Assembly: GCA_034509925.1 (NCBI GenBank) | Contig: CM067530.1 | Coordinates: forward strand, 971,501-1,035,500 | Reading direction: 5' to 3' | DNA length: 64,000 bases | Source: Hirudinaria manillensis | Lineage: Eukaryota; Annelida; Clitellata; Hirudinida; Hirudinidae | Shown: piece by piece, positions 1 to 64,000 of the stretch | How the letters are laid out: the number at the start of each line of letters is the position of its first letter | Numbering within the stretch: position 1 is the first letter of the stretch | Translations under genes and position numbers: made by a program | The notes under the pieces: model-generated | Databases searched by the model: none | What the model saw: the letters and a program-made list of their open reading frames with translations, nothing else | Told to the model about the DNA's origin: nothing

Positions 1-487
1 ATTATTATCAAGATATACATATATCTTGCATAAGATATCTTAATCTTGAAGGAGGGTAAGTTTGAAGAACATTTTTCAATGAAATAAAATCAAAAATAAA
101 GAAATAATTGAATCCGACAAAACGAGAACCAAATATATTAAATTATTATCTTAATGTCAAGACTGCTGCATTCTTTAAGATCTCATCAAATGCAATTAAA
201 ACATTGGCTCAGGTAGATGATTCTGATGCCAATAACTCACAATTGCTTTTCATTCGTTTAAATTATTACAAATTCTATTGAACATTGATTAGTTCCAACA
301 GGAGTTCAACAGGGTAGGGTTGCCGGCCACATCGACATACCCCTTTTACCCCAACCCTTAGCAATGATTGGTCAAAACGAAATCTGATGCCATTTGATCG
401 TGCATTAAGACAACCAAAACCAAAAAACGATAAAATTTACAATTAAATAATGGAATAACAATAACAATAATAAGAAATCAATTCCAG

Positions 488-1387
488 GAAATTCATTGGC
501 AAAAGTCCACGGATCTGTATTCAGTCAGACGACCATTTGTAGATTTGAAAATCTGCAACTGAGTTATAAAAACGCCTGCAAGTTGAGACCGATTCTCAAG
601 GAATGGTTGGAAGAGGCTGAAAAAAATGTTGCAGACGACAGAACAGGTTTTTGTTTTGATGTGGATTAAATTGTATTTTGATAGAAATTGGTAATAATAT
701 AAATGCTTAGAATTATTCTTTATTATTATTATTATTATTTATTCTCGGGTACTTTTACATATTTCGTGTGTTTCTATCAACGATACAGAATGGGTGTCGG
801 CGAAGAATCTCAAAAATTTATAAATAACCTGATATGACTTAAATGCTTAGCTAAAATATTTTACATAATTTATTAAATTTAGAATTTAAGTATTTAACAT
901 TAATTGCATAACGACCATGATCAGCCATTAAATGTAATCCAAAAAATCTTGCCAAAGATTTGCGATCAATCCTGTAATTCTCGCAAAAAAGAGACATTTT
1001 TTTATCGTTAAAATAAATATCGTAAAACATGAGAAAAACCCACCGCGGTTGAATAATTCGATGAAACGGAAACTAATTCTTCCAGACAGGAGAAGAAAGC
1101 GTAGAACCACGATTGGTTTGAGAGCCAAAGATGCTTTGGAGGCCCATTTCATACACAGACCGAAACCATCCTCGTACGAAATATTCCAAGTTGCCCAGTC
1201 GCTCAGATTGGACAAGGAGGTCGTTAGAGTCTGGTTCTGCAACCGAAGACAGCGGGACAAAAGGGTGAAGACGAGTCTGAGACTCGAGGAATGCCAAATG
1301 GATGAGGGTCAACTGGAAGAGAAACAACTCGGATGGATGGAAGACAAGAAGGATGACATCTTCAAATACGTGCAGCACAATGCATGA
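488..1387 (+). CDS. POU1F1: Class I POU-homeodomain transcription factor (Pit-1/POU1F1-like), 3' part
   Basis: Two exons, 488-646 and 1086-1387 (stop 1385-1387), join across a phase-1 intron (donor gttttt, acceptor attcttccag). Exon 1 encodes the second half of the POU-specific domain, with the signature [20 protein letters not shown] and WLEEAE. After a linker of about ten residues, exon 2 starts at the homeodomain ([43 protein letters not shown]). The KRVKTSL tail and the AKDALE/KPSS residues fit POU class I better than class II-IV. POU factors bind octamer-like DNA in the nucleus through both domains. The first POU-specific helices and the N-terminus are not in the window: the exon opens mid-codon and nothing matching lies in 1-480, so this is a 5'-partial gene. 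A 50-residue acidic/Gln-rich tail of no recognised function follows the homeodomain. AATAAA at 1535-1540 could end the transcript. Confidence 0.9.
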
Positions 1388-2027
1388 TTTGTTGCGAGTG
1401 TATTTCAATTGTTTAGTTCAATCCGGATCTTTATCGAAATATTTTTTATGGACGGTTGTTTAATTTATAGCGCTACTTCGTGTAGTTCGTGTACAAAAAT
1501 TGATGAGAAAAAAGTAATCCAGCCATTAATTAGAAATAAATTCATAGCATATTATCAACATCCAAGCTTTGACTTCACTGATTCATTCAAACTACTGAAA
1601 CAAAAAGGGAATCCAGTTACTGTTGTGTAAAGATTGGTGATTTGCCCGCTTATTCATTCTACAAACTCCACATCTACATTTGTTCAAATTCAACCAGATT
1701 AACAACTTAAGCAACATTGGATCATCTTTATACAACATTGCCATGTTACGAATGTTTCTGTATCATTTACTGGGGTTGTAACTCGAGGATAATTGATGTA
1801 ATCAACAAAACTTAACGTTGCTATTACAGGATACGTATGCCATCGATAGCAATTCCATCCACGTTGTTTGATAAAGCCCTGCTCAAATTGTTTTTAAGAA
1901 AAATCTGATTTTGGAAATATCCGTTTTTTCCCTATAATAAGATATCCCTGTTAGCCTATGTTGTAATTATTGCAGTAAATTTAAAATTTTAACACATGGT
2001 AAATGCGAATTTATGGAAGGCATGAAA
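1388..2027. other. Intergenic and 3'UTR sequence
   Basis: AT-rich. Holds the probable POU-gene 3'UTR with AATAAA at 1535-1540. A 73-codon ORF at 1409-1630 has no recognisable domain and is most simply UTR. Nothing else was recognised. Confidence 0.5.
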
Positions 2028-2552
2028 TCATATGTCAAATTTCACTCCCATCCTGCAAGTAATCGGGTTCTTGTTGAGTAGAACCTCCATGACGTCCAAG
2101 TAAATGTGTTCTGCCAAACTGCTTTTCTGTTCCGGACTCAGCTTCGATGATCCCTTGAAAGTAGGATGTTCAAATACGGTGCCAACTCGGGTTTGGAGAC
2201 CGTCCAGGTGTCTTCAAAGATTTCACGGACATCGAATCAATTTCGATGGAGTGACGGTTAACCATTTATCATTAAATGTCATTGTAAAGGTGTAATAAAC
2301 GTTAAATAACAGTTAATAAATCAAGATGGTTAAGGATATCCTTGGAGCTCACTTGGCTCCACCGAGCATCATTGCAACTGCTTGATCGGGTCCGAACATC
2401 CAGATGAGTTTGCCGAAGAAGACGTCGATCTTCAACTTGTAGTTGCTCAGAGAATCACCGAGAGCACTCTTCTTTGTTAACTTTGTCAAATTGGGTCTAC
2501 AATTGCAACATGGAAGAAGTAGAATTAAAGGCAGAAATAATTTTAACAGCAT
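2028..2552 (-). CDS. Small two-exon protein of unknown function, possibly secreted
   Basis: Read on the minus strand, exon 2552-2353 and exon 2211-2028 (stop 2030-2028) join by a phase-2 intron (donor gtgagc, acceptor tttgaag) into a 127-residue frame. The join is supported by phase agreement and by the sudden appearance of a new long frame after the acceptor, ending ITCRMGVKFDI. The N-terminus has a strong signal-peptide look (M, LLKLFLPLILLLP, then CCNC). However, the same bases form a good 3' splice site: a pyrimidine tract ending ttgtag directly before the Pro-Asn-Leu-Thr codons. This could therefore be an internal exon of a longer gene whose upstream exon I did not find. I recognise no family. 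Motifs seen: WMFGPDQAVAMMLGGAK and LSPEQKSSLAEHIYLDVMEV. Confidence 0.5.
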
Positions 2553-3197
2553 GACTGAAAATATGCTTAGAAAATCGAGACAGTTGAAATTTCTTAAATA
2601 AGAACTTATGCTTCTTACGAAGTAATTTATGCATATCTTCTTACTGATTTATGCATATCGCTGTCACTCAGGAGTTCTGAATAATCGATTTGCTAATCGG
2701 TTTCCTAGATTTCATAATTTAATGATAATAGTTTCGGTGAACATTATTTTAAATAATTATTAGTTTCAGTTAACTATTTTGTTAAAATGTACTATTTTGT
2801 TTTTGATTTATCCAATTATTGTTGAATAAAGTAGATAAGTGTAACAGGATAATTCAAAATGTCCTTGAACCAAAGCTTTCTTGTGAATAATTGCCATTAA
2901 TTCATAATTAAACGTAACTAATGTAATCTTATTAATACCATTCATCGCTTTTATTTTAAATAAATTTTAAAAAAATTACATTTTAATAAAATTATCTAAA
3001 TGATCGATTAAAGTAAAATATAATATTATTTACCGCAAATTTTAATTAAATAATTTTAATTTAATTTAAATTAATTTATTAAATAAATTAACTGTAATAT
3101 TCAGACTTTTTTAAGTGAAGCTGCAAGGGAATTCTAGACATCTTTTTTGTCACAAACTTGATAAAATCTAAAGCAGAACATAAAAAGTAACTAAAAG
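2553..3197. other. AT-rich spacer
   Basis: Very AT-rich DNA between divergent genes. No ORF, RNA gene or repeat was recognised. It should contain the promoter of the POLR2K-like gene and, if the minus-strand gene has an upstream exon, that exon too. Confidence 0.4.
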
Positions 3198-3407
3198 ATG
3201 GAACGCAAACAAAGGAAAGCAACCATTGAATCTGCTCCTCATGAAGTCAACAGTGATTTCTCCAAGAGAGAACAGGTCTTCTATTGCAGCACGTGCAAGA
3301 GAGAAAGTCGTTTGGTTCACAAGGCGCCATTAATTTGCAAGAATTGTGGATGCTGTTCGTTTTACATGAAGCCAATGAACTTTGGCAGAGTCTTGAATTG
3401 CCGGTGA
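3198..3407 (+). CDS. POLR2K: Divergent RPB12/ABC10-alpha-like small RNA polymerase subunit (zinc ribbon)
   Basis: A single-exon 69-codon ORF from ATG 3198. Residues from about 28 to the end match the layout of the RNA polymerase I/II/III shared subunit RPB12: YCSTC, 13 residues, CKNCG, then 18 residues ending in a terminal Arg. The spacing C-x2-C-x13-C-x2-C-G and the distance to the C-terminus equal those of the family as I remember it. The usual basic YKKRTKRLVVFDAR-type tail is replaced by YMKPMNFGRVLNCR, so it is clearly diverged. The family subunit binds one zinc ion in the polymerase core. An AATAAA follows at 3452-3457. With no intron and this divergence, it may be a retrocopy-derived paralogue rather than the main gene; I cannot see another copy here. 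Confidence 0.6.
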   Translation: MERKQRKATIESAPHEVNSDFSKREQVFYCSTCKRESRLVHKAPLICKNCGCCSFYMKPMNFGRVLNCR

Positions 3408-4017
3408 TTATGATGTTTCAATTCCTAGTAATTTTTGTTCAATATTTTAGAAATAAACAATAAAACCAGTTATTTAATTAATGTAAAAACCGTTATCTGA
3501 TTTATTAATTATTTTATGTCTAATTTCTGGCTGATTATAAATCAATTTATGACGGCACAAAAAGGTTCATCATAGAAGATTACTTCAAATTTTAACGATT
3601 GCATTTCTATGTAAAGTTTTTCAGAAAAGTTAACGGCCATGAAACATGAGTTTAACTGGTTGAATTAAAATTTAAGAATAAAAGTCAATTAGATAAGTAA
3701 TCTTAAGTACAAATTTTTCTTTAATTTTATAGGCTGTCGAAAAGACGAAAAAGGTAAATGGTAGTTAAGCTTGTAATAAACCGATCTGTAATTGGCACAA
3801 TCTAATAGAAAATTAATAGTATTTCTTTGATAATCTAATACTTTTCGAAGTACACTTAGTTTTGTAGTATTTAAAAATCAAATTTCAAAAATCTTTTACA
3901 AAAACAAAGAAAACCTCAAAATTTAAAACTTTCAAAATCTATATCTTGACGTCCAATTTCAAATTGCAGTGTATCTCGCTCTCTCATTTGTTTTGCTTAC
4001 GCGCTCTTTAAACGAAA
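3408..4017. other. Spacer and RPL30-A promoter region
   Basis: No ORF of note. From about 3930 to 4017 the sequence matches the upstream flank of RPL30 copy B on the opposite strand. It contains pyrimidine-rich stretches (ctcgctctctc, gcgctcttt) just before the ATG, of the kind used as a terminal oligopyrimidine start in ribosomal-protein genes. Confidence 0.5.
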
Positions 4018-4697
4018 ATGGTTGATCAAAAGAAATCGGTTAGTGCCGTGTAACAATTGTTTAAGAATTATTCTCGCAGATTCGTACATTGTTTTGATGT
4101 TTCCAGAAAAAGAATAACGATACCCTCAACGCTCGTCTGGCACTGGTTATGAAGAGTGGCAAATATGTCGTCGGATACGAAGGAACTCTGGATACCCTCA
4201 GGCAAGGAACGGCCAAGTTGGTCATCGTTGCCTCAAACACCCCAAGTCTCAGGTTCGTGTTGAAAAATTTTGAAAGAGTAAAATTGTTGGGCTAGTTTAA
4301 ATGGCTTCTGAGCGCATAATTGAAAAGATATCTTAAGGCGTATTATTGCCACTTGTTTTTTCTTTATAGAAATAATTACGAGAGTTATCCCCCTTCAGTT
4401 TATGATGTTGCTAATATTGTTTTGTAAATGCAGGAGGAGTGAGATCGAGTATTATGCCTGGTTGGCAGAGACCGGAGTCCACCATTACGATGGCACCAAC
4501 ATTGAACTTGGAACTGCCTGTGGAAATCACTTCCACGAAACAACACTCAGCATCACCGATCCTGGTTAGTACATTAAATTGATGAAACTGAGTAATATTT
4601 GGTAGGTTGTTGCACAGCTATAATAAAATACTGTTTTTTAGGTGACTCTGACATCTTCAAGATATTCAAAGTAATCAAAGGACAACCTCTTGATTAA
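4018..4697 (+). CDS. RPL30: 60S ribosomal protein L30 (eL30), copy A
   Basis: Four exons: 4018-4038, 4107-4252, 4434-4564, 4642-4697 (stop 4695-4697). They give a 117-residue protein, close to the 115 of human RPL30. The signature is complete: [70 protein letters not shown]. eL30 is a cytosolic large-subunit protein that binds kink-turn RNA. Intron phases are 0, 2, 1. All three donors have T at +3 (gttagt, gttcgt, gttagt). Polyadenylation signal AATAAA at 4725-4730. An inverted second copy lies at 9383-10039. The C-terminus ([14 protein letters not shown]) is longer and different from vertebrate L30. Confidence 0.96.
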
Positions 4698-5418
4698 ATG
4701 ATTGAATTTGTTTTTCAACCTTGTAATAAAATTACAAACTAATTACAAACAATTTGCTTGTTTTTAACTGAGTTGAAAAATTTGTTTTAATACGTCGGGT
4801 GTCCAAGAAGGAACGTTTAAAGCCCGATTAAATTTAATCATTTTATGGCCAATTTTTTATTGACTTGTTACTTCTGAAAATATTATCTGCGTTGACTAAT
4901 TATAATTAATATACTAAGACTTTCTTCTGTGAGATAAGACACATCTGGAAGAACAAATAGGCACTGGTTGTAACCGAGGCTGCTTTTAGATCTAAATACT
5001 GTATGGTGAAAGGGAATCTGTTTGCTTAGAATTACATGTTCTGTGCATATTTAATTAGCCTGTTAAGCTTTATTGTTAAAATCATGATTCACTCGTTTAT
5101 TATTTGTTCAGGTTGGCTTTGCAAAGCAAGAAGTTTGTGCTGGATTATTTGAATTTATTTGAAAAAACAGTAATGTATTTTAATTACTTTTTTGAATTTT
5201 AAGTCTGCCGGCTTATCTTACAAAACTCCGGAAAAAGCGGTCTTTACTTGGAGTTTTATTCTCATCATGGACATTAGATATGTTTCATCCAATTTAGAAG
5301 TCTTTTAAACTTAAAATATATGCTTGAAATTCGATTTAATCACGTTAAAAATAGGTCGAATTGAAAACAATGTTATATTTTTCAACACTCACTTCCAACG
5401 AAATCGTGCAATTTGCTT
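4698..5418. other. Convergent intergenic spacer
   Basis: AT-rich spacer between RPL30-A (+) and the secreted-protein gene (-). Holds the RPL30-A 3'UTR and poly(A) signal. No further feature recognised. Confidence 0.5.
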
Positions 5419-5970
5419 TCAAGGTTTGCAGATGATATAGGTATGATTATGATCGTAGAAATATGACCACAATTTGCGTAGAGATCCAACACAAATTGAT
5501 TTTCCATCACAAACAGCTGGCGCATTGTTGTACTTGCAATCCATGTCGTTGACTCCAGGCACAAACCAGTCAGACCAACCCCCGCCAAACCACTGAATCT
5601 TGTAGGCGACTATCTTCCCTCCTAGAAGTTCCTACGAGATCACAAATTCGTATTAAAACATTCTGATGAAATATAAATGGAATAATAATTACAAGGAAAA
5701 ACGAATCATTGTTCATGTACTCAAGTTACAATTGAAATTGCTTACGTAATCAGTATGCGAAGCGAGTCCATTGGCCCACCACTGACATTGGGTTCTTTTA
5801 GGGGGCTGGTTGGCCACTTCGAAGCAATGGGTTTGTTGAGAATTGTCGTTAGAGATGCAATCATTCGTGGGACAGTTGTCATTGCATTTCTGGCAAGCCT
5901 CGGCTGGGGAGAACAGGACTGTACAGAGAATCACCAAGATCGCAGTCTTCATATTGGCTTCAGTTGGCAA
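5419..5970 (-). CDS. Small secreted cysteine-containing protein, unknown family
   Basis: Minus-strand exons 5970-5746 and 5631-5419 (stop 5421-5419) join across a phase-0 intron with good sites (donor gtaagc, acceptor ctcgtag). The product is 145 residues from the first ATG, or 139 from the second ATG at 5952, which starts directly at a classic signal peptide (MKTAILVILCTVLFSPAEA). The mature part begins with a Cys cluster (CQKCNDNCPTNDC). It continues with two aromatic Gly blocks (QCQWWANGL; IQWFGGGWSDWFVPGVNDMD) and ends WSYFYDHNHTYIICKP. The second ATG is the better signal-peptide start. I do not recognise the family; the WFVPGVND and YFYDHNHTYI blocks look like a compact extracellular beta fold, but that is a guess. 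Confidence 0.8.
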
Positions 5971-7047
5971 ATATTTTTATAGTATTTAAGACCATGATTT
6001 GAGAATCATATTAAAAATATGATATGATATAAGAAGAAATTCGTCAACGCCACACAAAAAATCTCACTTCCGACAACCCAAGTTTTCATACAGAAACCGA
6101 GATGTTGAGTGATATTTATGCAATTATCGGGATTCTCAAATCGATGCATGGTATCGATCTCTCATTTGAACTTCCCCAAAGATAAAGTGCTCCCATGATA
6201 GTTACCATTTTCTAATGAAATCGATATTTCCCCCTGTTGCCAACAGATGGAGTGAACATGAAAAATATCCTAAGACCAGAGACAAATGATAGTAATTAAT
6301 ATTTGATTTTGACATTTACATCTAGTCGAAGAAAATATTTTTCTAAAAGTTTTTGAATATTGAGGCTGCATCTCAATGTAATATTTGTACATTTATTAAG
6401 ATAAACATGCATTACTTCACAATACTTTCTACGAGATAAGTGTGCTCATCTATTTTTATTTTTAAATAATATTAATTTGATAAATATTTACCAAACAATG
6501 TTTAAAACAAAAGAAGAATATTAAACATGGTTAATTGATCCACCAGGCGCATAGGTAAACATGGACATGACCTATTAGGTATCAGTACTTGTTTACAAGT
6601 CTACGATTTGGATAGAGTCGTTGAAGGGGAAAGGTAATTAAGTAATCAAATCATTGTTGAATTACATCGACGATTTTGATGTCCTTTAATTCAAATAAAC
6701 ACAGTCTATTTCGGAGAAATTTCCTACTAAATACGTTAAACTTGAATCATAAATTTAGACACGTAGAAAGAAAATTAGTCGTCAGGATATCAGCAGAAAC
6801 CCAACAAAAATTCTGCCAAAATTATTTTTAAATAATTGAAATTTATTAAATAACTAAAAATTCCGGTTCTATTTATTATTAGCCATATTGTGATAGATTG
6901 TATAAAACGAGTTCATTTTTGTCGAACCTGTTGTCAGCGTCTGTGACAACGTCCGTCTGCGTCCTATTTTCGCTGTTTTCTTTTAGACTTTAGTCGACTT
7001 GATAAATTAAATTTGATGTATTAATTTCAGAACTGATCACATATTTA
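5971..7047. other. Intergenic region with a TATA box and a short palindrome
   Basis: Mostly featureless AT-rich DNA. Near the right end, TATAAAA at 6901-6907 is followed by an exact inverted repeat, GTTGTCA (6930-6936) and TGACAAC (6944-6950). Just before the next gene's ATG lies a good splice acceptor (ttaatttcag at 7021-7030), so that gene probably has a spliced 5'UTR. Confidence 0.45.
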
Positions 7048-8357
7048 ATGGCGGTAAACAATAAATCGGACAGTGAAGTCGGAGAGGAGGAGAAGTTTGA
7101 ATTAGAAGAAGTTCAAGTTGAAGCTGAAGAGTCGTTTGAAACGGAGGAAGACGAAGAAGAAGAAGAAGAAGAAGAAGAAGAAAAATTTAACCCATTTGAC
7201 GATGAGGAGATTAAAAGCATTCACCGGCATTGTTTGGAAATGGAGGATATCGTTGATTCGCTGAATTCAGAAGCAGAATCTTTAAGCAAGAATAGTTTAA
7301 TTTTATCATTCAGTGAAAACATGGCTCAGGAAATTTGCCATAACGCTCTGTATGAAATCGAACTCGTGAGATGCCCTTAAATTTAGTTTATTTATCTAAA
7401 TAAATAAATAGTTAATACAAAAGTATTGCTAAAAGGCATTATTTACTTTAACATGTGAACAACTTCGAATAATTGCTTATTTTTGGCGTTTGTTTTAGGT
7501 TCATAAAATTAAAATCTTGGGACTTGAGAGGAGCAAGCTTGATGGATCGTTTACATATTCTAACAACATCAGATGGCCTCTTGTGGGAGAATTTACCCCC
7601 GAGGTCGGTCGTTTGTCGATCATTAAATACATTTTGGTGAGTTATTTCTGAATAAAAAACCTTCTTTTTTCAGGGCCCTACTTGGAAAACTATTAGCATT
7701 AAAATTTAATTACTCATAAGTCTCAAATAAATATTCAAATAAGTTGTAGATAGATAAGACATCGTTTAGATATCATTTTGTTGGTGAATTGTGAATAAAA
7801 CATTTCTTAAGCGATCAGATAAATACATTATTTCTAGAAGAATTGTCTTCAAAACAGAGATGTTGGGATTTTAATTCAAATTGGGACTTCAATGTGGTTT
7901 CAATGGGACAATCGTCGAATCGTTCAAACGAAGTCCAACACAGTTATCGAGTTCAATTCTTTGACTTGACAAGAAGGTCTCCACATACGGCTTTTACTGG
8001 CAAACTGTATTTCATCATATCACACAGTTTAACTAGGGATGACTGGGTTAGTGTTTTTTTATTTATTTTAGAATAATTTGGGACAATATTAATCGTAATT
8101 TTCAAATAAATTGAAATTTATTTTATATAATATTATTTCCTTATTAAACGTCATTGTGTATCATTGTATACTTCTGAGATCTTGAAGGGCAGTATAAAAA
8201 TTAAATGAAATTTCAAATTTTCAACTGTTTAAAATCTTAAATTGTTTTCAAATATGTTTAAATTTTAACTCAGAACGAACCTGTTGATGTTTCGTTCACG
8301 TTTGAATCGAAAAGGCATTCTTACAGGTACTTTGAAATGTTCTGGATAATGTTGTGA
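7048..8357 (+). CDS. Acidic 242-residue protein of unknown function
   Basis: Four exons in consistent phase 0: 7048-7365, 7499-7636, 7858-8046 and 8274-8357 (stop 8355-8357). Donors are gtgaga, gtgagt and gttagt. The N-terminal third is highly acidic with a run of about ten Glu, then a short helical segment (SIHRHCLEMEDIVDSLNSEAES). The rest looks like a beta-rich domain: KIKILGLERSKLDGSFTYS, VQFFDLTRRSP, KLYFIISHSLTRDDW, EPVDVSFTFESKRHSYRYF. I know no matching family. Exon 3 is the weakest link: I chose the acceptor aaaacag at 7851-7857 because it alone keeps the frame that runs on to 8046. The last exon may continue past 8326, where a gt would be an alternative donor. Confidence 0.6.
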
Positions 8358-9350
8358 ACAATATATATTTTTTAAAATTTGTTGATAATTAAAAAAATGT
8401 AACCAGATAAAAAATAAATTGTGATAGGCCTTCACTAAGACTAGATGAATCTATCCTTGTGAGAAATCGATAAAGACAGATATTTTATACTTTACTTCAT
8501 GTATTGAAACATCATCATCATTATCATCACCATTTTAATGTGTTTTAGTTGTGGAATTAAAATAATAATTCCATTTATATGTTTTATTTATATTTCATTT
8601 CAGTTGTTATTGGTAACTCTGATGGCTGTTGGTCATGTTATGTAATAATTTTTGACTTTGATGGCAGTTATTTGAAAATAATAATATCTATAATAAGTAT
8701 CTCAAACCTATGATAAGAATTTAATTAATTTCAATCAATCATTAATCATCTGAATAACTAATGTCTACAAGAAAAATTCCAGCGGGAAATGAGGACAATT
8801 TCATTAAATATGCAAATAATTCAATAATTATTCAGTAATAATTATCATTTATCATAAAAGACCCGGCAGATTCTACTTTAGACAAATCTTCCTCGAAAAT
8901 GCCACGAAATCCAAAGCGAAAGTCTTCGAGAAATTTCGAACATTTGTTGGCACCTGTTGAATACTTTAAAAGCTAATAAATTATTTACCAAAATTTATTA
9001 ATTAAGGAATTGATTAAAATTAGATAAGAATATTTATGATAATTATGAAACGCATTAGAAAACTATGAATAGCATTTATGCCATTGACACAATCTCGTAA
9101 TTATGATTGTGAAATTATGAACCACGAAATTATGTGATGTTAAACATGTAATCAGATTTAATCGTTTTAGCCTTTGGTTTTAAAATAATAAATTTTAGTG
9201 CGATTATTTTGTTGACCTTAAAACGTTATTAATAAAATCAACTCTCCAAGAGATCATTTCAGGCAGTTAAATATTTGTTAGTTGAACACCCTAAATATTG
9301 AAATAAATTTTCCATTTCAGTTGAAAACAAGCAACTTGGTGGTTTATAAT
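8358..9350. other. AT-rich spacer with one micro-ORF
   Basis: AT-rich. The only protein-like stretch is a 25-codon ORF at 8899-8976 (MPRNPKRKSSRNFEHLLAPV, then EYFKS and stop). It follows a possible acceptor (tctactttag) and overlaps AATAAA. No family was recognised; it could be a small exon, a micro-ORF or chance. Confidence 0.25.
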
Positions 9351-9382
9351 TTTATTGCAAATTGTAAAACAAATTCAATCAT

Positions 9383-10039
9383 TTAATCCAGAGCTTCCTC
9401 TTCAGAGGTTTTGAATATCCTGACGATGTCAGAGTCACCTAAAAAACAGTATTTTATTATAGCTGTGCAACAACCTATCAAATATTACTCAGTTTCATCA
9501 ATTTAATGTACTAACCAGGATCTGTGATGCTGAGTGTGGTTTCGGGGAAGTGCTTTCCACAGGCAGTTCCAAGTTCAATGTTGGTGCCATCGTAATGGTG
9601 GACTCCGGTCTTTGCCAACCAAGCGTAGTACTCGATTTCACTCTTCCTGTATTTAAAAAACAACATCAAGAAATTATAAATTACTCGACTATACGGACAG
9701 GTACTACTAAGAAGAAATGAGTCCCATTAATATTCCTCATCACATCTTCTAAACTATGCGCAATGGTGACTTTTAAACTAGTCCAAGAAATTTTCAACGC
9801 GAACCTCTGCTTTGGGGTGTTTGAGGCAATGATGACCAACTTGGCTGTTCCTTGCCTGAGGGTATCCAGAGTTCGTTCGTATCCGACGACATATTTGCCA
9901 CTCTTCACAACCAGTGCCAGACGAGCGTTGACGGTATCGTTAGTCTTTTTCTGGAAGCATCAAAACAATGTACGAATCTGCGAGAATAATTCTTAAACAA
10001 TTGTTACACGGCACCAACCGATTTCTTTTGAGCAACCAT
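9383..10039 (-). CDS. RPL30: 60S ribosomal protein L30 (eL30), copy B, inverted paralogue
   Basis: Minus-strand exons 10039-10019, 9950-9805, 9646-9516 and 9438-9383 (stop 9385-9383) have exactly the sizes of copy A (21, 146, 131, 56 nt) with intact splice sites, giving an uninterrupted 117-residue L30. It differs from copy A at scattered residues (for example MVAQ for MVDQ, SNTPKQRKSEI for SNTPSLRRSEI) and in the C-terminus ([14 protein letters not shown]). Intron 1 and the 5' flank are nearly identical to copy A, while intron 2 has diverged. A poly(A) signal (TTTATT on the plus strand, 9351-9356) follows. Both copies look functional. The pair is tail-to-tail, separated by 4.7 kb that holds unrelated genes. 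Confidence 0.94.
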
Positions 10040-10509
10040 TTTCGTTTAAAGAGTGGTTAAGCAAAACAAATGAGAGCAAGAGACACTGCAATTTTGAAAT
10101 TGGACGTCAAGATATATGTAGTATAGATTTTGAAAGTTTTAAATCTTGACCTATGTTTTTGTAAATGTTTTTTTAAATTAATTTTTTAAGGGATGGATAT
10201 TTTTAATTTGTTAAATTTTAGCACTAAAAATTAATAACACATATATAATTGTAATGTACGTATGCTGTTCCATGACTTCTTTTGAAATTGTCTAAAGAGA
10301 TGTTCGTTACTCAAAAGTTAACGTTCAGTCTGTAATCGTTTTCGAGAAATGGTTCTGAATCTTTTTGGCTCGCCATTCTTACCGAGAAAGTTTAAATAGG
10401 AGTACAATAAGCGGTCATTATTTTTTACCTTTGAAATTCAAAAATATTTTGAATTCAATTATATTATTTTGAACGAAATGAATCATGAATTCATAGTTAA
10501 CAAAACTAA
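10040..10509. other. RPL30-B promoter side and spacer
   Basis: The first 120 bases repeat, in inverted form, the 5' flank of RPL30-A (including the Py-rich leader). The rest is AT-rich with no recognised feature up to the next ATG. Confidence 0.5.
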
Positions 10510-11487
10510 ATGACAATAAAAATAATAAAAGGTCATAACAAATTAATTGTTAGAGTCAGCGGGAAATTATCGGCATTCGGTTCGGATGTTTATAGAATAT
10601 TTGATTTTATTGATTGTCAATTGGATGATTATAGAATTTATTTATCAGGAAATAATATGGAGAGTTACTGCGCTACTTTTGGCGAGCGTGCCTCGGCCTT
10701 AAAAGATATTCTAGGTCTTTCGAGTACGGATCTGGAAAATGTACGATGCAGTTTTTGTTTTTCAGATTAGTGTTCTATTATTTAGTTTCCGACTGCCCTA
10801 AAACTGAGCAAGATATTTTCTATATCTTAGCTTGAAGTGTCAGCAGAGGACAATATTTCGAAACATTCCAACAATGAAGCAAATCGCATAGAACATTCTG
10901 CTCCAAGGTAAAGCTAAGCTTCGTTTAGGCAATTCGTTAATTACTTAAATTCAAAGTTCGTTAAGATGTATCTGCTTCTCTAAGTAGTAAAGTCTTTTTA
11001 ATGATTTTTGAAGCACTGATAATTTGGCATCATTTTAATTTTATACATAAAAGATGATGTGAATATGAAATTTGAATTAGTAGTGTATTATTTCAGTGCT
11101 TACTTGATAAAGCTTTAAAATTTTGTTATTCAAAGTCTTGAGTGGTTTGAGAAAGCCAAATCTTCCTTAGAGGCTGCTTTTAAGTTCCTATCCTCCATGA
11201 CTGATGTCTCACACAAGATTCTTGGTGATACTTTGACATTGAAGGCCACACTGGTCACCATGGTTTGTAAATATAAATTGTTGATGTTTTTAGAAGCATT
11301 TGATATCTTATATGTGATGTCATTGGTAGAACACAAGGGAAGTTAACCACCTCAAGAAAGACACTGATGATATCATTGATTTGATTCAACATATTTTAAG
11401 TTCAGGTATGATTTTGAAGTTTACTCAGTATTGGTTCCCTGCTGATTCAAATAACTATTTTTAGATGGACTTGTGACAAGGCAGTGA
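10510..11487 (+). CDS. 177-residue protein of unknown function with helical C-terminal half
   Basis: Five exons with agreeing phases: 10510-10740, 10831-10907, 11136-11262, 11330-11405, 11465-11487 (stop 11485-11487). Donors are gtacga, gtaaag, gtttgt and gtatga. Residues 1-77 look globular (IKIIKGHNKLIVRVSGKL, FDFIDCQLDDYRIYLSG, SALKDILGLSS). A short polar linker follows. Residues from about 104 on read as amphipathic helix or coiled coil (LEWFEKAKSSLEAAFKFLSS, then EVNHLKKDTDDIIDLIQHIL). I do not recognise a family. The start codon is the first ATG of the open frame. The small last exon (DGLVTRQ) rests only on a tttttag acceptor and phase. Confidence 0.6.
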
Positions 11488-12827
11488 TCTAAAAGGACAT
11501 TATCCTCTACATCTAAAAGGCTTACTAGAGTCTCTAATAGTTTAATTTGAGTGATGTTATTTTCCAGTATAATTTTAAGAAAGGTCACTTGGGATGTATT
11601 AGCAGTTAGATTTTTATAGCATGCACTTAATCGCTTCTGAAATGCCTGGTTTGTTATGCAAATATGAGTGTGGGGAGCACATGATGCTTGAGTATATAAC
11701 CTACCATTGCTGGGAAGGATCTCAGGAAATGTGGAAAGGCCAATTCAAGGAGGAAACTTGTCTCTTTGTGTAGTAATTAAAGGCAGTCCCCAGCTTTCAT
11801 CAAGCAAAGAGGAGTTTTATTTATTGAGTAGAAACGAGCACTGTTGACCGATGAAAATGGAGTCAGGAAATAGCTGTAATGTGTACAAGTTATTTCAATC
11901 TTCCATTTTTTCAGAATGTGATGCGAGGTCGATTTTCTTCTCATTAGTTTGTGGATTTCCTTTACCATTTTCTTATTAACATTTTCATCTATATTCACTG
12001 GTTAGAGGTCAGTTTTGAATCTGTGGAAGTTCTGTCCAAATTCAATGTTCGTCTCAATCATTTGGAGAAGCTACACTGCTGGTTTTTAAGGAAGCTGCTT
12101 ACTTCATAGCATAAAGATGCTACAAACTCATCAATGTGAGGTCGTCAAAAAGGCCTTCCATCACGTAGTTCACTTTGAAGTGGCTCAGACAGATATGTAC
12201 TGAGTCGACAAATCAGCAGAAATAGGTAAACGTTTCTCATAAGGTTTCGCACGCCAATTTCTTGGCCAATTTGCCAACAACTGCTGGAATTGACAAACCG
12301 AGAAACCAACTTTTGGCACAATGATGCTGTTTATTGTCAGCTACTTCAAATTAATTCCGATGGCGAAACTCGATGCAGCCAAACTAAGCAGAGTCTGTTT
12401 CGTAATAGTGAGGTCGCTGGGGGATGCATTGATATTGGTGGAAGTGCTCGAAGTTTGCCTACTGTTGATCGTTGTTTTCCTGTTATGTGAGTGGTGCCGG
12501 TTCTCCAGTCTCTGTTTATTATACATAAATATATCTGAGTATCGGAAATATATATAGTAAGAGCTGGAAACGTTCTGTCCTAGTCCAGATGGTAATGAAG
12601 CTATAAGCTCCATATAATGGAGCGGTTGCCACTCCAGATAAACTTGATGCATCGACGTGTAAACGTAATTTGAAATTTATGATAAAATTTTTAAATGCTT
12701 AATTTATAAATTTAGTTCGTAGTAATAAATGTTTATTTTCTTGATTGTTTTATAATATTGGTCTTTGGTTGATAATTGGTAAACAATCCTGAACTAAGCT
12801 TTGCTTGCCTTAGTTAAATTAAAAAGT
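11488..12827. other. Region without a recognised gene; possible decayed sequence
   Basis: Less AT-rich than other spacers, with several overlapping ORFs of 60-100 codons on both strands (for example 12290-12490 and 12321-12557 on +, 12341-12652 on -). None shows a known domain or a convincing exon chain. It may hold a pseudogene or an unrecognised exon. The last 60 bases before 12828 are the ACTR6 5' flank. Confidence 0.35.
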
Positions 12828-13920
12828 ATGGCTACGGTAGTTTTAGATAATGGCGCGTATTCAGCCAAAATTGGATACATTACTGAAGTCACCCCTAGGT
12901 TAATGTTCTTAACGTTCACTTTAAATAGTCTAATCAAAACTCTTTTTTTGGTTGGAAGAGTATTTAACCCAAATTAGAGCTGCAATGTATAATTAAAGTG
13001 AATTGAAGTACCAAAAAACAATTTCAGGGTCGTACCAAATTGTGTGATAAAAGCAAAAACTGTTCGTAATAGAATTTTTATTGGAGATCAGATTGATGAA
13101 TGCAAGGACTTGTCTGGATTATATTATCTTTTACCATTTCAAAAAGTTAGTTTAATGATATTTATTGATGACACAATATAATTTGATTATTGTATTTTGA
13201 AGGGGTATTTGGTAAACTGGGAGGTGGAAAAACAAGTTTGGGAGCATATGTTTTTCAAAAATGGAATTCAGGTTTGATGAATTATTTACAAAAATTTGTT
13301 TGAATAGTTGTGTTTAGCATGGATTTTTATTCATGATGTCATGAAAGACAATTTTTAGTTTAATTGTTAATTACATGCCAGCTGCTTATTAACATATTGA
13401 AATAAGAAGCAGAAAGTGCCTTAACAATATTTTTGTGAATGTCAATAAATGTATATTTATCTTAAAGTGAAACAAATGAATATTTAAATAATTACTGGTT
13501 TCCAGGTTAATTTTGATGAATCTGGGGTCATCATGACAGAACCATATTTGAACTTTAGATCGGTTCAAGAAGCTGTCGATGAGATTTTCTTCGAGGAATA
13601 CCAAGTTCCTTTCTTCTTAAGATGCAATCGTTCGTTTTACTTCATAATTATTAAATGTTTAATAAATTATACATCAGAATTGTTTATTGTTTTCAAAGAG
13701 AGATTTTTCAGCTCTGCAAGGGCAAGACATATTTCTAAATTGACTTTCTTTTCAGCCAGCTACTTGTCTCAGTACAAAAAGCAGAAAGAAGAGACTCAAA
13801 ATCCATGTTGCGTGATTGTTGATTCGGGATACTCCTTCACTCACATCGTTCCTTATTTCAAAGGGAAACCCCTCAAACAACTATTGAGAAGGTCCTTTTC
13901 TTTAGTCATTTTATATTGTT

Positions 13921-13952
<32 letters not shown>

Positions 13953-16214
13953 GGTAATTAATAATAATAATAATAATAATAATGGTAATAATAATAATAA
14001 TAGTGGTAATAATTAATAATAATAGTGGTAATAATTAATAACAATAGTGTTATTAATAATATTAATAATGGTTTTTAGATAATTTGCATGTTGACCAAAA
14101 TTGGAACATTATAGAACCATTAAATTAAATTTTTTGAAGATTGTCTCAAACTTTTTATATTAAATTTTACTTCCAATTTTGATTTTAAACATTATTTTCA
14201 AAAGACTTAAAACGTGCCTTGCAACGTAAGAACTACTTTTGCAAGAACTACTTTTAAACGATCGATTTACATTTCAATCAGAATTGACGTTGGAGGGAAG
14301 ATGTTGACAAATCACTTGAAGGAGGTGATATCTTACAGGTTATTTATTCTTCTGCATTTATTACTTAATAATAATAATAATAATAATAACGATGATGGTG
14401 ATAATAATGATAATATTAATAATAATAGTAATAATTTTATGTTTTAAAAAAGTTGGTTTGGAATGTAAGTCTTTAACCCAAATTATAGTATAGCAACTTA
14501 AAGTTTTGTACAGATTAACAGTTTACATCTTTTGAATAGAACAATAGGATAATTATTTATCTGTTAATTATATAATAATAATGGATATTAGATCGTGATA
14601 TATATATATATCCATTTACATTTTACATTTATTTATTATCCATTCTCTTGTGTTAAAGAAAATAATTATTGCAATTTATGCCACAACAGACAGCTGATGG
14701 TTATGGAAGAGACACACGTTATAAACCAAATGAAAGAAGATGCATGCTTTGTGTCTCAAGATTTCTATAAGGACATGAACATTGCAAGGTTCAAATTTGG
14801 CATTTGATCCTTAAACAAGAATCTTTTTTTATGAAGATAATCTAAAATCTTTTTTGTCAATAATACTAATAAATTATTAAATAATAATAATCTTGTTATA
14901 GATTAACACTAATGGCCATGCATGCACAAATTAGAATTTTTCTTTTTTTTTTGACGTATTTTAAGTCCGTATTTTTTGAAAAATTAAACAGGAAAAAAGG
15001 ACCGGATAACACGATCGTATGCGACTACGTCCTGCCTGACTACATGAACGTCAAGAGGGGACACATTAAAAAGCCAGACTCGGAATACAACACGTCGCAA
15101 CAAGTAACGTCGTCGCTATTCAAAAAAGCAGACGATCTCGAAAAGAACAACAACAACAACTTAACGTCTGTTCTGTTTGTTTATCGTTGCAGATGATTCG
15201 AATGTGCAACGAAAGATTTGCCATCCCAGAACTTCTCTTCCATCCTTCCGACGTCGGAGTCAACGAGATGGGAATTCCCGAAGCCATAGACCACGTCATC
15301 AGCCAAGCTCCAGAAAGTTATTGTCTTCGTTTTTCTTCCTTCAGTCGCTTTTAAATCTCGGTCGGAAAGTTAATGTAAATAAGAGATCCATCTGGAGATC
15401 ATATTTGCATGTTGATTCAAGTTATGAACATGAAAGTTTATTAATCTATTTAATTTTAATTAATTTTAATTGCTTATTCATAAATGAGAATAAATAATTT
15501 ATTCAAAGTACTTCTTTATGAATGCAGAACTGCAACCTTTCCTCTATCAGAATATAGTTCTCACGGGAGGTAATTGTTGCCTACCAGGGTTTAGGGAAAG
15601 AGTGTGAGTTGTTGTTGTTGTTGTTATTGTTGTTATTCATTATGAGACATTATGCATGCAATCGTTAATGAATATTTGAACAGTTACAAAGATGTCCGAG
15701 CTTTGGCGCCAGACGAGTTTGACATTTCTGTGAAGATAGCAGACGAGTGAGGACGATGTTTTCATTGCATTGATTACATTCCATGCCATGCCATAGGGTG
15801 CCTATCAGCACATCAAATAGAATTTGTTTGTTATGTTGTTATTATTTAACGATAACATGGCTATCAACCGCAGTGCTGTATTTCCATGAAAATTATTATT
15901 TTTTATTGGCATGCATATCATGCATCTGATTTCGTTCATTCAAAAGCAATACTAGAAAATGATTGATTTTATAAAAAAATCAAGGGAAAATAAAACTGTC
16001 AAAATCCACAAATTATAATTGCCTCATTTCGTAGGTAAAGCATAATTATAATGAACGATGTAATCATAACTAACTTTACTTCAGTCCAACAATGGCTTCC
16101 TGGGAAGGAGGATGTCAATTGGGAAACTCTGCTGATCTCCTCAACCTGATTGTCACCAAGGACCAGTATGAAGAATATGGACCCAATATCTGCAGAAAAA
16201 TGTTTGTCCTTTGA
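12828..16214 (+). CDS. ACTR6: Actin-related protein 6 (SWR1/SRCAP chromatin-remodelling subunit)
   Basis: Twelve exons, all phases consistent: 12828-12898, 13028-13145, 13203-13271, 13506-13629, 13756-13891, 14282-14338, 14690-14788, 14992-15103, 15193-15316, 15528-15603, 15684-15746, 16085-16214. The product is 392 residues (human 396). Diagnostic blocks: [14 protein letters not shown] at the N-terminus, [36 protein letters not shown] (phosphate loop), [24 protein letters not shown]-like [37 protein letters not shown], and the Trp-Glu-Gly-Gly C-terminal segment. ARP6 acts in the nucleus in the SWR1/SRCAP complex that deposits H2A.Z. Many donors are GTT-type. Introns 5 and 6 contain AAT microsatellites. 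Poly(A) signal AATAAA at 16259-16264, only 45 bases after the stop. Confidence 0.96.
13929..14067. repeat. Interrupted AAT microsatellite in ACTR6 intron 5
   Basis: Runs of AAT with GGT/AGT interruptions, repeating a 'tggtaataat' pattern. A second AAT tract lies at 14367-14440 in intron 6, so exon 6 (57 nt) sits between two same-direction AAT tracts. Confidence 0.9.
15607..15639. repeat. Short GTT microsatellite in ACTR6 intron 10
   Basis: GTTGTTGTTGTTGTTATTGTTGTTATT immediately downstream of the exon 10 donor (gtgagt at 15604). Confidence 0.85.
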
Positions 16215-16264
16215 ACGTTCCAAAAGGAACATCAGACAGTTTTGAAGTTTTTGTACAGAATAAA

Positions 16265-19200
16265 GAAAAAATCGATGAAATATTTTGGATAATCTGTTCA
16301 GTTATTCTTTGTTATGCTATGGGAATACTTATATTCTTTGGGGTCACTCATATTTTAGAGGCATGCTCGAGACTTAATTTAATTAATTACGTTTTATCGG
16401 TTGGTAATCGATACGATCCGAGCAGAACATAAACTTTGATTCGATTAGCTGCATTGTGACAAGTAATAATTCTAAAATAATTCTCGATGCTGAGTCATCG
16501 TGATTACGTAATACTCTCCCTAAAATATACATTTTCAGAATCAACTCCTACGGAAATTCTTGAGTTCCAAGCTTTAGATTATTCAAGATTTTAGCACTTC
16601 CAAGATGTTAATGTTGAATTTAGAAGGGGACGGTCCTTCGCATATTTAATCGGAACAGTGGCGCCCTGTTGTCCGCTAGAATATTTAAAAGTGATGAAAG
16701 ATAATGACGCTTTTAGCCTTATGACAAACTTTTATGCATCAGATTATAAATCTTTAAAGTTTGTTTATGTTGTGACCTCATGATTAATGAGCCAATTTAA
16801 CTAAATGTTGGAACGATAAATCTTGTCGACTTCGGCCTCGACGACATTCCGTGATAAAATGTCTAATTTACCATCATTAATTTTTTTGGAAACTTTGAAA
16901 ATCACAATTCTGCTTTCTGCTAAACTTCCTTTTCTAAACTCCATTTTCTAAACGATCGGGCATAAAGAATCTACCACATTCGAAGCTTTCTCTCTTTGAA
17001 AATTTTCTCTTTGGCTGGAAGCTCAGCTCTGGATATTCTCAAGGGGACCTGCTACAAATCGTACCATGTTCGTGTGCTTGTGTGCGTGTTTGTGATTTTT
17101 TTCCTCTAGCAGTGCTTTAGCGAGTTATCCTGGAAAATTGCTGGACAATTCTCTTCCTTCATTTGCAAGTGCACGCTGCGGGACTTAACATCGAATCTGA
17201 AGCGACATCGTTACCAAGACCCAAAAGAGTCAATATCTAAAAAAAAATTATAATTTTCAATGATTTTTACTATTAACAAAAAGAAGATATGTTGACCGTT
17301 TTCTTAAGCAGGCTACCAAATGATCAATGGATAGTCACGCAACTCCCCCAAGTAATTTTGAACCTAAATTCTCTGCTTATTTTCCAATCTCTCCTTCAAA
17401 CTATCTATCTATTTCTATCTGTTTCTATCTGTTTAGCTTCCGTGCAAGATGATGTATCTGCAGAACCCACAGGGATTTCGGATTAAAAATGAAAAAAAAA
17501 ATGGAAAGCTACATCAGCTGTGCACTATAAACCCTCGAAGATGGGAGTGCCAGGCAGAATCAGACCGATTGATAGATTGGTTGAAAATTGCAAAAAGTAT
17601 TTCACAATTCCGCACGCATCAGTCTTTCTAGCGCCAATTTTTCCATTCGCCGTCCATTCGGTGCCGATATCAAGAAGAGACGGTTCCCACGACAACAAAC
17701 GCCCCAACCTAGCCACGATTCCATCAAAATTTAAAAATTAAAATTAAATTCCACGCCGACAGCGGATTCTTATCGGTTAAAAGACCGATTTTTGAAAATT
17801 CGTCCTTGACAAATGTTTGTTTACGGTTCAAAACCCGAGTCGAGAATCGGCTGTAGATTGTTAATCGAAGAAGTCGAGAAGATAACATTTGTTGGAAACA
17901 AAGAAAATAAATTCAGTTGAGCGATTGCAAGGTTGGTGCAGATCGCTTGAGAGGAAGCATGAATCGATGACGGGGAACATTTCAGACTCACTTTGGCTCA
18001 GTGGTCGTGTAACTCTCCATCTGAGATATTGATCATCGTCTTCATAACCATTTAAATGTGAATTATTTTCTATTGGACAATTGAATAAAAAAAAAAAGAA
18101 AGAATAAGATAAATTTTTTTTTAAATTTGTATAAAAATCATGGTCTGAAGAGAGTTGATTGATGATTGAAAAGAATTATTTCAATTTACAAAGAGTTAGA
18201 GCAGGATATTATTGAAAAAGCTTTCGTCGACGTATTTATATTTATTGTATTTATTATTTATTTTATTTATTATTTATATTTATTATTTATTTTATTTATT
18301 ATTTATATTCATTATTTATTTTATTTATTATTTATATTTATTTTCCAAAGATTTAAAATATCTGAATTTATATTTTATATTAAAATTTAGATATTTCTAA
18401 ATAAATTTATGACTTAGCTGAAAGCATAATATCTGGCAAAGCAGTATAAAAAACCTTAATCATATGGGAACTCCTCTTCTTAGCAGTAGTAATCGTAATA
18501 TTATTCATAATAATAATATCATTCATAACAATAATAATCATAATATTATTCATAACAATAACGTTCATAATTATTGTAATCATAATTATGATCGTAACAA
18601 TAATAGCACTCACAGCCGAAAGAAATTGCCATGTTTAATGTAACCAATGTTATTTTCATTTTTGAAGTTTAAATAGACTGAATAATAAAATAAATAATTT
18701 AATCTATATTAACAAAAAACATTTAACAACGTTTTACTTTTAGTAGTTTCTTAGGAATAATTGTTAATCTTGGAAACATGCTCAAAAAAGCATGCAATCA
18801 TTTATCAGGATCGCGAGTATAATAAACCTCATTTATAAACTTTAAATCTCCAAATAATACATTTTTCGTCACAAGCTGCTTCCATATCAACCTCACCATT
18901 ATTATTATCATCATCATCACCACCTCCGTCGTCGTCGTTGTCATCATCAACAGTAATAAGAAGATGAAATCTTAGGAGAAAATTCAACTCCAGCTCAGGA
19001 TTGTGTTGTTCCAATCTGTCGCCTCGAGGAATGGAGGAATGAAGGAATGAACCAATGAAGAAATGAATGAAGAACCTTTCCAGACACAATGAAGTCATCG
19101 ATGCGTGACGAGGATTGAAGCACGTGATTCCGCACAAGAAGATTGAAAGATTGCCTTCCACTGGATGAGTTATGGTGCCCGTGGGAGGGACTTGATGGGC

Positions 19201-19900
19201 GCAATATTTAACCCCGTGATGGATGGAGTGCAAATATAATGGAGAGGTGTTTGTGCCGCCATGACACATCGTTGTCATGGGAACGTCGAAGATCAATAAT
19301 AACAAGAAGAAGAAGAAGATCGGACCACGTGAGAGTTTAATGTAGGGCGATATAACAGGATGTTGTTGCTTTTAATTATCCGAGTTGTTTGACGAATCGG
19401 GTGGATGAAGTGTTGCATTGGAGGGATTCCATTGGCTCTCGAGGATTGTAAGTGTTGGGTCATGGAGAGTGATTCAAAATAAATTAGCATATTTTTAAAT
19501 CAAGTTTATTATTATTATTATTATCATTAGAATTAAGGTCAATTAATGAATTTAACGCTAATTTTTGGCTAGGAAATCGAGCACTGGTAAAAGTATTTCT
19601 GAGAGAAAAACGTGCCAATAGTGAAGCTTTCTACTCACGTTTGTGCAATAAACCCTGAGTGGTTTGTTATTTACAGAATGCCCAATTAATTATTCATGAG
19701 TTGCCCCCATTGCATACATTATACAAATTTTTCTCAGAATATAAAAGCTAAACATAATGAGCCCTTTTACCACTCTATTTTGTTTATTTTTTTAAATTAA
19801 CATAAAATAACATAAAATAGTTTGTAAAATGATTAGCGACATTAGCGACAATGACTCACGCGAATCGTCCGAGATAATTCATTTAAGGCGGGAAATTAGA
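16265..19900. other. Intergenic region between ACTR6 and NOS1AP
   Basis: No convincing gene. It holds ATTTATT low-complexity DNA at 18236-18355, an ATT/ATA tract at 18490-18610, a GAATGAAGG-type degenerate repeat near 19030-19075, and CACGTG at 19121 and 19326. Around 17164-17215 one frame reads FICKCTLRDLTSNLKRHRYQ, reminiscent of a C2H2 finger with one residue missing between the cysteines; too short to call. The ORFs at 17289-17741 lack domains. Confidence 0.4.
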
Positions 19901-19919
19901 TTGGACGGATGAAGAATGC

Positions 19920-20207
19920 ATCGGTGAATTGTGTTGACCGGGAGCGAGTTGCGCGTGTTGCGCGTCGTCGTCTCCGGATTTTGATTTAAAACTTTCGGCG
20001 TCTGCTCCATTAGCGCCAGTCGCCTCTTTTCAGTGGACTGTCGCTTGCTTATCGAGTGCTTCCAAGTGCTCGAAGCAGTGAAGTCTCGGGAGAAGAAAAA
20101 TGCTTCTCTCTGGAAATGCTTTTTAAGGACAAACTGGAGGAGAACGGCTTGGAAGCACTCGGTAGATCAATCGAGGATCGTCACTGGAAAGCGAAAGAAA
20201 TTTCGAG
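19920..20207 (+). promoter_or_regulatory. CpG-rich promoter and 5'UTR of the NOS1AP homologue
   Basis: In otherwise AT-rich DNA, 19940-20030 is unusually rich in CpG (gcgagttgcgcgtgttgcgc, cgtcgtcgtctccgg, ctttcggcg). It runs into a purine-rich leader ending at the ATG at 20208. An in-frame TAG at 20163-20165 limits the N-terminus. This is the most likely promoter of the downstream gene. Confidence 0.55.
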
Positions 20208-21488
20208 ATGCCTCAGGAATTGAACCAGACGTGCGATCAGGTCTGCGAGAGGGAACAGTTCTTAAAAGGATTCAAATTCATTGCAAAGGTTGGAATTTCC
20301 CCATTTCAGTCTTTCTGACTGGATGGATTATATGTTTATTTTTCTTGTTTTGGTAATTAATTAATTATGATTTTTTCATTTTCTTTTCACTTTGTTACCG
20401 TAATGCAGGCAGACGATAAACTAAGTTCATAAAAATTTATTTTCCGCCATGATTTGCTTTCTTAAGGCTTAAGGTTTTGATTAAAAATCATTTTACAGAG
20501 GGATATTTGTTCATATTTTTATAAAAATAACTAACAAAAATTATTTATTAAATGAATTCACAAAAATAAAATCGCAATAAAATTTGAAAAAGTCATGAAT
20601 ATTTCGAGGGAGAAGTCACGTATGTCAGACTGAATTTCCATGTGGAACAAATTGGTGATAGGAAGGATTTTTTTGCTTGAAACCAGTTAAATGTTTTTGC
20701 AACAAATGCTGACGCGTACGGCAGAGATTGCATTGTATGGCATTGTATGTATATTGCATGTGTATTGTATATGTATTGCATGTGTATTGTATGTGTGTTG
20801 CATGTCTATTGTACGTAATTGCAGGTGTTGTATGTCTTTTACGTTTTGTATATCGCTATGAGTATTTTATGTGATCGCATGTTTAGTCACTTTAGTACAG
20901 TTTATGTACTTTTGTATATGTACTGTTACTCGTTGTTTTATGCCTCTCTCAAGTCTTTGTACGTCTCTTTTTTTATGACGTATCTCCCTATTCTCTTGCG
21001 TGACGAAGAGGATATTACAAGGATTCAATATATTATTCATAATATTGTATTCTGATGTTTTATTATGACTATGATTATTATGATATTATGATATTATTCA
21101 TAAATAATCAAAATATTTCGCAACAGTTCGATATAACTGGAATATTGCTTACGCTTGCTTGTTGCTTTAATGACGTTCTACAGAAACGAAAATTGATCTG
21201 CTTGCTTTCACATCTTTTTTTTTATTGGAAATTATATATGTAAAAAATATTGTGAATAAAAATGGATTTATTCGCCGAATAAATTGAAATAAAACAAAAA
21301 ATACGAAATAAAACTTCAAAATGAAATGTCACGTGGTTGCTACGATCCGTGGAAGCAAATATTCAGTCCAGGAGGAGGATGACCTTCGACCTCAAGTGTG
21401 GCAGACACTTTATTCATTCTTTCAATCACTCATTCTTTCATTTATCCATCCCTCCCTCCATCCATCCATCCATCCATCCATCCGTCCG

Positions 21489-21519
<31 letters not shown>

Positions 21520-22638
21520 GTCCACCCGTCCGTCCATCTATCCATCCATCTATCCATCCGTCCATCCATCCATCCATCCATCCATCCATCCATCCATCCA
21601 TCCATCCATCCATCCATCCATCCATCCATCCATCCATCAATCCGTCCGTCCGTCCGTCCATCCATTAATTCAATCACCCATTCGGTGGTTGAAATTATTA
21701 TTATTTCGAATTTATAATTCTTCATTTATTCCAATATTCCGCATTCACTTTATTTAAATAAACCGAACCTACGTTCGTCATTTGTTATTTATTTGCCAAT
21801 AATGTTTAATAAAAAAAAATAATCAATTGATTTTCTTTTGGTAAAAATATGCAGAGAAATGATTAAATAGGGAGTTTTAAAGAATTGCTTAAATTAAAAT
21901 CAATTAATAATGATAATAGTAATGGTAATAATAATAATAATAATGATAATAATAATAATAATAACAATAATATTAATAATAATAATGATAATAATAACAA
22001 TAAAAGCATAACAATAATTGCTATAAATATTCGTTAGGACATAAATTGCTCGAATTTATTTGCGATACAATTGATCGGACAACCCACGTTGGAAGCAATC
22101 AGCAGGAAACCAATTAGCATTCATAGATTCTGTCCACGTGACACGACCCTGTAGGTGATTGGTTGGGAAAAAGAGGAACAAAGATAATAAAATGTTGATT
22201 GCTTTTCCATGCAGTACATCGGCACCATGGAAGTTCCCCGACCAATCAGTCGCCTGGAAATTGTGTCAGCCATGAGGAGGATAAGGGTGAGTTTGGGGTG
22301 ACTGGGTGGGTGAATGGGTGGTTGAATGGGTGGTTGAATGGGTGGTTGAATTGGTGGTTGAATGGGTGGGTGAATGGGTGGTTGAATGGGTGGTTGAATT
22401 GGTGGTTGAATGGGTGGTTGAATGGGTGGTTGAATGGGAGGTTGAATGGGTGGGTGAATGGGTGGATTCTTGAGTGGCGAACGTAATTTTGTTGATGTAA
22501 CACCGTTGATGATGTTTTGTCTTCAAACTAAACTTGTTTCTTTTGACTTCGGGTTCTAAGGGCACACGTGAATTACGTCACGTGGATAATTTTATGATTA
22601 ATGTTATAATTTATTTATTACACAATAATAATATTATA

Positions 22639-22669
<31 letters not shown>

Positions 22670-25230
22670 TATAATTATTATAATAATAACATAATAACAT
22701 TATTGATTAATAAATAATAATAATTATTATTATTATTATGAGTTAATTACTGAGTCTGTTGTGATCACCATGAAAATGATGTTTTCAGATCATGTCAAGC
22801 TGGTTAGATGTTTAGAAATAAAATATTATTTTATTCTTAAAGGAAATAATTTTTAAATCACCATTGAAAGCAAAGCTGTTCGTTTCCCGCTCATTCTGGA
22901 GATTTAAATTACATTTAAATGATATATTTAAATGACATTTAAACATTAAATAAATTTATTGAAATAAAATGTTGGCAGAACAAATTCATAATTAACTGAA
23001 AGAATATTATTTCAAATTTTAAAATATGTTTTCACCAATGGTTTATCGCTTAAAAATCAACAACCCATTATTATGATCGCAATAAATATAATTTAATAAT
23101 AATAATAATAACAACAATAATATAATCCTTAATACCAGTACTGGGAACCCAATTGCTTTTGTCAATCACGAAGCCTCTCAGCGTCTGGTATTGGCATCCA
23201 TATTGGCATCAATAATTATAATTATATTTTATGATTAATTATATTTTATTTATAATAATAATAATAATTGCATATTCAATCTTATAAGCTCCTAAGTCAG
23301 CCTATAATATACGTCAATAGTTATTCACAATCTGTCATTTCTTTTATTTATAATTATTAATATTAATAATATTATTATTATCGTCATCAATGAATAAAAT
23401 TATGCTTATTCAATCCGATATGTTCGTAACTCAGCCTATAATATACGTCAATAGGTATTCACAATCTGTCATTTCTTTTATTTATAATGATTAATATATA
23501 ATTAATATTATTATTATTAATATTATATAATAATTTATATTATTATTATCGTCATCAATGAATATAATTATGCTTATTCAATCCGATATGTTCGTAACTC
23601 AGCCTATAATAACTGAGTGAGTCAATAATTATTTACAAACTGTCATTTTTATATTCCAAAGCAATCCTTCAATCAACGTATTGATCCGTAATACGACATC
23701 GTCCACAATCCTTAATGACTTTGGAATGGAATACCAACTGTCCACAAACTGGAACAAACATCGTCATCATGACTGTCATGTTCGCTTCAAATAATTCAGA
23801 TCCACAATCTCCACGTCAGGATTTATTGGATTCACTCGCTGGAAAAAACTTAATTTTCCTATAATATATACTTTCTAAGCTTCTTAAAAAACAACATCGA
23901 AGTATTATTTGTAAGTTGCTGATAATAATAATAATAATAAAATAATAATAATAATAATAATAGTAATAATAATAATAATAATAATGGTGTTGCTATAAAA
24001 ATTTATTGATAACATTTTACATCTTCAACTGATGCTTCTTCCTTAGCGATAATTCCCCCTATAATCTTCTCATCAACGTCGAACCTTTGATGATGATGAT
24101 GATGATGATGACGATGATGATGACGACGATGATGATGAAATTGACAGTCAAAGCCTGCTTTAGCTGAGCTTTTCAACCACGAAACCCACCAATCCCCCCT
24201 GGATTGCGCCACCAACCATAAACATGTTTTTGTTGTTTTTGGTTCTCATCGAAAAGATATAAAACGAAATTTATCGAATATAAACCCTTATTTTTAATAC
24301 ATAAAATGAATTAAATACAAATAAATTATAATTCTTTTTTGCAGCCCTATATTTTTATGTCAATTTAAAAAAACAAAAAATAAAAACAAATAAAAACAAA
24401 AACATTATTATTTCTATATTATAAAATAAACACGTAAAATCTATTTTCTGGCCTTTCCTGTTGCAATGTCCATCTTTATTAGGTTCGTAAAGAAATGTGT
24501 TTTTTATGACTTCCACATGCAAATGTCCTTCCAACTGAATTCATCTGAGCACGAAAAATTGCATTTCAATTGCTTAAAAGTATTTTACAAACAAATTGAC
24601 GAATGTCCTATTGTAACTAATATTATATTATATTATATTATATTATATTATATTATATTATATTATATTATATTATATTATATTATATTATATTATATTA
24701 TATTATATTATATTATATTATATTATATTATATTATATTATATTATATTATATTATATTATATTATATTATATTATATTATATTATATTATATTATATTA
24801 AACATGCTACAGTAAATTTTAATTTAAAAAACTGAAGAGATTTTTTAAAAAATATCAAAATATAAAAATTTAAACACGTCAAAGTAAAACATAATTTCCA
24901 TTTACTTCATCAGTTATTTAAAATAATCATCTTATGAACTGAGCACAGACACTGCCGACCTCGTTCAAAACTGAACAATTCCAAATTATTCCAAAATTAT
25001 TTTTTTGGAAATTAAAATGAAAATATAAAAAAATAAATAAAAATAAAAATACAAATCAAGCATAAAACAGGAAAAAAAAACTTTATTTAAATGAAGGTCG
25101 TTCTCTTCCTCAGGCCGCTCATCACGTGACATTATGACGTCACTTCCTGGATGTTCGGGAGTTTTATTATTCTTTCCATGAGCTCATTTCCAGACCCTAT
25201 TATGTTTCGATGATGACGGTGGTGGTGGTG

Positions 25231-25262
<32 letters not shown>

Positions 25263-25360
25263 GGTGGTGGTGACGATGATGATGGTGGTGATGATGATGA
25301 TGATGATGATGATGATGGTGGTGATGATGATGATGGTGGTGGTGACGATGATGATGGTGG

Positions 25361-25408
<48 letters not shown>

Positions 25409-25412
25409 CGAC

Positions 25413-25453
<41 letters not shown>

Positions 25454-26981
25454 CGACGATGATGATGATGATGATGATGACGACGACGACGACGACGATG
25501 ATGATGATGATGAGGATGAGGAGGAAGAGGACGAGGAGGATGGTGACGTCAAAGCTCTGGTACGTGTCTTGACAGTTGTTAGGGATGTGAAGTTCGCCAA
25601 AGGAATCGTCTCCAATTGTTTCTCTGCTTCATTAGACTCGTACACGCACACTTTCTGCCTGGAATTTATTCCGGTCACGTGACACACAGCACAAGGTTCT
25701 AATTTCAAGGAATATTTTTTTATTGGACGATATTCGAATAATTTTAACAGCCCAATAAAAACACATTTTAAGACAATTTATTTCGAATATTTTCGGAAAA
25801 TATTGACTTTATTAAAATATTGATTTTAGGAATTTATTCCAAAATTTTGATTTCAATTTAAGTTTTTCTTTTCCAGCAGTTTAACTTCATATTTTATTTT
25901 CTTGTTATTTTTCTTTTTAAATTTTCCTTGAGATTTACTAAAGTTGAACAGAACACGCTGCTCGGGGAAGCCACACTTCAATAAAGATTCACTCATAAAA
26001 TTCTTTCGTTTTGTTAACAATAAAGATATTTATAAATAAAACTTTTTATTTTTATTTATGAATAAACAAATTTATAATTTATTAATTTAAATTGATTAAG
26101 TTATTAAAATAGTTTTAATCTGATTTATTGGCTTAATTAACCAACTAATTGAGCAGAAATGATATAAAATGTATTTTAAGTGCTAAATGCATTGCAATCC
26201 ATTGCTAATCATCCGATCAAAAAATGGTGGATACTATTTTCCTAAATTATTCTCAAATCAATATTAAAGATTTTTTTAAAATCATTATAAAATAATTTCT
26301 TAAAATCATTTTATTAAATAATATTTTTAAAATCACTAACAATTGTTCCATTTCTTCTGACATTTTGAAATAATCTTCGTGTTTGACATTTAAATATTTC
26401 AGTGTTGTTTATTTGCAATCAAACCTTCTGAAATTGTGCGACATTATACATTAAAATGTTATAAAATTTAAAATAATAATAATATATAATAATAAAATTA
26501 AAAATATAATAATAATAATAATAAAATAATGACATGAACACTAACTCAATAACCTTCACTCAATATAATGCAATCAACACAACCGACTGGACTGCTATTA
26601 TGAGTTGCCAATATTGTTGTTGTTGTTGTCGTTGCTGCAAGTTGAAGACTGAGAACATAATCATCATCATCATCGTTGTCGTCATCATCATCGTCGTCGT
26701 CATCGTCGTCTTACGTAATTGCTTTTTATTTTTTGTTGGCTCGTTCTATTTTTAAGCATTTTTATGCCGCTTTCGGGCCGTCGATCACGTGACGTGGCCA
26801 GATGAGAGGCAGACGTCTGCTGCTACTGCGTTTTTTGTGGCGGGAAACAATGCGGAAAGAATGAACTTATCTGGTCGTCTATTTGCTTCGAGTCGTTGAT
26901 GATGCTGTTGCATGCTTTAACGAATCCAATGTTGTTCTCTCGCTCTTATTGACATTGGTGATGACGACTACGAGGAGGATG

Positions 26982-27012
<31 letters not shown>

Positions 27013-27599
27013 CGACGGCGACGATGATGATGATGAGGACAGTGACTTTGAGAATGAAGACAGCGACATTGTCGACCATCTTCCTGGAGTGTGATGAAGC
27101 GCTGGTTCTCCTCAAAGATGAAAAGAAATCTTCGAGCGTCTGATCACGTGACGTCATGCAGGAATTATGATTATGATTATGCTTGTGGAATTCATTTGCC
27201 GCCATCACGTGATGGAGCTTTTCTGAGTGATTTTATGTGTTTTACGACATTTATTGTTAAAAGTTGATTAATTTATTTGTCGCAAATCAAAATTCGATAT
27301 CATTTTTCACGCATTTTATTGGCTATTCTTTTGGAAACTTACTCGGAAATGCATCAAACTGCATGCTTTAGATGTCAATCGTAAGCCCAAGTCGTTCATC
27401 ACCACCAGCATTGACGTCATCGTCTCTGTCATCATCATCGTCGTCATCATCGCCATCGTCATCATCATCGTCATCATCATCGTCAACATCATCGTCGTCA
27501 TCGTCATCGTCATCATCATCGTTGTCGTCCATTAGTTTGAACATCACTGAAGAATGGCTGAAATGAATCAAAAGCTTTTATTTATATTATCATTACTTA

Positions 27600-27639
<40 letters not shown>

Positions 27640-30600
27640 TCGTAATTTATTTAATTATTAATTTTTATTTATTCTGAATTTATATTTTACATTCTATACA
27701 TTTTATTTTATCATTAAATTCCCTAACTTAATTCAAATGTTTCTATTTTTTTTTGTGATTTTAAGATTTTAATATTTTCATTCACGTTGAAATTAATTCG
27801 ATTAAATTGATTTTTAATTTTATAAAATGTTTTAATTCTTGTTTTGACACGACGTGGGGGCGTGTGACGTCATCTTGACTCGACATTTTGAAAGGTTTAA
27901 AAAAAATAACATCTTAAGGTTTTTAGAATTCGAATATTTAAAAAAAAAACGAAACCAGGAAATTAGGCCTTGGAATTTCCATGCTTACATCGAAACTGTT
28001 GGTTTGTTAGGTTGTTGTGTTGTCGTCTCGTTGTTTCAAGTTTCTAAAATGTCGTGCTATAACAGTCACAGTGACTCACTAGTTTCTAAACTTATTAATT
28101 TTATTATGCTTAAATTTATAAATTTATTACATTTATAAATTATTTATAAAATTTATCAATTTAACTTATCAATTTATTATGTTTATAAAATATTTATAAA
28201 TTATTTATAAAATATTTATTCAGAAATTACGTTTAAATGCAAACGATTTCATTTTTATTGAATGGATTTTTAGTGCAAATTTCAATATTTATGACTTCTG
28301 GGACATTTTAAAGTTTTTTAATTTATTTTGATGCGCTAATGTTTTATTTAAGGACAACTGAATATACTAATTTCGATTAATAAATGAATAATAAATAAAT
28401 TAATAAATGAATTAATTAATTTCGATTTAAAGTTAATTAATAAACTAATAAATAAATAAATTAATTATTAAACTTTTTCATTAAGATGCTAATTTATGCC
28501 CATTTTAACTTCCCAAGTACGACTTTAAGACGAGATCGGTGAAGAAAAGATACGTTGAGATGAATATTTCCTTGACTGGAGTCCATGTTTACTTGCAAAT
28601 GAAAAACAAACTGGTTTGTATTTGCATTTGTATTTCTCTGTGCTCCTCTTTGTATCCATACAAATGATAAATGATTGATGTTTGTATCCACTCCTTTTGA
28701 AGTCGTTTTCAATCCTTTCAATCAATTTCAATCGCTGCCATTTCGCAATTTGTTTGATTTGTTTTTTAATTTTAATAATTTAACTTGTTGGAAAGTTATG
28801 GAAACTTGAGACATGGAATCATAATATTTCACAAAATAACAAATATGTTATTCAACTCTTAAACGATTAAATAAATATATTATTCCATCAAAATAGACAT
28901 TTAATAAATAACTTTAATTAAATTTTAAAATTATTTAATTTCAATTAAATTTATTATTTAATTTCAATTAAATTTATTATTTAATTTCAATTAAATTTAT
29001 TATTTAATTTCAATTAAATTTATTATTTAATTTCAATTAAATTTATTATTTAATTTCAATTAAATTTATTATTTAATTTCAATTAAATTTATTATTAATT
29101 TCAATTAAATTTATTATTTAATTTCAATTAAATTTATTATTTAATTTCAATTAAATTTATTATTTAATTTCAATTAAATTTATTATTTAATTTCAATTAA
29201 ATTTATTATTTAATTTCAATTAAATTTATTATTTAATTTCAATTAAATTTATTATTTAATTTCAATTAAATTTATTATTTAATTTCAATTAAATTTATTA
29301 TTTAATTTCAATTAAATTTATTATTTAATTTCAATTAAATTTATTATTTAATTTCAATTAAATTTATTATTTAATTTCAATTAAATTTATTATTTAATTT
29401 CAATTAAATTTATTATTTAATTTCAATTAAATTTATTATTTAATTTCAATTAAATTTATTATTTAATTTCAATTAAATTTATTATTTAATTTCAATTAAA
29501 TTTATTTGTCAAGAAGAAGTTAAAAACATGTTTTCAGAAGAAATCTGCTCCAGAATCCTGTCAAAGTTCACCAAATCCACTTTTAAAGAATCCCATTCAC
29601 AGGTTTTTAACTGATTATTTTAGATAATTTCTCGTATTTAACATTTTATTTCATTAAATATGTGTTGGTTTTTAGCTTATATGACTAATTTTAAATTAAA
29701 TTATAATTTAAAAAATGACAAAAACACACAAAATTAAGAAAAATGATTTTAGGATTTAAAATAAGTAATGTGTCTGTCCTGAAATCCTTGTAAATTATTA
29801 TTGAATGGAAATCATTTCACCAATATATAATAAAAATAATAATCGCACAAATATTAAATTTAATCTATAAATTAGCAATAACTATGCTAATTGATGGACA
29901 AATTATTAAATAAACTTGATTTTATTTAACATTTTACCGAAATGTTTACCATTTAAAGTAACTTAATTTATTTTAAATTTGAAAAAATAGTTTAAAATTC
30001 CAAAGTGAACCAAAAAGCTCAAATAACAAACCTGAAATCGGTGATAAATTTTATTAAATAACTTATAAAATACAATAATACGTTTTAATAAATAATAATA
30101 ATAATAATTATAATAAGAATAATAAAACTAAAAACGTAATATTAAATAATGAAGATATATGAGAAATATTACAGAGAAATAAAAATAAATATTAATAACG
30201 ACAAAAGCCCTATTTCTGTATTAATATTATTATTCCTGGGTGAGAACAAATAAACAACAGACCTATTGGTACGAATTGGAACCCAATGGAGCCACGGTCC
30301 ATGAGGTACACCCTGTGTTTGTATGTCCTATATCTGGGATGAGTGGTATACCAGGTGTGTCCTTCAACAGGTATGTCCACCCACATGTCTGTGTACAGCG
30401 TATTTCCAAAAATCTCATACGTCCAACATTTGGTGTGTCTTTCACCTGGTTCGTCCTGCATCTAGGTATGTCCTAAATCTGGGATGTCCTGTACCAGGTG
30501 TGTCCAACATCAGGCATGGTTTCCATGAGAACAATGGCAGAGTTGGATGTTGGCCACGTTCCACGGTCGGAAATTCCCGGGCACCACCTTTGAGTCACGG

Positions 30601-31513
30601 CGTCACGCTTGGACGGGCAGAGTGTTGTTTATCTAATTGCATTATCTGCCTCCGTTCTCTGCTAGGCATGTGTCTTCGTATACCTGATCGGCCATGCGTG
30701 AAATGCTGTCGTCTTTCCGGAGTAAGGTTACCATGGTGATTTAGCGCTGGAAGTGAAAGCCTCGTGCCACCGGAAGTAACGCCTCACAGGAAAACGCAAC
30801 GACGGCATCTGGCCTTGGATTTCCTGTTGTCAGGACGATTCTATTTGTCAGCAATTAATTTTATATTTTAGTCAATTTTGTTTGTTTATTTTTGTTTATT
30901 TATGTTTATTTATTTACTAATATTATTTTTGTAGCGCTATGTAAATGCATTTGCCGTTCACCAATTAACTGATAAATTATTGAAATTAAAATCTAAAATT
31001 TAAAATTTTACTTGTCGAAACGAATAATTTTGAAGCCTTTTTAAAGCCTTTTCTTTTATTTTACAACAATTGAATTATTTAAAAACAAAAATATTAGGAA
31101 TGCAATTATTACAGCAATTGTTATTAATAATGTTAAAAATATTATTATTATTATTATCATTATTATTATTGTTACATGAAATATATCACTATTTTTACTC
31201 TGTTGCTTTTCAAGATCACCTATTAATAAAAATAAACAACTGTAGCATAAATTATGTTAATGAATCACTCTAAAAAAATTACTATTCATATTAAAGATTA
31301 TTCATAACGTAATTATAATATTTCGGCAGAATATTCTACGTTTCACACGATTCTAAAGACACAAAGATTTTCAGTTACATAGCCAAAGAGGAGGAGACCA
31401 ATGTCTTCAAGTGTAGTGTTTTCAAGGCTCTTAAGAAGGTCTGACAGTGTTTATATTAATTATTACTAATTATTACATTGCGTGATATATTATTATCATT
31501 ATTATTATTATTA

Positions 31514-31560
<47 letters not shown>

Positions 31561-34500
31561 ATTATTATTATTATTCGTAGTATTAGTATTATTGTTATTA
31601 TTATTATTATTATTATTATTTGTCATTTTATATTTTCACGAAATTTTACTAAAAAACATACTTTTTCTATTCTTTTGAAGAATCGAAATGATTCCATTTT
31701 CAATTCTTCCTCAGTTCTTCGAAGTCCACTCCTGCTTTTTGATGAAATTTCTTTGATTTCTGTAACAAGTTTTCTTTTTATTTATTTATTTATTTATTTC
31801 TGTTTTCTATTTTTATATTCCACTTCGATTCGGTTTCATTTTCGTCACGTCAAAAACAAAACCTTATTTCGATGGAATTCTTCGGTTTCTGATGTTATTC
31901 GTGCCCCTGAGAGCACACGTGGTATGGTGATTCTGAATATTAACTAAACTTAATTAATTAATTATTTAATTAATTAATTAATGTCAGGGATCCAACAATA
32001 TATCTAATATTTAGTGAGTAACACGTGACAGTAGGGCGATGCTGATAGTGATGACGATGACGATAGAGACGTTTCGTCCTAAGGGTTTCTTCCGAAGGCT
32101 AAGCTGTCTTTATTTTCTCTCGTTTTCTCGATGAGACAGAAATTGGAACTGCAAGTTTTGTGTTAGGAGCAATCGAGAATGGGCAAAATGGTTGAAACCC
32201 AGCACTAAGAGCATCAATAACCACGACGTCTTCTCAGTTCAATAGACTTAAGAGCTTCATAAGTGCCACGCTTTTCAGAGCCAAGTCCTTCTCGGGAATT
32301 TGTAGCAAAAGTTGCAAAAAATAAATTGCCAAAAATTATTACATTTTTGTTAGCTGGAGGTCGGGTTATTTCAGCATCCTATTTCAAATCTTTTTCGGCG
32401 TGTGGTTTTTTTTTTACATTTTATCCATTGGCCCATCTTTTTAATTATAATTACAATTATTAATCATTCACAAATATAATTCATCTTTATATGTTGATAT
32501 TATATATTATTCATAAAAGTTCAAAGGTCGATTTTGTCAATCAGTGTCTTACGACCACATTAAGTATGGCATTAAGCTTGATTAAAAGTGGTGCTGGTAA
32601 TGATGGTATCTATCATATCAGCTTTGTATCAACTGAAACAAACAATGCAACTGAAACAAACAAACAAACAAACAAACAAACGAACAAACAAAACATGAAA
32701 GGGATGAAACGCTACATCATCGCGTATTGTGCTCTTAACATCCATTTTATCGCATGCAGAGAACATCTGAAGTAAACGAATCGGAATCGTTCACTTATTT
32801 TTCATTTACAATTATAAATAAATAAATAAATAAATACAATTTAAGTAATTTATTTCTTTAATAAACGAATTAAGTAAACTTAAAAGTTTGTAATTAATTA
32901 CCAAACATAAATTGATTAATTAAACGTAGGTTCTTAGATATATAAGGATGAACTGAAAAGAAATGCCTGAACATGATTAATGACGACAGCTTTAAATTTT
33001 AGTTTATATCTTAAAATTATTAATATTAGCGCCCCTGTTCACGCGCACGGCGCTATATAAATCACATATTATTATTGTTATTATTATTATTAATGGCAGA
33101 CATTACATTAAATTTTAGTTGCCAAGTTTATAAATAAATTAATTTCCTGTGGAAAGTGGACTATTTCCCCAAATGTTGGTGTTTGGTGCTGATAAGAAGC
33201 AGCTTGAAGACTGTGGTCTTAGATTGCAAATGATTTAAATTAAAATTGAATTTTATTTAATAATAATGATAATAATTATTATTATATTTAATATTTATAA
33301 TAGTAACAACGATGATAACGATAATATTAATTATTATATTATTATTAACGATAATATTAATAACGATATTAATAAATGCAGTTCACTATTCTGTATTGTT
33401 ATTAATTACATGGATAATAAAATCGAATAAAACCGAATATTTCTCTGCGATCAGACAACTGTAAGTATGGTCATAGGATCATAAAATGTTGGAAACAATC
33501 TTCGAAATCATATTTCGCTTCTGCTTTGCTTGTTTGGTTTTGCTCTGCATTTTTGTTTGTTTGCCTCATTTCAGGACACTAAATTGGAAAACTGGTGTCG
33601 TCCATTGTCATGTTTTACCTCAATATCATTTTTGCCTCAATATTAAAAATCAAAGTAATTTCTTTTGGCAGATAAAATTCCATTTTTAAGAATTACAAAA
33701 TAAAATCACTTTTAATGATAAAACGTGAATCGTATAAATCAACAATTATTCCTCAATTTCTTCAAGTTATCAAAGCATATGCCGCGAGAATCTAATTAAT
33801 TTCTGAGAGCACATTAAAATGTTCAATGCACCTGAACCAGTGTCAGGCAGGTGAGATCGTAAAGACCATCGGACAAGCATTTGAAGTTTCACATTTGGCT
33901 CATCAGATGAAGAGATCAGAATCGGCCTTCAGGGAAGCCGAGAGAAATCTCTCAGATGCTGACAGTCTCCTGTCGTTGCCCGCTTGTGGAGGTTACTTTA
34001 CCCTCTTTATGTCTCCTTATATTTCACTCCATTAGCATTGACTAAGGTCCTTGCATTCCTTCATTCGCTTCCTCACTCAATCGTAGGCTCATTCCACTCG
34101 GACATTCATTTATCGTGCCGATCAATTTATTGTCATGAGAAACCAGTCAGGAGGCATTTATTTGCATATGTCCCCTTCCTTCGCTCCGTGGATCCATCAA
34201 TCTATCCGTCCATCGGTCCATCCATCCGTCCATCCATTCGCCCATCCATCTGTCCATCCATCCGTCCATCCATTCGCCCATCCATCTGTCCATCCATCCA
34301 TCCATTAGCTGTTTTACTTTGGGTCCATTCAGAAATAGAAGCAATATAAAGCAAATATACAGCTTTCAATTTCAAAGCGATGAAACTTTGTTGGCAGAAG
34401 AGAAGGAAGCGCAGAACTCCCACTTGTGTCGTGCATCAGACAACACGAACTGCAGTCCTCTCCTGGAGCAAGTGAGTCACTCTTTCATTCTCTTTCGAGG

Positions 34501-37500
34501 CCGCATTTTTCTAGCGCTTCTTTCGGTGAATTCGAAATCATAATTTTGTCCATTTCGTTTCGTGATTTTTGCAGATTTTGCCGACTTTTGAATAAAAATA
34601 AAATTAAGAATACAAATCCTCATCTTCATTTTATTCGATATCGTTTGACTCGAGACGCATGGGCTTTCCTATTACATTATTATTATTATTAATTTATTAA
34701 CTTAATCATTATTAACTTTGTATTAAATGTTTAATTTATTTTTAATCGCAAGGAGATGTGCACAGCAGACGAATGCGAAGTTCAAGCGCATCAACAGCAA
34801 CAACAGGCGGTAAGTGAGGCGTCGACGAGTCAAGGACATTTTAGGGCAGTGATGAATCAAAAGTTGAGGATCAAATGCCAGGAATTGGCTTTCCTGAGGT
34901 CTCAGAACAAACTTCTTCAGAGACAGTTGGAAGTGGAAATGCAGGCAAGGAAGCAGGCTGAGGTTGGTCTTCACGGCATGCGAGTCTCATGCGGATTTAG
35001 ATTGGGTTTGGCGGACAGGTGGTCGTATGAATAACTTCTCTTCATGCGGGGTATAATGGCAACAAGCCGTTATTTGTCGTGTTCGGATCGGGGCGCTATA
35101 CAAACGGAGATCGGTTAAGAGACACCTTCACAACCCATCAAAAGATCGGGTGAATGACATTGATTCACAACAGAGTGGGTTCAAATGGGGTTTGAAAATG
35201 ACTGAACACGACCGACCGGGCTTTGGGCGATTTAAATGGACCCTGAAAAATCGCACTTTAAATTCTTTCCTAAAACTCTTCGTTTCTCTCCCTCCTTGTT
35301 TCTTTAAACCACGAGGAACAATAAATTCTAATGGAATCTAAGCAGGAATCAATTAACTACAGAATAATTACTCGTCCAATTTTGATTCATTAACGAATTA
35401 AATTATGATTTAATGGAACGAAAATAAATCTAATCGCAAATCACAGAACCACGTTTCGTAGATGGAAAGAAAGTGCGTGTTTCTTTTTTTTTCTTTTCAA
35501 AATCACGGGATTCTTTCAATAACTCATCCATCCATCTTCTCATATCTCCTCAAATAGCATGATTAGTCTTCAGAATCCTGGAAGGAATTCGTTTCGAATC
35601 CTCTTCAAATTGAAACCGAAACCAACGAGTCCGATGCTGACACGTGAAATGTGTTTGCATAAATTAGGTTATTATTGTATTAATTAATCATTAAGTTATA
35701 TTTATAATTGTTATTTGGAGATTAATTATATTTATATTATATTTATATCCACTTATTTATTCACAATTTTAGCTGGAAGACATTGTGGATTAAAAAAATT
35801 ATTCTGAAAATAGGCTTAGAAAAAAATCGTTCCTGAAGATTTTTAAGGCCTTTGTTCGTTTACATGTTCTTAAATTTCTTATATTTCGAGAATTATGTCT
35901 TTCGGGGTAATAAATTAATAATTCCGGTAATACACTTTAATAATTAAAATAATAATTATTATTATAATAAATAAAGTATAATAATGATTATACTTTAATA
36001 ATTAAAATAATAATTATTATACTTTAATAATTAAAATAATAATTATTATACTTTAATAATTAAAATAATAATAATTATACTTTAATAATTAAAATAATAA
36101 TTATTATACTTTAATAATTAGAATAATAATTATTATACTTTAATAATTAAAATAATAATTATTATACTTTATTTATTATAATAATAATTATTATACTTTA
36201 ATAATTAGGATAATAATTCATATATTTTGGTCCCTGGAGTATACACGGCCCCATTTGGTTGAAACTTTGCTATTCGAGCAAATCGAGCAATTTTACGATG
36301 AAGATTGATGACCAACAACCACAACAACAACAACAACAATAGCAACAACCACAACAACAAGAGCAACAACAAGAAAACAACAACCACATCAAACAAGAAT
36401 CCTTGAAATCAGCTGCAATTTCTTTAAAAAATCAGAAAAGGAAACAACAACAAGAACAACAACAACAACAACAACAACATCAACAATAACAACAACAACA
36501 ACAGCAACAACAACAGCAACAACAACAACAACAACATCAACAACAAGTTTGACAAGTTGGAAAATAAAATCTTTTTTTTTCTTTTCCAAACAATTTCCTG
36601 GATTTTCTGAGGCTTCCTTGAACGTACAAAGTCCTTCAACTTAACCATTTTTTCGTCAGATTTTACATATTTTATCTTTAATAACCAAAAATTAACAAAT
36701 TTATAAATCAAAGTTAATTCTTAAAAAAATTGTAGAAATTGGAAATGAAATCTAAAAGTAATTAAAATCAACAATTATAAATTTTTTTTTAGATTAAAGA
36801 GGTAAATAATAAAATCTATTTTTATGGATATCACGTGTCGTAAGGAATGTCATTATAAGGGTCCTCACTAAAATTTGGAGCAAACAAATCTATTGCCCTG
36901 CAAGCCGAGAAGGCCGAGATTAAATTGCTTAAAATATATTTTTGCACTAAATCAATAAATATAATTTATTTAAATATAATTATTATTTAAAATATCAAAA
37001 ATTATATGAGAAATTGCTCCACCACTTTCGCCATTAGCTCTTGCAAAGGATGGAAAAACTTACTTTTTATTTTTGAGGAATCATTACTTCCAACCCACAA
37101 TCCATAAGTGGTTCATTTCGTACTTTTTTGAATTTCACTTTTTCTGCGCCTGAAATTTAACGAGTAAAAAGAAAAAAAATTTTAAACAATTATGGACTCG
37201 AAATTGAAAGTAAAAATATGGAATAATTTTTTATTTTCCGAGGTATAATTTTGGAAGGAAATTATACTGTCATCAGCCATTTGTGAGCATCAGTTAGATT
37301 TTGATTTTTAACTTATTGAAACAATTGGTTAATTAATTAATTTATTTATTTATTTATTTTGTTAAATAGTGTAATTAAAGTTCAGAAAGAGGTTTACTAG
37401 TTCAGAACTTGTCTTGTGAAAGTGATGCTTGAAATTATTTAGTTTTTCATCGTCAAGTCTGCAATGTCAACAAGTTAATGATGTGCTTTTTATCAACAAA

Positions 37501-39353
37501 TATAAAATATAACATATTATTTTCCTCCTATTGGCTTGACATAATGTTTGATAATGATATTGAATCACATACAGAACTCCACACAGACATTGATAATGAT
37601 ATCGAATCACATCCACACACACACGTACAATGATAATGTTATTAAATCACATACAGAACTCCACACAGACATTGATAATGATATCGAATCACATCCACAC
37701 ACACACGTACAATGATAATGTTATTAAATCACGTACAGACCTCCACACAGACATTGATAATGATATCGAATCACATTAACTCATCCACACGCACACATAT
37801 ACAATGATAATGTTATTAAATCACGTACAGACCTCCACACATCGAATGATAATAATATTTTAAAATCACATCCACACACACACAGACATACAATGATAAT
37901 GTTATTTAATCACACAGACATACAATGATAATGTTATTTAATCACACAGACATACAATGATAATGTTATTTAATCACGTACAGACCTCCACACAGACCTT
38001 GATCTCACAGAATCAAGAATTACTCTGCCAAGTAGACGTACTTCTCAAGAAACTCTCGAAATACGAAAAGTCGATATTGTTGCAGGCCAAGAATCTCGAA
38101 ATCAGCTGCTCGGTTTGTCTGAGTCTTGATAATGATGAGTGAATTTATTTAGCGCCGTCATTCAGAGGTCCTTGTGACGTTACAAGGTGGCTTGAGAAAA
38201 CTGTGCTGGTACTTGTTTAGGGATAGCTATTATTAATAATTAATTTATTTATTATTATTTATAATTTATTACTATCTATGTATTGCCAGTCGAGAGTGAT
38301 TGCTCTTCCGTGGTTTTTAAAATATTTTTTATCTTTGGTGACTGAGAGTGACGTGTCTGAATGATGTGAAGAATCAAATATCCGTTAAATGCAAAGAAAG
38401 GGATGGATTTAATGAAAAGATCAAACATTTTTGTAAAAAAAGCATCTTAAGTAGGTTATATATTAATATTATATCAATATTATATTTATAATTTATAGTG
38501 GATTGTATTTAAATTATGACTAAAATTATTTTATTTTTTATATTTAACTTAATTAATAAAAGTTAAATGAGGTTTTTGGAGAACCTATTTGTTCCATGAA
38601 TCCTTTAAATAAAATATTTCTTGCAGAGTGAATAAGATTACTTAATGTTCAATAGTCTCACTGTGTTATTCACAAGCAACTAATTCTAAATTTATTCAGG
38701 AAAAGAATAGACAAAACGAAATTAAGAATTCTCCTGACAGCGGTTTGAATGAAACCTCAGCTGAAGGTTCTCAACACGAAGGAATTATTAATCAGGGCGA
38801 GGGATGGTCAGGCATTGATAACGAGGCCGCAACGTCAACGCCTGTTAAACTTCTGGCGAAGCAGAAGAATTCTCTGGCGAGTCCGAAAGAAATCGAATCG
38901 TTCTGTTCGGATCATCCCAGCTGGAAGCACAAATCCAGGGTGACTCAGTTATTCAGTTTAAAGTCGAAACCTCTGTCGCTCAACTTGAATCTCAGCGCTG
39001 GAAAGCGACGCACTGGGAGCTGCAATGGAGGAGCGAACAGGCGGCAAGAGTCTTCCAGTTCGGGCAAAAATTCTCGCGTTCAGGACAAAGATCGACTTCT
39101 AACCGAATTTCCATTCCAGCCACTCCACACCACCAACACCTCCAATACCAACAACAACAGCAGCAACAACAATTACAACAACAGCAACAACAACACCGAC
39201 GACAACAGCTTCAACAACACATCGAACGGGATACACTTGAAAGCACCGAACCAATCAAAATGTTCGAAAAAGTTCAAACTGGAAAACATGATGGTGATGA
39301 GGAAAGGACTCGGAGATTCGACAACTGAACTCGAGTTAAGCTTCGGAGATTAA
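20208..39353 (+). CDS. NOS1AP: NOS1AP/CAPON homologue: PTB-domain adaptor with coiled coil
   Basis: Ten exons with full phase agreement: 20208-20288, 22215-22286, 28518-28613, 29538-29602, 31330-31438, 33841-33991, 34398-34471, 34753-34962, 38011-38112, 38700-39353. They encode 537 residues (human 506). The PTB domain (about residues 18-160) is clear: [79 protein letters not shown] Gln-rich coiled coil follows ([20 protein letters not shown], then [16 protein letters not shown]). The last exon is Ser-rich, then Asn-rich, ending [11 protein letters not shown]. In vertebrates NOS1AP links neuronal NO synthase (PDZ ligand at its C-terminus) to partners bound by the PTB. The vertebrate C-terminal EIAV-type ligand is absent. 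The segment linking the two halves of the PTB is short and lacks the usual Trp residues. Poly(A) signal AATAAA at 39409-39414. The protein has no signal peptide; a cytoplasmic adaptor is expected. Confidence 0.93.
20737..20830. repeat. TGTATTGCATG-type minisatellite in NOS1AP intron 1
   Basis: Degenerate tandem repeats of about 9-11 bases (tgtattgcatg, tgtattgtatg, tgtgttgcatg) over about 90 bases. Confidence 0.8.
21438..21665. repeat. CATC/CGTC tetranucleotide array
   Basis: About 57 copies of CATC with CGTC and TATC variants in NOS1AP intron 1. All frames stay open (poly-HPSI on +, poly-MDGW on -) only because the unit lacks stops; not coding. Confidence 0.95.
21906..22007. repeat. AAT microsatellite
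   Basis: Interrupted AAT repeats (gataataat, acaataata) in NOS1AP intron 1. Confidence 0.85.
22287..22466 (+). repeat. G-rich 12-bp minisatellite abutting the NOS1AP exon 2 donor
   Basis: Starting at the donor gtgagt (22287), the intron opens with about 14 copies of GGGTGGTTGAAT and variants (GGGTGGGTGAAT, TTGGTGGTTGAA). The sense strand has many GGG/GG runs spaced by 1-9 bases, which is compatible with G-quadruplex formation in the pre-mRNA. All six frames are open because the unit is a multiple of three without stops. Confidence 0.92.
22626..22739. repeat. AAT tract followed by ATT tract (self-complementary)
   Basis: An AAT run (22640-22670) and an ATT run (22716-22738), with mixed A/T between, could fold into a hairpin. 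Confidence 0.75.
23290..23650. repeat. Three tandem degenerate copies of a ~140-bp unit
   Basis: The segment 'ctcagcctataata(tacgtcaatag)...ttcacaatctgtcattt' recurs near 23297, 23432 and 23598. Between copies lie a variable ATT block and 'tatcgtcatcaatgaata(a/t)aattatgcttattcaatc'. Copies differ mostly in the ATT block and in a short insertion (aactgagtgag) in the third. Confidence 0.85.
23926..24138. repeat. AAT microsatellite and nearby GAT microsatellite
   Basis: AAT repeats at 23926-23986 (one AAAT slip) and GAT/GAC repeats at 24091-24138, inside NOS1AP intron 2. Confidence 0.85.
24619..24800. repeat. Pure ATATT pentanucleotide array
   Basis: About 36 uninterrupted copies of a 5-bp unit (tatta/ttata in register) with no substitution visible. 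The lack of decay suggests recent expansion. Confidence 0.97.
25209..25545. repeat. GAT/GAC trinucleotide array, 337 bp
   Basis: GAT repeats with GGT, GAC and GAG variants on the plus strand. Internally it repeats longer blocks such as ggtggtgacgatgatgatgg. Long poly-Ser and poly-Met frames are artefacts of the repeat. Confidence 0.96.
26659..27527. repeat. ATC, GAT and ATC/GTC trinucleotide tracts
   Basis: ATC/GTC at 26659-26712, GAT at 26976-27036, ATC/GTC at 27398-27527. The ATC tracts are complementary to the GAT array at 25209-25545 within the same intron. Confidence 0.93.
27599..27641. repeat. ATT microsatellite
   Basis: About 13 ATT units in NOS1AP intron 2. Confidence 0.9.
28935..29506. 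repeat. 23-bp hairpin-forming minisatellite, ~25 copies
   Basis: Unit TAATTTCAATTAAATTTATTATT repeated with almost no variation; one unit near 29090 has lost a base. Every unit contains the exact inverted repeat TTTAATT-TC-AATTAAA. The array ends 32 bases before NOS1AP exon 4 (29538). Confidence 0.95.
30310..30530. repeat. Degenerate 16-17-bp repeats (AGGTATGTCC type)
   Basis: About a dozen imperfect units, for example accaggtgtgtccttca, acaggtatgtccaccca, ctaggtatgtcctaaat, atctgggatgtcctgt, accaggtgtgtccaaca. They lie in NOS1AP intron 4. Unit length is not a multiple of three, so they are not protein repeats. Confidence 0.75.
31137..31621. repeat. ATT microsatellites on both sides of NOS1AP exon 5
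   Basis: ATT repeats at 31137-31172 (intron 4) and 31486-31621 (intron 5), with occasional ATC and GTT units. Both are in the same direction. Confidence 0.9.
32651..32692. repeat. CAAA tetranucleotide repeat
   Basis: About nine CAAA units with one CGAA, in NOS1AP intron 5. Confidence 0.9.
33025..33095. repeat. Dispersed-repeat fragment ending GCGCTATATAAAT plus ATT tail
   Basis: agcgcccctgttcacgcgca, then cggcgctatataaatcac, followed at once by ATT repeats. The GCGCTATATAAAT-plus-ATT ending resembles the tail of SINE/MITE-like repeats of many invertebrates. Similar GCGC-containing fragments occur near 30932, 35091, 38150 and 49352. Confidence 0.5.
34196..34310. repeat. CATC/CGTC array 3' of NOS1AP exon 6
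   Basis: CATC with CGTC, TGTC and CGCC variants, including a repeated 28-bp higher-order block (tccatccgtccatccattcgcccatcca). Confidence 0.92.
35928..36206. repeat. 29-bp A/T tandem repeat, ~9 copies
   Basis: Unit ACTTTAATAATTAAAATAATAATTATTAT with single-base variants. The AATAATTATTA part is self-complementary, as is TTAATAATTAA with one mismatch. Confidence 0.9.
36318..36548. repeat. CAA trinucleotide array
   Basis: CAA repeats with CAG, CAT and AAG variants in NOS1AP intron 8. A long poly-Leu/Val frame on the minus strand is an artefact. Confidence 0.92.
37545..38010. repeat. ~85-bp minisatellite running into the exon 9 acceptor of NOS1AP
   Basis: Units contain 'acagacattgataatgatat', 'cgaatcacatccacacacac' and 'tacaatgataatgttatt(a/t)aatcac'. 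Four longer units are followed by shorter ~37-bp ones. The final partial unit (cgtacagacctccacacagaccttgatctcacag) directly forms the splice acceptor of exon 9 at 38011. Confidence 0.88.
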
Positions 39354-39419
39354 AAGTGAATTCGAATCTGAACGCCTAGTTTATTAATCAATGGAGCTGT
39401 AGTTTCCAAATAAACATTC

Positions 39420-39507
39420 CCAAAGTGATAATTAATTAATTAATTAATGATTAATCGATAACAACGATCGATTTGATTGATTGATTGATTGATTGATTGA
39501 ATGAATG

Positions 39508-39562
<55 letters not shown>

Positions 39563-40513
39563 TACATATTTATTTATTGTTAAGGTCGTTATCACCCGAG
39601 TCGTTGTGAGATTATTAAAATACTTTCGTTGTTGTCCTATTTATGGTCTCCCAATGTAAGTTATTTGAATGTCACCGAATTAATTTATTTTAGAGAAAAA
39701 TGAGTGAAAAAAAGTGAATTTCTTCGGTTCACTTTGGGTTTTGGTAATCATAAATGAAAGTGGTATTATGGGAATTTTGACTCCAAATATCCAAATAATA
39801 AAAATAATCATCAAATCTCAATTAATTTAGAACTTTTAAAATTAAATCACGAAATTATATTAAAGTTTATATTTAAATTAATTATATAAAATAAACATAC
39901 TAGTATGGGTAACGAACCTATAACAGTGTATAATATTAAATATATCCTTGCTTGTAATCGTTCTGGTTGATAACCTCACTTTATAATTAAAATTATTGTA
40001 GGTAATAATGAAAATTCGAATAAAATATAAAAACATAAAATATTAGATTGTATAAATCTTATTATTAAAATTAATATTAATGATAAAACTAAAATACAAA
40101 AATATATGAAAATATAGTATTTAGTAACCATATATTTTCATTATTTATTATTATTACAGTTATTCATAATGTTAATATTACTAATAAAAATGATAATGAG
40201 TCTAATATTACTTATTCATTCAATCAATCAATATAAGACTTACTCTCAAAGAATTATTTAAATTGGAAATAACTTTCCTGAAGTTTAAAGTTATGAATTC
40301 GATAAAATAATAATGATTTATCAATCAAATTCCAGGTAAGAAGGAGTAACATTTACAAATAATAAAAAATAATGCATGGAACTGCCGGAAAAATAAGTAA
40401 ATCGTCAAATAATGTGCTGCAAATCTTGAAGACTTTCAGTTTCTGAGCATCAATTTATTGCCATTTAACTTTAGAATTTTAATAACAATCCTTTATTATT
40501 ATTATTATTATTA

Positions 40514-40547
<34 letters not shown>

Positions 40548-42682
40548 CATTATTATTATCATCATTATTATTAATTTCAAATAAGTCCTCAAAAATGTTC
40601 CGATAAATTATTCATTTCTTCGGCGATAAGAAGTGACTCATTGATATCTTAAGTTATGATTCCAAACTATAAACTGCTTTGTGGCCAATTTTACACAAAA
40701 ATAATATTAATAGTAATAATAATAATTTTTATAATAGTATTAATAATATTAATAATAATAAGCCAATAGTATAACACAATATTAACAATGATAATGTTGT
40801 TATTATTACCTAAATATTATTAATGTTGGATATTATACAAGTTATTATTCACTAATTAAAGCTTTATTTAAATCCCACCATAATTTCTGTTCCTGTTTGC
40901 CTCTCCTGCTAATATCAAATTAGAATTGCAAAAACATGATTTCTAAGCCACACATCCGCTAGGTGTCGCTCGTCGCTTGAGAAACACCCTAGATGTGTTG
41001 AGCAAAATTTGTTTATTATGTATTTTTAATTTTAAATAATCTAATTAGATTGTTCGGTAAGCGCAGGAATTTTTGGACTCGGTTTCTGAAGAGTAATAGG
41101 AACTTGAATTTAATCTCATGGATGGTCCTTTGGTCGTCTGGTGGCTTGTTGCAACCACTTCAAGCAAAGTTGTGGTCATTGCAAATTCAGTTGGTTTTGG
41201 TTAGGGGAGTTGTGGAATTTTAAGGGAATTTAGAGATACTTAAATCTTTTATCTGTTATCAAAGTATGGATTGTATCTGTATTGATACATTGTATCTGTT
41301 GGGAAAGGATATAAATTGGATTATTTAGAATGCTTCGATTCTGGATGTGTTGAACAACATTGACGCTTATTAAAACTATGCAATGAAAAGAATTCGATTT
41401 CATTTTTTTGAGTTTATGAGTTTATTAAGGTATCAAAGCAACTGAAAGAACAAATAGGAAATTGAAACATGTACAATATTAAATAAACAATTATGTACAT
41501 AACACAAAGAAACAAATGAACTTAAAATACAAAATAAACTCATAGGGTCAGTCTTAAGGAAGCGCAAGCTTCAGCTAGACAGACTGGTCCTGGAAATCAT
41601 AAGATATATAATGCAACTTTAAACTCAAATAACAGAGGCATCACTAGATGTGACTTATACAATTTTTTAAACAACAAGAACAATAACTCAAAAGGACATG
41701 AATGTAAATTGAAATCATTTGAAGAATTTATCCTTAAGAAAAGACTTAAAGGCTTCGAAACGTCTTCGACTCCTTGGGTCAGAGACTCGAGAGTGTCTGA
41801 TCATCGGTCATAAACAAATCCAGAAGTCTTTTGGAGCGTTTCTGATGTTATAAAGGAGGAATTTTGTAAAGAAGCTTTAGAAATTTTTACAATCATTTTT
41901 GACTAATAAAAAAGATAAAGAATCTCGTACTGACTCTCAGCACTGACGTTCGCTTGAGTTTCATTGAAACTGATGGTGACACGAAAAGAGGGTCCAATTA
42001 GTTTTTATAGAACCATGCATAAGTTACGACTTAAATAGTGAAAATAAAAAGAAATTATAGCTATAATTATTATTATCATAAAAAAATTATATGCAATGCT
42101 GATAATGACGATGCTGATAGTGACGACGATGATGATTCAACTGTGCAATATTAATATAATATCACAGTAATAAAATACATGTAAATTAAAAGAACACGTT
42201 ACCAACAATAGCAAATATTACATCACATTATTAACAATAACATTCATTATGAAACATATAATTAGCATTAATATTTATTATAACACATTATCAGCAATAA
42301 TTATAATAATTATTATTATAATTATGACGTCACGGAATAATCGCATGAATGATTATGGATGCGAGAGCATGCATGTCAACGCACGAAGACGAAATAAATC
42401 CTGGCAATGGAATCCACTTTTGCCTTTAAAAATCACATTCAGAGTTCGATGGGATGGATTTTGATGACGATCGATGTCTGTGTTTTGTGAATAAATTGAT
42501 TAATAATCAAATTAGTTAATTAATAATTAGTTAATTTAAATATTATTTATTACGTTTTAACATACAAACGGTTTAAGAATAAGAACATTTTAATAGCATT
42601 TGATCTTTTTGGACTAATACTGTTATAATATATTTGGCTATAATTTATATTTGGCTTACTGTTTACGTACAACCACGAAGTT
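39420..42682. other. Intergenic region between NOS1AP and the six-Cys gene
   Basis: AT-rich with a GATT repeat, an ATT array (40494-40575) and short GAT/ATA tracts (about 42100). No exon chain was recognised. TGACGTCA at 42325 is a single CRE-like site. Confidence 0.45.
39476..39562. repeat. GATT tetranucleotide repeat
   Basis: About 20 units of ATTG/GATT, with three GAAT units in the middle, just downstream of the NOS1AP poly(A) signal. Confidence 0.92.
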
Positions 42683-43935
42683 ATGAAGTTAAAGAATATT
42701 CTTCAATATATTGAAATTGAGATTTTAATTTTGTCTTGGATGACGTTGTGGGTGGTGACAGCCAGTAGGTACATTCTTCTATCTGTTACTTTATTATTAT
42801 TGTTATTATTATTATTATTATTTTATTATTTATTATTATTATTATTATTATTTTATTATTTATTATTATTATTAGTACTATTATTATTATTCTAAAAATA
42901 ATTAACCATCTTTTATTTCAATTTATTTCATGACAGAGCGTCCACAGAACATTCAGAGCCTGGCATATTTGCAAACGTCTGACCGCTGGAGACTGGATCA
43001 ATCAGGATCAGAGATCGTGTCCAATTCCCATTGGCTGCCGAATCGCAGGTCGGTACGACATCATCGCAGGCACGACTTCAATCACCCGATTGATTCGCAT
43101 CAACCGCTCAACCGTCAAACAACCACGACGGAGTACGACGGTTGTCATGGAGACGATGAAGCAGCTAGGAAGACGCTACTGAGGAAGTGCTACTCGTCAC
43201 TGAGGAAGGTGCTCGTTGGGTACTCGAAGCTGCTGAAAGAAGAAGAAAACGACACCAGGATCACGACCTATGACCTCTGCGGGTTAGTCCGTGGTTCCAA
43301 TGATTCGAATAAATCACTTCGAGTTCGAAACGTTATCAATTACGTTTTGCGTGGCTTGAAAATGTTTAACTTTAAGTTAAGTTGCAATTTAATTTATGCG
43401 AATTTATTTAATGGTATTGATCGCAATATTAGTTCAATTAATTAAATAATAATGCAAATTAATCGGTTCATTAACCTTTAATGATGATAACGATGACCTC
43501 CTCTATGATGTGAACCTATGACGTGTGGACGATATTATTATTATCACATAAAGGCACGGGCGAACCCCTCGCCTAACACAAATTACTTAAGTAAACAAAA
43601 AGCAAAACCCTCTACATATCAAACAAACAATAAAACAACCAGTCACATCAAATATTTACAATCCCCAAAAAAATCATCCAATAACATTTTGAAGATGTCC
43701 AGGTTTGGAGCACCGACAACCGACCGAGGAAGATCATTCCACTCTTGGACAACTCTATTGCTGAAAAAAAACTTCCTCAAATCCCTGTGAGATATGACCT
43801 GACCTAATTAAACGATTGGTTTTATGATTGATACCAATCATCTCTAGGATATAGAACCAGACGATTTTAATTCTTTAAATATTTGTATTATTGTTGTTAT
43901 TATTATTATTATTAATATTATTATTATTATCATTA

Positions 43936-43978
<43 letters not shown>

Positions 43979-43985
43979 CATTATC

Positions 43986-44069
<84 letters not shown>

Positions 44070-44696
44070 ATTGAATATCAAATTATTCATTCATATTATT
44101 TTATCCTAATTCGAATTTAACAAGCGATAGAGAGAAAGAGAGAGAGAGAGAAAGATAGAGAGATAGTGAGAGTGAAGGAGTGTAAACCTGTCAGTTATTA
44201 AAATCAGGAAACTCTTCATGACGTGTTACTTGGTCAGCAATTGGTGACGCCCACCTAATTAATGCAAGGTTATCGTATTTCTCAATGTGACGGCTACTCT
44301 CGGACAATAATTATTATGGTTGTAAAATATAATATTTAATTATAATTATTTATAATATAATAATTATTATAATTATATAATATGTTTTATATCAATTAAT
44401 ATAATTTATAATTTTTATTTTCATTTATAATTAATTTTTGTATAGAAATAAAATATATTTTATTTTTATTTTAAATTTAATTTTTATAAAATATAAAATA
44501 TTTTATTATTTATGTTATCATTAATAACTGAATTTAAAACTGAATTTCAAGAACTCAATAAACTGGCAATCAAATTGGAACTGGCAATGAAATTAGAAAT
44601 TCCATGAAATATTTCTTAAATTATAAAAAAACACATTGAAATTCAACAGCAGCATTTATTACATATTATAAATTAATTAGCATTAATTCTTTTATA

Positions 44697-44748
<52 letters not shown>

Positions 44749-45344
44749 TATTCTTTTTGTAAGTGAACAAATCAAAAGTAGGAGGAATATTTGCAAAAAC
44801 ATCATAAAAATAGGTGATGAATGTGCTTCAATTAGTCGTCTTTTGAAGTTGTTGGCAAACGTTGCAGCCTCGGGGCTAAGGAATGATTTCAAAATGATTT
44901 ACAATCGATTTGATCTCAATTGATTTAAAATAATTTAAAATGATTTCAAAATGATTTACAATCGATTTGATCTCAATTGATTTAAAATAATTTAAAATGA
45001 TTTCTTTTCTTTCCATTCTAATTCAAGTGACCTTCGTGACTGTTAACTTGAAACTGGGTCAGTTCAATTTCGTGATTGTCAAGACCGAGATAATATTGAT
45101 GACATGTCATTACAAGGATGGATGAATGGACGAATGGAGGAATGAATGGATGAATGAACGGATCGATGAATGGACAGGTAGATGGAATGACGAACGTCCA
45201 TTGAACTTTTACCAGAGTACAAAGCCACTTGTTACAAGCAGATATGATCAACATTGTGAATTTCCCCCTCCAAAAAAAAAACTACTGCTGAATAGTTGGA
45301 TGGATGCATTAGTATCTATTGATGGATGTATTAGTATCTATTGT

Positions 45345-45375
<31 letters not shown>

Positions 45376-46072
45376 TCGGATGATCAGATGGAGGAGTGCA
45401 ACACACGTAGGAATTCATCCACGAGCAAATGTCTGATTTAAATTGCAAATGTAATCCCAAATACAACGTCGAATGTTGTTCACGGCGGGTTGAAGTGAGT
45501 TTATGGAGAATTAATCAATTTCTATTCCAATTAACCTCATCTCCCTTCCTGGGATTCGAACTCGCGGACCGAAAGACAAACAAACCGAGATGGGAATTCA
45601 TTCATCGCTTCGTCAACTTTTCACCGTGTTGGAAAATTTGTTCTGACACCATTGTTCGGTCCTATTACTTGTTCTTGTTGACATCGTCGTCGTCGTCGTT
45701 GTTGTTGTGATTGTTATTATTATTGTTGTTTTTATTGAATATAGTATAATTAGATATCTTAATAATTAACCAACAATATCACATTATCACCACAATTCAT
45801 TAGCATAATTTATCTTATTGACCTCAACTGTTGCTAGGTATTTCCTATGTACGATAAGTTATCGTTGCAGAAATTTAATCTTAATTGCTTTGTCGTCTTC
45901 AACTGCTGATGATGATGAAGATGATGATGATGGAGACGGCGCCCATGAATTGTGATGTTGATGATGATGATGATGACGATGACGTTGACGACGATGACGA
46001 CGACGAAGATGACGATGATGGTGAAAGAGTTCTCCAGCGACGATATTATATCCTTCAACAATCCGTAACCAA

Positions 46073-46111
<39 letters not shown>

Positions 46112-46650
46112 TGTAATTAATTTTGCATTATTATAATGCTCTGTAAAGATACACAAAGTGGCATCAACGCCTATAATTTTGTCTGAAGATATGACTTGAG
46201 CAAAGATTGGAAAACATTTCTCAAAAGATAATTTAACGTTTTAACAGCAGGCATTGTTCAAAATTATTACGATTTCAAAGATTAAATAAATAATAATAAA
46301 TATATAAATAAATAAACGAATAAAACGAATAAATAATAAGTAAAATAAAACATTAACTGAAATAATTGAACGAAAAAAATAATTTTAAAAAATAAAAAAA
46401 CAAACAGAAGTTCACTTTTAAACCACCAACAACAACAACTCTTGAACATCGAAACCTTCCCGCCAGGAATTTACAAGTCGTGTTCAACAACTGCTCCACC
46501 TCCCTGCTCGGTGATGACGTCATCAGAAGGTGCCTGTCACGTGACAGGACCGTAAAAGGAAAGCTGGAAACGTTCAGCGTTTTGATGGAACATTTTAAAA
46601 ACATCTGCTTCGATGAAGATGCTCATCTTCGTTAGTTGCTAATTCTTGTT

Positions 46651-46691
<41 letters not shown>

Positions 46692-46699
46692 TAATAATG

Positions 46700-46772
<73 letters not shown>

Positions 46773-46831
46773 TAACTATTATCATTATCATTATAATTAT
46801 AATGATAATAATAATAATAATAATAATAATG

Positions 46832-46871
<40 letters not shown>

Positions 46872-48301
46872 TAATAACAATAATTATAATAAATTATTAT
46901 AATTATAATAACCATAATAATAATAGTGATAATAATAATAATAATAATAATAATAGTAATAATAGTAAAAATAATAATAAATAAATAAATAAATTGTTTG
47001 ATGATTAATTTTATGATTGTATTTATAGATAAATAAATGCTTTTTTCCGAATTGTTTAAATTGATTTAAAAGAAAATTAAAAACAATTAGAATTTAAAAG
47101 ATTAAAAAAACAATGAATAATGAATTTTAAACTTCAATGGCTTCGTGTTTTGTTTAAAATTTCATTTCATTTCTCGACTATTTAGTCCTCAGTTTTGAGA
47201 TTTTACGAATTTGTGCGATTTGTTTACAAAATAATTTATAATTTATATTTAATTAAATATTAATAATAATGAATGTTTTAATTATTTCTTCAGCTTTAAG
47301 TTCAATTGTTTTAAACTCGTCAATTGTCAAATCAATTCCTTAACAACTAACTGTGACTTTAACGAAGAGTGCATAATTGAAATGTTTAAATTTAAAAATT
47401 TATTTTAATTAAATAAATATTAATTAAATAAATACTATAAAAAAATTATAAAAATAAATTCATTTTGTATTTTTGAAGACCAACAATCAACAGATATTCA
47501 GTCATGTTTCGTGGATGAATTTCGAGGTACTTTGTCAATCAGGTGTGACGAATATTACGAATTTAATGTCCAACAGGGGACCAGGGATAATTGCTTGTGA
47601 GTCGTTTTGTCATTTCAATCGGTTATAATAATATATTATTATTATAATATAATAATATAATAATAATGTTATAATAATATACTATTATAATGATATATTA
47701 ATATAATAATAATGTTATAATAATATATTATTATAATGATATATTATTATAATGATGTAATTTTTATTCATTAGTCGCATGTCTTATTATAACCAGTTAT
47801 GACGTAATAAATTATTAATAATAATTAGCTGGGATGCTAACCTTACTTTCACTGACTTCCGTTGGTCTGTTCTTTCTGTGTGTGTGTGTGTGTGAGTGAT
47901 TGTGTCTCCTTTTCTTTTTTGGAACAACAACCTCTATGCTTTAGGAAATAATTTATTAAAAACAAAAAAAAAAACATTTTCCTGAAATAAAATGTAAATA
48001 AATAAAAATTGCCTTAAAATTGTGAGAAAAGAAAACGATTGAAAATACGATTCGAATTCATTGGTCACGTGATGTGTTTAAAAGTCGACCTCGGAAAATG
48101 AGGGAAACTCTGGCGTTTGTTGTTTTTTATCTTCAGGTTTGATTTGTTTCCTGTTTTTTTTTTCTTTTTCATTTCTGTTTATTTTTATTTTTTATTTTTT
48201 ATTTTATTTTTTTTTGATTGACTGCCGATTTTTTGTGCTTTTGTTCCGTGTAAGTTGATATGGTTTTACGTTACAAGGTCTAGGAATACATATTTCCTTC
48301 T

Positions 48302-48350
<49 letters not shown>

Positions 48351-49121
48351 GTCATCATTGTCATCGTCATCGTCATCGTCGTCGTCGTCATCATCATCGT
48401 CATCGTCATCGTCATCGTCATCTTCACCCCTTTTACAAATGGATTCTTTCCTTGAATTCCTTTTGATTTCAAAGTCACGTGCACATCGAAAATACTTTTT
48501 ACTTGGACTGTTTGGGTGCGAGAAAATGGTACACGTGTGAAAGTTTAATGCTGAATGACTGAATGAATGAACGAATGAATGAATGTACGAATGAATGAAT
48601 GATGGATGACAGCAATTTCCGCCGTTTTTTACTTTCCATTTCTAAAAACTTTTAAATTTAAAAATCCACTGAACGAGGATGAATTGAAGTTTGCCTGAAT
48701 TCTTGAATGTAAATCTTTTATGTTTTTTTTTGATAATTTCTAAATAATTAAAGTAAATTTCTGGAATTCTCTTTAAATTTATTTCGTAATTTATTTTTTT
48801 TTTAAATTTTAAAACTACCATCAGTAGTAAATCATTGGACAATTATCGCCAGGTTATAAAACTAATTCACCAATTACTATAAAATAAAATATAATAAACA
48901 ATTAATTTATTTCAAAATGTTTTTATTTAAAAAATCCCACTGCAATGGTTTCGGTTTCAGTTTCCTACGCGAGAGGTTCAAATGTCAGGAGTCCCTTTTG
49001 AACTCTGCGTGTGGTCCTCAATCATCGATTGTGAACTTCAACTTTTTGTTGATTCTTTTTGACAAGCAGATATCAGGAAGTAATTGTTCAATCAGAGCAG
49101 ACGATGGAACGTACGACGGTC

Positions 49122-49183
<62 letters not shown>

Positions 49184-50147
49184 TTAATATTAATAATAAT
49201 AATAATAGTATTAATAATAATAATAACAATAATAATTTTATAATAATAACAGTGATAATAATAACAATAATAATAATTTTGTAATAATAATAATAGTAAT
49301 AATAATAATGATAATAATAATAATAATAATAATAATAAAAGTTAATTTGTAGAGCGCCATATGCATATCGTCAGAGGCGCTTTTGTGTCTCTAGTGTAGA
49401 GATGAGTCTTCAGATTAGCTGGGGTTGAGTGATTATTTGTATAATTAATTTTAATCAATATAATTAAATATAATTAAATGTATTTAATATTATTTAATTA
49501 TTTATATTATTTTAATAATAGTAATAATATTGCTTAAGGTTGTTATTATATTAAAAACGTTGCGAAACAGATTCATATTCAGTTTAAACAAAGAATCCAT
49601 AAAAAAAAAATAAAACCATTTTTTTTTAAATCAAAGTCATTGGACTTTGTCGCTGTGAATTTCTTCAAATTAAAGTTGAAATTGCTAAATAATAGGAAAT
49701 AAATTGGAGGTGGAATCATGGTTCATAAATTATGTCTTAAATTGGTGCATGGATGGTCGGAGAGAGGTACGAAAGAAATGTGTTTTGTATAAGAAGATAA
49801 GTAATTTCTGCTTGGTCTGTTCTAACAATATATTGTAAGAACAGCTGCAAATGAATAATTGAATTAATTAATAAAATAAAAAAAAAGAAATTAATGAAAT
49901 GATTAATTATTGAATATTATTGAATATTGAAAATTATTGAATAATTAACTTTAAATCAATTTTTAAATTTCAAATCAATTGATTTTAAATCAATTTTATA
50001 AGTTGGGTTAGTTTATTATGTACAATTAAATTTACCATTAAAGAAACGATTATCAAACAAACTTGGACTTGTTTGAAATAAATACGTCATAATAAAGTTA
50101 AAAATAGTAATTATTAATATTATGACAATAGAAATATTAAATATGGC

Positions 50148-50235
<88 letters not shown>

Positions 50236-50847
50236 TAATAATAATTATAATAATAATAATAACAGCGTTCAGATACGACGACGGTGTTTGCAAGAGAGGC
50301 ATCATAAAACGCCTGGAGTGGTGCACATCGACACACCTGGACGGATCCTTCATCCTGAACTTCCATCCTGATAACGATCTCGTTGCCATTGGAAACCCGA
50401 AGAGAATCCTCAAACTGTGCAGGTTGTCGTCTGCCTGTGTTTTTGTTTTGGCGCGCAATTAAATGCTTGCTTGTTTGCTTCGCTGTTCGTCTGATAAGCT
50501 CTTGAAGAGATTTAAATATTTTTAATATTGTTTAATTTATTATAATTAATCTAATATAATTTTTAATAGCCAATTTAATATTTAATATTATTTGTTATTA
50601 TTATTATTAGCTTTATTAGCTTATGTATAATTAATTAATTAATTACAATTATTCAGTATGATCTCAATATTAAATATAAATATAATTAATAATAAAAGTT
50701 AGTTATATAATTAGTAAATATATTTATATTGCATCTCTGAAGTTGGAATTCTTAGAGAACCTTCACAAGAAATATATTTTAATATTATTCCATAAATTTA
50801 GCTAATAATTGAATTAAAATAGAATAATGAAAAGATAAATAATATCC

Positions 50848-50923
<76 letters not shown>

Positions 50924-51753
50924 TAATATGTTATTCTGTTACAGGGCTTATGAAAATTACAAGAACTGCATCGGTCCAATGAGGACTTTGTGTCCAAAAG
51001 CCGTGTCTTTGTTCCTGGATTATGAATCGAAACTGCATCAATACATGCTCAAGATGGATTTTATTTGCAGTCAACAGGTTATTGAAGGTTCGAATGATTT
51101 AATTACATTTAAATTTACTTAATATTTATAATTAATGGTAATTAATTATAATTAATAATAATAGTAAATAATAATAATATTAATAATTAAATAGTTTTTT
51201 TTATTATTATAGTATTCAATAATATTATACAATAATTATTATCAAATTGTAATAATGTGATTCGTTAAAAATAGCATATTAATGATATTATTATAATCAT
51301 AAATAAGTTTCGCATTAAATCAGACTGCCTTGAAAAACAGTGAACCTGGTTGCCATAGTTACGTAGTTAACGTAGTTATCAGAATGTTTTCAATGGGTGT
51401 TGATAGTGTTTTTAATGCCTAAAATGCTTTCTTAATGTTTTTAATTCCTAAAATATTTTATAATAATTAAAATGTTTTTTTTTTAACTTTTAGCTCTTCA
51501 AATTTGTTTTTAAATGCCTTTAATGTCCTAGTTTTAATTTTTTATTTTTTATTCGTTTTCTACGAATTGAGTATAAATAATTGAAAATAATTCGTCAATA
51601 ATTTAATTTACGATCGAATATTGCAAATTAGCGAATAATTATTGTCACACGGTAGGCAGACGTTTTTTTTAATCCATAATTTGACCTAATTACGTCAACA
51701 TAACATTATGTTGCCACCAAACTTGCCTCGTAAATGCTCAGTTATTAAATAAA

Positions 51754-51785
<32 letters not shown>

Positions 51786-53401
51786 ACAAATAAATAAATA
51801 ATATAATTATCGGATTAAATTAAATTAATTAATTATTCAGTTTATTCATCCAACCTGAAATGCATGAGGTCGACTGTGGCCAAACGACGTTTGTGTGAGA
51901 ATCATTGGTCTCATCTGAATGTTCATCTCCAGAACGTATCTTCAGTTCAATTCTTCTGTCTTCCTAGGGAGTCCAATGTCCTCAAGATGACAAAGTAATC
52001 TGCTTTTCATAGTAATAAGAAAAGTGCTTATAATTAGAAAATTAGAAAATAATAATTAGGAAATAATAATTAATAAATCAAATTAAATTAAGGATTAATT
52101 AGTCTTTTATTTATTTCATCAAACACTAGCTAATTACTGTTTCGATTTGAATTCCGGACTTATTGAAGTTGTTTTTAATAATTAACTGTTAATTCCAATT
52201 TATTTAATTATATTCGATTAATGAATGATAAATTATGACAAACCACGCTCGTCGTCGGACTCCTTGTAGTGGCCATGGTAACACCAAGGGTGTCGTGTTT
52301 CTCTGGCCATCTATCAACTGGTGTTGCCTTGATCTTGTGATGTTGTGCGTTTGTTTCCTATCCTTGATGAGGTGACAAAGTAGTCATTCGCTGGGACTTG
52401 AACTCCACTTCTAAGGATTGATTTCGTCATTTTATTGGTTCTGCCATGCCGACTGAGAATAAGAATACGACAAAGTTGTCACGAGAAAGTAATCTCGTAA
52501 TCTCTCCGTTGCTATGTATCAAAGATGGAACGAAATAAACATAAACGACCATCAAGAATGCGTCTGTAAAACCAAAACATAAAACCAACAGTTATTGTTT
52601 TCTTAGTCGATTGATAGAATAATTGATTAATTAATTAATTAATTTATTTATTTGTTTATTCATTGCAATCAATTTAAGTTATGAATCAATCATTCATTCA
52701 TTCATTCATTAATTCGTTAATTCATCAGCGAACTATCTCACCTACATTCGTGTCACAAGGAAGTATTTACAAAGGAGTGCAGTACAGAAACAGGTCTGAT
52801 GATCATGAAATTCCTTCAGCTGGCTCTTTCAGATCCACTTTACCTCAGGTTCGGTTACAAACCTAACTGTTCCCTCCACGGATTCGAAACCCACAAAATT
52901 CCGGAGGCGGAAATGGACCATCCTTCCGTCATATCCACGAATCCGTTGTTCCTGAATTTCCACTCACATCACCTGTTTCACGACGATGACGATGGAGATG
53001 GTAGTAGTGCTGATGACGATTCCGATATCATCATCACTTCCGGCGAGGAACAGTTCACTTCATCTCCCTATCCCGCCGAACCCAGTCCGACCAAGGTCGA
53101 CCTTTCAGAAGTTCAAGGTCACACGCCTATCGAAGCCGAAGATCACGTGACCGATTCAATCGATTCCTCGGAATTCGGTTTCCTTGACAATTCTAACGAG
53201 TCAACGGATCGAAACCGAAACCAAGCGTCGGTAACATCGTCTGGAAGTGACTTCCAAGAGATGATCATTCCTGTGGAAACAAATAAACTTCCTGAGACGA
53301 ATTTGTCTGTAAATGCTGCAGCAATTTCAAGCTTGACATTTGACGCTTTGTTTTATATGTCAACTGTGTTCTTGTGGTTTGTAAATAGTTTTCTATTGTA
53401 A
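42683..53401 (+). CDS. Secreted, probably GPI-anchored protein with four six-cysteine modules
   Basis: Nine exons: 42683-42764, 42937-43282, 46467-46630, 47479-47596, 48961-49118, 50266-50422, 50945-51087, 51841-51994, 52729-53401; 664 residues. Intron phases run 1,2,1,2,1,2,1,2. Exon 1 is a signal peptide (MKLKNILQY, EIEILILSWMTLWVVTA). Each of exons 2-9 carries exactly three cysteines, 24 in all. Exon pairs 2+3, 4+5, 6+7, 8+9 each form one module: C-x10-14-C-x15-31-C, phase-2 intron, x7-8 (counted from the split codon's next residue), C-x7-12-C-x24 (29 in the last)-C, phase-1 intron. The tail after the last module is acidic (HDDDDGDG) and Ser/Thr-rich, with no Cys. It ends in a hydrophobic C-terminus (SSLTFDALFYMSTVFLWFVN and SFLL), as in GPI-anchor signals. 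Several N-x-S/T sites are present. I know no named family with this pattern; nematode DUF19-like or GFR-alpha-like folds are only loose analogies. Confidence 0.82.
42790..42893. repeat. ATT microsatellite in intron 1 of the six-Cys gene
   Basis: ATT repeats with a repeated ttttattatttattatta block. Confidence 0.9.
43510..43860. mobile_element. Probable dispersed-repeat remnant in intron 2
   Basis: Moderately GC-richer segment starting at an ATT tract (attattattatcacataaaggc). It contains a stretch reading 'gaagatcattccactcttgg', with one frame FHSWTTLLLKKNFLKSL. Similar 'adjacent to ATT, with AAGTTG/GTCTTC blocks' fragments occur at 44760-44890 and 49330-49440. I read these as decayed copies of one or more non-autonomous elements, not exons. 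Confidence 0.4.
43889..44083. repeat. Compound ATT / ATTATC microsatellite
   Basis: ATT units flank a core of about 12 uninterrupted ATTATC hexamers (43950-44010). The minus strand reads poly-Asn/Asp in one frame; not coding. Confidence 0.95.
44118..44180. repeat. GA-rich simple repeat
   Basis: agagagaaagagagagagag followed by gatagagagatagtgag. Confidence 0.85.
44699..44890. repeat. ATT microsatellite with attached repeat remnant
   Basis: About 17 ATT units (44699-44750) followed by 'gtcttttgaagttgttggca' and 'aacgttgcagcctcgg', a wording typical of SINE/MITE-like remnants next to ATT tails. A 60-bp direct repeat (aaaatgatttacaatcgatt) follows at 44890-45000. Confidence 0.6.
45118..45378. 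repeat. GGAT/GAAT tetranucleotide tracts
   Basis: ggatgaatggacgaatggag (45118-45175) and ggatggatggatggat (45345-45376) in intron 2 of the six-Cys gene. Confidence 0.88.
45960..46109. repeat. GAT/GAC tract and ATT microsatellite upstream of exon 3
   Basis: GAT/GAC at 45960-46019 and about 12 ATT units at 46074-46109. The ATT array is complementary to the AAT array on the other side of exon 3. Confidence 0.92.
46650..46985. repeat. Long AAT microsatellite downstream of exon 3
   Basis: More than 300 bp of AAT with GAT, AAC and a central palindromic ATTATCATTATCATTATAAT part. It begins only 20 bases after the exon 3 donor (46631). Confidence 0.95.
47638..47760. repeat. ATAAT/ATATT self-complementary repeat
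   Basis: Degenerate tandem units such as 'gttataataatatattatt' and 'ataatgatatattattataa', in intron 4. Confidence 0.8.
48303..48422. repeat. ATC/GTC trinucleotide array
   Basis: ATC repeats turning into GTC/ATC hexamers at the 3' side, in intron 4. Confidence 0.95.
48548..48605. repeat. GAAT tetranucleotide repeat
   Basis: gaatgactgaatgaatgaac and following GAAT units with CGAAT/TACGAAT variants. Confidence 0.88.
49128..49440. repeat. AAT microsatellite with attached GCGC-type repeat remnant
   Basis: AAT array from just after the exon 5 donor to 49340. It leads directly into 'gttaatttgtagagcgccat', 'gtcagaggcgcttttgtgtc' and 'tagagatgagtcttcagatt', the layout of invertebrate SINE/MITE-like repeats with an AAT end. 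Confidence 0.75.
50150..50265. repeat. AAT microsatellite forming the exon 6 acceptor region
   Basis: About 37 AAT units end in 'taataataataacag', so the repeat itself occupies the place of the polypyrimidine tract of exon 6 (50266). Confidence 0.95.
50849..50928. repeat. ATT microsatellite upstream of exon 7
   Basis: About 26 ATT units ending shortly before the exon 7 acceptor (gttattctgttacag). Complementary to the AAT array before exon 6. Confidence 0.95.
51740..51801. repeat. AAAT tetranucleotide repeat
   Basis: taaataaataaataaataaa with one CAAA variant, in intron 7 of the six-Cys gene. Confidence 0.9.
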
Positions 53402-54670
53402 ACAATTCTTTCGAGGAAATTATGATGATGATTCCATAATTTTGAAACGTATTTATTTCAATAAATTATTTTCAGTGTTTTATAAGATGAAGTATGGAAT
53501 GAAAAGAAATCTGAAATCTTCGGACATTGAAGTAAAATCAGTTTTTGTTAAAAATTCTCTAAATGTTATTTTTCCAAAATTCCAAAATTTTCTGAATTTT
53601 GAAGAGAATTATTCGTACCTGTAGTTTTGCCGCGAGCCGCGTTGAAGTATTTTTTTTACTTTTTTACTAAAAGTATTTTGTCAATTTAAAGCGAAAATGG
53701 GGATCTTTTCCAATAAACGTTTCAGCTTTTCTCTGACATTTTGGGATTTTGTTGGAAAGTATTTGAATTTATTTTTTTTATAAAAATAACAACTTTATTT
53801 GAATTTATTTTTATAAAAATAACAGCTTTATTTGAATTTATTTTTTAAAAAATGAGACGTTAAATCGGGAAAGCGAAGAGAAATTGCTTCCTATCCGTAG
53901 TCATCAATGAATTTTGTTTTCCAGAGATTTTGTTCACTGGTGACTACTTCTTAGAGCACAATAATAGCTTCTTTAACTTATTAAACATTAAAAAATAAAT
54001 TTATTAAAATGTAATCCATTATTTTATTTTATTTTATTTTATTTATTTATTTATTTATTAATTCATGGTAGCCAACAAATGAACTAATTTATGAGTCAAT
54101 TGCTCATGTTTGATTAGTCTTTAATAATAATAATGATGATGATGACCATGATGATGATGATAATAATAATAATAATATGTTTAATAATGTTAATTAACAC
54201 AGCCTACAGTCTGAAACAAGTCTGCCAATCCAGGTTATTGTCCCAAACAAACAAGCCAAAAAAATCGTAATTCGATATTCCCCGTTACACGAGTTCCTTT
54301 TATTTTTATTCATAAAAATTTTATCGTACATCAAACTGATGCCTACGTTGCTGAAAAAAAATGGAGCCGTAAATCATTCCTCAATGAGATTCTGCAGCCT
54401 TAACAACAATAACTTAACTGTAACTTACCGAACGATAGCGTTCGATAACGATTACCACAACTAAACATTCAACTTGTTTTGTGAATCCCAACTGATAAAA
54501 TGATCTTAATGTGTACTTTCACTGAGACACAAGACAAATATAAACAGTAAGTATATATTACATATACTTAATACTTTTAGAATAAGTCATTTTTGCGGAA
54601 TGGAATCACTTTAGAGTTTTCCGATGGGATTTTTATTCCACCAACATTAAATGGGGACTTACATAAAGGA
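53402..54670. other. Intergenic region downstream of the six-Cys gene
   Basis: AT-rich. Contains 3'UTR candidates (AATAAA near 53459) and an A/T-rich direct repeat of about 30 bp (ttgaatttattttttataaaaataac) at 53765-53850. A GAT/AAT tract lies at 54125-54178. No gene recognised. Confidence 0.45.
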
Positions 54671-54672
54671 CA

Positions 54673-54813
54673 TCAGCTACAATTTAACTCCACCACCTGC
54701 ACCCATTGTCCTCCAGAGTCAGAATTTGGCTCGCAATGCTTTAAATTCTCCTTCAACAAATGCTTTATCAGGTCTCGGCCCCTTCTGACGTCATTTCCAA
54801 TCGTCAAATTAGG
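54673..54813 (-). CDS. Candidate terminal exon, unknown protein
   Basis: On the minus strand an acceptor (attacctccag) precedes a 47-codon open frame. It includes NLTIGNDVRRGRDLIKHLL, KENLKHCEPNSD and GGQWVQVVELNCS before the stop at 54675-54673. The amino-acid composition looks coding. The opposite strand also has an ORF (54593-54823) but it starts without ATG and I prefer this reading. It does not join in phase with the neighbouring candidate exon, so the gene structure is unresolved. Confidence 0.35.
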   Translation of the reverse strand, partial: PNLTIGNDVRRGRDLIKHLLKENLKHCEPNSDSGGQWVQVVELNCS

Positions 54814-54936
54814 CTGGAGGTAATAATTTAGCCAGCAAGTTATGACAAGGAGTTACTTTCTATGAATTTATGGCATTTATTATATAACCAAGTTAAGTAT
54901 TTTTTTTTTATTTTCATAAACTCCTCTGATGTTTAC

Positions 54937-55058
54937 CAGAGGTAAATGTGCAGATGCTTTCTCATGAGTTCCTGACATCTGGCGAACATCTCACAACTCT
55001 TGCCTGGATAAATGAAGGATTGAAAGCGAAACACGAATGAATTTCCGAATGTCATTTT
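54937..55058 (-). CDS. Candidate internal exon, unknown protein
   Basis: Minus-strand exon between acceptor (aaaaatgtgcag) and donor (gtaaac). It encodes KMTFGNSFVFRFQSFIYPGK, then SCEMFARCQELMRKHLHIYL, ending in phase 2. Without the donor the frame stops two codons later. Looks like part of an extracellular Cys-containing protein. Upstream exons were not identified. Confidence 0.4.
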
Positions 55059-55115
55059 CTGCACATTTTTGTTAAAACAATTTTTATTTAACAACAATCC
55101 ACCACTGGGCGGCAA

Positions 55116-55530
55116 ATGGTGCTACGTTGTTTGAAATTTTTAATATAAATTATTTATTTAAATTTTGCTTGGAAGATGATTTTTAGCCATTAATCCAGTT
55201 TTAATATGTATTCTTTTAAATTTATATCTTCCTAAACTAATTATTAAAAAACTATGCTTTGGCATTTCTTAATTCCAGCCTATTCTTGAGCAGCAAAATG
55301 AATGTCAAGACAATTTAAGCAAAACAATTTTTATTTAATAATTTATTAATAATTTAAATAAAAAGGAATAAAATATGGTTCTTACTTCGAAGGCTTTATT
55401 GTTTTTCATTGGCAGTGAAGTTTTCTGCAATTTCTAAAGTAACACGTTTTAACGGATTTGTCACTATGTATTTAAAAATATCAATGCTTGATATTATTTT
55501 GTTAAAATTATTATTATTTTGTTAATTTTG
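55116..55530. other. AT-rich region, possible further minus-strand exons
   Basis: Contains acceptor-like and donor-like signals on the minus strand (around 55385-55430) with a short ENFTANEKQ frame. Too little to call an exon. Confidence 0.25.
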
Positions 55531-55544
55531 TTTTCGAAATGATT

Positions 55545-55935
55545 TATCTTGTGTCAGTGTCCGGCCTTCTTCGTATCGCGGAAAAACCGAGTATAACGGC
55601 TCAGTAGCGCGTTCGATTGGCGAACGTAGAAATGCTAATGAGCCTGAGTATATAAATGGCGCTGACAATGAGCGTAGGGTTCGCTTCTTGCATGTTGTGT
55701 CTGTGTTTTGTTTGCGTTTTGCAGTGAGGTTTCGGGAAGGCGCGGTTGTTTCGGCACCAGCTTGAGCCATGGAGCAAAGAGTCTAGAACTCGACGAGTAA
55801 ACTGCACTGAGGTTCGTCAGTTATCGACCAAGTCAATAGTAATCGAGAGCAAGCTGAAGTCGACGACAAAGCCGGAGGAGCGCCAAGAACTCGACGAGAA
55901 AACGACACCAAGGTTAGTCAGTTCGCTTTAACAAA
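55545..55935 (+). promoter_or_regulatory. GC-richer promoter-like or LTR-like segment with TATA box
   Basis: An abrupt change to GC-richer DNA. TATATAAA at 55649-55656 is preceded by an octamer-like ATGCTAAT (55632-55639). Downstream lies a 100-bp-spaced direct repeat: agaactcgacgag followed by 'taaactgcactgaggttcgt', and again agaactcgacgag followed by 'aaaacgacaccaaggttagt'. Either the promoter and first exons of a gene or a solo LTR. No second LTR or primer-binding site was seen. Confidence 0.4.
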
Positions 55936-57720
55936 TTGCCGAGAAAGTGAGTGAATGTGGAGTTGCAGTAATCTACATATGTTGGCACTTGCATAGAAAT
56001 TGTTTATTTAGATTTGCGGTACCAAAATGATATGGTATAAAGTATATATTTTCGGTAAGGTAATATGATAAACAATTTAAATATGTAAAACCTACACTCT
56101 GGATATTACAATTTTTATAGAAAAAGTCTTTTGGTGGATCGTTTGTGCCAGAGAGTGACTTTCCTACAGAGGCCTCTTAAGACTTGTTCTGACTCCTCAT
56201 GTGCCGGTTGCAGAATGAGGCTGCTTCAGTGGCTTAAGACGTCATTGCAATAGCCTTTGTTCTATCTCGACTTGACAGTCAAATCTTGATGAGGAAAGTG
56301 TAAGTCGACCCGCCAACTGTTCCCGTTGCACCAACCACGAGGGGGGAAGAGGTCTGTCCAACATCCTTGGGCCTCCAGGTACATCGATGATATTAAAACT
56401 GGACTAGACTGTCGACCAGAACATAAGGGAGGAGCCAAACAAAAACTTCAGTGAGGAGTTATATTTTCTTTAATAATCACCTAACTTATCCATTTGCAAC
56501 CATTTCTAATAATAAGGTAGAATGGGTTTCTTTTACATATACCACCATCATCTTCAAGTTTGCATGTTTTGAAAGACCCTACATCATCTGAATTAGGAAT
56601 GAGGTATTCGTCTAGTGGAACATCATTGTTGACTGAAATGCACCTGCAAAGGTGCTGTTCTCATGGTGGCCCATGGCTTATCCTTTACGTTTGATGAGTG
56701 CAAGAGCCCTTTGTGATATTTGTATTCGAGCACTTTTTTTTTAGCACTCTTTAACACCCCTGGTTGCCTGGAGTTTCTGGTTTGGTTAAAGTGTGCAACC
56801 AAAATATAAAACAAATATTCCTCAAATTGATTGAAGGTAGACCATATGAATCTCATAAATAATTACTTGGTGTCCTATGGGATCATAGAGAAGAATACTC
56901 TTTGACTGCTATTGTTAGTCTCTGTACGTTAGTTTTTGGAACCTTGCCACAAGGCCTGTTTCCCATTCTTAAAGAATCTTGGGTAGTTGTGAATGAAAAT
57001 TCATTTCATTTGGGGAGTCCATTATGAACATGCCACACAAATCATTGTACATGATGACTTCTATTCTCATCGAGACATGCTTGGCTTCTTGCATCTCAAC
57101 CAAGAATCAGGGTTAAGTCAATCTCATTATTATGAGTGGCTAAGCTGATTGAGGCCAAATAACTTTGAATCTTGATGGTTATTGGTTGCATAAGGGGTTG
57201 GTTGCAAACCACAACTGTGACTTAGAGGATTTAGATGTTTGTAGTATGGGCAGCAATTCACCAATTGTTGGAGAATGGGTTCATCATTTGGAACCTAAGC
57301 AGAGGAATAGGTTGATGGATTTGGTTGAGGTATTTCTCTGTCTTTTTGAAAATTTTGGTTGATGGTGAAATAATGAATTATTATAACCCATTTGTAAATC
57401 TACAGAACCTTTTGTTGACAGCTTCTCTGTTTATTCTATTGGTTAGGGGCATGTTTACATCATTCTTTGAGGTGATTAAGTTTTGTCTTAACTCAAGCTT
57501 GGTAAGGGTCACTTTAATCTGTTGAGGTTCACTTCTTAGGTTGTGTTGTGGGTTTCAGCAGAATCTGCAGATCCAGCCAAACTTCTTTTGAGTAATTGCA
57601 TTGCACCCCCAGTTGAGGAAGGGTCATAAGCAAAACAAATTTTATTTAAATTGTAAATAAAAATTCTATTAAACTCTATTGTCACTAGAATTTACAATCA
57701 CAGTTCGAATGTTACGGCTC
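55936..57720. other. Unrecognised region, possibly a decayed gene or transposon
   Basis: Several protein-like but broken frames occur. On the minus strand near 56500-56650 one frame reads HLCRCISVNNDVPLDEYLI, then CKLEDDGGICKRNPFYLI. On the plus strand 57165-57362 reads LDGYWLHKGLVANHNCDLED and VGEWVHHLEPKQRNRLMD. No family was identified, and no consistent exon chain found. Confidence 0.3.
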
Positions 57721-57775
57721 GGTGATTTTCTTGGCAGTTTGTTCCTCCGGGACAACTTCGAAGTGAGCCGGGCAA

Positions 57776-58650
57776 AATAAGTAATTGTCCCGCAATTTGT
57801 TTATTACCTAGTTTGTCAGCTAGGGTAAAATAAGTAACTAGTGCAATTTCTATATAAACAAATTCTAACGAAGTTTCAGAAATTCTAAACAGAAGTTTGT
57901 TTTAACTATCGGTTCGGATCCGTCATTTGACGATGCCGCCTTTTCTGAGTATCCAGTTGTTTAAAAGGTCGTGTCACAGTTTTCGCAAAGATATTCTCTA
58001 TGAAGTCTCAACATATGGCCGCGATAGAGTTCGGAAGTCTCAAAAGTTTTGTTGCAAGTAGAACATTTCCACTTACAAGCACTGGCTTGCATAGCTGAGT
58101 TGATTACTTTTCTGCATTCGATTTCTGGGATCGTCTCAATCTTCGGACTTTCAGCATTTGCCTATTTCACCTTCCACTCTGTGATATTTTATCGGGTGGT
58201 TTCAGAGCGTGTTGCCGTTGAACCGGGCAGAATAAGTAATTGTCCCGCAATTCGTTTATTACCTAGTTTGTCAGCTAGGGTAAAATAAGTAACTAGTGCA
58301 ATTTCTATATAAACAAATTCTATATACAAACAGAAGTTTGTTTTAACTATCGGTTCGATCCGTCATTTGACGATGCCGCCTTTTCTGAGTATCCAGTTGT
58401 TTAAAAGGTCGTGTCACAGTTTTCGCAAAAGTAATCTCTATGAAGTCTCAACATATGGCCGCGATAGAGTTCGGAAGTCTCAAAAGTTTTGTTGCAAGTG
58501 GAACATATCCACTTACAAGCACTGGCTTGCATAGCTGAGTCGATGTTTTTTCTGTTATCGATTTCTGGGATCGCCTCAATCTTCTTGGGATGTTCGGCAT
58601 TTGCCGAAGTTGCAGTTCCTATTTCGCCTTCCACCCTGTGATATGGCTAG
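57776..58650. repeat. Tandem duplication of a ~455-bp unit
   Basis: The block beginning 'aataagtaattgtcccgcaa' at 57776 recurs at 58231 with high similarity to about 58640. Shared landmarks are ttagtttgtcagctagggta-like sequence, 'gacgatgccgccttttctga', 'caacatatggccgcgataga' and 'acaagcactggcttgcatag'. The left unit has lost about 14 bases near 58165 relative to the right one. Confidence 0.92.
58401..58634 (-). CDS. Truncated C2H2 zinc-finger ORF (right copy of the duplication)
   Basis: A 77-codon minus-strand ORF from ATG 58634. The C-terminal half holds one intact C2H2 finger, CSTCNKTFETSELYRGHMLR-LH, followed by the start of a second (CENCDTTF) that ends in a stop. In the left tandem copy (about 58170 to 57960) the same finger is present with a few substitutions, but a short deletion upstream breaks the frame. 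Probably the fossil end of a multi-finger or transposon-associated zinc-finger gene. Nucleic-acid binding is the usual role of such fingers. Confidence 0.5.
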   Translation of the reverse strand: MEGEIGTATSANAEHPKKIEAIPEIDNRKNIDSAMQASACKWICSTCNKTFETSELYRGHMLRLHRDYFCENCDTTF

Positions 58651-58795
58651 AAGTTATGAACTTAGACTGAAGTATTGAAGCTCGCCCTAGGTATTAGCTT
58701 CAGGGGTAGTCCTTATAGTTAAAAGATTCTGAATATTTCTATGCTTAATTATGGAATTAATTAATCGCAATTTAATTAATTGTTCTTTAATTATC
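58651..58795. other. Junction between zinc-finger duplication and LINE fragment
   Basis: AT-rich stretch (ttaattaatcgcaatttaat) without recognised content; base composition changes sharply at about 58796. Confidence 0.4.
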
Positions 58796-59600
58796 TAGGG
58801 CCAGGGTTACACCTCTTGGAATTGGGAGAAAAGCTGGGCTGACGTCCACCTGAAGGACTGCCAACCCCCACCACAGAGGCCTCCACCACCCTGCTGGACT
58901 CATCATGGTCGTCTCTGGCAGAGGGTCTGCCGCAAGGCGTACGAGCGGCCAGTCTGGGACTTCCCAGGTAAAGAAAAGGACTCCGGTCCCTCCCGCGGTG
59001 GCTCCAGCCTCCAAGACAACCGATCCACCAGGCACCTACATCTTCACCGTCCCCTTTGACAGCTCAGAGAAGCAATCTAGGCTAAAAAGGCAACCGGAAC
59101 TACCAAGTCAAACCCACCCGCCGCCAGCAAGCAGCAAGCCTCGCTCGAAGCCACAGATGGAGCACCCGCTGGTCCCCCCAACCAGACCATACTGAGCTGA
59201 TCCAGCAGATAACTGACTGACGCAGCAAGAGTTGGACTCGCTCATGAGTGGCCTGACCTCAACCATCAGGGGGATCATCGGGTCCACGCCGTCACCAAAA
59301 CTGAACACCTCCAGTTAAGGCGCCCTGTGACCAGCCCCAGGCCCAGCAGCAAGACAAAACTAGGGAAGCCACCCGTATCCAAAGGCTCTTTCGTTACAAC
59401 ATGAAAGAAGCTTTTAGGCAGATAACGGAAACCCCTAGCCCAAAATGCGCGATACCACACGAGGTCATCGCCAATCATTTCGCCCCACCTTCCTTAATCC
59501 CTTTCACCCCATCCCTCACGTCCCAGGTGCTATGGTGGTTAGCTCAAATGTGCCAAAGGCATCACATCGAAGTTGTTTTAAAAATCGAAATAATTTAGTG
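58796..59600 (+). mobile_element. Decayed fragment of an RLE-type (R2/NeSL-like) LINE
   Basis: Markedly GC-richer and Pro/Ser-rich, unlike its surroundings. The best-preserved part, open at about 59310-59598, reads QQDKTREATRIQRLFR, YNMKEAFRQITETPSPKCAI, PHEVIANHF. This is the 'R-I-Q-x-L-[YF]...R-x-[IL]-x...P-x-C-x-I-P...HF' region that precedes the reverse-transcriptase domain in R2-like elements. Upstream frames are interrupted by stops; the reverse transcriptase itself is missing. An ORF at 58905-59195 contains GTYIFTVPFD and many Pro/Lys, perhaps the N-terminal region. The piece leads directly into the satellite array that carries the LINE 3' end. Confidence 0.65.
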
Positions 59601-62600
59601 GACGATTGCCCCTTGTCTGGAGGCTTGCCCATGGGATCATACAAATTTACCCTTCCCTTAACCACGTGAACAACAACGGCTCTGATTAATATTTATATCG
59701 AAGTATCTCAGATCATGGTGAGCATGCTGCTCTCTCTATCCTTAAGATTTTTTTAACCAATACAACGTGCCAGATTTAACGTCGTAATGCTCTTGGCTGT
59801 GGATAAGCCTTGAGATATTATTATTATTTCCATTACTCTTCTCCCACTTACTCATAGGCCAGCCCTGGGTCAAGCACGACCGCAGATGCGGCGCCGCATG
59901 CGAAATCCTGGGCCACATTCTGTGTGGATGTAAACCCAATCTGGCAATGGCCACTATCCGTCATAACGCCATAGTCGACGAAATTGATTCCGGCGACTAA
60001 CCTACGCCTGAATCAACAGGTTCCCTTAACTCTTTCTTCTCTCCAATTTTGTAATAGAATTAAATCAATTTCAAAGGTGTTTTGTTATAACGCCGGATAA
60101 AACATCCAAGGTTAAATAACATGCCTATCAACGAAAATTGTAATTTAACAACAGTATTTCCAATACGAGACTGTTTTGCAATCATCCTTCATAGTCAGGA
60201 TTTTTGTCATGAATAACAAAGCCTTCCATGATGGGAGTCAGGGCTTTATCTACAAGTAAATCAACCAAGATATCATTTATACAAGTTGCTGATATATAAT
60301 CTACAAATCATAATTATAGAATAGCATGTATTGGCATATAAAAATTCTGCATTTATAACTGTCAACCTGTCTTTGCCAATGCTATGGTGGTTAGCTCAAA
60401 TGTGCCAAAGGCATCACATCGAAGTTGTTTTAAAAATCGAAATAATTTAGTGGACGATTGCCCCTTGTCTGGAGGCTTGCTCATGGGATCATACAAATTT
60501 ACCCTTCCCTTAACCACGTGAACAACAAATACGGGAAAGTGGTTTGTGCAAATTAAGGGTAAAAATGGTATATGTTTGTGGAATTGTGTCCCAGTTTCTC
60601 TTGAAGTTGCAGGTGAAGACCATACTGTCCACGTAGCACGATTACATTAGACTGTGCTATTATGTTGTACTATATACAATTAGACATTGATGTAGCCGTT
60701 GTCCTGGAAAGGTCTTCTAATCTAAGGATTGCAACATTTCAATGGCTCTGATTAATATTTATATCTAAGTATCTCAGATCATGGTGAGCATGCTGCTCTC
60801 TCTATCCTTAAGATTTTTTTAACCAATACAACGTGCCAGATTTAACGTCGTAATGCTCTTGGCTGTGGATAAGCCTTGAGATATTATTATTATTTCCATT
60901 ACTCTTCTCCCACTTACTCATAGGCCAGCCCTGGGTCAAGCACGACCGCAGATGCGGCGCCGCATGCGAAATCCTGGGCCACATTCTGTGTGGATGTAAA
61001 CCCAATCTGGCAATGGCCACTATCCGTCATAACGCCATAGTCGACGAAATTGATTCCGGCGACTAACCTACGCCTGAATCAACAGGTTCCCTTAACTCTT
61101 TCTTCTCTCCAATTTTGTAATAGAATTAAATCAATTTCAAAGGTGTTTTGTTATAACGCCGGATAAAACATCCAAGGTTAAATAACATGCCTATCAACGA
61201 AAATTGTAATTTAACAACAGTATTTCCAATACGAGACTGTTTTGCAATCATCCTTCATAGTCAGGATTTTTGTCATGAATAACAAAGCCTTCCATGATGG
61301 GAGTCAGGGCTTTATCTACAAGTAAATCAACCAAGATATCATTTATACAAGTTGCTGATATATAATCTACAAATCATAATTATAGAATAGCATGTATTGG
61401 CATATAAAAATTCTGCATTTATAACTGTCAACCTGTCTTTGCCAATGCTATGGTGGTTAGCTCAAATGTGCCAAAGGCATCACATCGAAGTTGTTTTAAA
61501 AATCGAAATAATTTAGTGGACGATTGCCCCTTGTCTGGAGGCTTGCTCATGGGATCATACAAATTTACCCTTCCCTTAACCACGTGAACAACAAATACGG
61601 GAAAGTGGTTTGTGCAAATTAAGGGTAAAAATGGTATATGTTTGTGGAATTGTGTCCCAGTTTCTCTTGAAGTTGCAGGTGAAGACCATACTGTCCACGT
61701 AGCACGATTACATTAGACTGTGCTATTATGTTGTACTATATACAATTAGACATTGATGTAGCCGTTGTCCTGGAAAGGTCTTCTAATCTAAGGATTGCAA
61801 CATTTCAATGGCTCTGATTAATATTTATATCTAAGTATCTCAGATCATGGTGAGCATGCTGCTCTCTCTATCCTTAAGATTTTTTTAACCAATACAACGT
61901 GCCAGATTTAACGTCGTAATGCTCTTGGCTGTGGATAAGCCTTGAGATATTATTATTATTTCCATTACTCTTCTCCCACTTACTCATAGGCCAGCCCTGG
62001 GTCAAGCACGACCGCAGATGCGGCGCCGCATGCGAAATCCTGGGCCACATTCTGTGTGGATGTAAACCCAATCTGGCAATGGCCACTATCCGTCATAACG
62101 CCATAGTCGACGAAATTGATTCCGGCGACTAACCTACGCCTGAATCAACAGGTTCCCTTAACTCTTTCTTCTCTCCAATTTTGTAATAGAATTAAATCAA
62201 TTTCAAAGGTGTTTTGTTATAACGCCGGATAAAACATCCAAGGTTAAATAACATGCCTATCAACGAAAATTGTAATTTAACAACAGTATTTCCAATACGA
62301 GACTGTTTTGCAATCATCCTTCATAGTCAGGATTTTTGTCATGAATAACAAAGCCTTCCATGATGGGAGTCAGGGCTTTATCTACAAGTAAATCAACCAA
62401 GATATCATTTATACAAGTTGCTGATATATAATCTACAAATCATAATTATAGAATAGCATGTATTGGCATATAAAAATTCTGCATTTATAACTGTCAACCT
62501 GTCTTTGCCAATGCTATGGTGGTTAGCTCAAATGTGCCAAAGGCATCACATCGAAGTTGTTTTAAAAATCGAAATAATTTAGTGGACGATTGCCCCTTGT

Positions 62601-64000
62601 CTGGAGGCTTGCTCATGGGATCATACAAATTTACCCTTCCCTTAACCACGTGAACAACAAATACGGGAAAGTGGTTTGTGCAAATTAAGGGTAAAAATGG
62701 TATATGTTTGTGGAATTGTGTCCCAGTTTCTCTTGAAGTTGCAGGTGAAGACCATACTGTCCACGTAGCACGATTACATTAGACTGTGCTATTATGTTGT
62801 ACTATATACAATTAGACATTGATGTAGCCGTTGTCCTGGAAAGGTCTTCTAATCTAAGGATTGCAACATTTCAATGGCTCTGATTAATATTTATATCTAA
62901 GTATCTCAGATCATGGTGAGCATGCTGCTCTCTCTATCCTTAAGATTTTTTTAACCAATACAACGTGCCAGATTTAACGTCGTAATGCTCTTGGCTGTGG
63001 ATAAGCCTTGAGATATTATTATTATTTCCATTACTCTTCTCCCACTTACTCATAGGCCAGCCCTGGGTCAAGCACGACCGCAGATGCGGCGCCGCATGCG
63101 AAATCCTGGGCCACATTCTGTGTGGATGTAAACCCAATCTGGCAATGGCCACTATCCGTCATAACGCCATAGTCGACGAAATTGATTCCGGCGACTAACC
63201 TACGCCTGAATCAACAGGTTCCCTTAACTCTTTCTTCTCTCCAATTTTGTAATAGAATTAAATCAATTTCAAAGGTGTTTTGTTATAACGCCGGATAAAA
63301 CATCCAAGGTTAAATAACATGCCTATCAACGAAAATTGTAATTTAACAACAGTATTTCCAATACGAGACTGTTTTGCAATCATCCTTCATAGTCAGGATT
63401 TTTGTCATGAATAACAAAGCCTTCCATGATGGGAGTCAGGGCTTTATCTACAAGTAAATCAACCAAGATATCATTTATACAAGTTGCTGATATATAATCT
63501 ACAAATCATAATTATAGAATAGCATGTATTGGCATATAAAAATTCTGCATTTATAACTGTCAACCTGTCTTTGCCAATGCTATGGTGGTTAGCTCAAATG
63601 TGCCAAAGGCATCACATCGAAGTTGTTTTAAAAATCGAAATAATTTAGTGGACGATTGCCCCTTGTCTGGAGGCTTGCTCATGGGATCATACAAATTTAC
63701 CCTTCCCTTAACCACGTGAACAACAAATACGGGAAAGTGGTTTGTGCAAATTAAGGGTAAAAATGGTATATGTTTGTGGAATTGTGTCCCAGTTTCTCTT
63801 GAAGTTGCAGGTGAAGACCATACTGTCCACGTAGCACGATTACATTAGACTGTGCTATTATGTTGTACTATATACAATTAGACATTGATGTAGCCGTTGT
63901 CCTGGAAAGGTCTTCTAATCTAAGGATTGCAACATTTCAATGGCTCTGATTAATATTTATATCTAAGTATCTCAGATCATGGTGAGCATGCTGCTCTCTC
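59529..64000. repeat. 1,066-bp macrosatellite array (five units, continuing beyond the window)
   Basis: Units start (at 'tgctatggtggttagctcaa') at 59529, 60380, 61446, 62512 and 63578, the last cut by the window end. Units 2, 3 and 4 are exactly 1,066 bp and look identical base for base. Unit 1 is 851 bp: it lacks a 215-bp block present in the others (about 60528-60743) and has a few substitutions (for example gcccatgg for gctcatgg). The spacing of the identical 70-codon minus-strand ORF (59742, 60808, 61874, 62940) confirms the period. Confidence 0.97.
59845..59999 (+). pseudogene. LINE endonuclease zinc-knuckle remnant, repeated in every satellite unit
   Basis: On the plus strand one frame reads LIGQPWVKHDRRCGAACEIL, GHILCGCKPN, IRHNAIVDEI and a stop. 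This matches the C-terminal motif of RLE-type LINEs (CRxC...ETLxHILxxC...RHNxVV), with the first Cys replaced by Asp. Identical copies lie at 60911, 61977 and 63043. The minus-strand ORF over the same bases (70 codons) is a shadow. Not functional by itself: no reverse transcriptase, and an upstream stop within 110 bases. Confidence 0.65.

Follow-up and report, generated by a model that had tools for sequence, protein, structure and literature searches.

A leech gene whose four six-cysteine modules are each encoded by a pair of exons: a possible far-diverged relative of GFRalpha-like receptors

Introduction

What kind of protein is built from modules that share their cysteine and intron layout and very little else is the question raised by a locus of the leech Hirudinaria manillensis (GenBank assembly GCA_034509925.1, contig CM067530.1), located in a stretch of 64,000 nucleotides referred to here as the window. 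The original prediction for this locus proposed a gene of nine exons encoding a six-cysteine module repeated four times, and a follow-up analysis of its structure, architecture and possible relatives is reported here.

Gene model

The nine exons could be rebuilt on the forward strand as a predicted model with one open frame of 664 amino acids and 24 cysteines, placed, as had been claimed, three in each of exons 2 to 9, with GT-AG borders at all eight introns and intron phases of 1, 2, 1, 2, 1, 2, 1, 2, in agreement with the proposed rule of phase 2 within and phase 1 between modules. Exon 1 (42683-42764) encodes a putative signal peptide (MKLKNILQYIEIEILILSWMTLWVVTA) and ends in phase 1, while exon 2 (42937-43282) carries a linker and the first half of module 1 (Cys 97, 112 and 142) and ends in phase 2 directly after a cysteine. 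The second half of module 1 lies in exon 3 (46467-46630; Cys 152, 165 and 190; phase-1 end), module 2 is divided between exon 4 (47479-47596; Cys 207, 220 and 236) and exon 5 (48961-49118; Cys 245, 254 and 279), module 3 between exon 6 (50266-50422; Cys 298, 309 and 341) and exon 7 (50945-51087; Cys 350, 358 and 383), and module 4 between exon 8 (51841-51994; Cys 397, 408 and 429) and exon 9 (52729-53401; Cys 449, 458 and 488), which also encodes a stalk and a hydrophobic tail and ends with the stop codon TAA. A polyadenylation-type signal (AATAAA, 53460-53465) starts 59 bases past the last stop base.

The GC content of the exons (0.32-0.53) exceeds that of the introns (0.12-0.31), and the codon score is positive in seven of the nine exons, reaching +41.5 bits in exon 2; the exceptions are exon 1 (negative) and exon 4 (about zero), which score no better than background. 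When AG/GT pairs within 60 bases were ranked, the chosen pair came out on top in five of the seven internal exons, with the exceptions of exon 6 (fourth of 48, near-tied) and exon 4 (sixth of 14), where an alternative in-frame acceptor at 47494 outscores the chosen one and leaves phase and cysteine number unchanged.

It is improbable, in our judgement, that this model is partly wrong and owes some of its regularity of three cysteines per exon to an exon missed or wrongly included, although several observations point that way. Apart from the codon scores of exons 1 and 4, the donor of exon 3 is weak (CTTC/gttagt), and a candidate exon with four cysteines (52270-52371), whose sequence was found at a single place in the genome, could be inserted into intron 8 without disturbing the phase. 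The full nine-exon chain was not recovered in any run of a crude gene finder applied to the whole region (the run on positive-scoring sites only could not have contained it); under relaxed thresholds the best chain of this gene finder beat the nine-exon chain at all seven intron penalties (from 118.0 versus 80.1 to 259.7 versus 176.1). Against a faulty model, the same gene finder also put exons into microsatellite and repeat sequence, the splice pairs are locally best or near-tied in all internal exons except exon 4, and frames and phases join at every intron without exception.

Cysteine and intron regularities

The finer regularities that had been described are also present in the rebuilt gene. 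The phase-2 intron immediately follows a TGC codon in modules 1 to 3 (TGC GG, TGC TT and TGC AG), whereas module 4 has its split codon 12 codons past the last cysteine of exon 8. In modules 1 to 4, the next cysteine is found 9, 8, 8 and 8 codons into the second-half exon, and the last spacing measures 24, 24, 24 and 29. An additional regularity, absent from the original prediction, is that the first cysteine lies 7-9 codons past the intron in all seven of exons 3 to 9, a range equally narrow in about 1e-5 of 400,000 random-placement trials. The probability of three cysteines in each of eight exons was calculated as 9e-7 for the real exon lengths and 7e-5 after trimming of exons 2 and 9, and that of three equal last spacings out of four as 0.005, all of these values assuming a gene model that was perhaps picked partly for its pattern. 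Within that model, the observation of three cysteines per exon and alternating phases holds. The smallest cysteine spacing in the protein is 7, with no C-x(1-6)-C motif.

These regularities had been taken as the mark of an ancient two-exon cassette duplicated in tandem, a view that is supported by the phases and not by the residues. Since a unit with phase 1 at both ends would duplicate in frame, which a lone 1-to-2 exon cannot do, the two-exon cassette is the natural reading of the phases. As MAFFT failed to align the cysteines in untrimmed halves or modules, a cysteine-anchored comparison was used, in which module-to-module similarity beyond the cysteines stayed at chance level in either half (z 0.59 among first halves, 0.85 among second halves) and was weak when all eight units were compared (z 1.78; 224 of 5000 shuffles as high), so that the duplication itself is not seen in the residues.

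Surface anchoring and architecture

The suggestion of a secreted, probably GPI-anchored protein fits the hydropathy profile, in which 17-residue windows above 1.6 occur only at the two ends of the protein. The first hydrophobic stretch (aa 9-26) lies in exon 1, with V-T-A ahead of the junction, and the second (aa 648-664; 53348-53398) forms the last residues of the protein, preceded by small residues (N-A-A-A, aa 636-639) that would suit a putative GPI attachment site. Between the modules and this tail, the stalk (aa 491-640) is composed of 21% D+E and 21% S+T and is devoid of cysteine.

Searches for relatives

As judged from its sequence, the window protein appears to fit no known family. Pfam was searched with the whole protein, its modules in full and in trimmed form (four of each) and five phase-2-shifted fragments, including one made by joining two others; nothing significant emerged, the lines obtained (CPG4, E 0.85; AllG, 0.14; WRC, 0.18) all being below cut-off under a limit of E 10 and with HMMER filters that remove most lines above about 0.1. 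No match was obtained in an NCBIfam profile search of the protein or in a PDB search with the whole protein at E<=10. A profile of the eight trimmed units matched four PDB chains of USP7 (E 1.3-1.7), which was taken as chance. In the H. manillensis genome, a search for a second copy returned only the gene's own exons among the best candidates scored; in viral contigs, seven stretches fit a pattern, none of which was confirmed by tblastn. No leech six-cysteine GFR-like protein was found among the literature matches listed, and a printed one may still exist.

Layout shared with GFRalpha-like genes of the same genome

It had been stated that no described family with this layout is known, a statement that does not stand, because Ly6/uPAR genes (discussed below) and some GFRalpha-like (GDNF/GAS1) domains of the same leech genome are similarly organised. 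The identity of these leech domains is supported by matches to PF02351, which in the spliced domains used as positive controls reached E 5.8e-8 (C4_2), 5.7e-7 (C4_1) and 1.9e-7 (D3). Three partial leech domains of 47-70 amino acids still produced a line each, though none reached the curated cut-off (E 0.0012, 0.019 and 0.17). Domain D1 of the C5 gene was assigned by 48% identity to C4_2 over its first half (E 3e-5), together with a sub-threshold PF02351 line (E 0.019).

With splice sites hand-chosen from several listed GT and AG, an inner phase-2 intron was seen in three of six leech domains, namely C4_2 (donor CTT/gtgagt, acceptor tcttgcag/C), D1 (donor TTG/gttggt, acceptor aaag/G) and C4_1, judged by its acceptor only (ttttcag/T). 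D0 of the C5 gene looks phase 1 from its acceptor, and D2 and D3 are cut elsewhere. A good-consensus phase-1 donor past the last cysteine was present in five of five leech second halves found by pattern, a set that does not contain D2. The window gene, like the three leech domains, has its inner phase-2 intron near the middle cysteine, and it shows the complete arrangement of two exons per module, with phase-2 introns within modules and phase-1 introns separating them, which is a layout derived here from the leech genes and not a published criterion. These three leech domains use the same cassette, so the window gene may be a far-diverged offshoot of this family. The overall architecture points in the same direction, since Drosophila Gfrl is described in PMC3527400 as a GPI-anchored protein in which a signal sequence and four GFR domains are accompanied by a long linker, and the window protein likewise combines a putative signal, four modules, a stalk and a hydrophobic tail.

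Sequence and cysteine tests of GFRalpha kinship

Sequence comparisons do not add to this likeness. PF02351 gave no line for the whole protein, modules, shifted fragments or trimmed modules at a limit of E 10 and with the filters named above, while the three partial leech domains do produce one. The four leech GFR domains that could be assembled have ten cysteines each, C7 and C8 being separated by a single residue, whereas the window modules have six and lack C-x-C. Under cysteine-preserving shuffling, the similarity of window halves to these four domains was not significant for second halves (z 1.38; 272 of 3000 shuffles) or first halves (z 0.39; 1060 of 3000), compared with leave-one-out controls of 0.75-4.70 and 1.67-3.76, respectively, in a test that also misses one true GFR second half. 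For modules 1 to 4, the number of shuffles out of 300 at or above the real value was 17, 32, 231 and 239 in a GFR profile search, 103, 157, 27 and 111 in local alignment and 10, 167, 196 and 45 in global alignment, so that single comparisons lean towards GFR for module 1 (global and profile) and module 3 (local).

If the modules did descend from a GFRalpha-type domain, C1, C3 and C5 would have been kept in the first half and C6, C7 and C10 in the second, with C2, C4, C8 and C9 lost. The spacings from C5 to C6 (8-9 in the window modules, with 19 in module 4, versus 5-7 in GFR domains) and from C7 to C10 (24-29 versus 23-27) count for such kinship, and that from C6 to C7 (7-12 versus 15-16) counts against it. 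The best cysteine-subset fit was not significant, since 1467 of 5000 random patterns did as well, and 769 of 5000 still did once the intron restriction was applied. Disulfide pairs of GFRalpha1 would be broken by the proposed set of kept cysteines, which also argues against kinship. A further point against it is that the unrelated Ly6/uPAR modules have phase-1 outer introns as well (PMC6600238).

Proposed identity and competing explanations

On the basis of layout and architecture, we tentatively favour, while holding it short of probable, a GPI-anchored co-receptor with a GFRalpha-like mode of action, perhaps a far-diverged relative of GFRalpha. The product would be secreted and tethered to the cell surface through a lipid anchor at its C-terminus, presumably of GPI type, with four modules of about 100 residues, each putatively helical and closed by three disulfides, atop the acidic Ser/Thr-rich stalk. 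Like GFRalpha/GAS1 proteins, it may act by binding a ligand through its modules, either a secreted factor or an adhesion molecule nearby, and since the protein would have no cytoplasmic part, signalling is proposed to pass through a partner. A narrower version, which we regard as unlikely, would make the module an unnamed annelid extracellular domain in which the GFRalpha cassette persists as six cysteines over two exons, its three disulfides re-wired, and of which a GPI-anchored co-receptor contains four copies; if true, the gene layout would have outlived all recognisable sequence.

A different origin is also conceivable, in which the modules form an extracellular family of their own, not kin to GFRalpha, and arose by tandem duplication of a two-exon, phase-1-flanked cassette as in Ly6/uPAR genes; we consider this almost as likely as the co-receptor related to GFRalpha. 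In PMC6600238, Ly6/uPAR genes are described as having a signal exon and two exons per domain, generally with phase-1 flanks, a plan also repeated in multi-domain GPI proteins. The window gene has these two-exon, phase-1-flanked units too, and no known family gains residue, profile or cysteine-pattern support, which favours an independent family. The shared position of the inner phase-2 intron in the window gene and three leech GFR-like domains speaks against it, as does the agreement with the architecture reported for insect Gfrl. As for membership of the Ly6/uPAR family proper, LU domains contain close cysteine pairs and the plesiotypic domain has ten cysteines, unlike the window modules with six and no pair closer than 7 residues. 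PF00021 (LU) gave no Pfam line for the whole protein, modules or fragments, and its genome search was uninformative, because nothing matched anywhere, controls included.

Far less probable is kinship with the nematode CPG4/DUF19 proteins, which would make the product a GPI-anchored protein of proteoglycan or egg-coat type whose acidic stalk bears glycosaminoglycan chains. In its favour, CPG4 is the sole Pfam line for the whole protein (aa 335-404), and two of the four Ser-Gly pairs lie within the stalk (aa 545 and 612), the first amid acidic residues. However, the E value of this line is not significant (10.6 bits, the cut-off being 32.7), no module or shifted fragment repeats it, and CPG4 searched against the leech genome found two other places (E 0.34 and 1.59) and not the window gene; no similar exon series was seen near these two places (frames of at least 45 amino acids and at least three cysteines, judged by eye). 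DUF19 gave no Pfam line for the protein and no match in the genome, where its controls were likewise unmatched.

Returning to the GFRalpha-like co-receptor, what the locus means depends on the fold of its modules. If they adopt GFRalpha-type folds, intron phase and position would trace common descent after sequence and most disulfides had been lost, offering a practical route to such receptors where profiles fail, and the gene would raise the number of GFR-like loci known in a leech from the two found here to three; otherwise it would be an orphan secreted protein, neatly built from two-exon repeats, and appeal chiefly to those who study annelids. Intron 2 of the gene also harbours a non-coding repeat (43540-43791), which was found in at least 40 places of the genome, its own included, at 99-100% identity (40 of 106 candidates scored).

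Exon organization and cysteine modules

The gene on the forward strand at window positions 42683 to 53401 could be rebuilt exactly with the nine exons originally predicted, which form a continuous open reading frame (664 aa) containing 24 cysteines, three in each of exons 2 to 9 and none in either exon 1 or the stalk, the acidic Ser/Thr-rich part of exon 9. The predicted alternation of intron phases is present as 1,2,1,2,1,2,1,2, and the phase-2 junctions read TGC-GG, TGC-TT and TGC-AG in three of the four modules, as had been described. Module 4 departs from this, its split codon falling 12 codons past the last cysteine of exon 8. Each module (exons 2+3, 4+5, 6+7 and 8+9, respectively) comprises an A half with cysteine spacings of (14,29), (12,15), (10,31) and (10,20) and a B half with (12,24), (8,24), (7,24) and (8,29), which bears out the predicted last spacing of 24, 24, 24 and 29, and the two halves are separated by 9, 8, 8 and 19 from the third cysteine of A to the first of B.

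A regularity that had not been stated before is that the first cysteine follows the split codon by 9, 9, 8, 8, 8, 7 and 8 codons in exons 3 to 9, the exception being exon 2 with its linker, where it lies 69 codons in; among 400,000 random placements a range of at most two codons arose at a frequency of about 1e-5. With this distance held at 7-9 codons, both kinds of intron occupy the same place relative to a three-cysteine unit, and the protein can be seen as eight such units in four pairs. A single unit flanked by phases 1 and 2 would break the frame if duplicated alone, and a pair would be duplicated in frame. Beyond the cysteines, the modules resemble one another no more than by chance in their A halves (equalled or exceeded by 1364/5000 shuffles) and B halves (993/5000), and all eight units together show marginal similarity (224/5000).

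Comparison with GFRalpha-like and Ly6/uPAR genes

Exons of the GDNF/GAS1 (GFRalpha-like) domain, PF02351, were found at two places in the same genome (four matches, one over the cut-off exon by exon). The locus at C4:13039898-13045997 (L063, L064) holds two domains, C4_1 and C4_2, and the first exon seen there carries a hydrophobic leader; the gene at C5:10436115-10440900 (L061, L062) holds the second half of domain D0 and domains D1 to D3, and with parts of four domains it resembles Drosophila Gfrl, to which the available text of PMC3527400 assigns four. Spliced by eye, C4_2, C4_1 and D3 match PF02351 with E values of 5.8e-8, 5.7e-7 and 1.9e-7. For D1 the similarity was seen half by half: the first has 48% identity to C4_2 (E 3e-5), and the second yields a PF02351 line below threshold (E 0.019).

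It had been proposed that no described family has the layout of the window gene, and this does not hold for the leech itself. A phase-2 intron lies inside C4_2 and D1, as seen at both splice sites, and inside C4_1, as seen at the acceptor, and a good phase-1 donor stands shortly past the last cysteine in 5/5 second halves found by pattern (D2 is not among them), and together these features reproduce the exon arrangement of the window gene; the splice sites were picked among several GT and AG by consensus and fit. The layout differs in D0, which shows a phase-1 acceptor, and in D2 and D3, which are cut elsewhere, with intron positions unlike those of D1. The outer part of the layout is moreover common to Ly6/uPAR genes according to the available text of PMC6600238, which likewise contradicts the proposal and suggests that such an exon layout can arise more than once.

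By the defining tests the window gene is not GFRalpha-like, because its modules have six cysteines versus ten per domain and no C7-x-C8, and because the protein gave no PF02351 line at a limit of E 10, with filters that drop most lines above about 0.1. As a control, three partial true GFRalpha-like domains did give lines (E 0.0012, 0.019 and 0.17), none of which reached the cut-off. The leech C7-C10 gap of 23-27 resembles the last spacing of 24-29 in the window gene, and the C5-C6 gap of 5-7 resembles the A-to-B spacing of 8-9 (once 19). Residues shared with the leech domains do not, taken together, exceed shuffles, the cysteine-anchored test among these comparisons having limited sensitivity (one true second half reached only z 0.75); module 1 (global 10/300, profile 17/300 shuffles) and module 3 (local 27/300) lean towards GFRalpha-like domains and the remaining single-module comparisons do not. 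The best six-cysteine subset of the GFRalpha-like pattern was equalled by 1467/5000 random patterns, or 769/5000 with the intron restriction. The likeness thus lies in layout, module number and two hydrophobic ends.

Gene model, protein ends and possible mode of action

GC content is 0.32-0.53 in exons versus 0.12-0.31 in introns, and codon usage was scored with a table trained on 4152 codons from 18 coding stretches of this genome, 14 for protein kinases and 4 for haemoglobin linkers. Exons 2, 3 and 5 to 9 score above zero, exon 4 is close to zero (-0.9) and exon 1 is below it (-7.4). The predicted splice pair is the best AG/GT pair within 60 bases for exons 2, 3, 5, 7 and 8. For exon 6 it ranks fourth of 48, less than or equal to 0.3 bits behind the top pair, and for exon 4 it ranks sixth of 14, where the best alternative retains phase and cysteine number. 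Two observations speak for a partly wrong model, a reading that is itself unlikely. A crude dynamic-programming gene finder with relaxed thresholds did not return the nine-exon chain at seven intron penalties, its best chain scoring higher at each (e.g. 259.7 versus 176.1 and 118.0 versus 80.1), with weak exons lost or shortened and extra exons inserted, some of them within microsatellites and a repeat; in a run limited to positive-scoring sites the chain lay outside the search space. In addition, a candidate exon in intron 8 (52270-52371) sits in a stretch of which one copy was found in the genome. The repeat in intron 2 (43540-43791) occurs at 99-100% identity in at least 40 places including this one (40 of 106 candidates scored), which speaks against the candidate exon there; read on the minus strand, it looks like the end portion of a LINE reverse transcriptase.

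Hydropathy exceeds 1.6 in 17-residue windows only at aa 9-26, in a stretch extending to V-T-A at the exon-1 junction, and in the last 17 residues, which end the protein downstream of the small residues N-A-A-A, an arrangement that would fit a GPI signal. Such a protein, having no cytoplasmic part, would act by binding and might serve as co-receptor, ligand trap or adhesion partner. Our tentative reading is that it acts in a GFRalpha-like way and may share ancestry with those proteins. Almost as likely is a family unrelated to them that has the same layout, in favour of which no significant family was found for the protein or its modules in any library, and the outer part of the layout recurs in Ly6/uPAR genes in the available text of PMC6600238. 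The stalk (about 150 residues, 21% acidic, 21% Ser/Thr, no cysteine), which separates the modules from the tail, has two Ser-Gly pairs; a proteoglycan-type protein is improbable. Of seven N-glycosylation sequons in the protein, three are N-C-S at module cysteines.

Genome-wide search and other features

Among the matches listed from the genome (148,429,096 bases, 23 contigs), the 411-aa module region found at E<=10 eight places, all its own exons, and module 3 alone its own two. The annelid erythrocruorin-linker family gave eight matches, seven over the cut-off. Protein-kinase domains form tandem arrays in single open frames (118 of 1248 candidates scored) at C8:3218655-3267020 (at least 26 domains, ~1.9-kb spacing, scores nearly equal), C11:8124348-8138257 (at least 8, ~1.8-2.1 kb) and C6:8645517-8695013 (many frames of 329 or 651-660 aa among the matches listed). 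The window also carries, on the forward strand, a homeodomain exon at 938-1387 (E 2e-16), which on inspection by eye is POU-like, and at 13488-13961 an exon of the actin family (E 1.2e-10). A stretch of ~0.4-0.5 kb appears duplicated by eye, with a common 24-mer at 57844 and 58299 (455 bp apart), and a tandem array with a 1066-bp unit runs from 59530 to the window end at 64000, three markers each giving three intervals of exactly 1066 bp and one marker occurring also 852 bp before its first.
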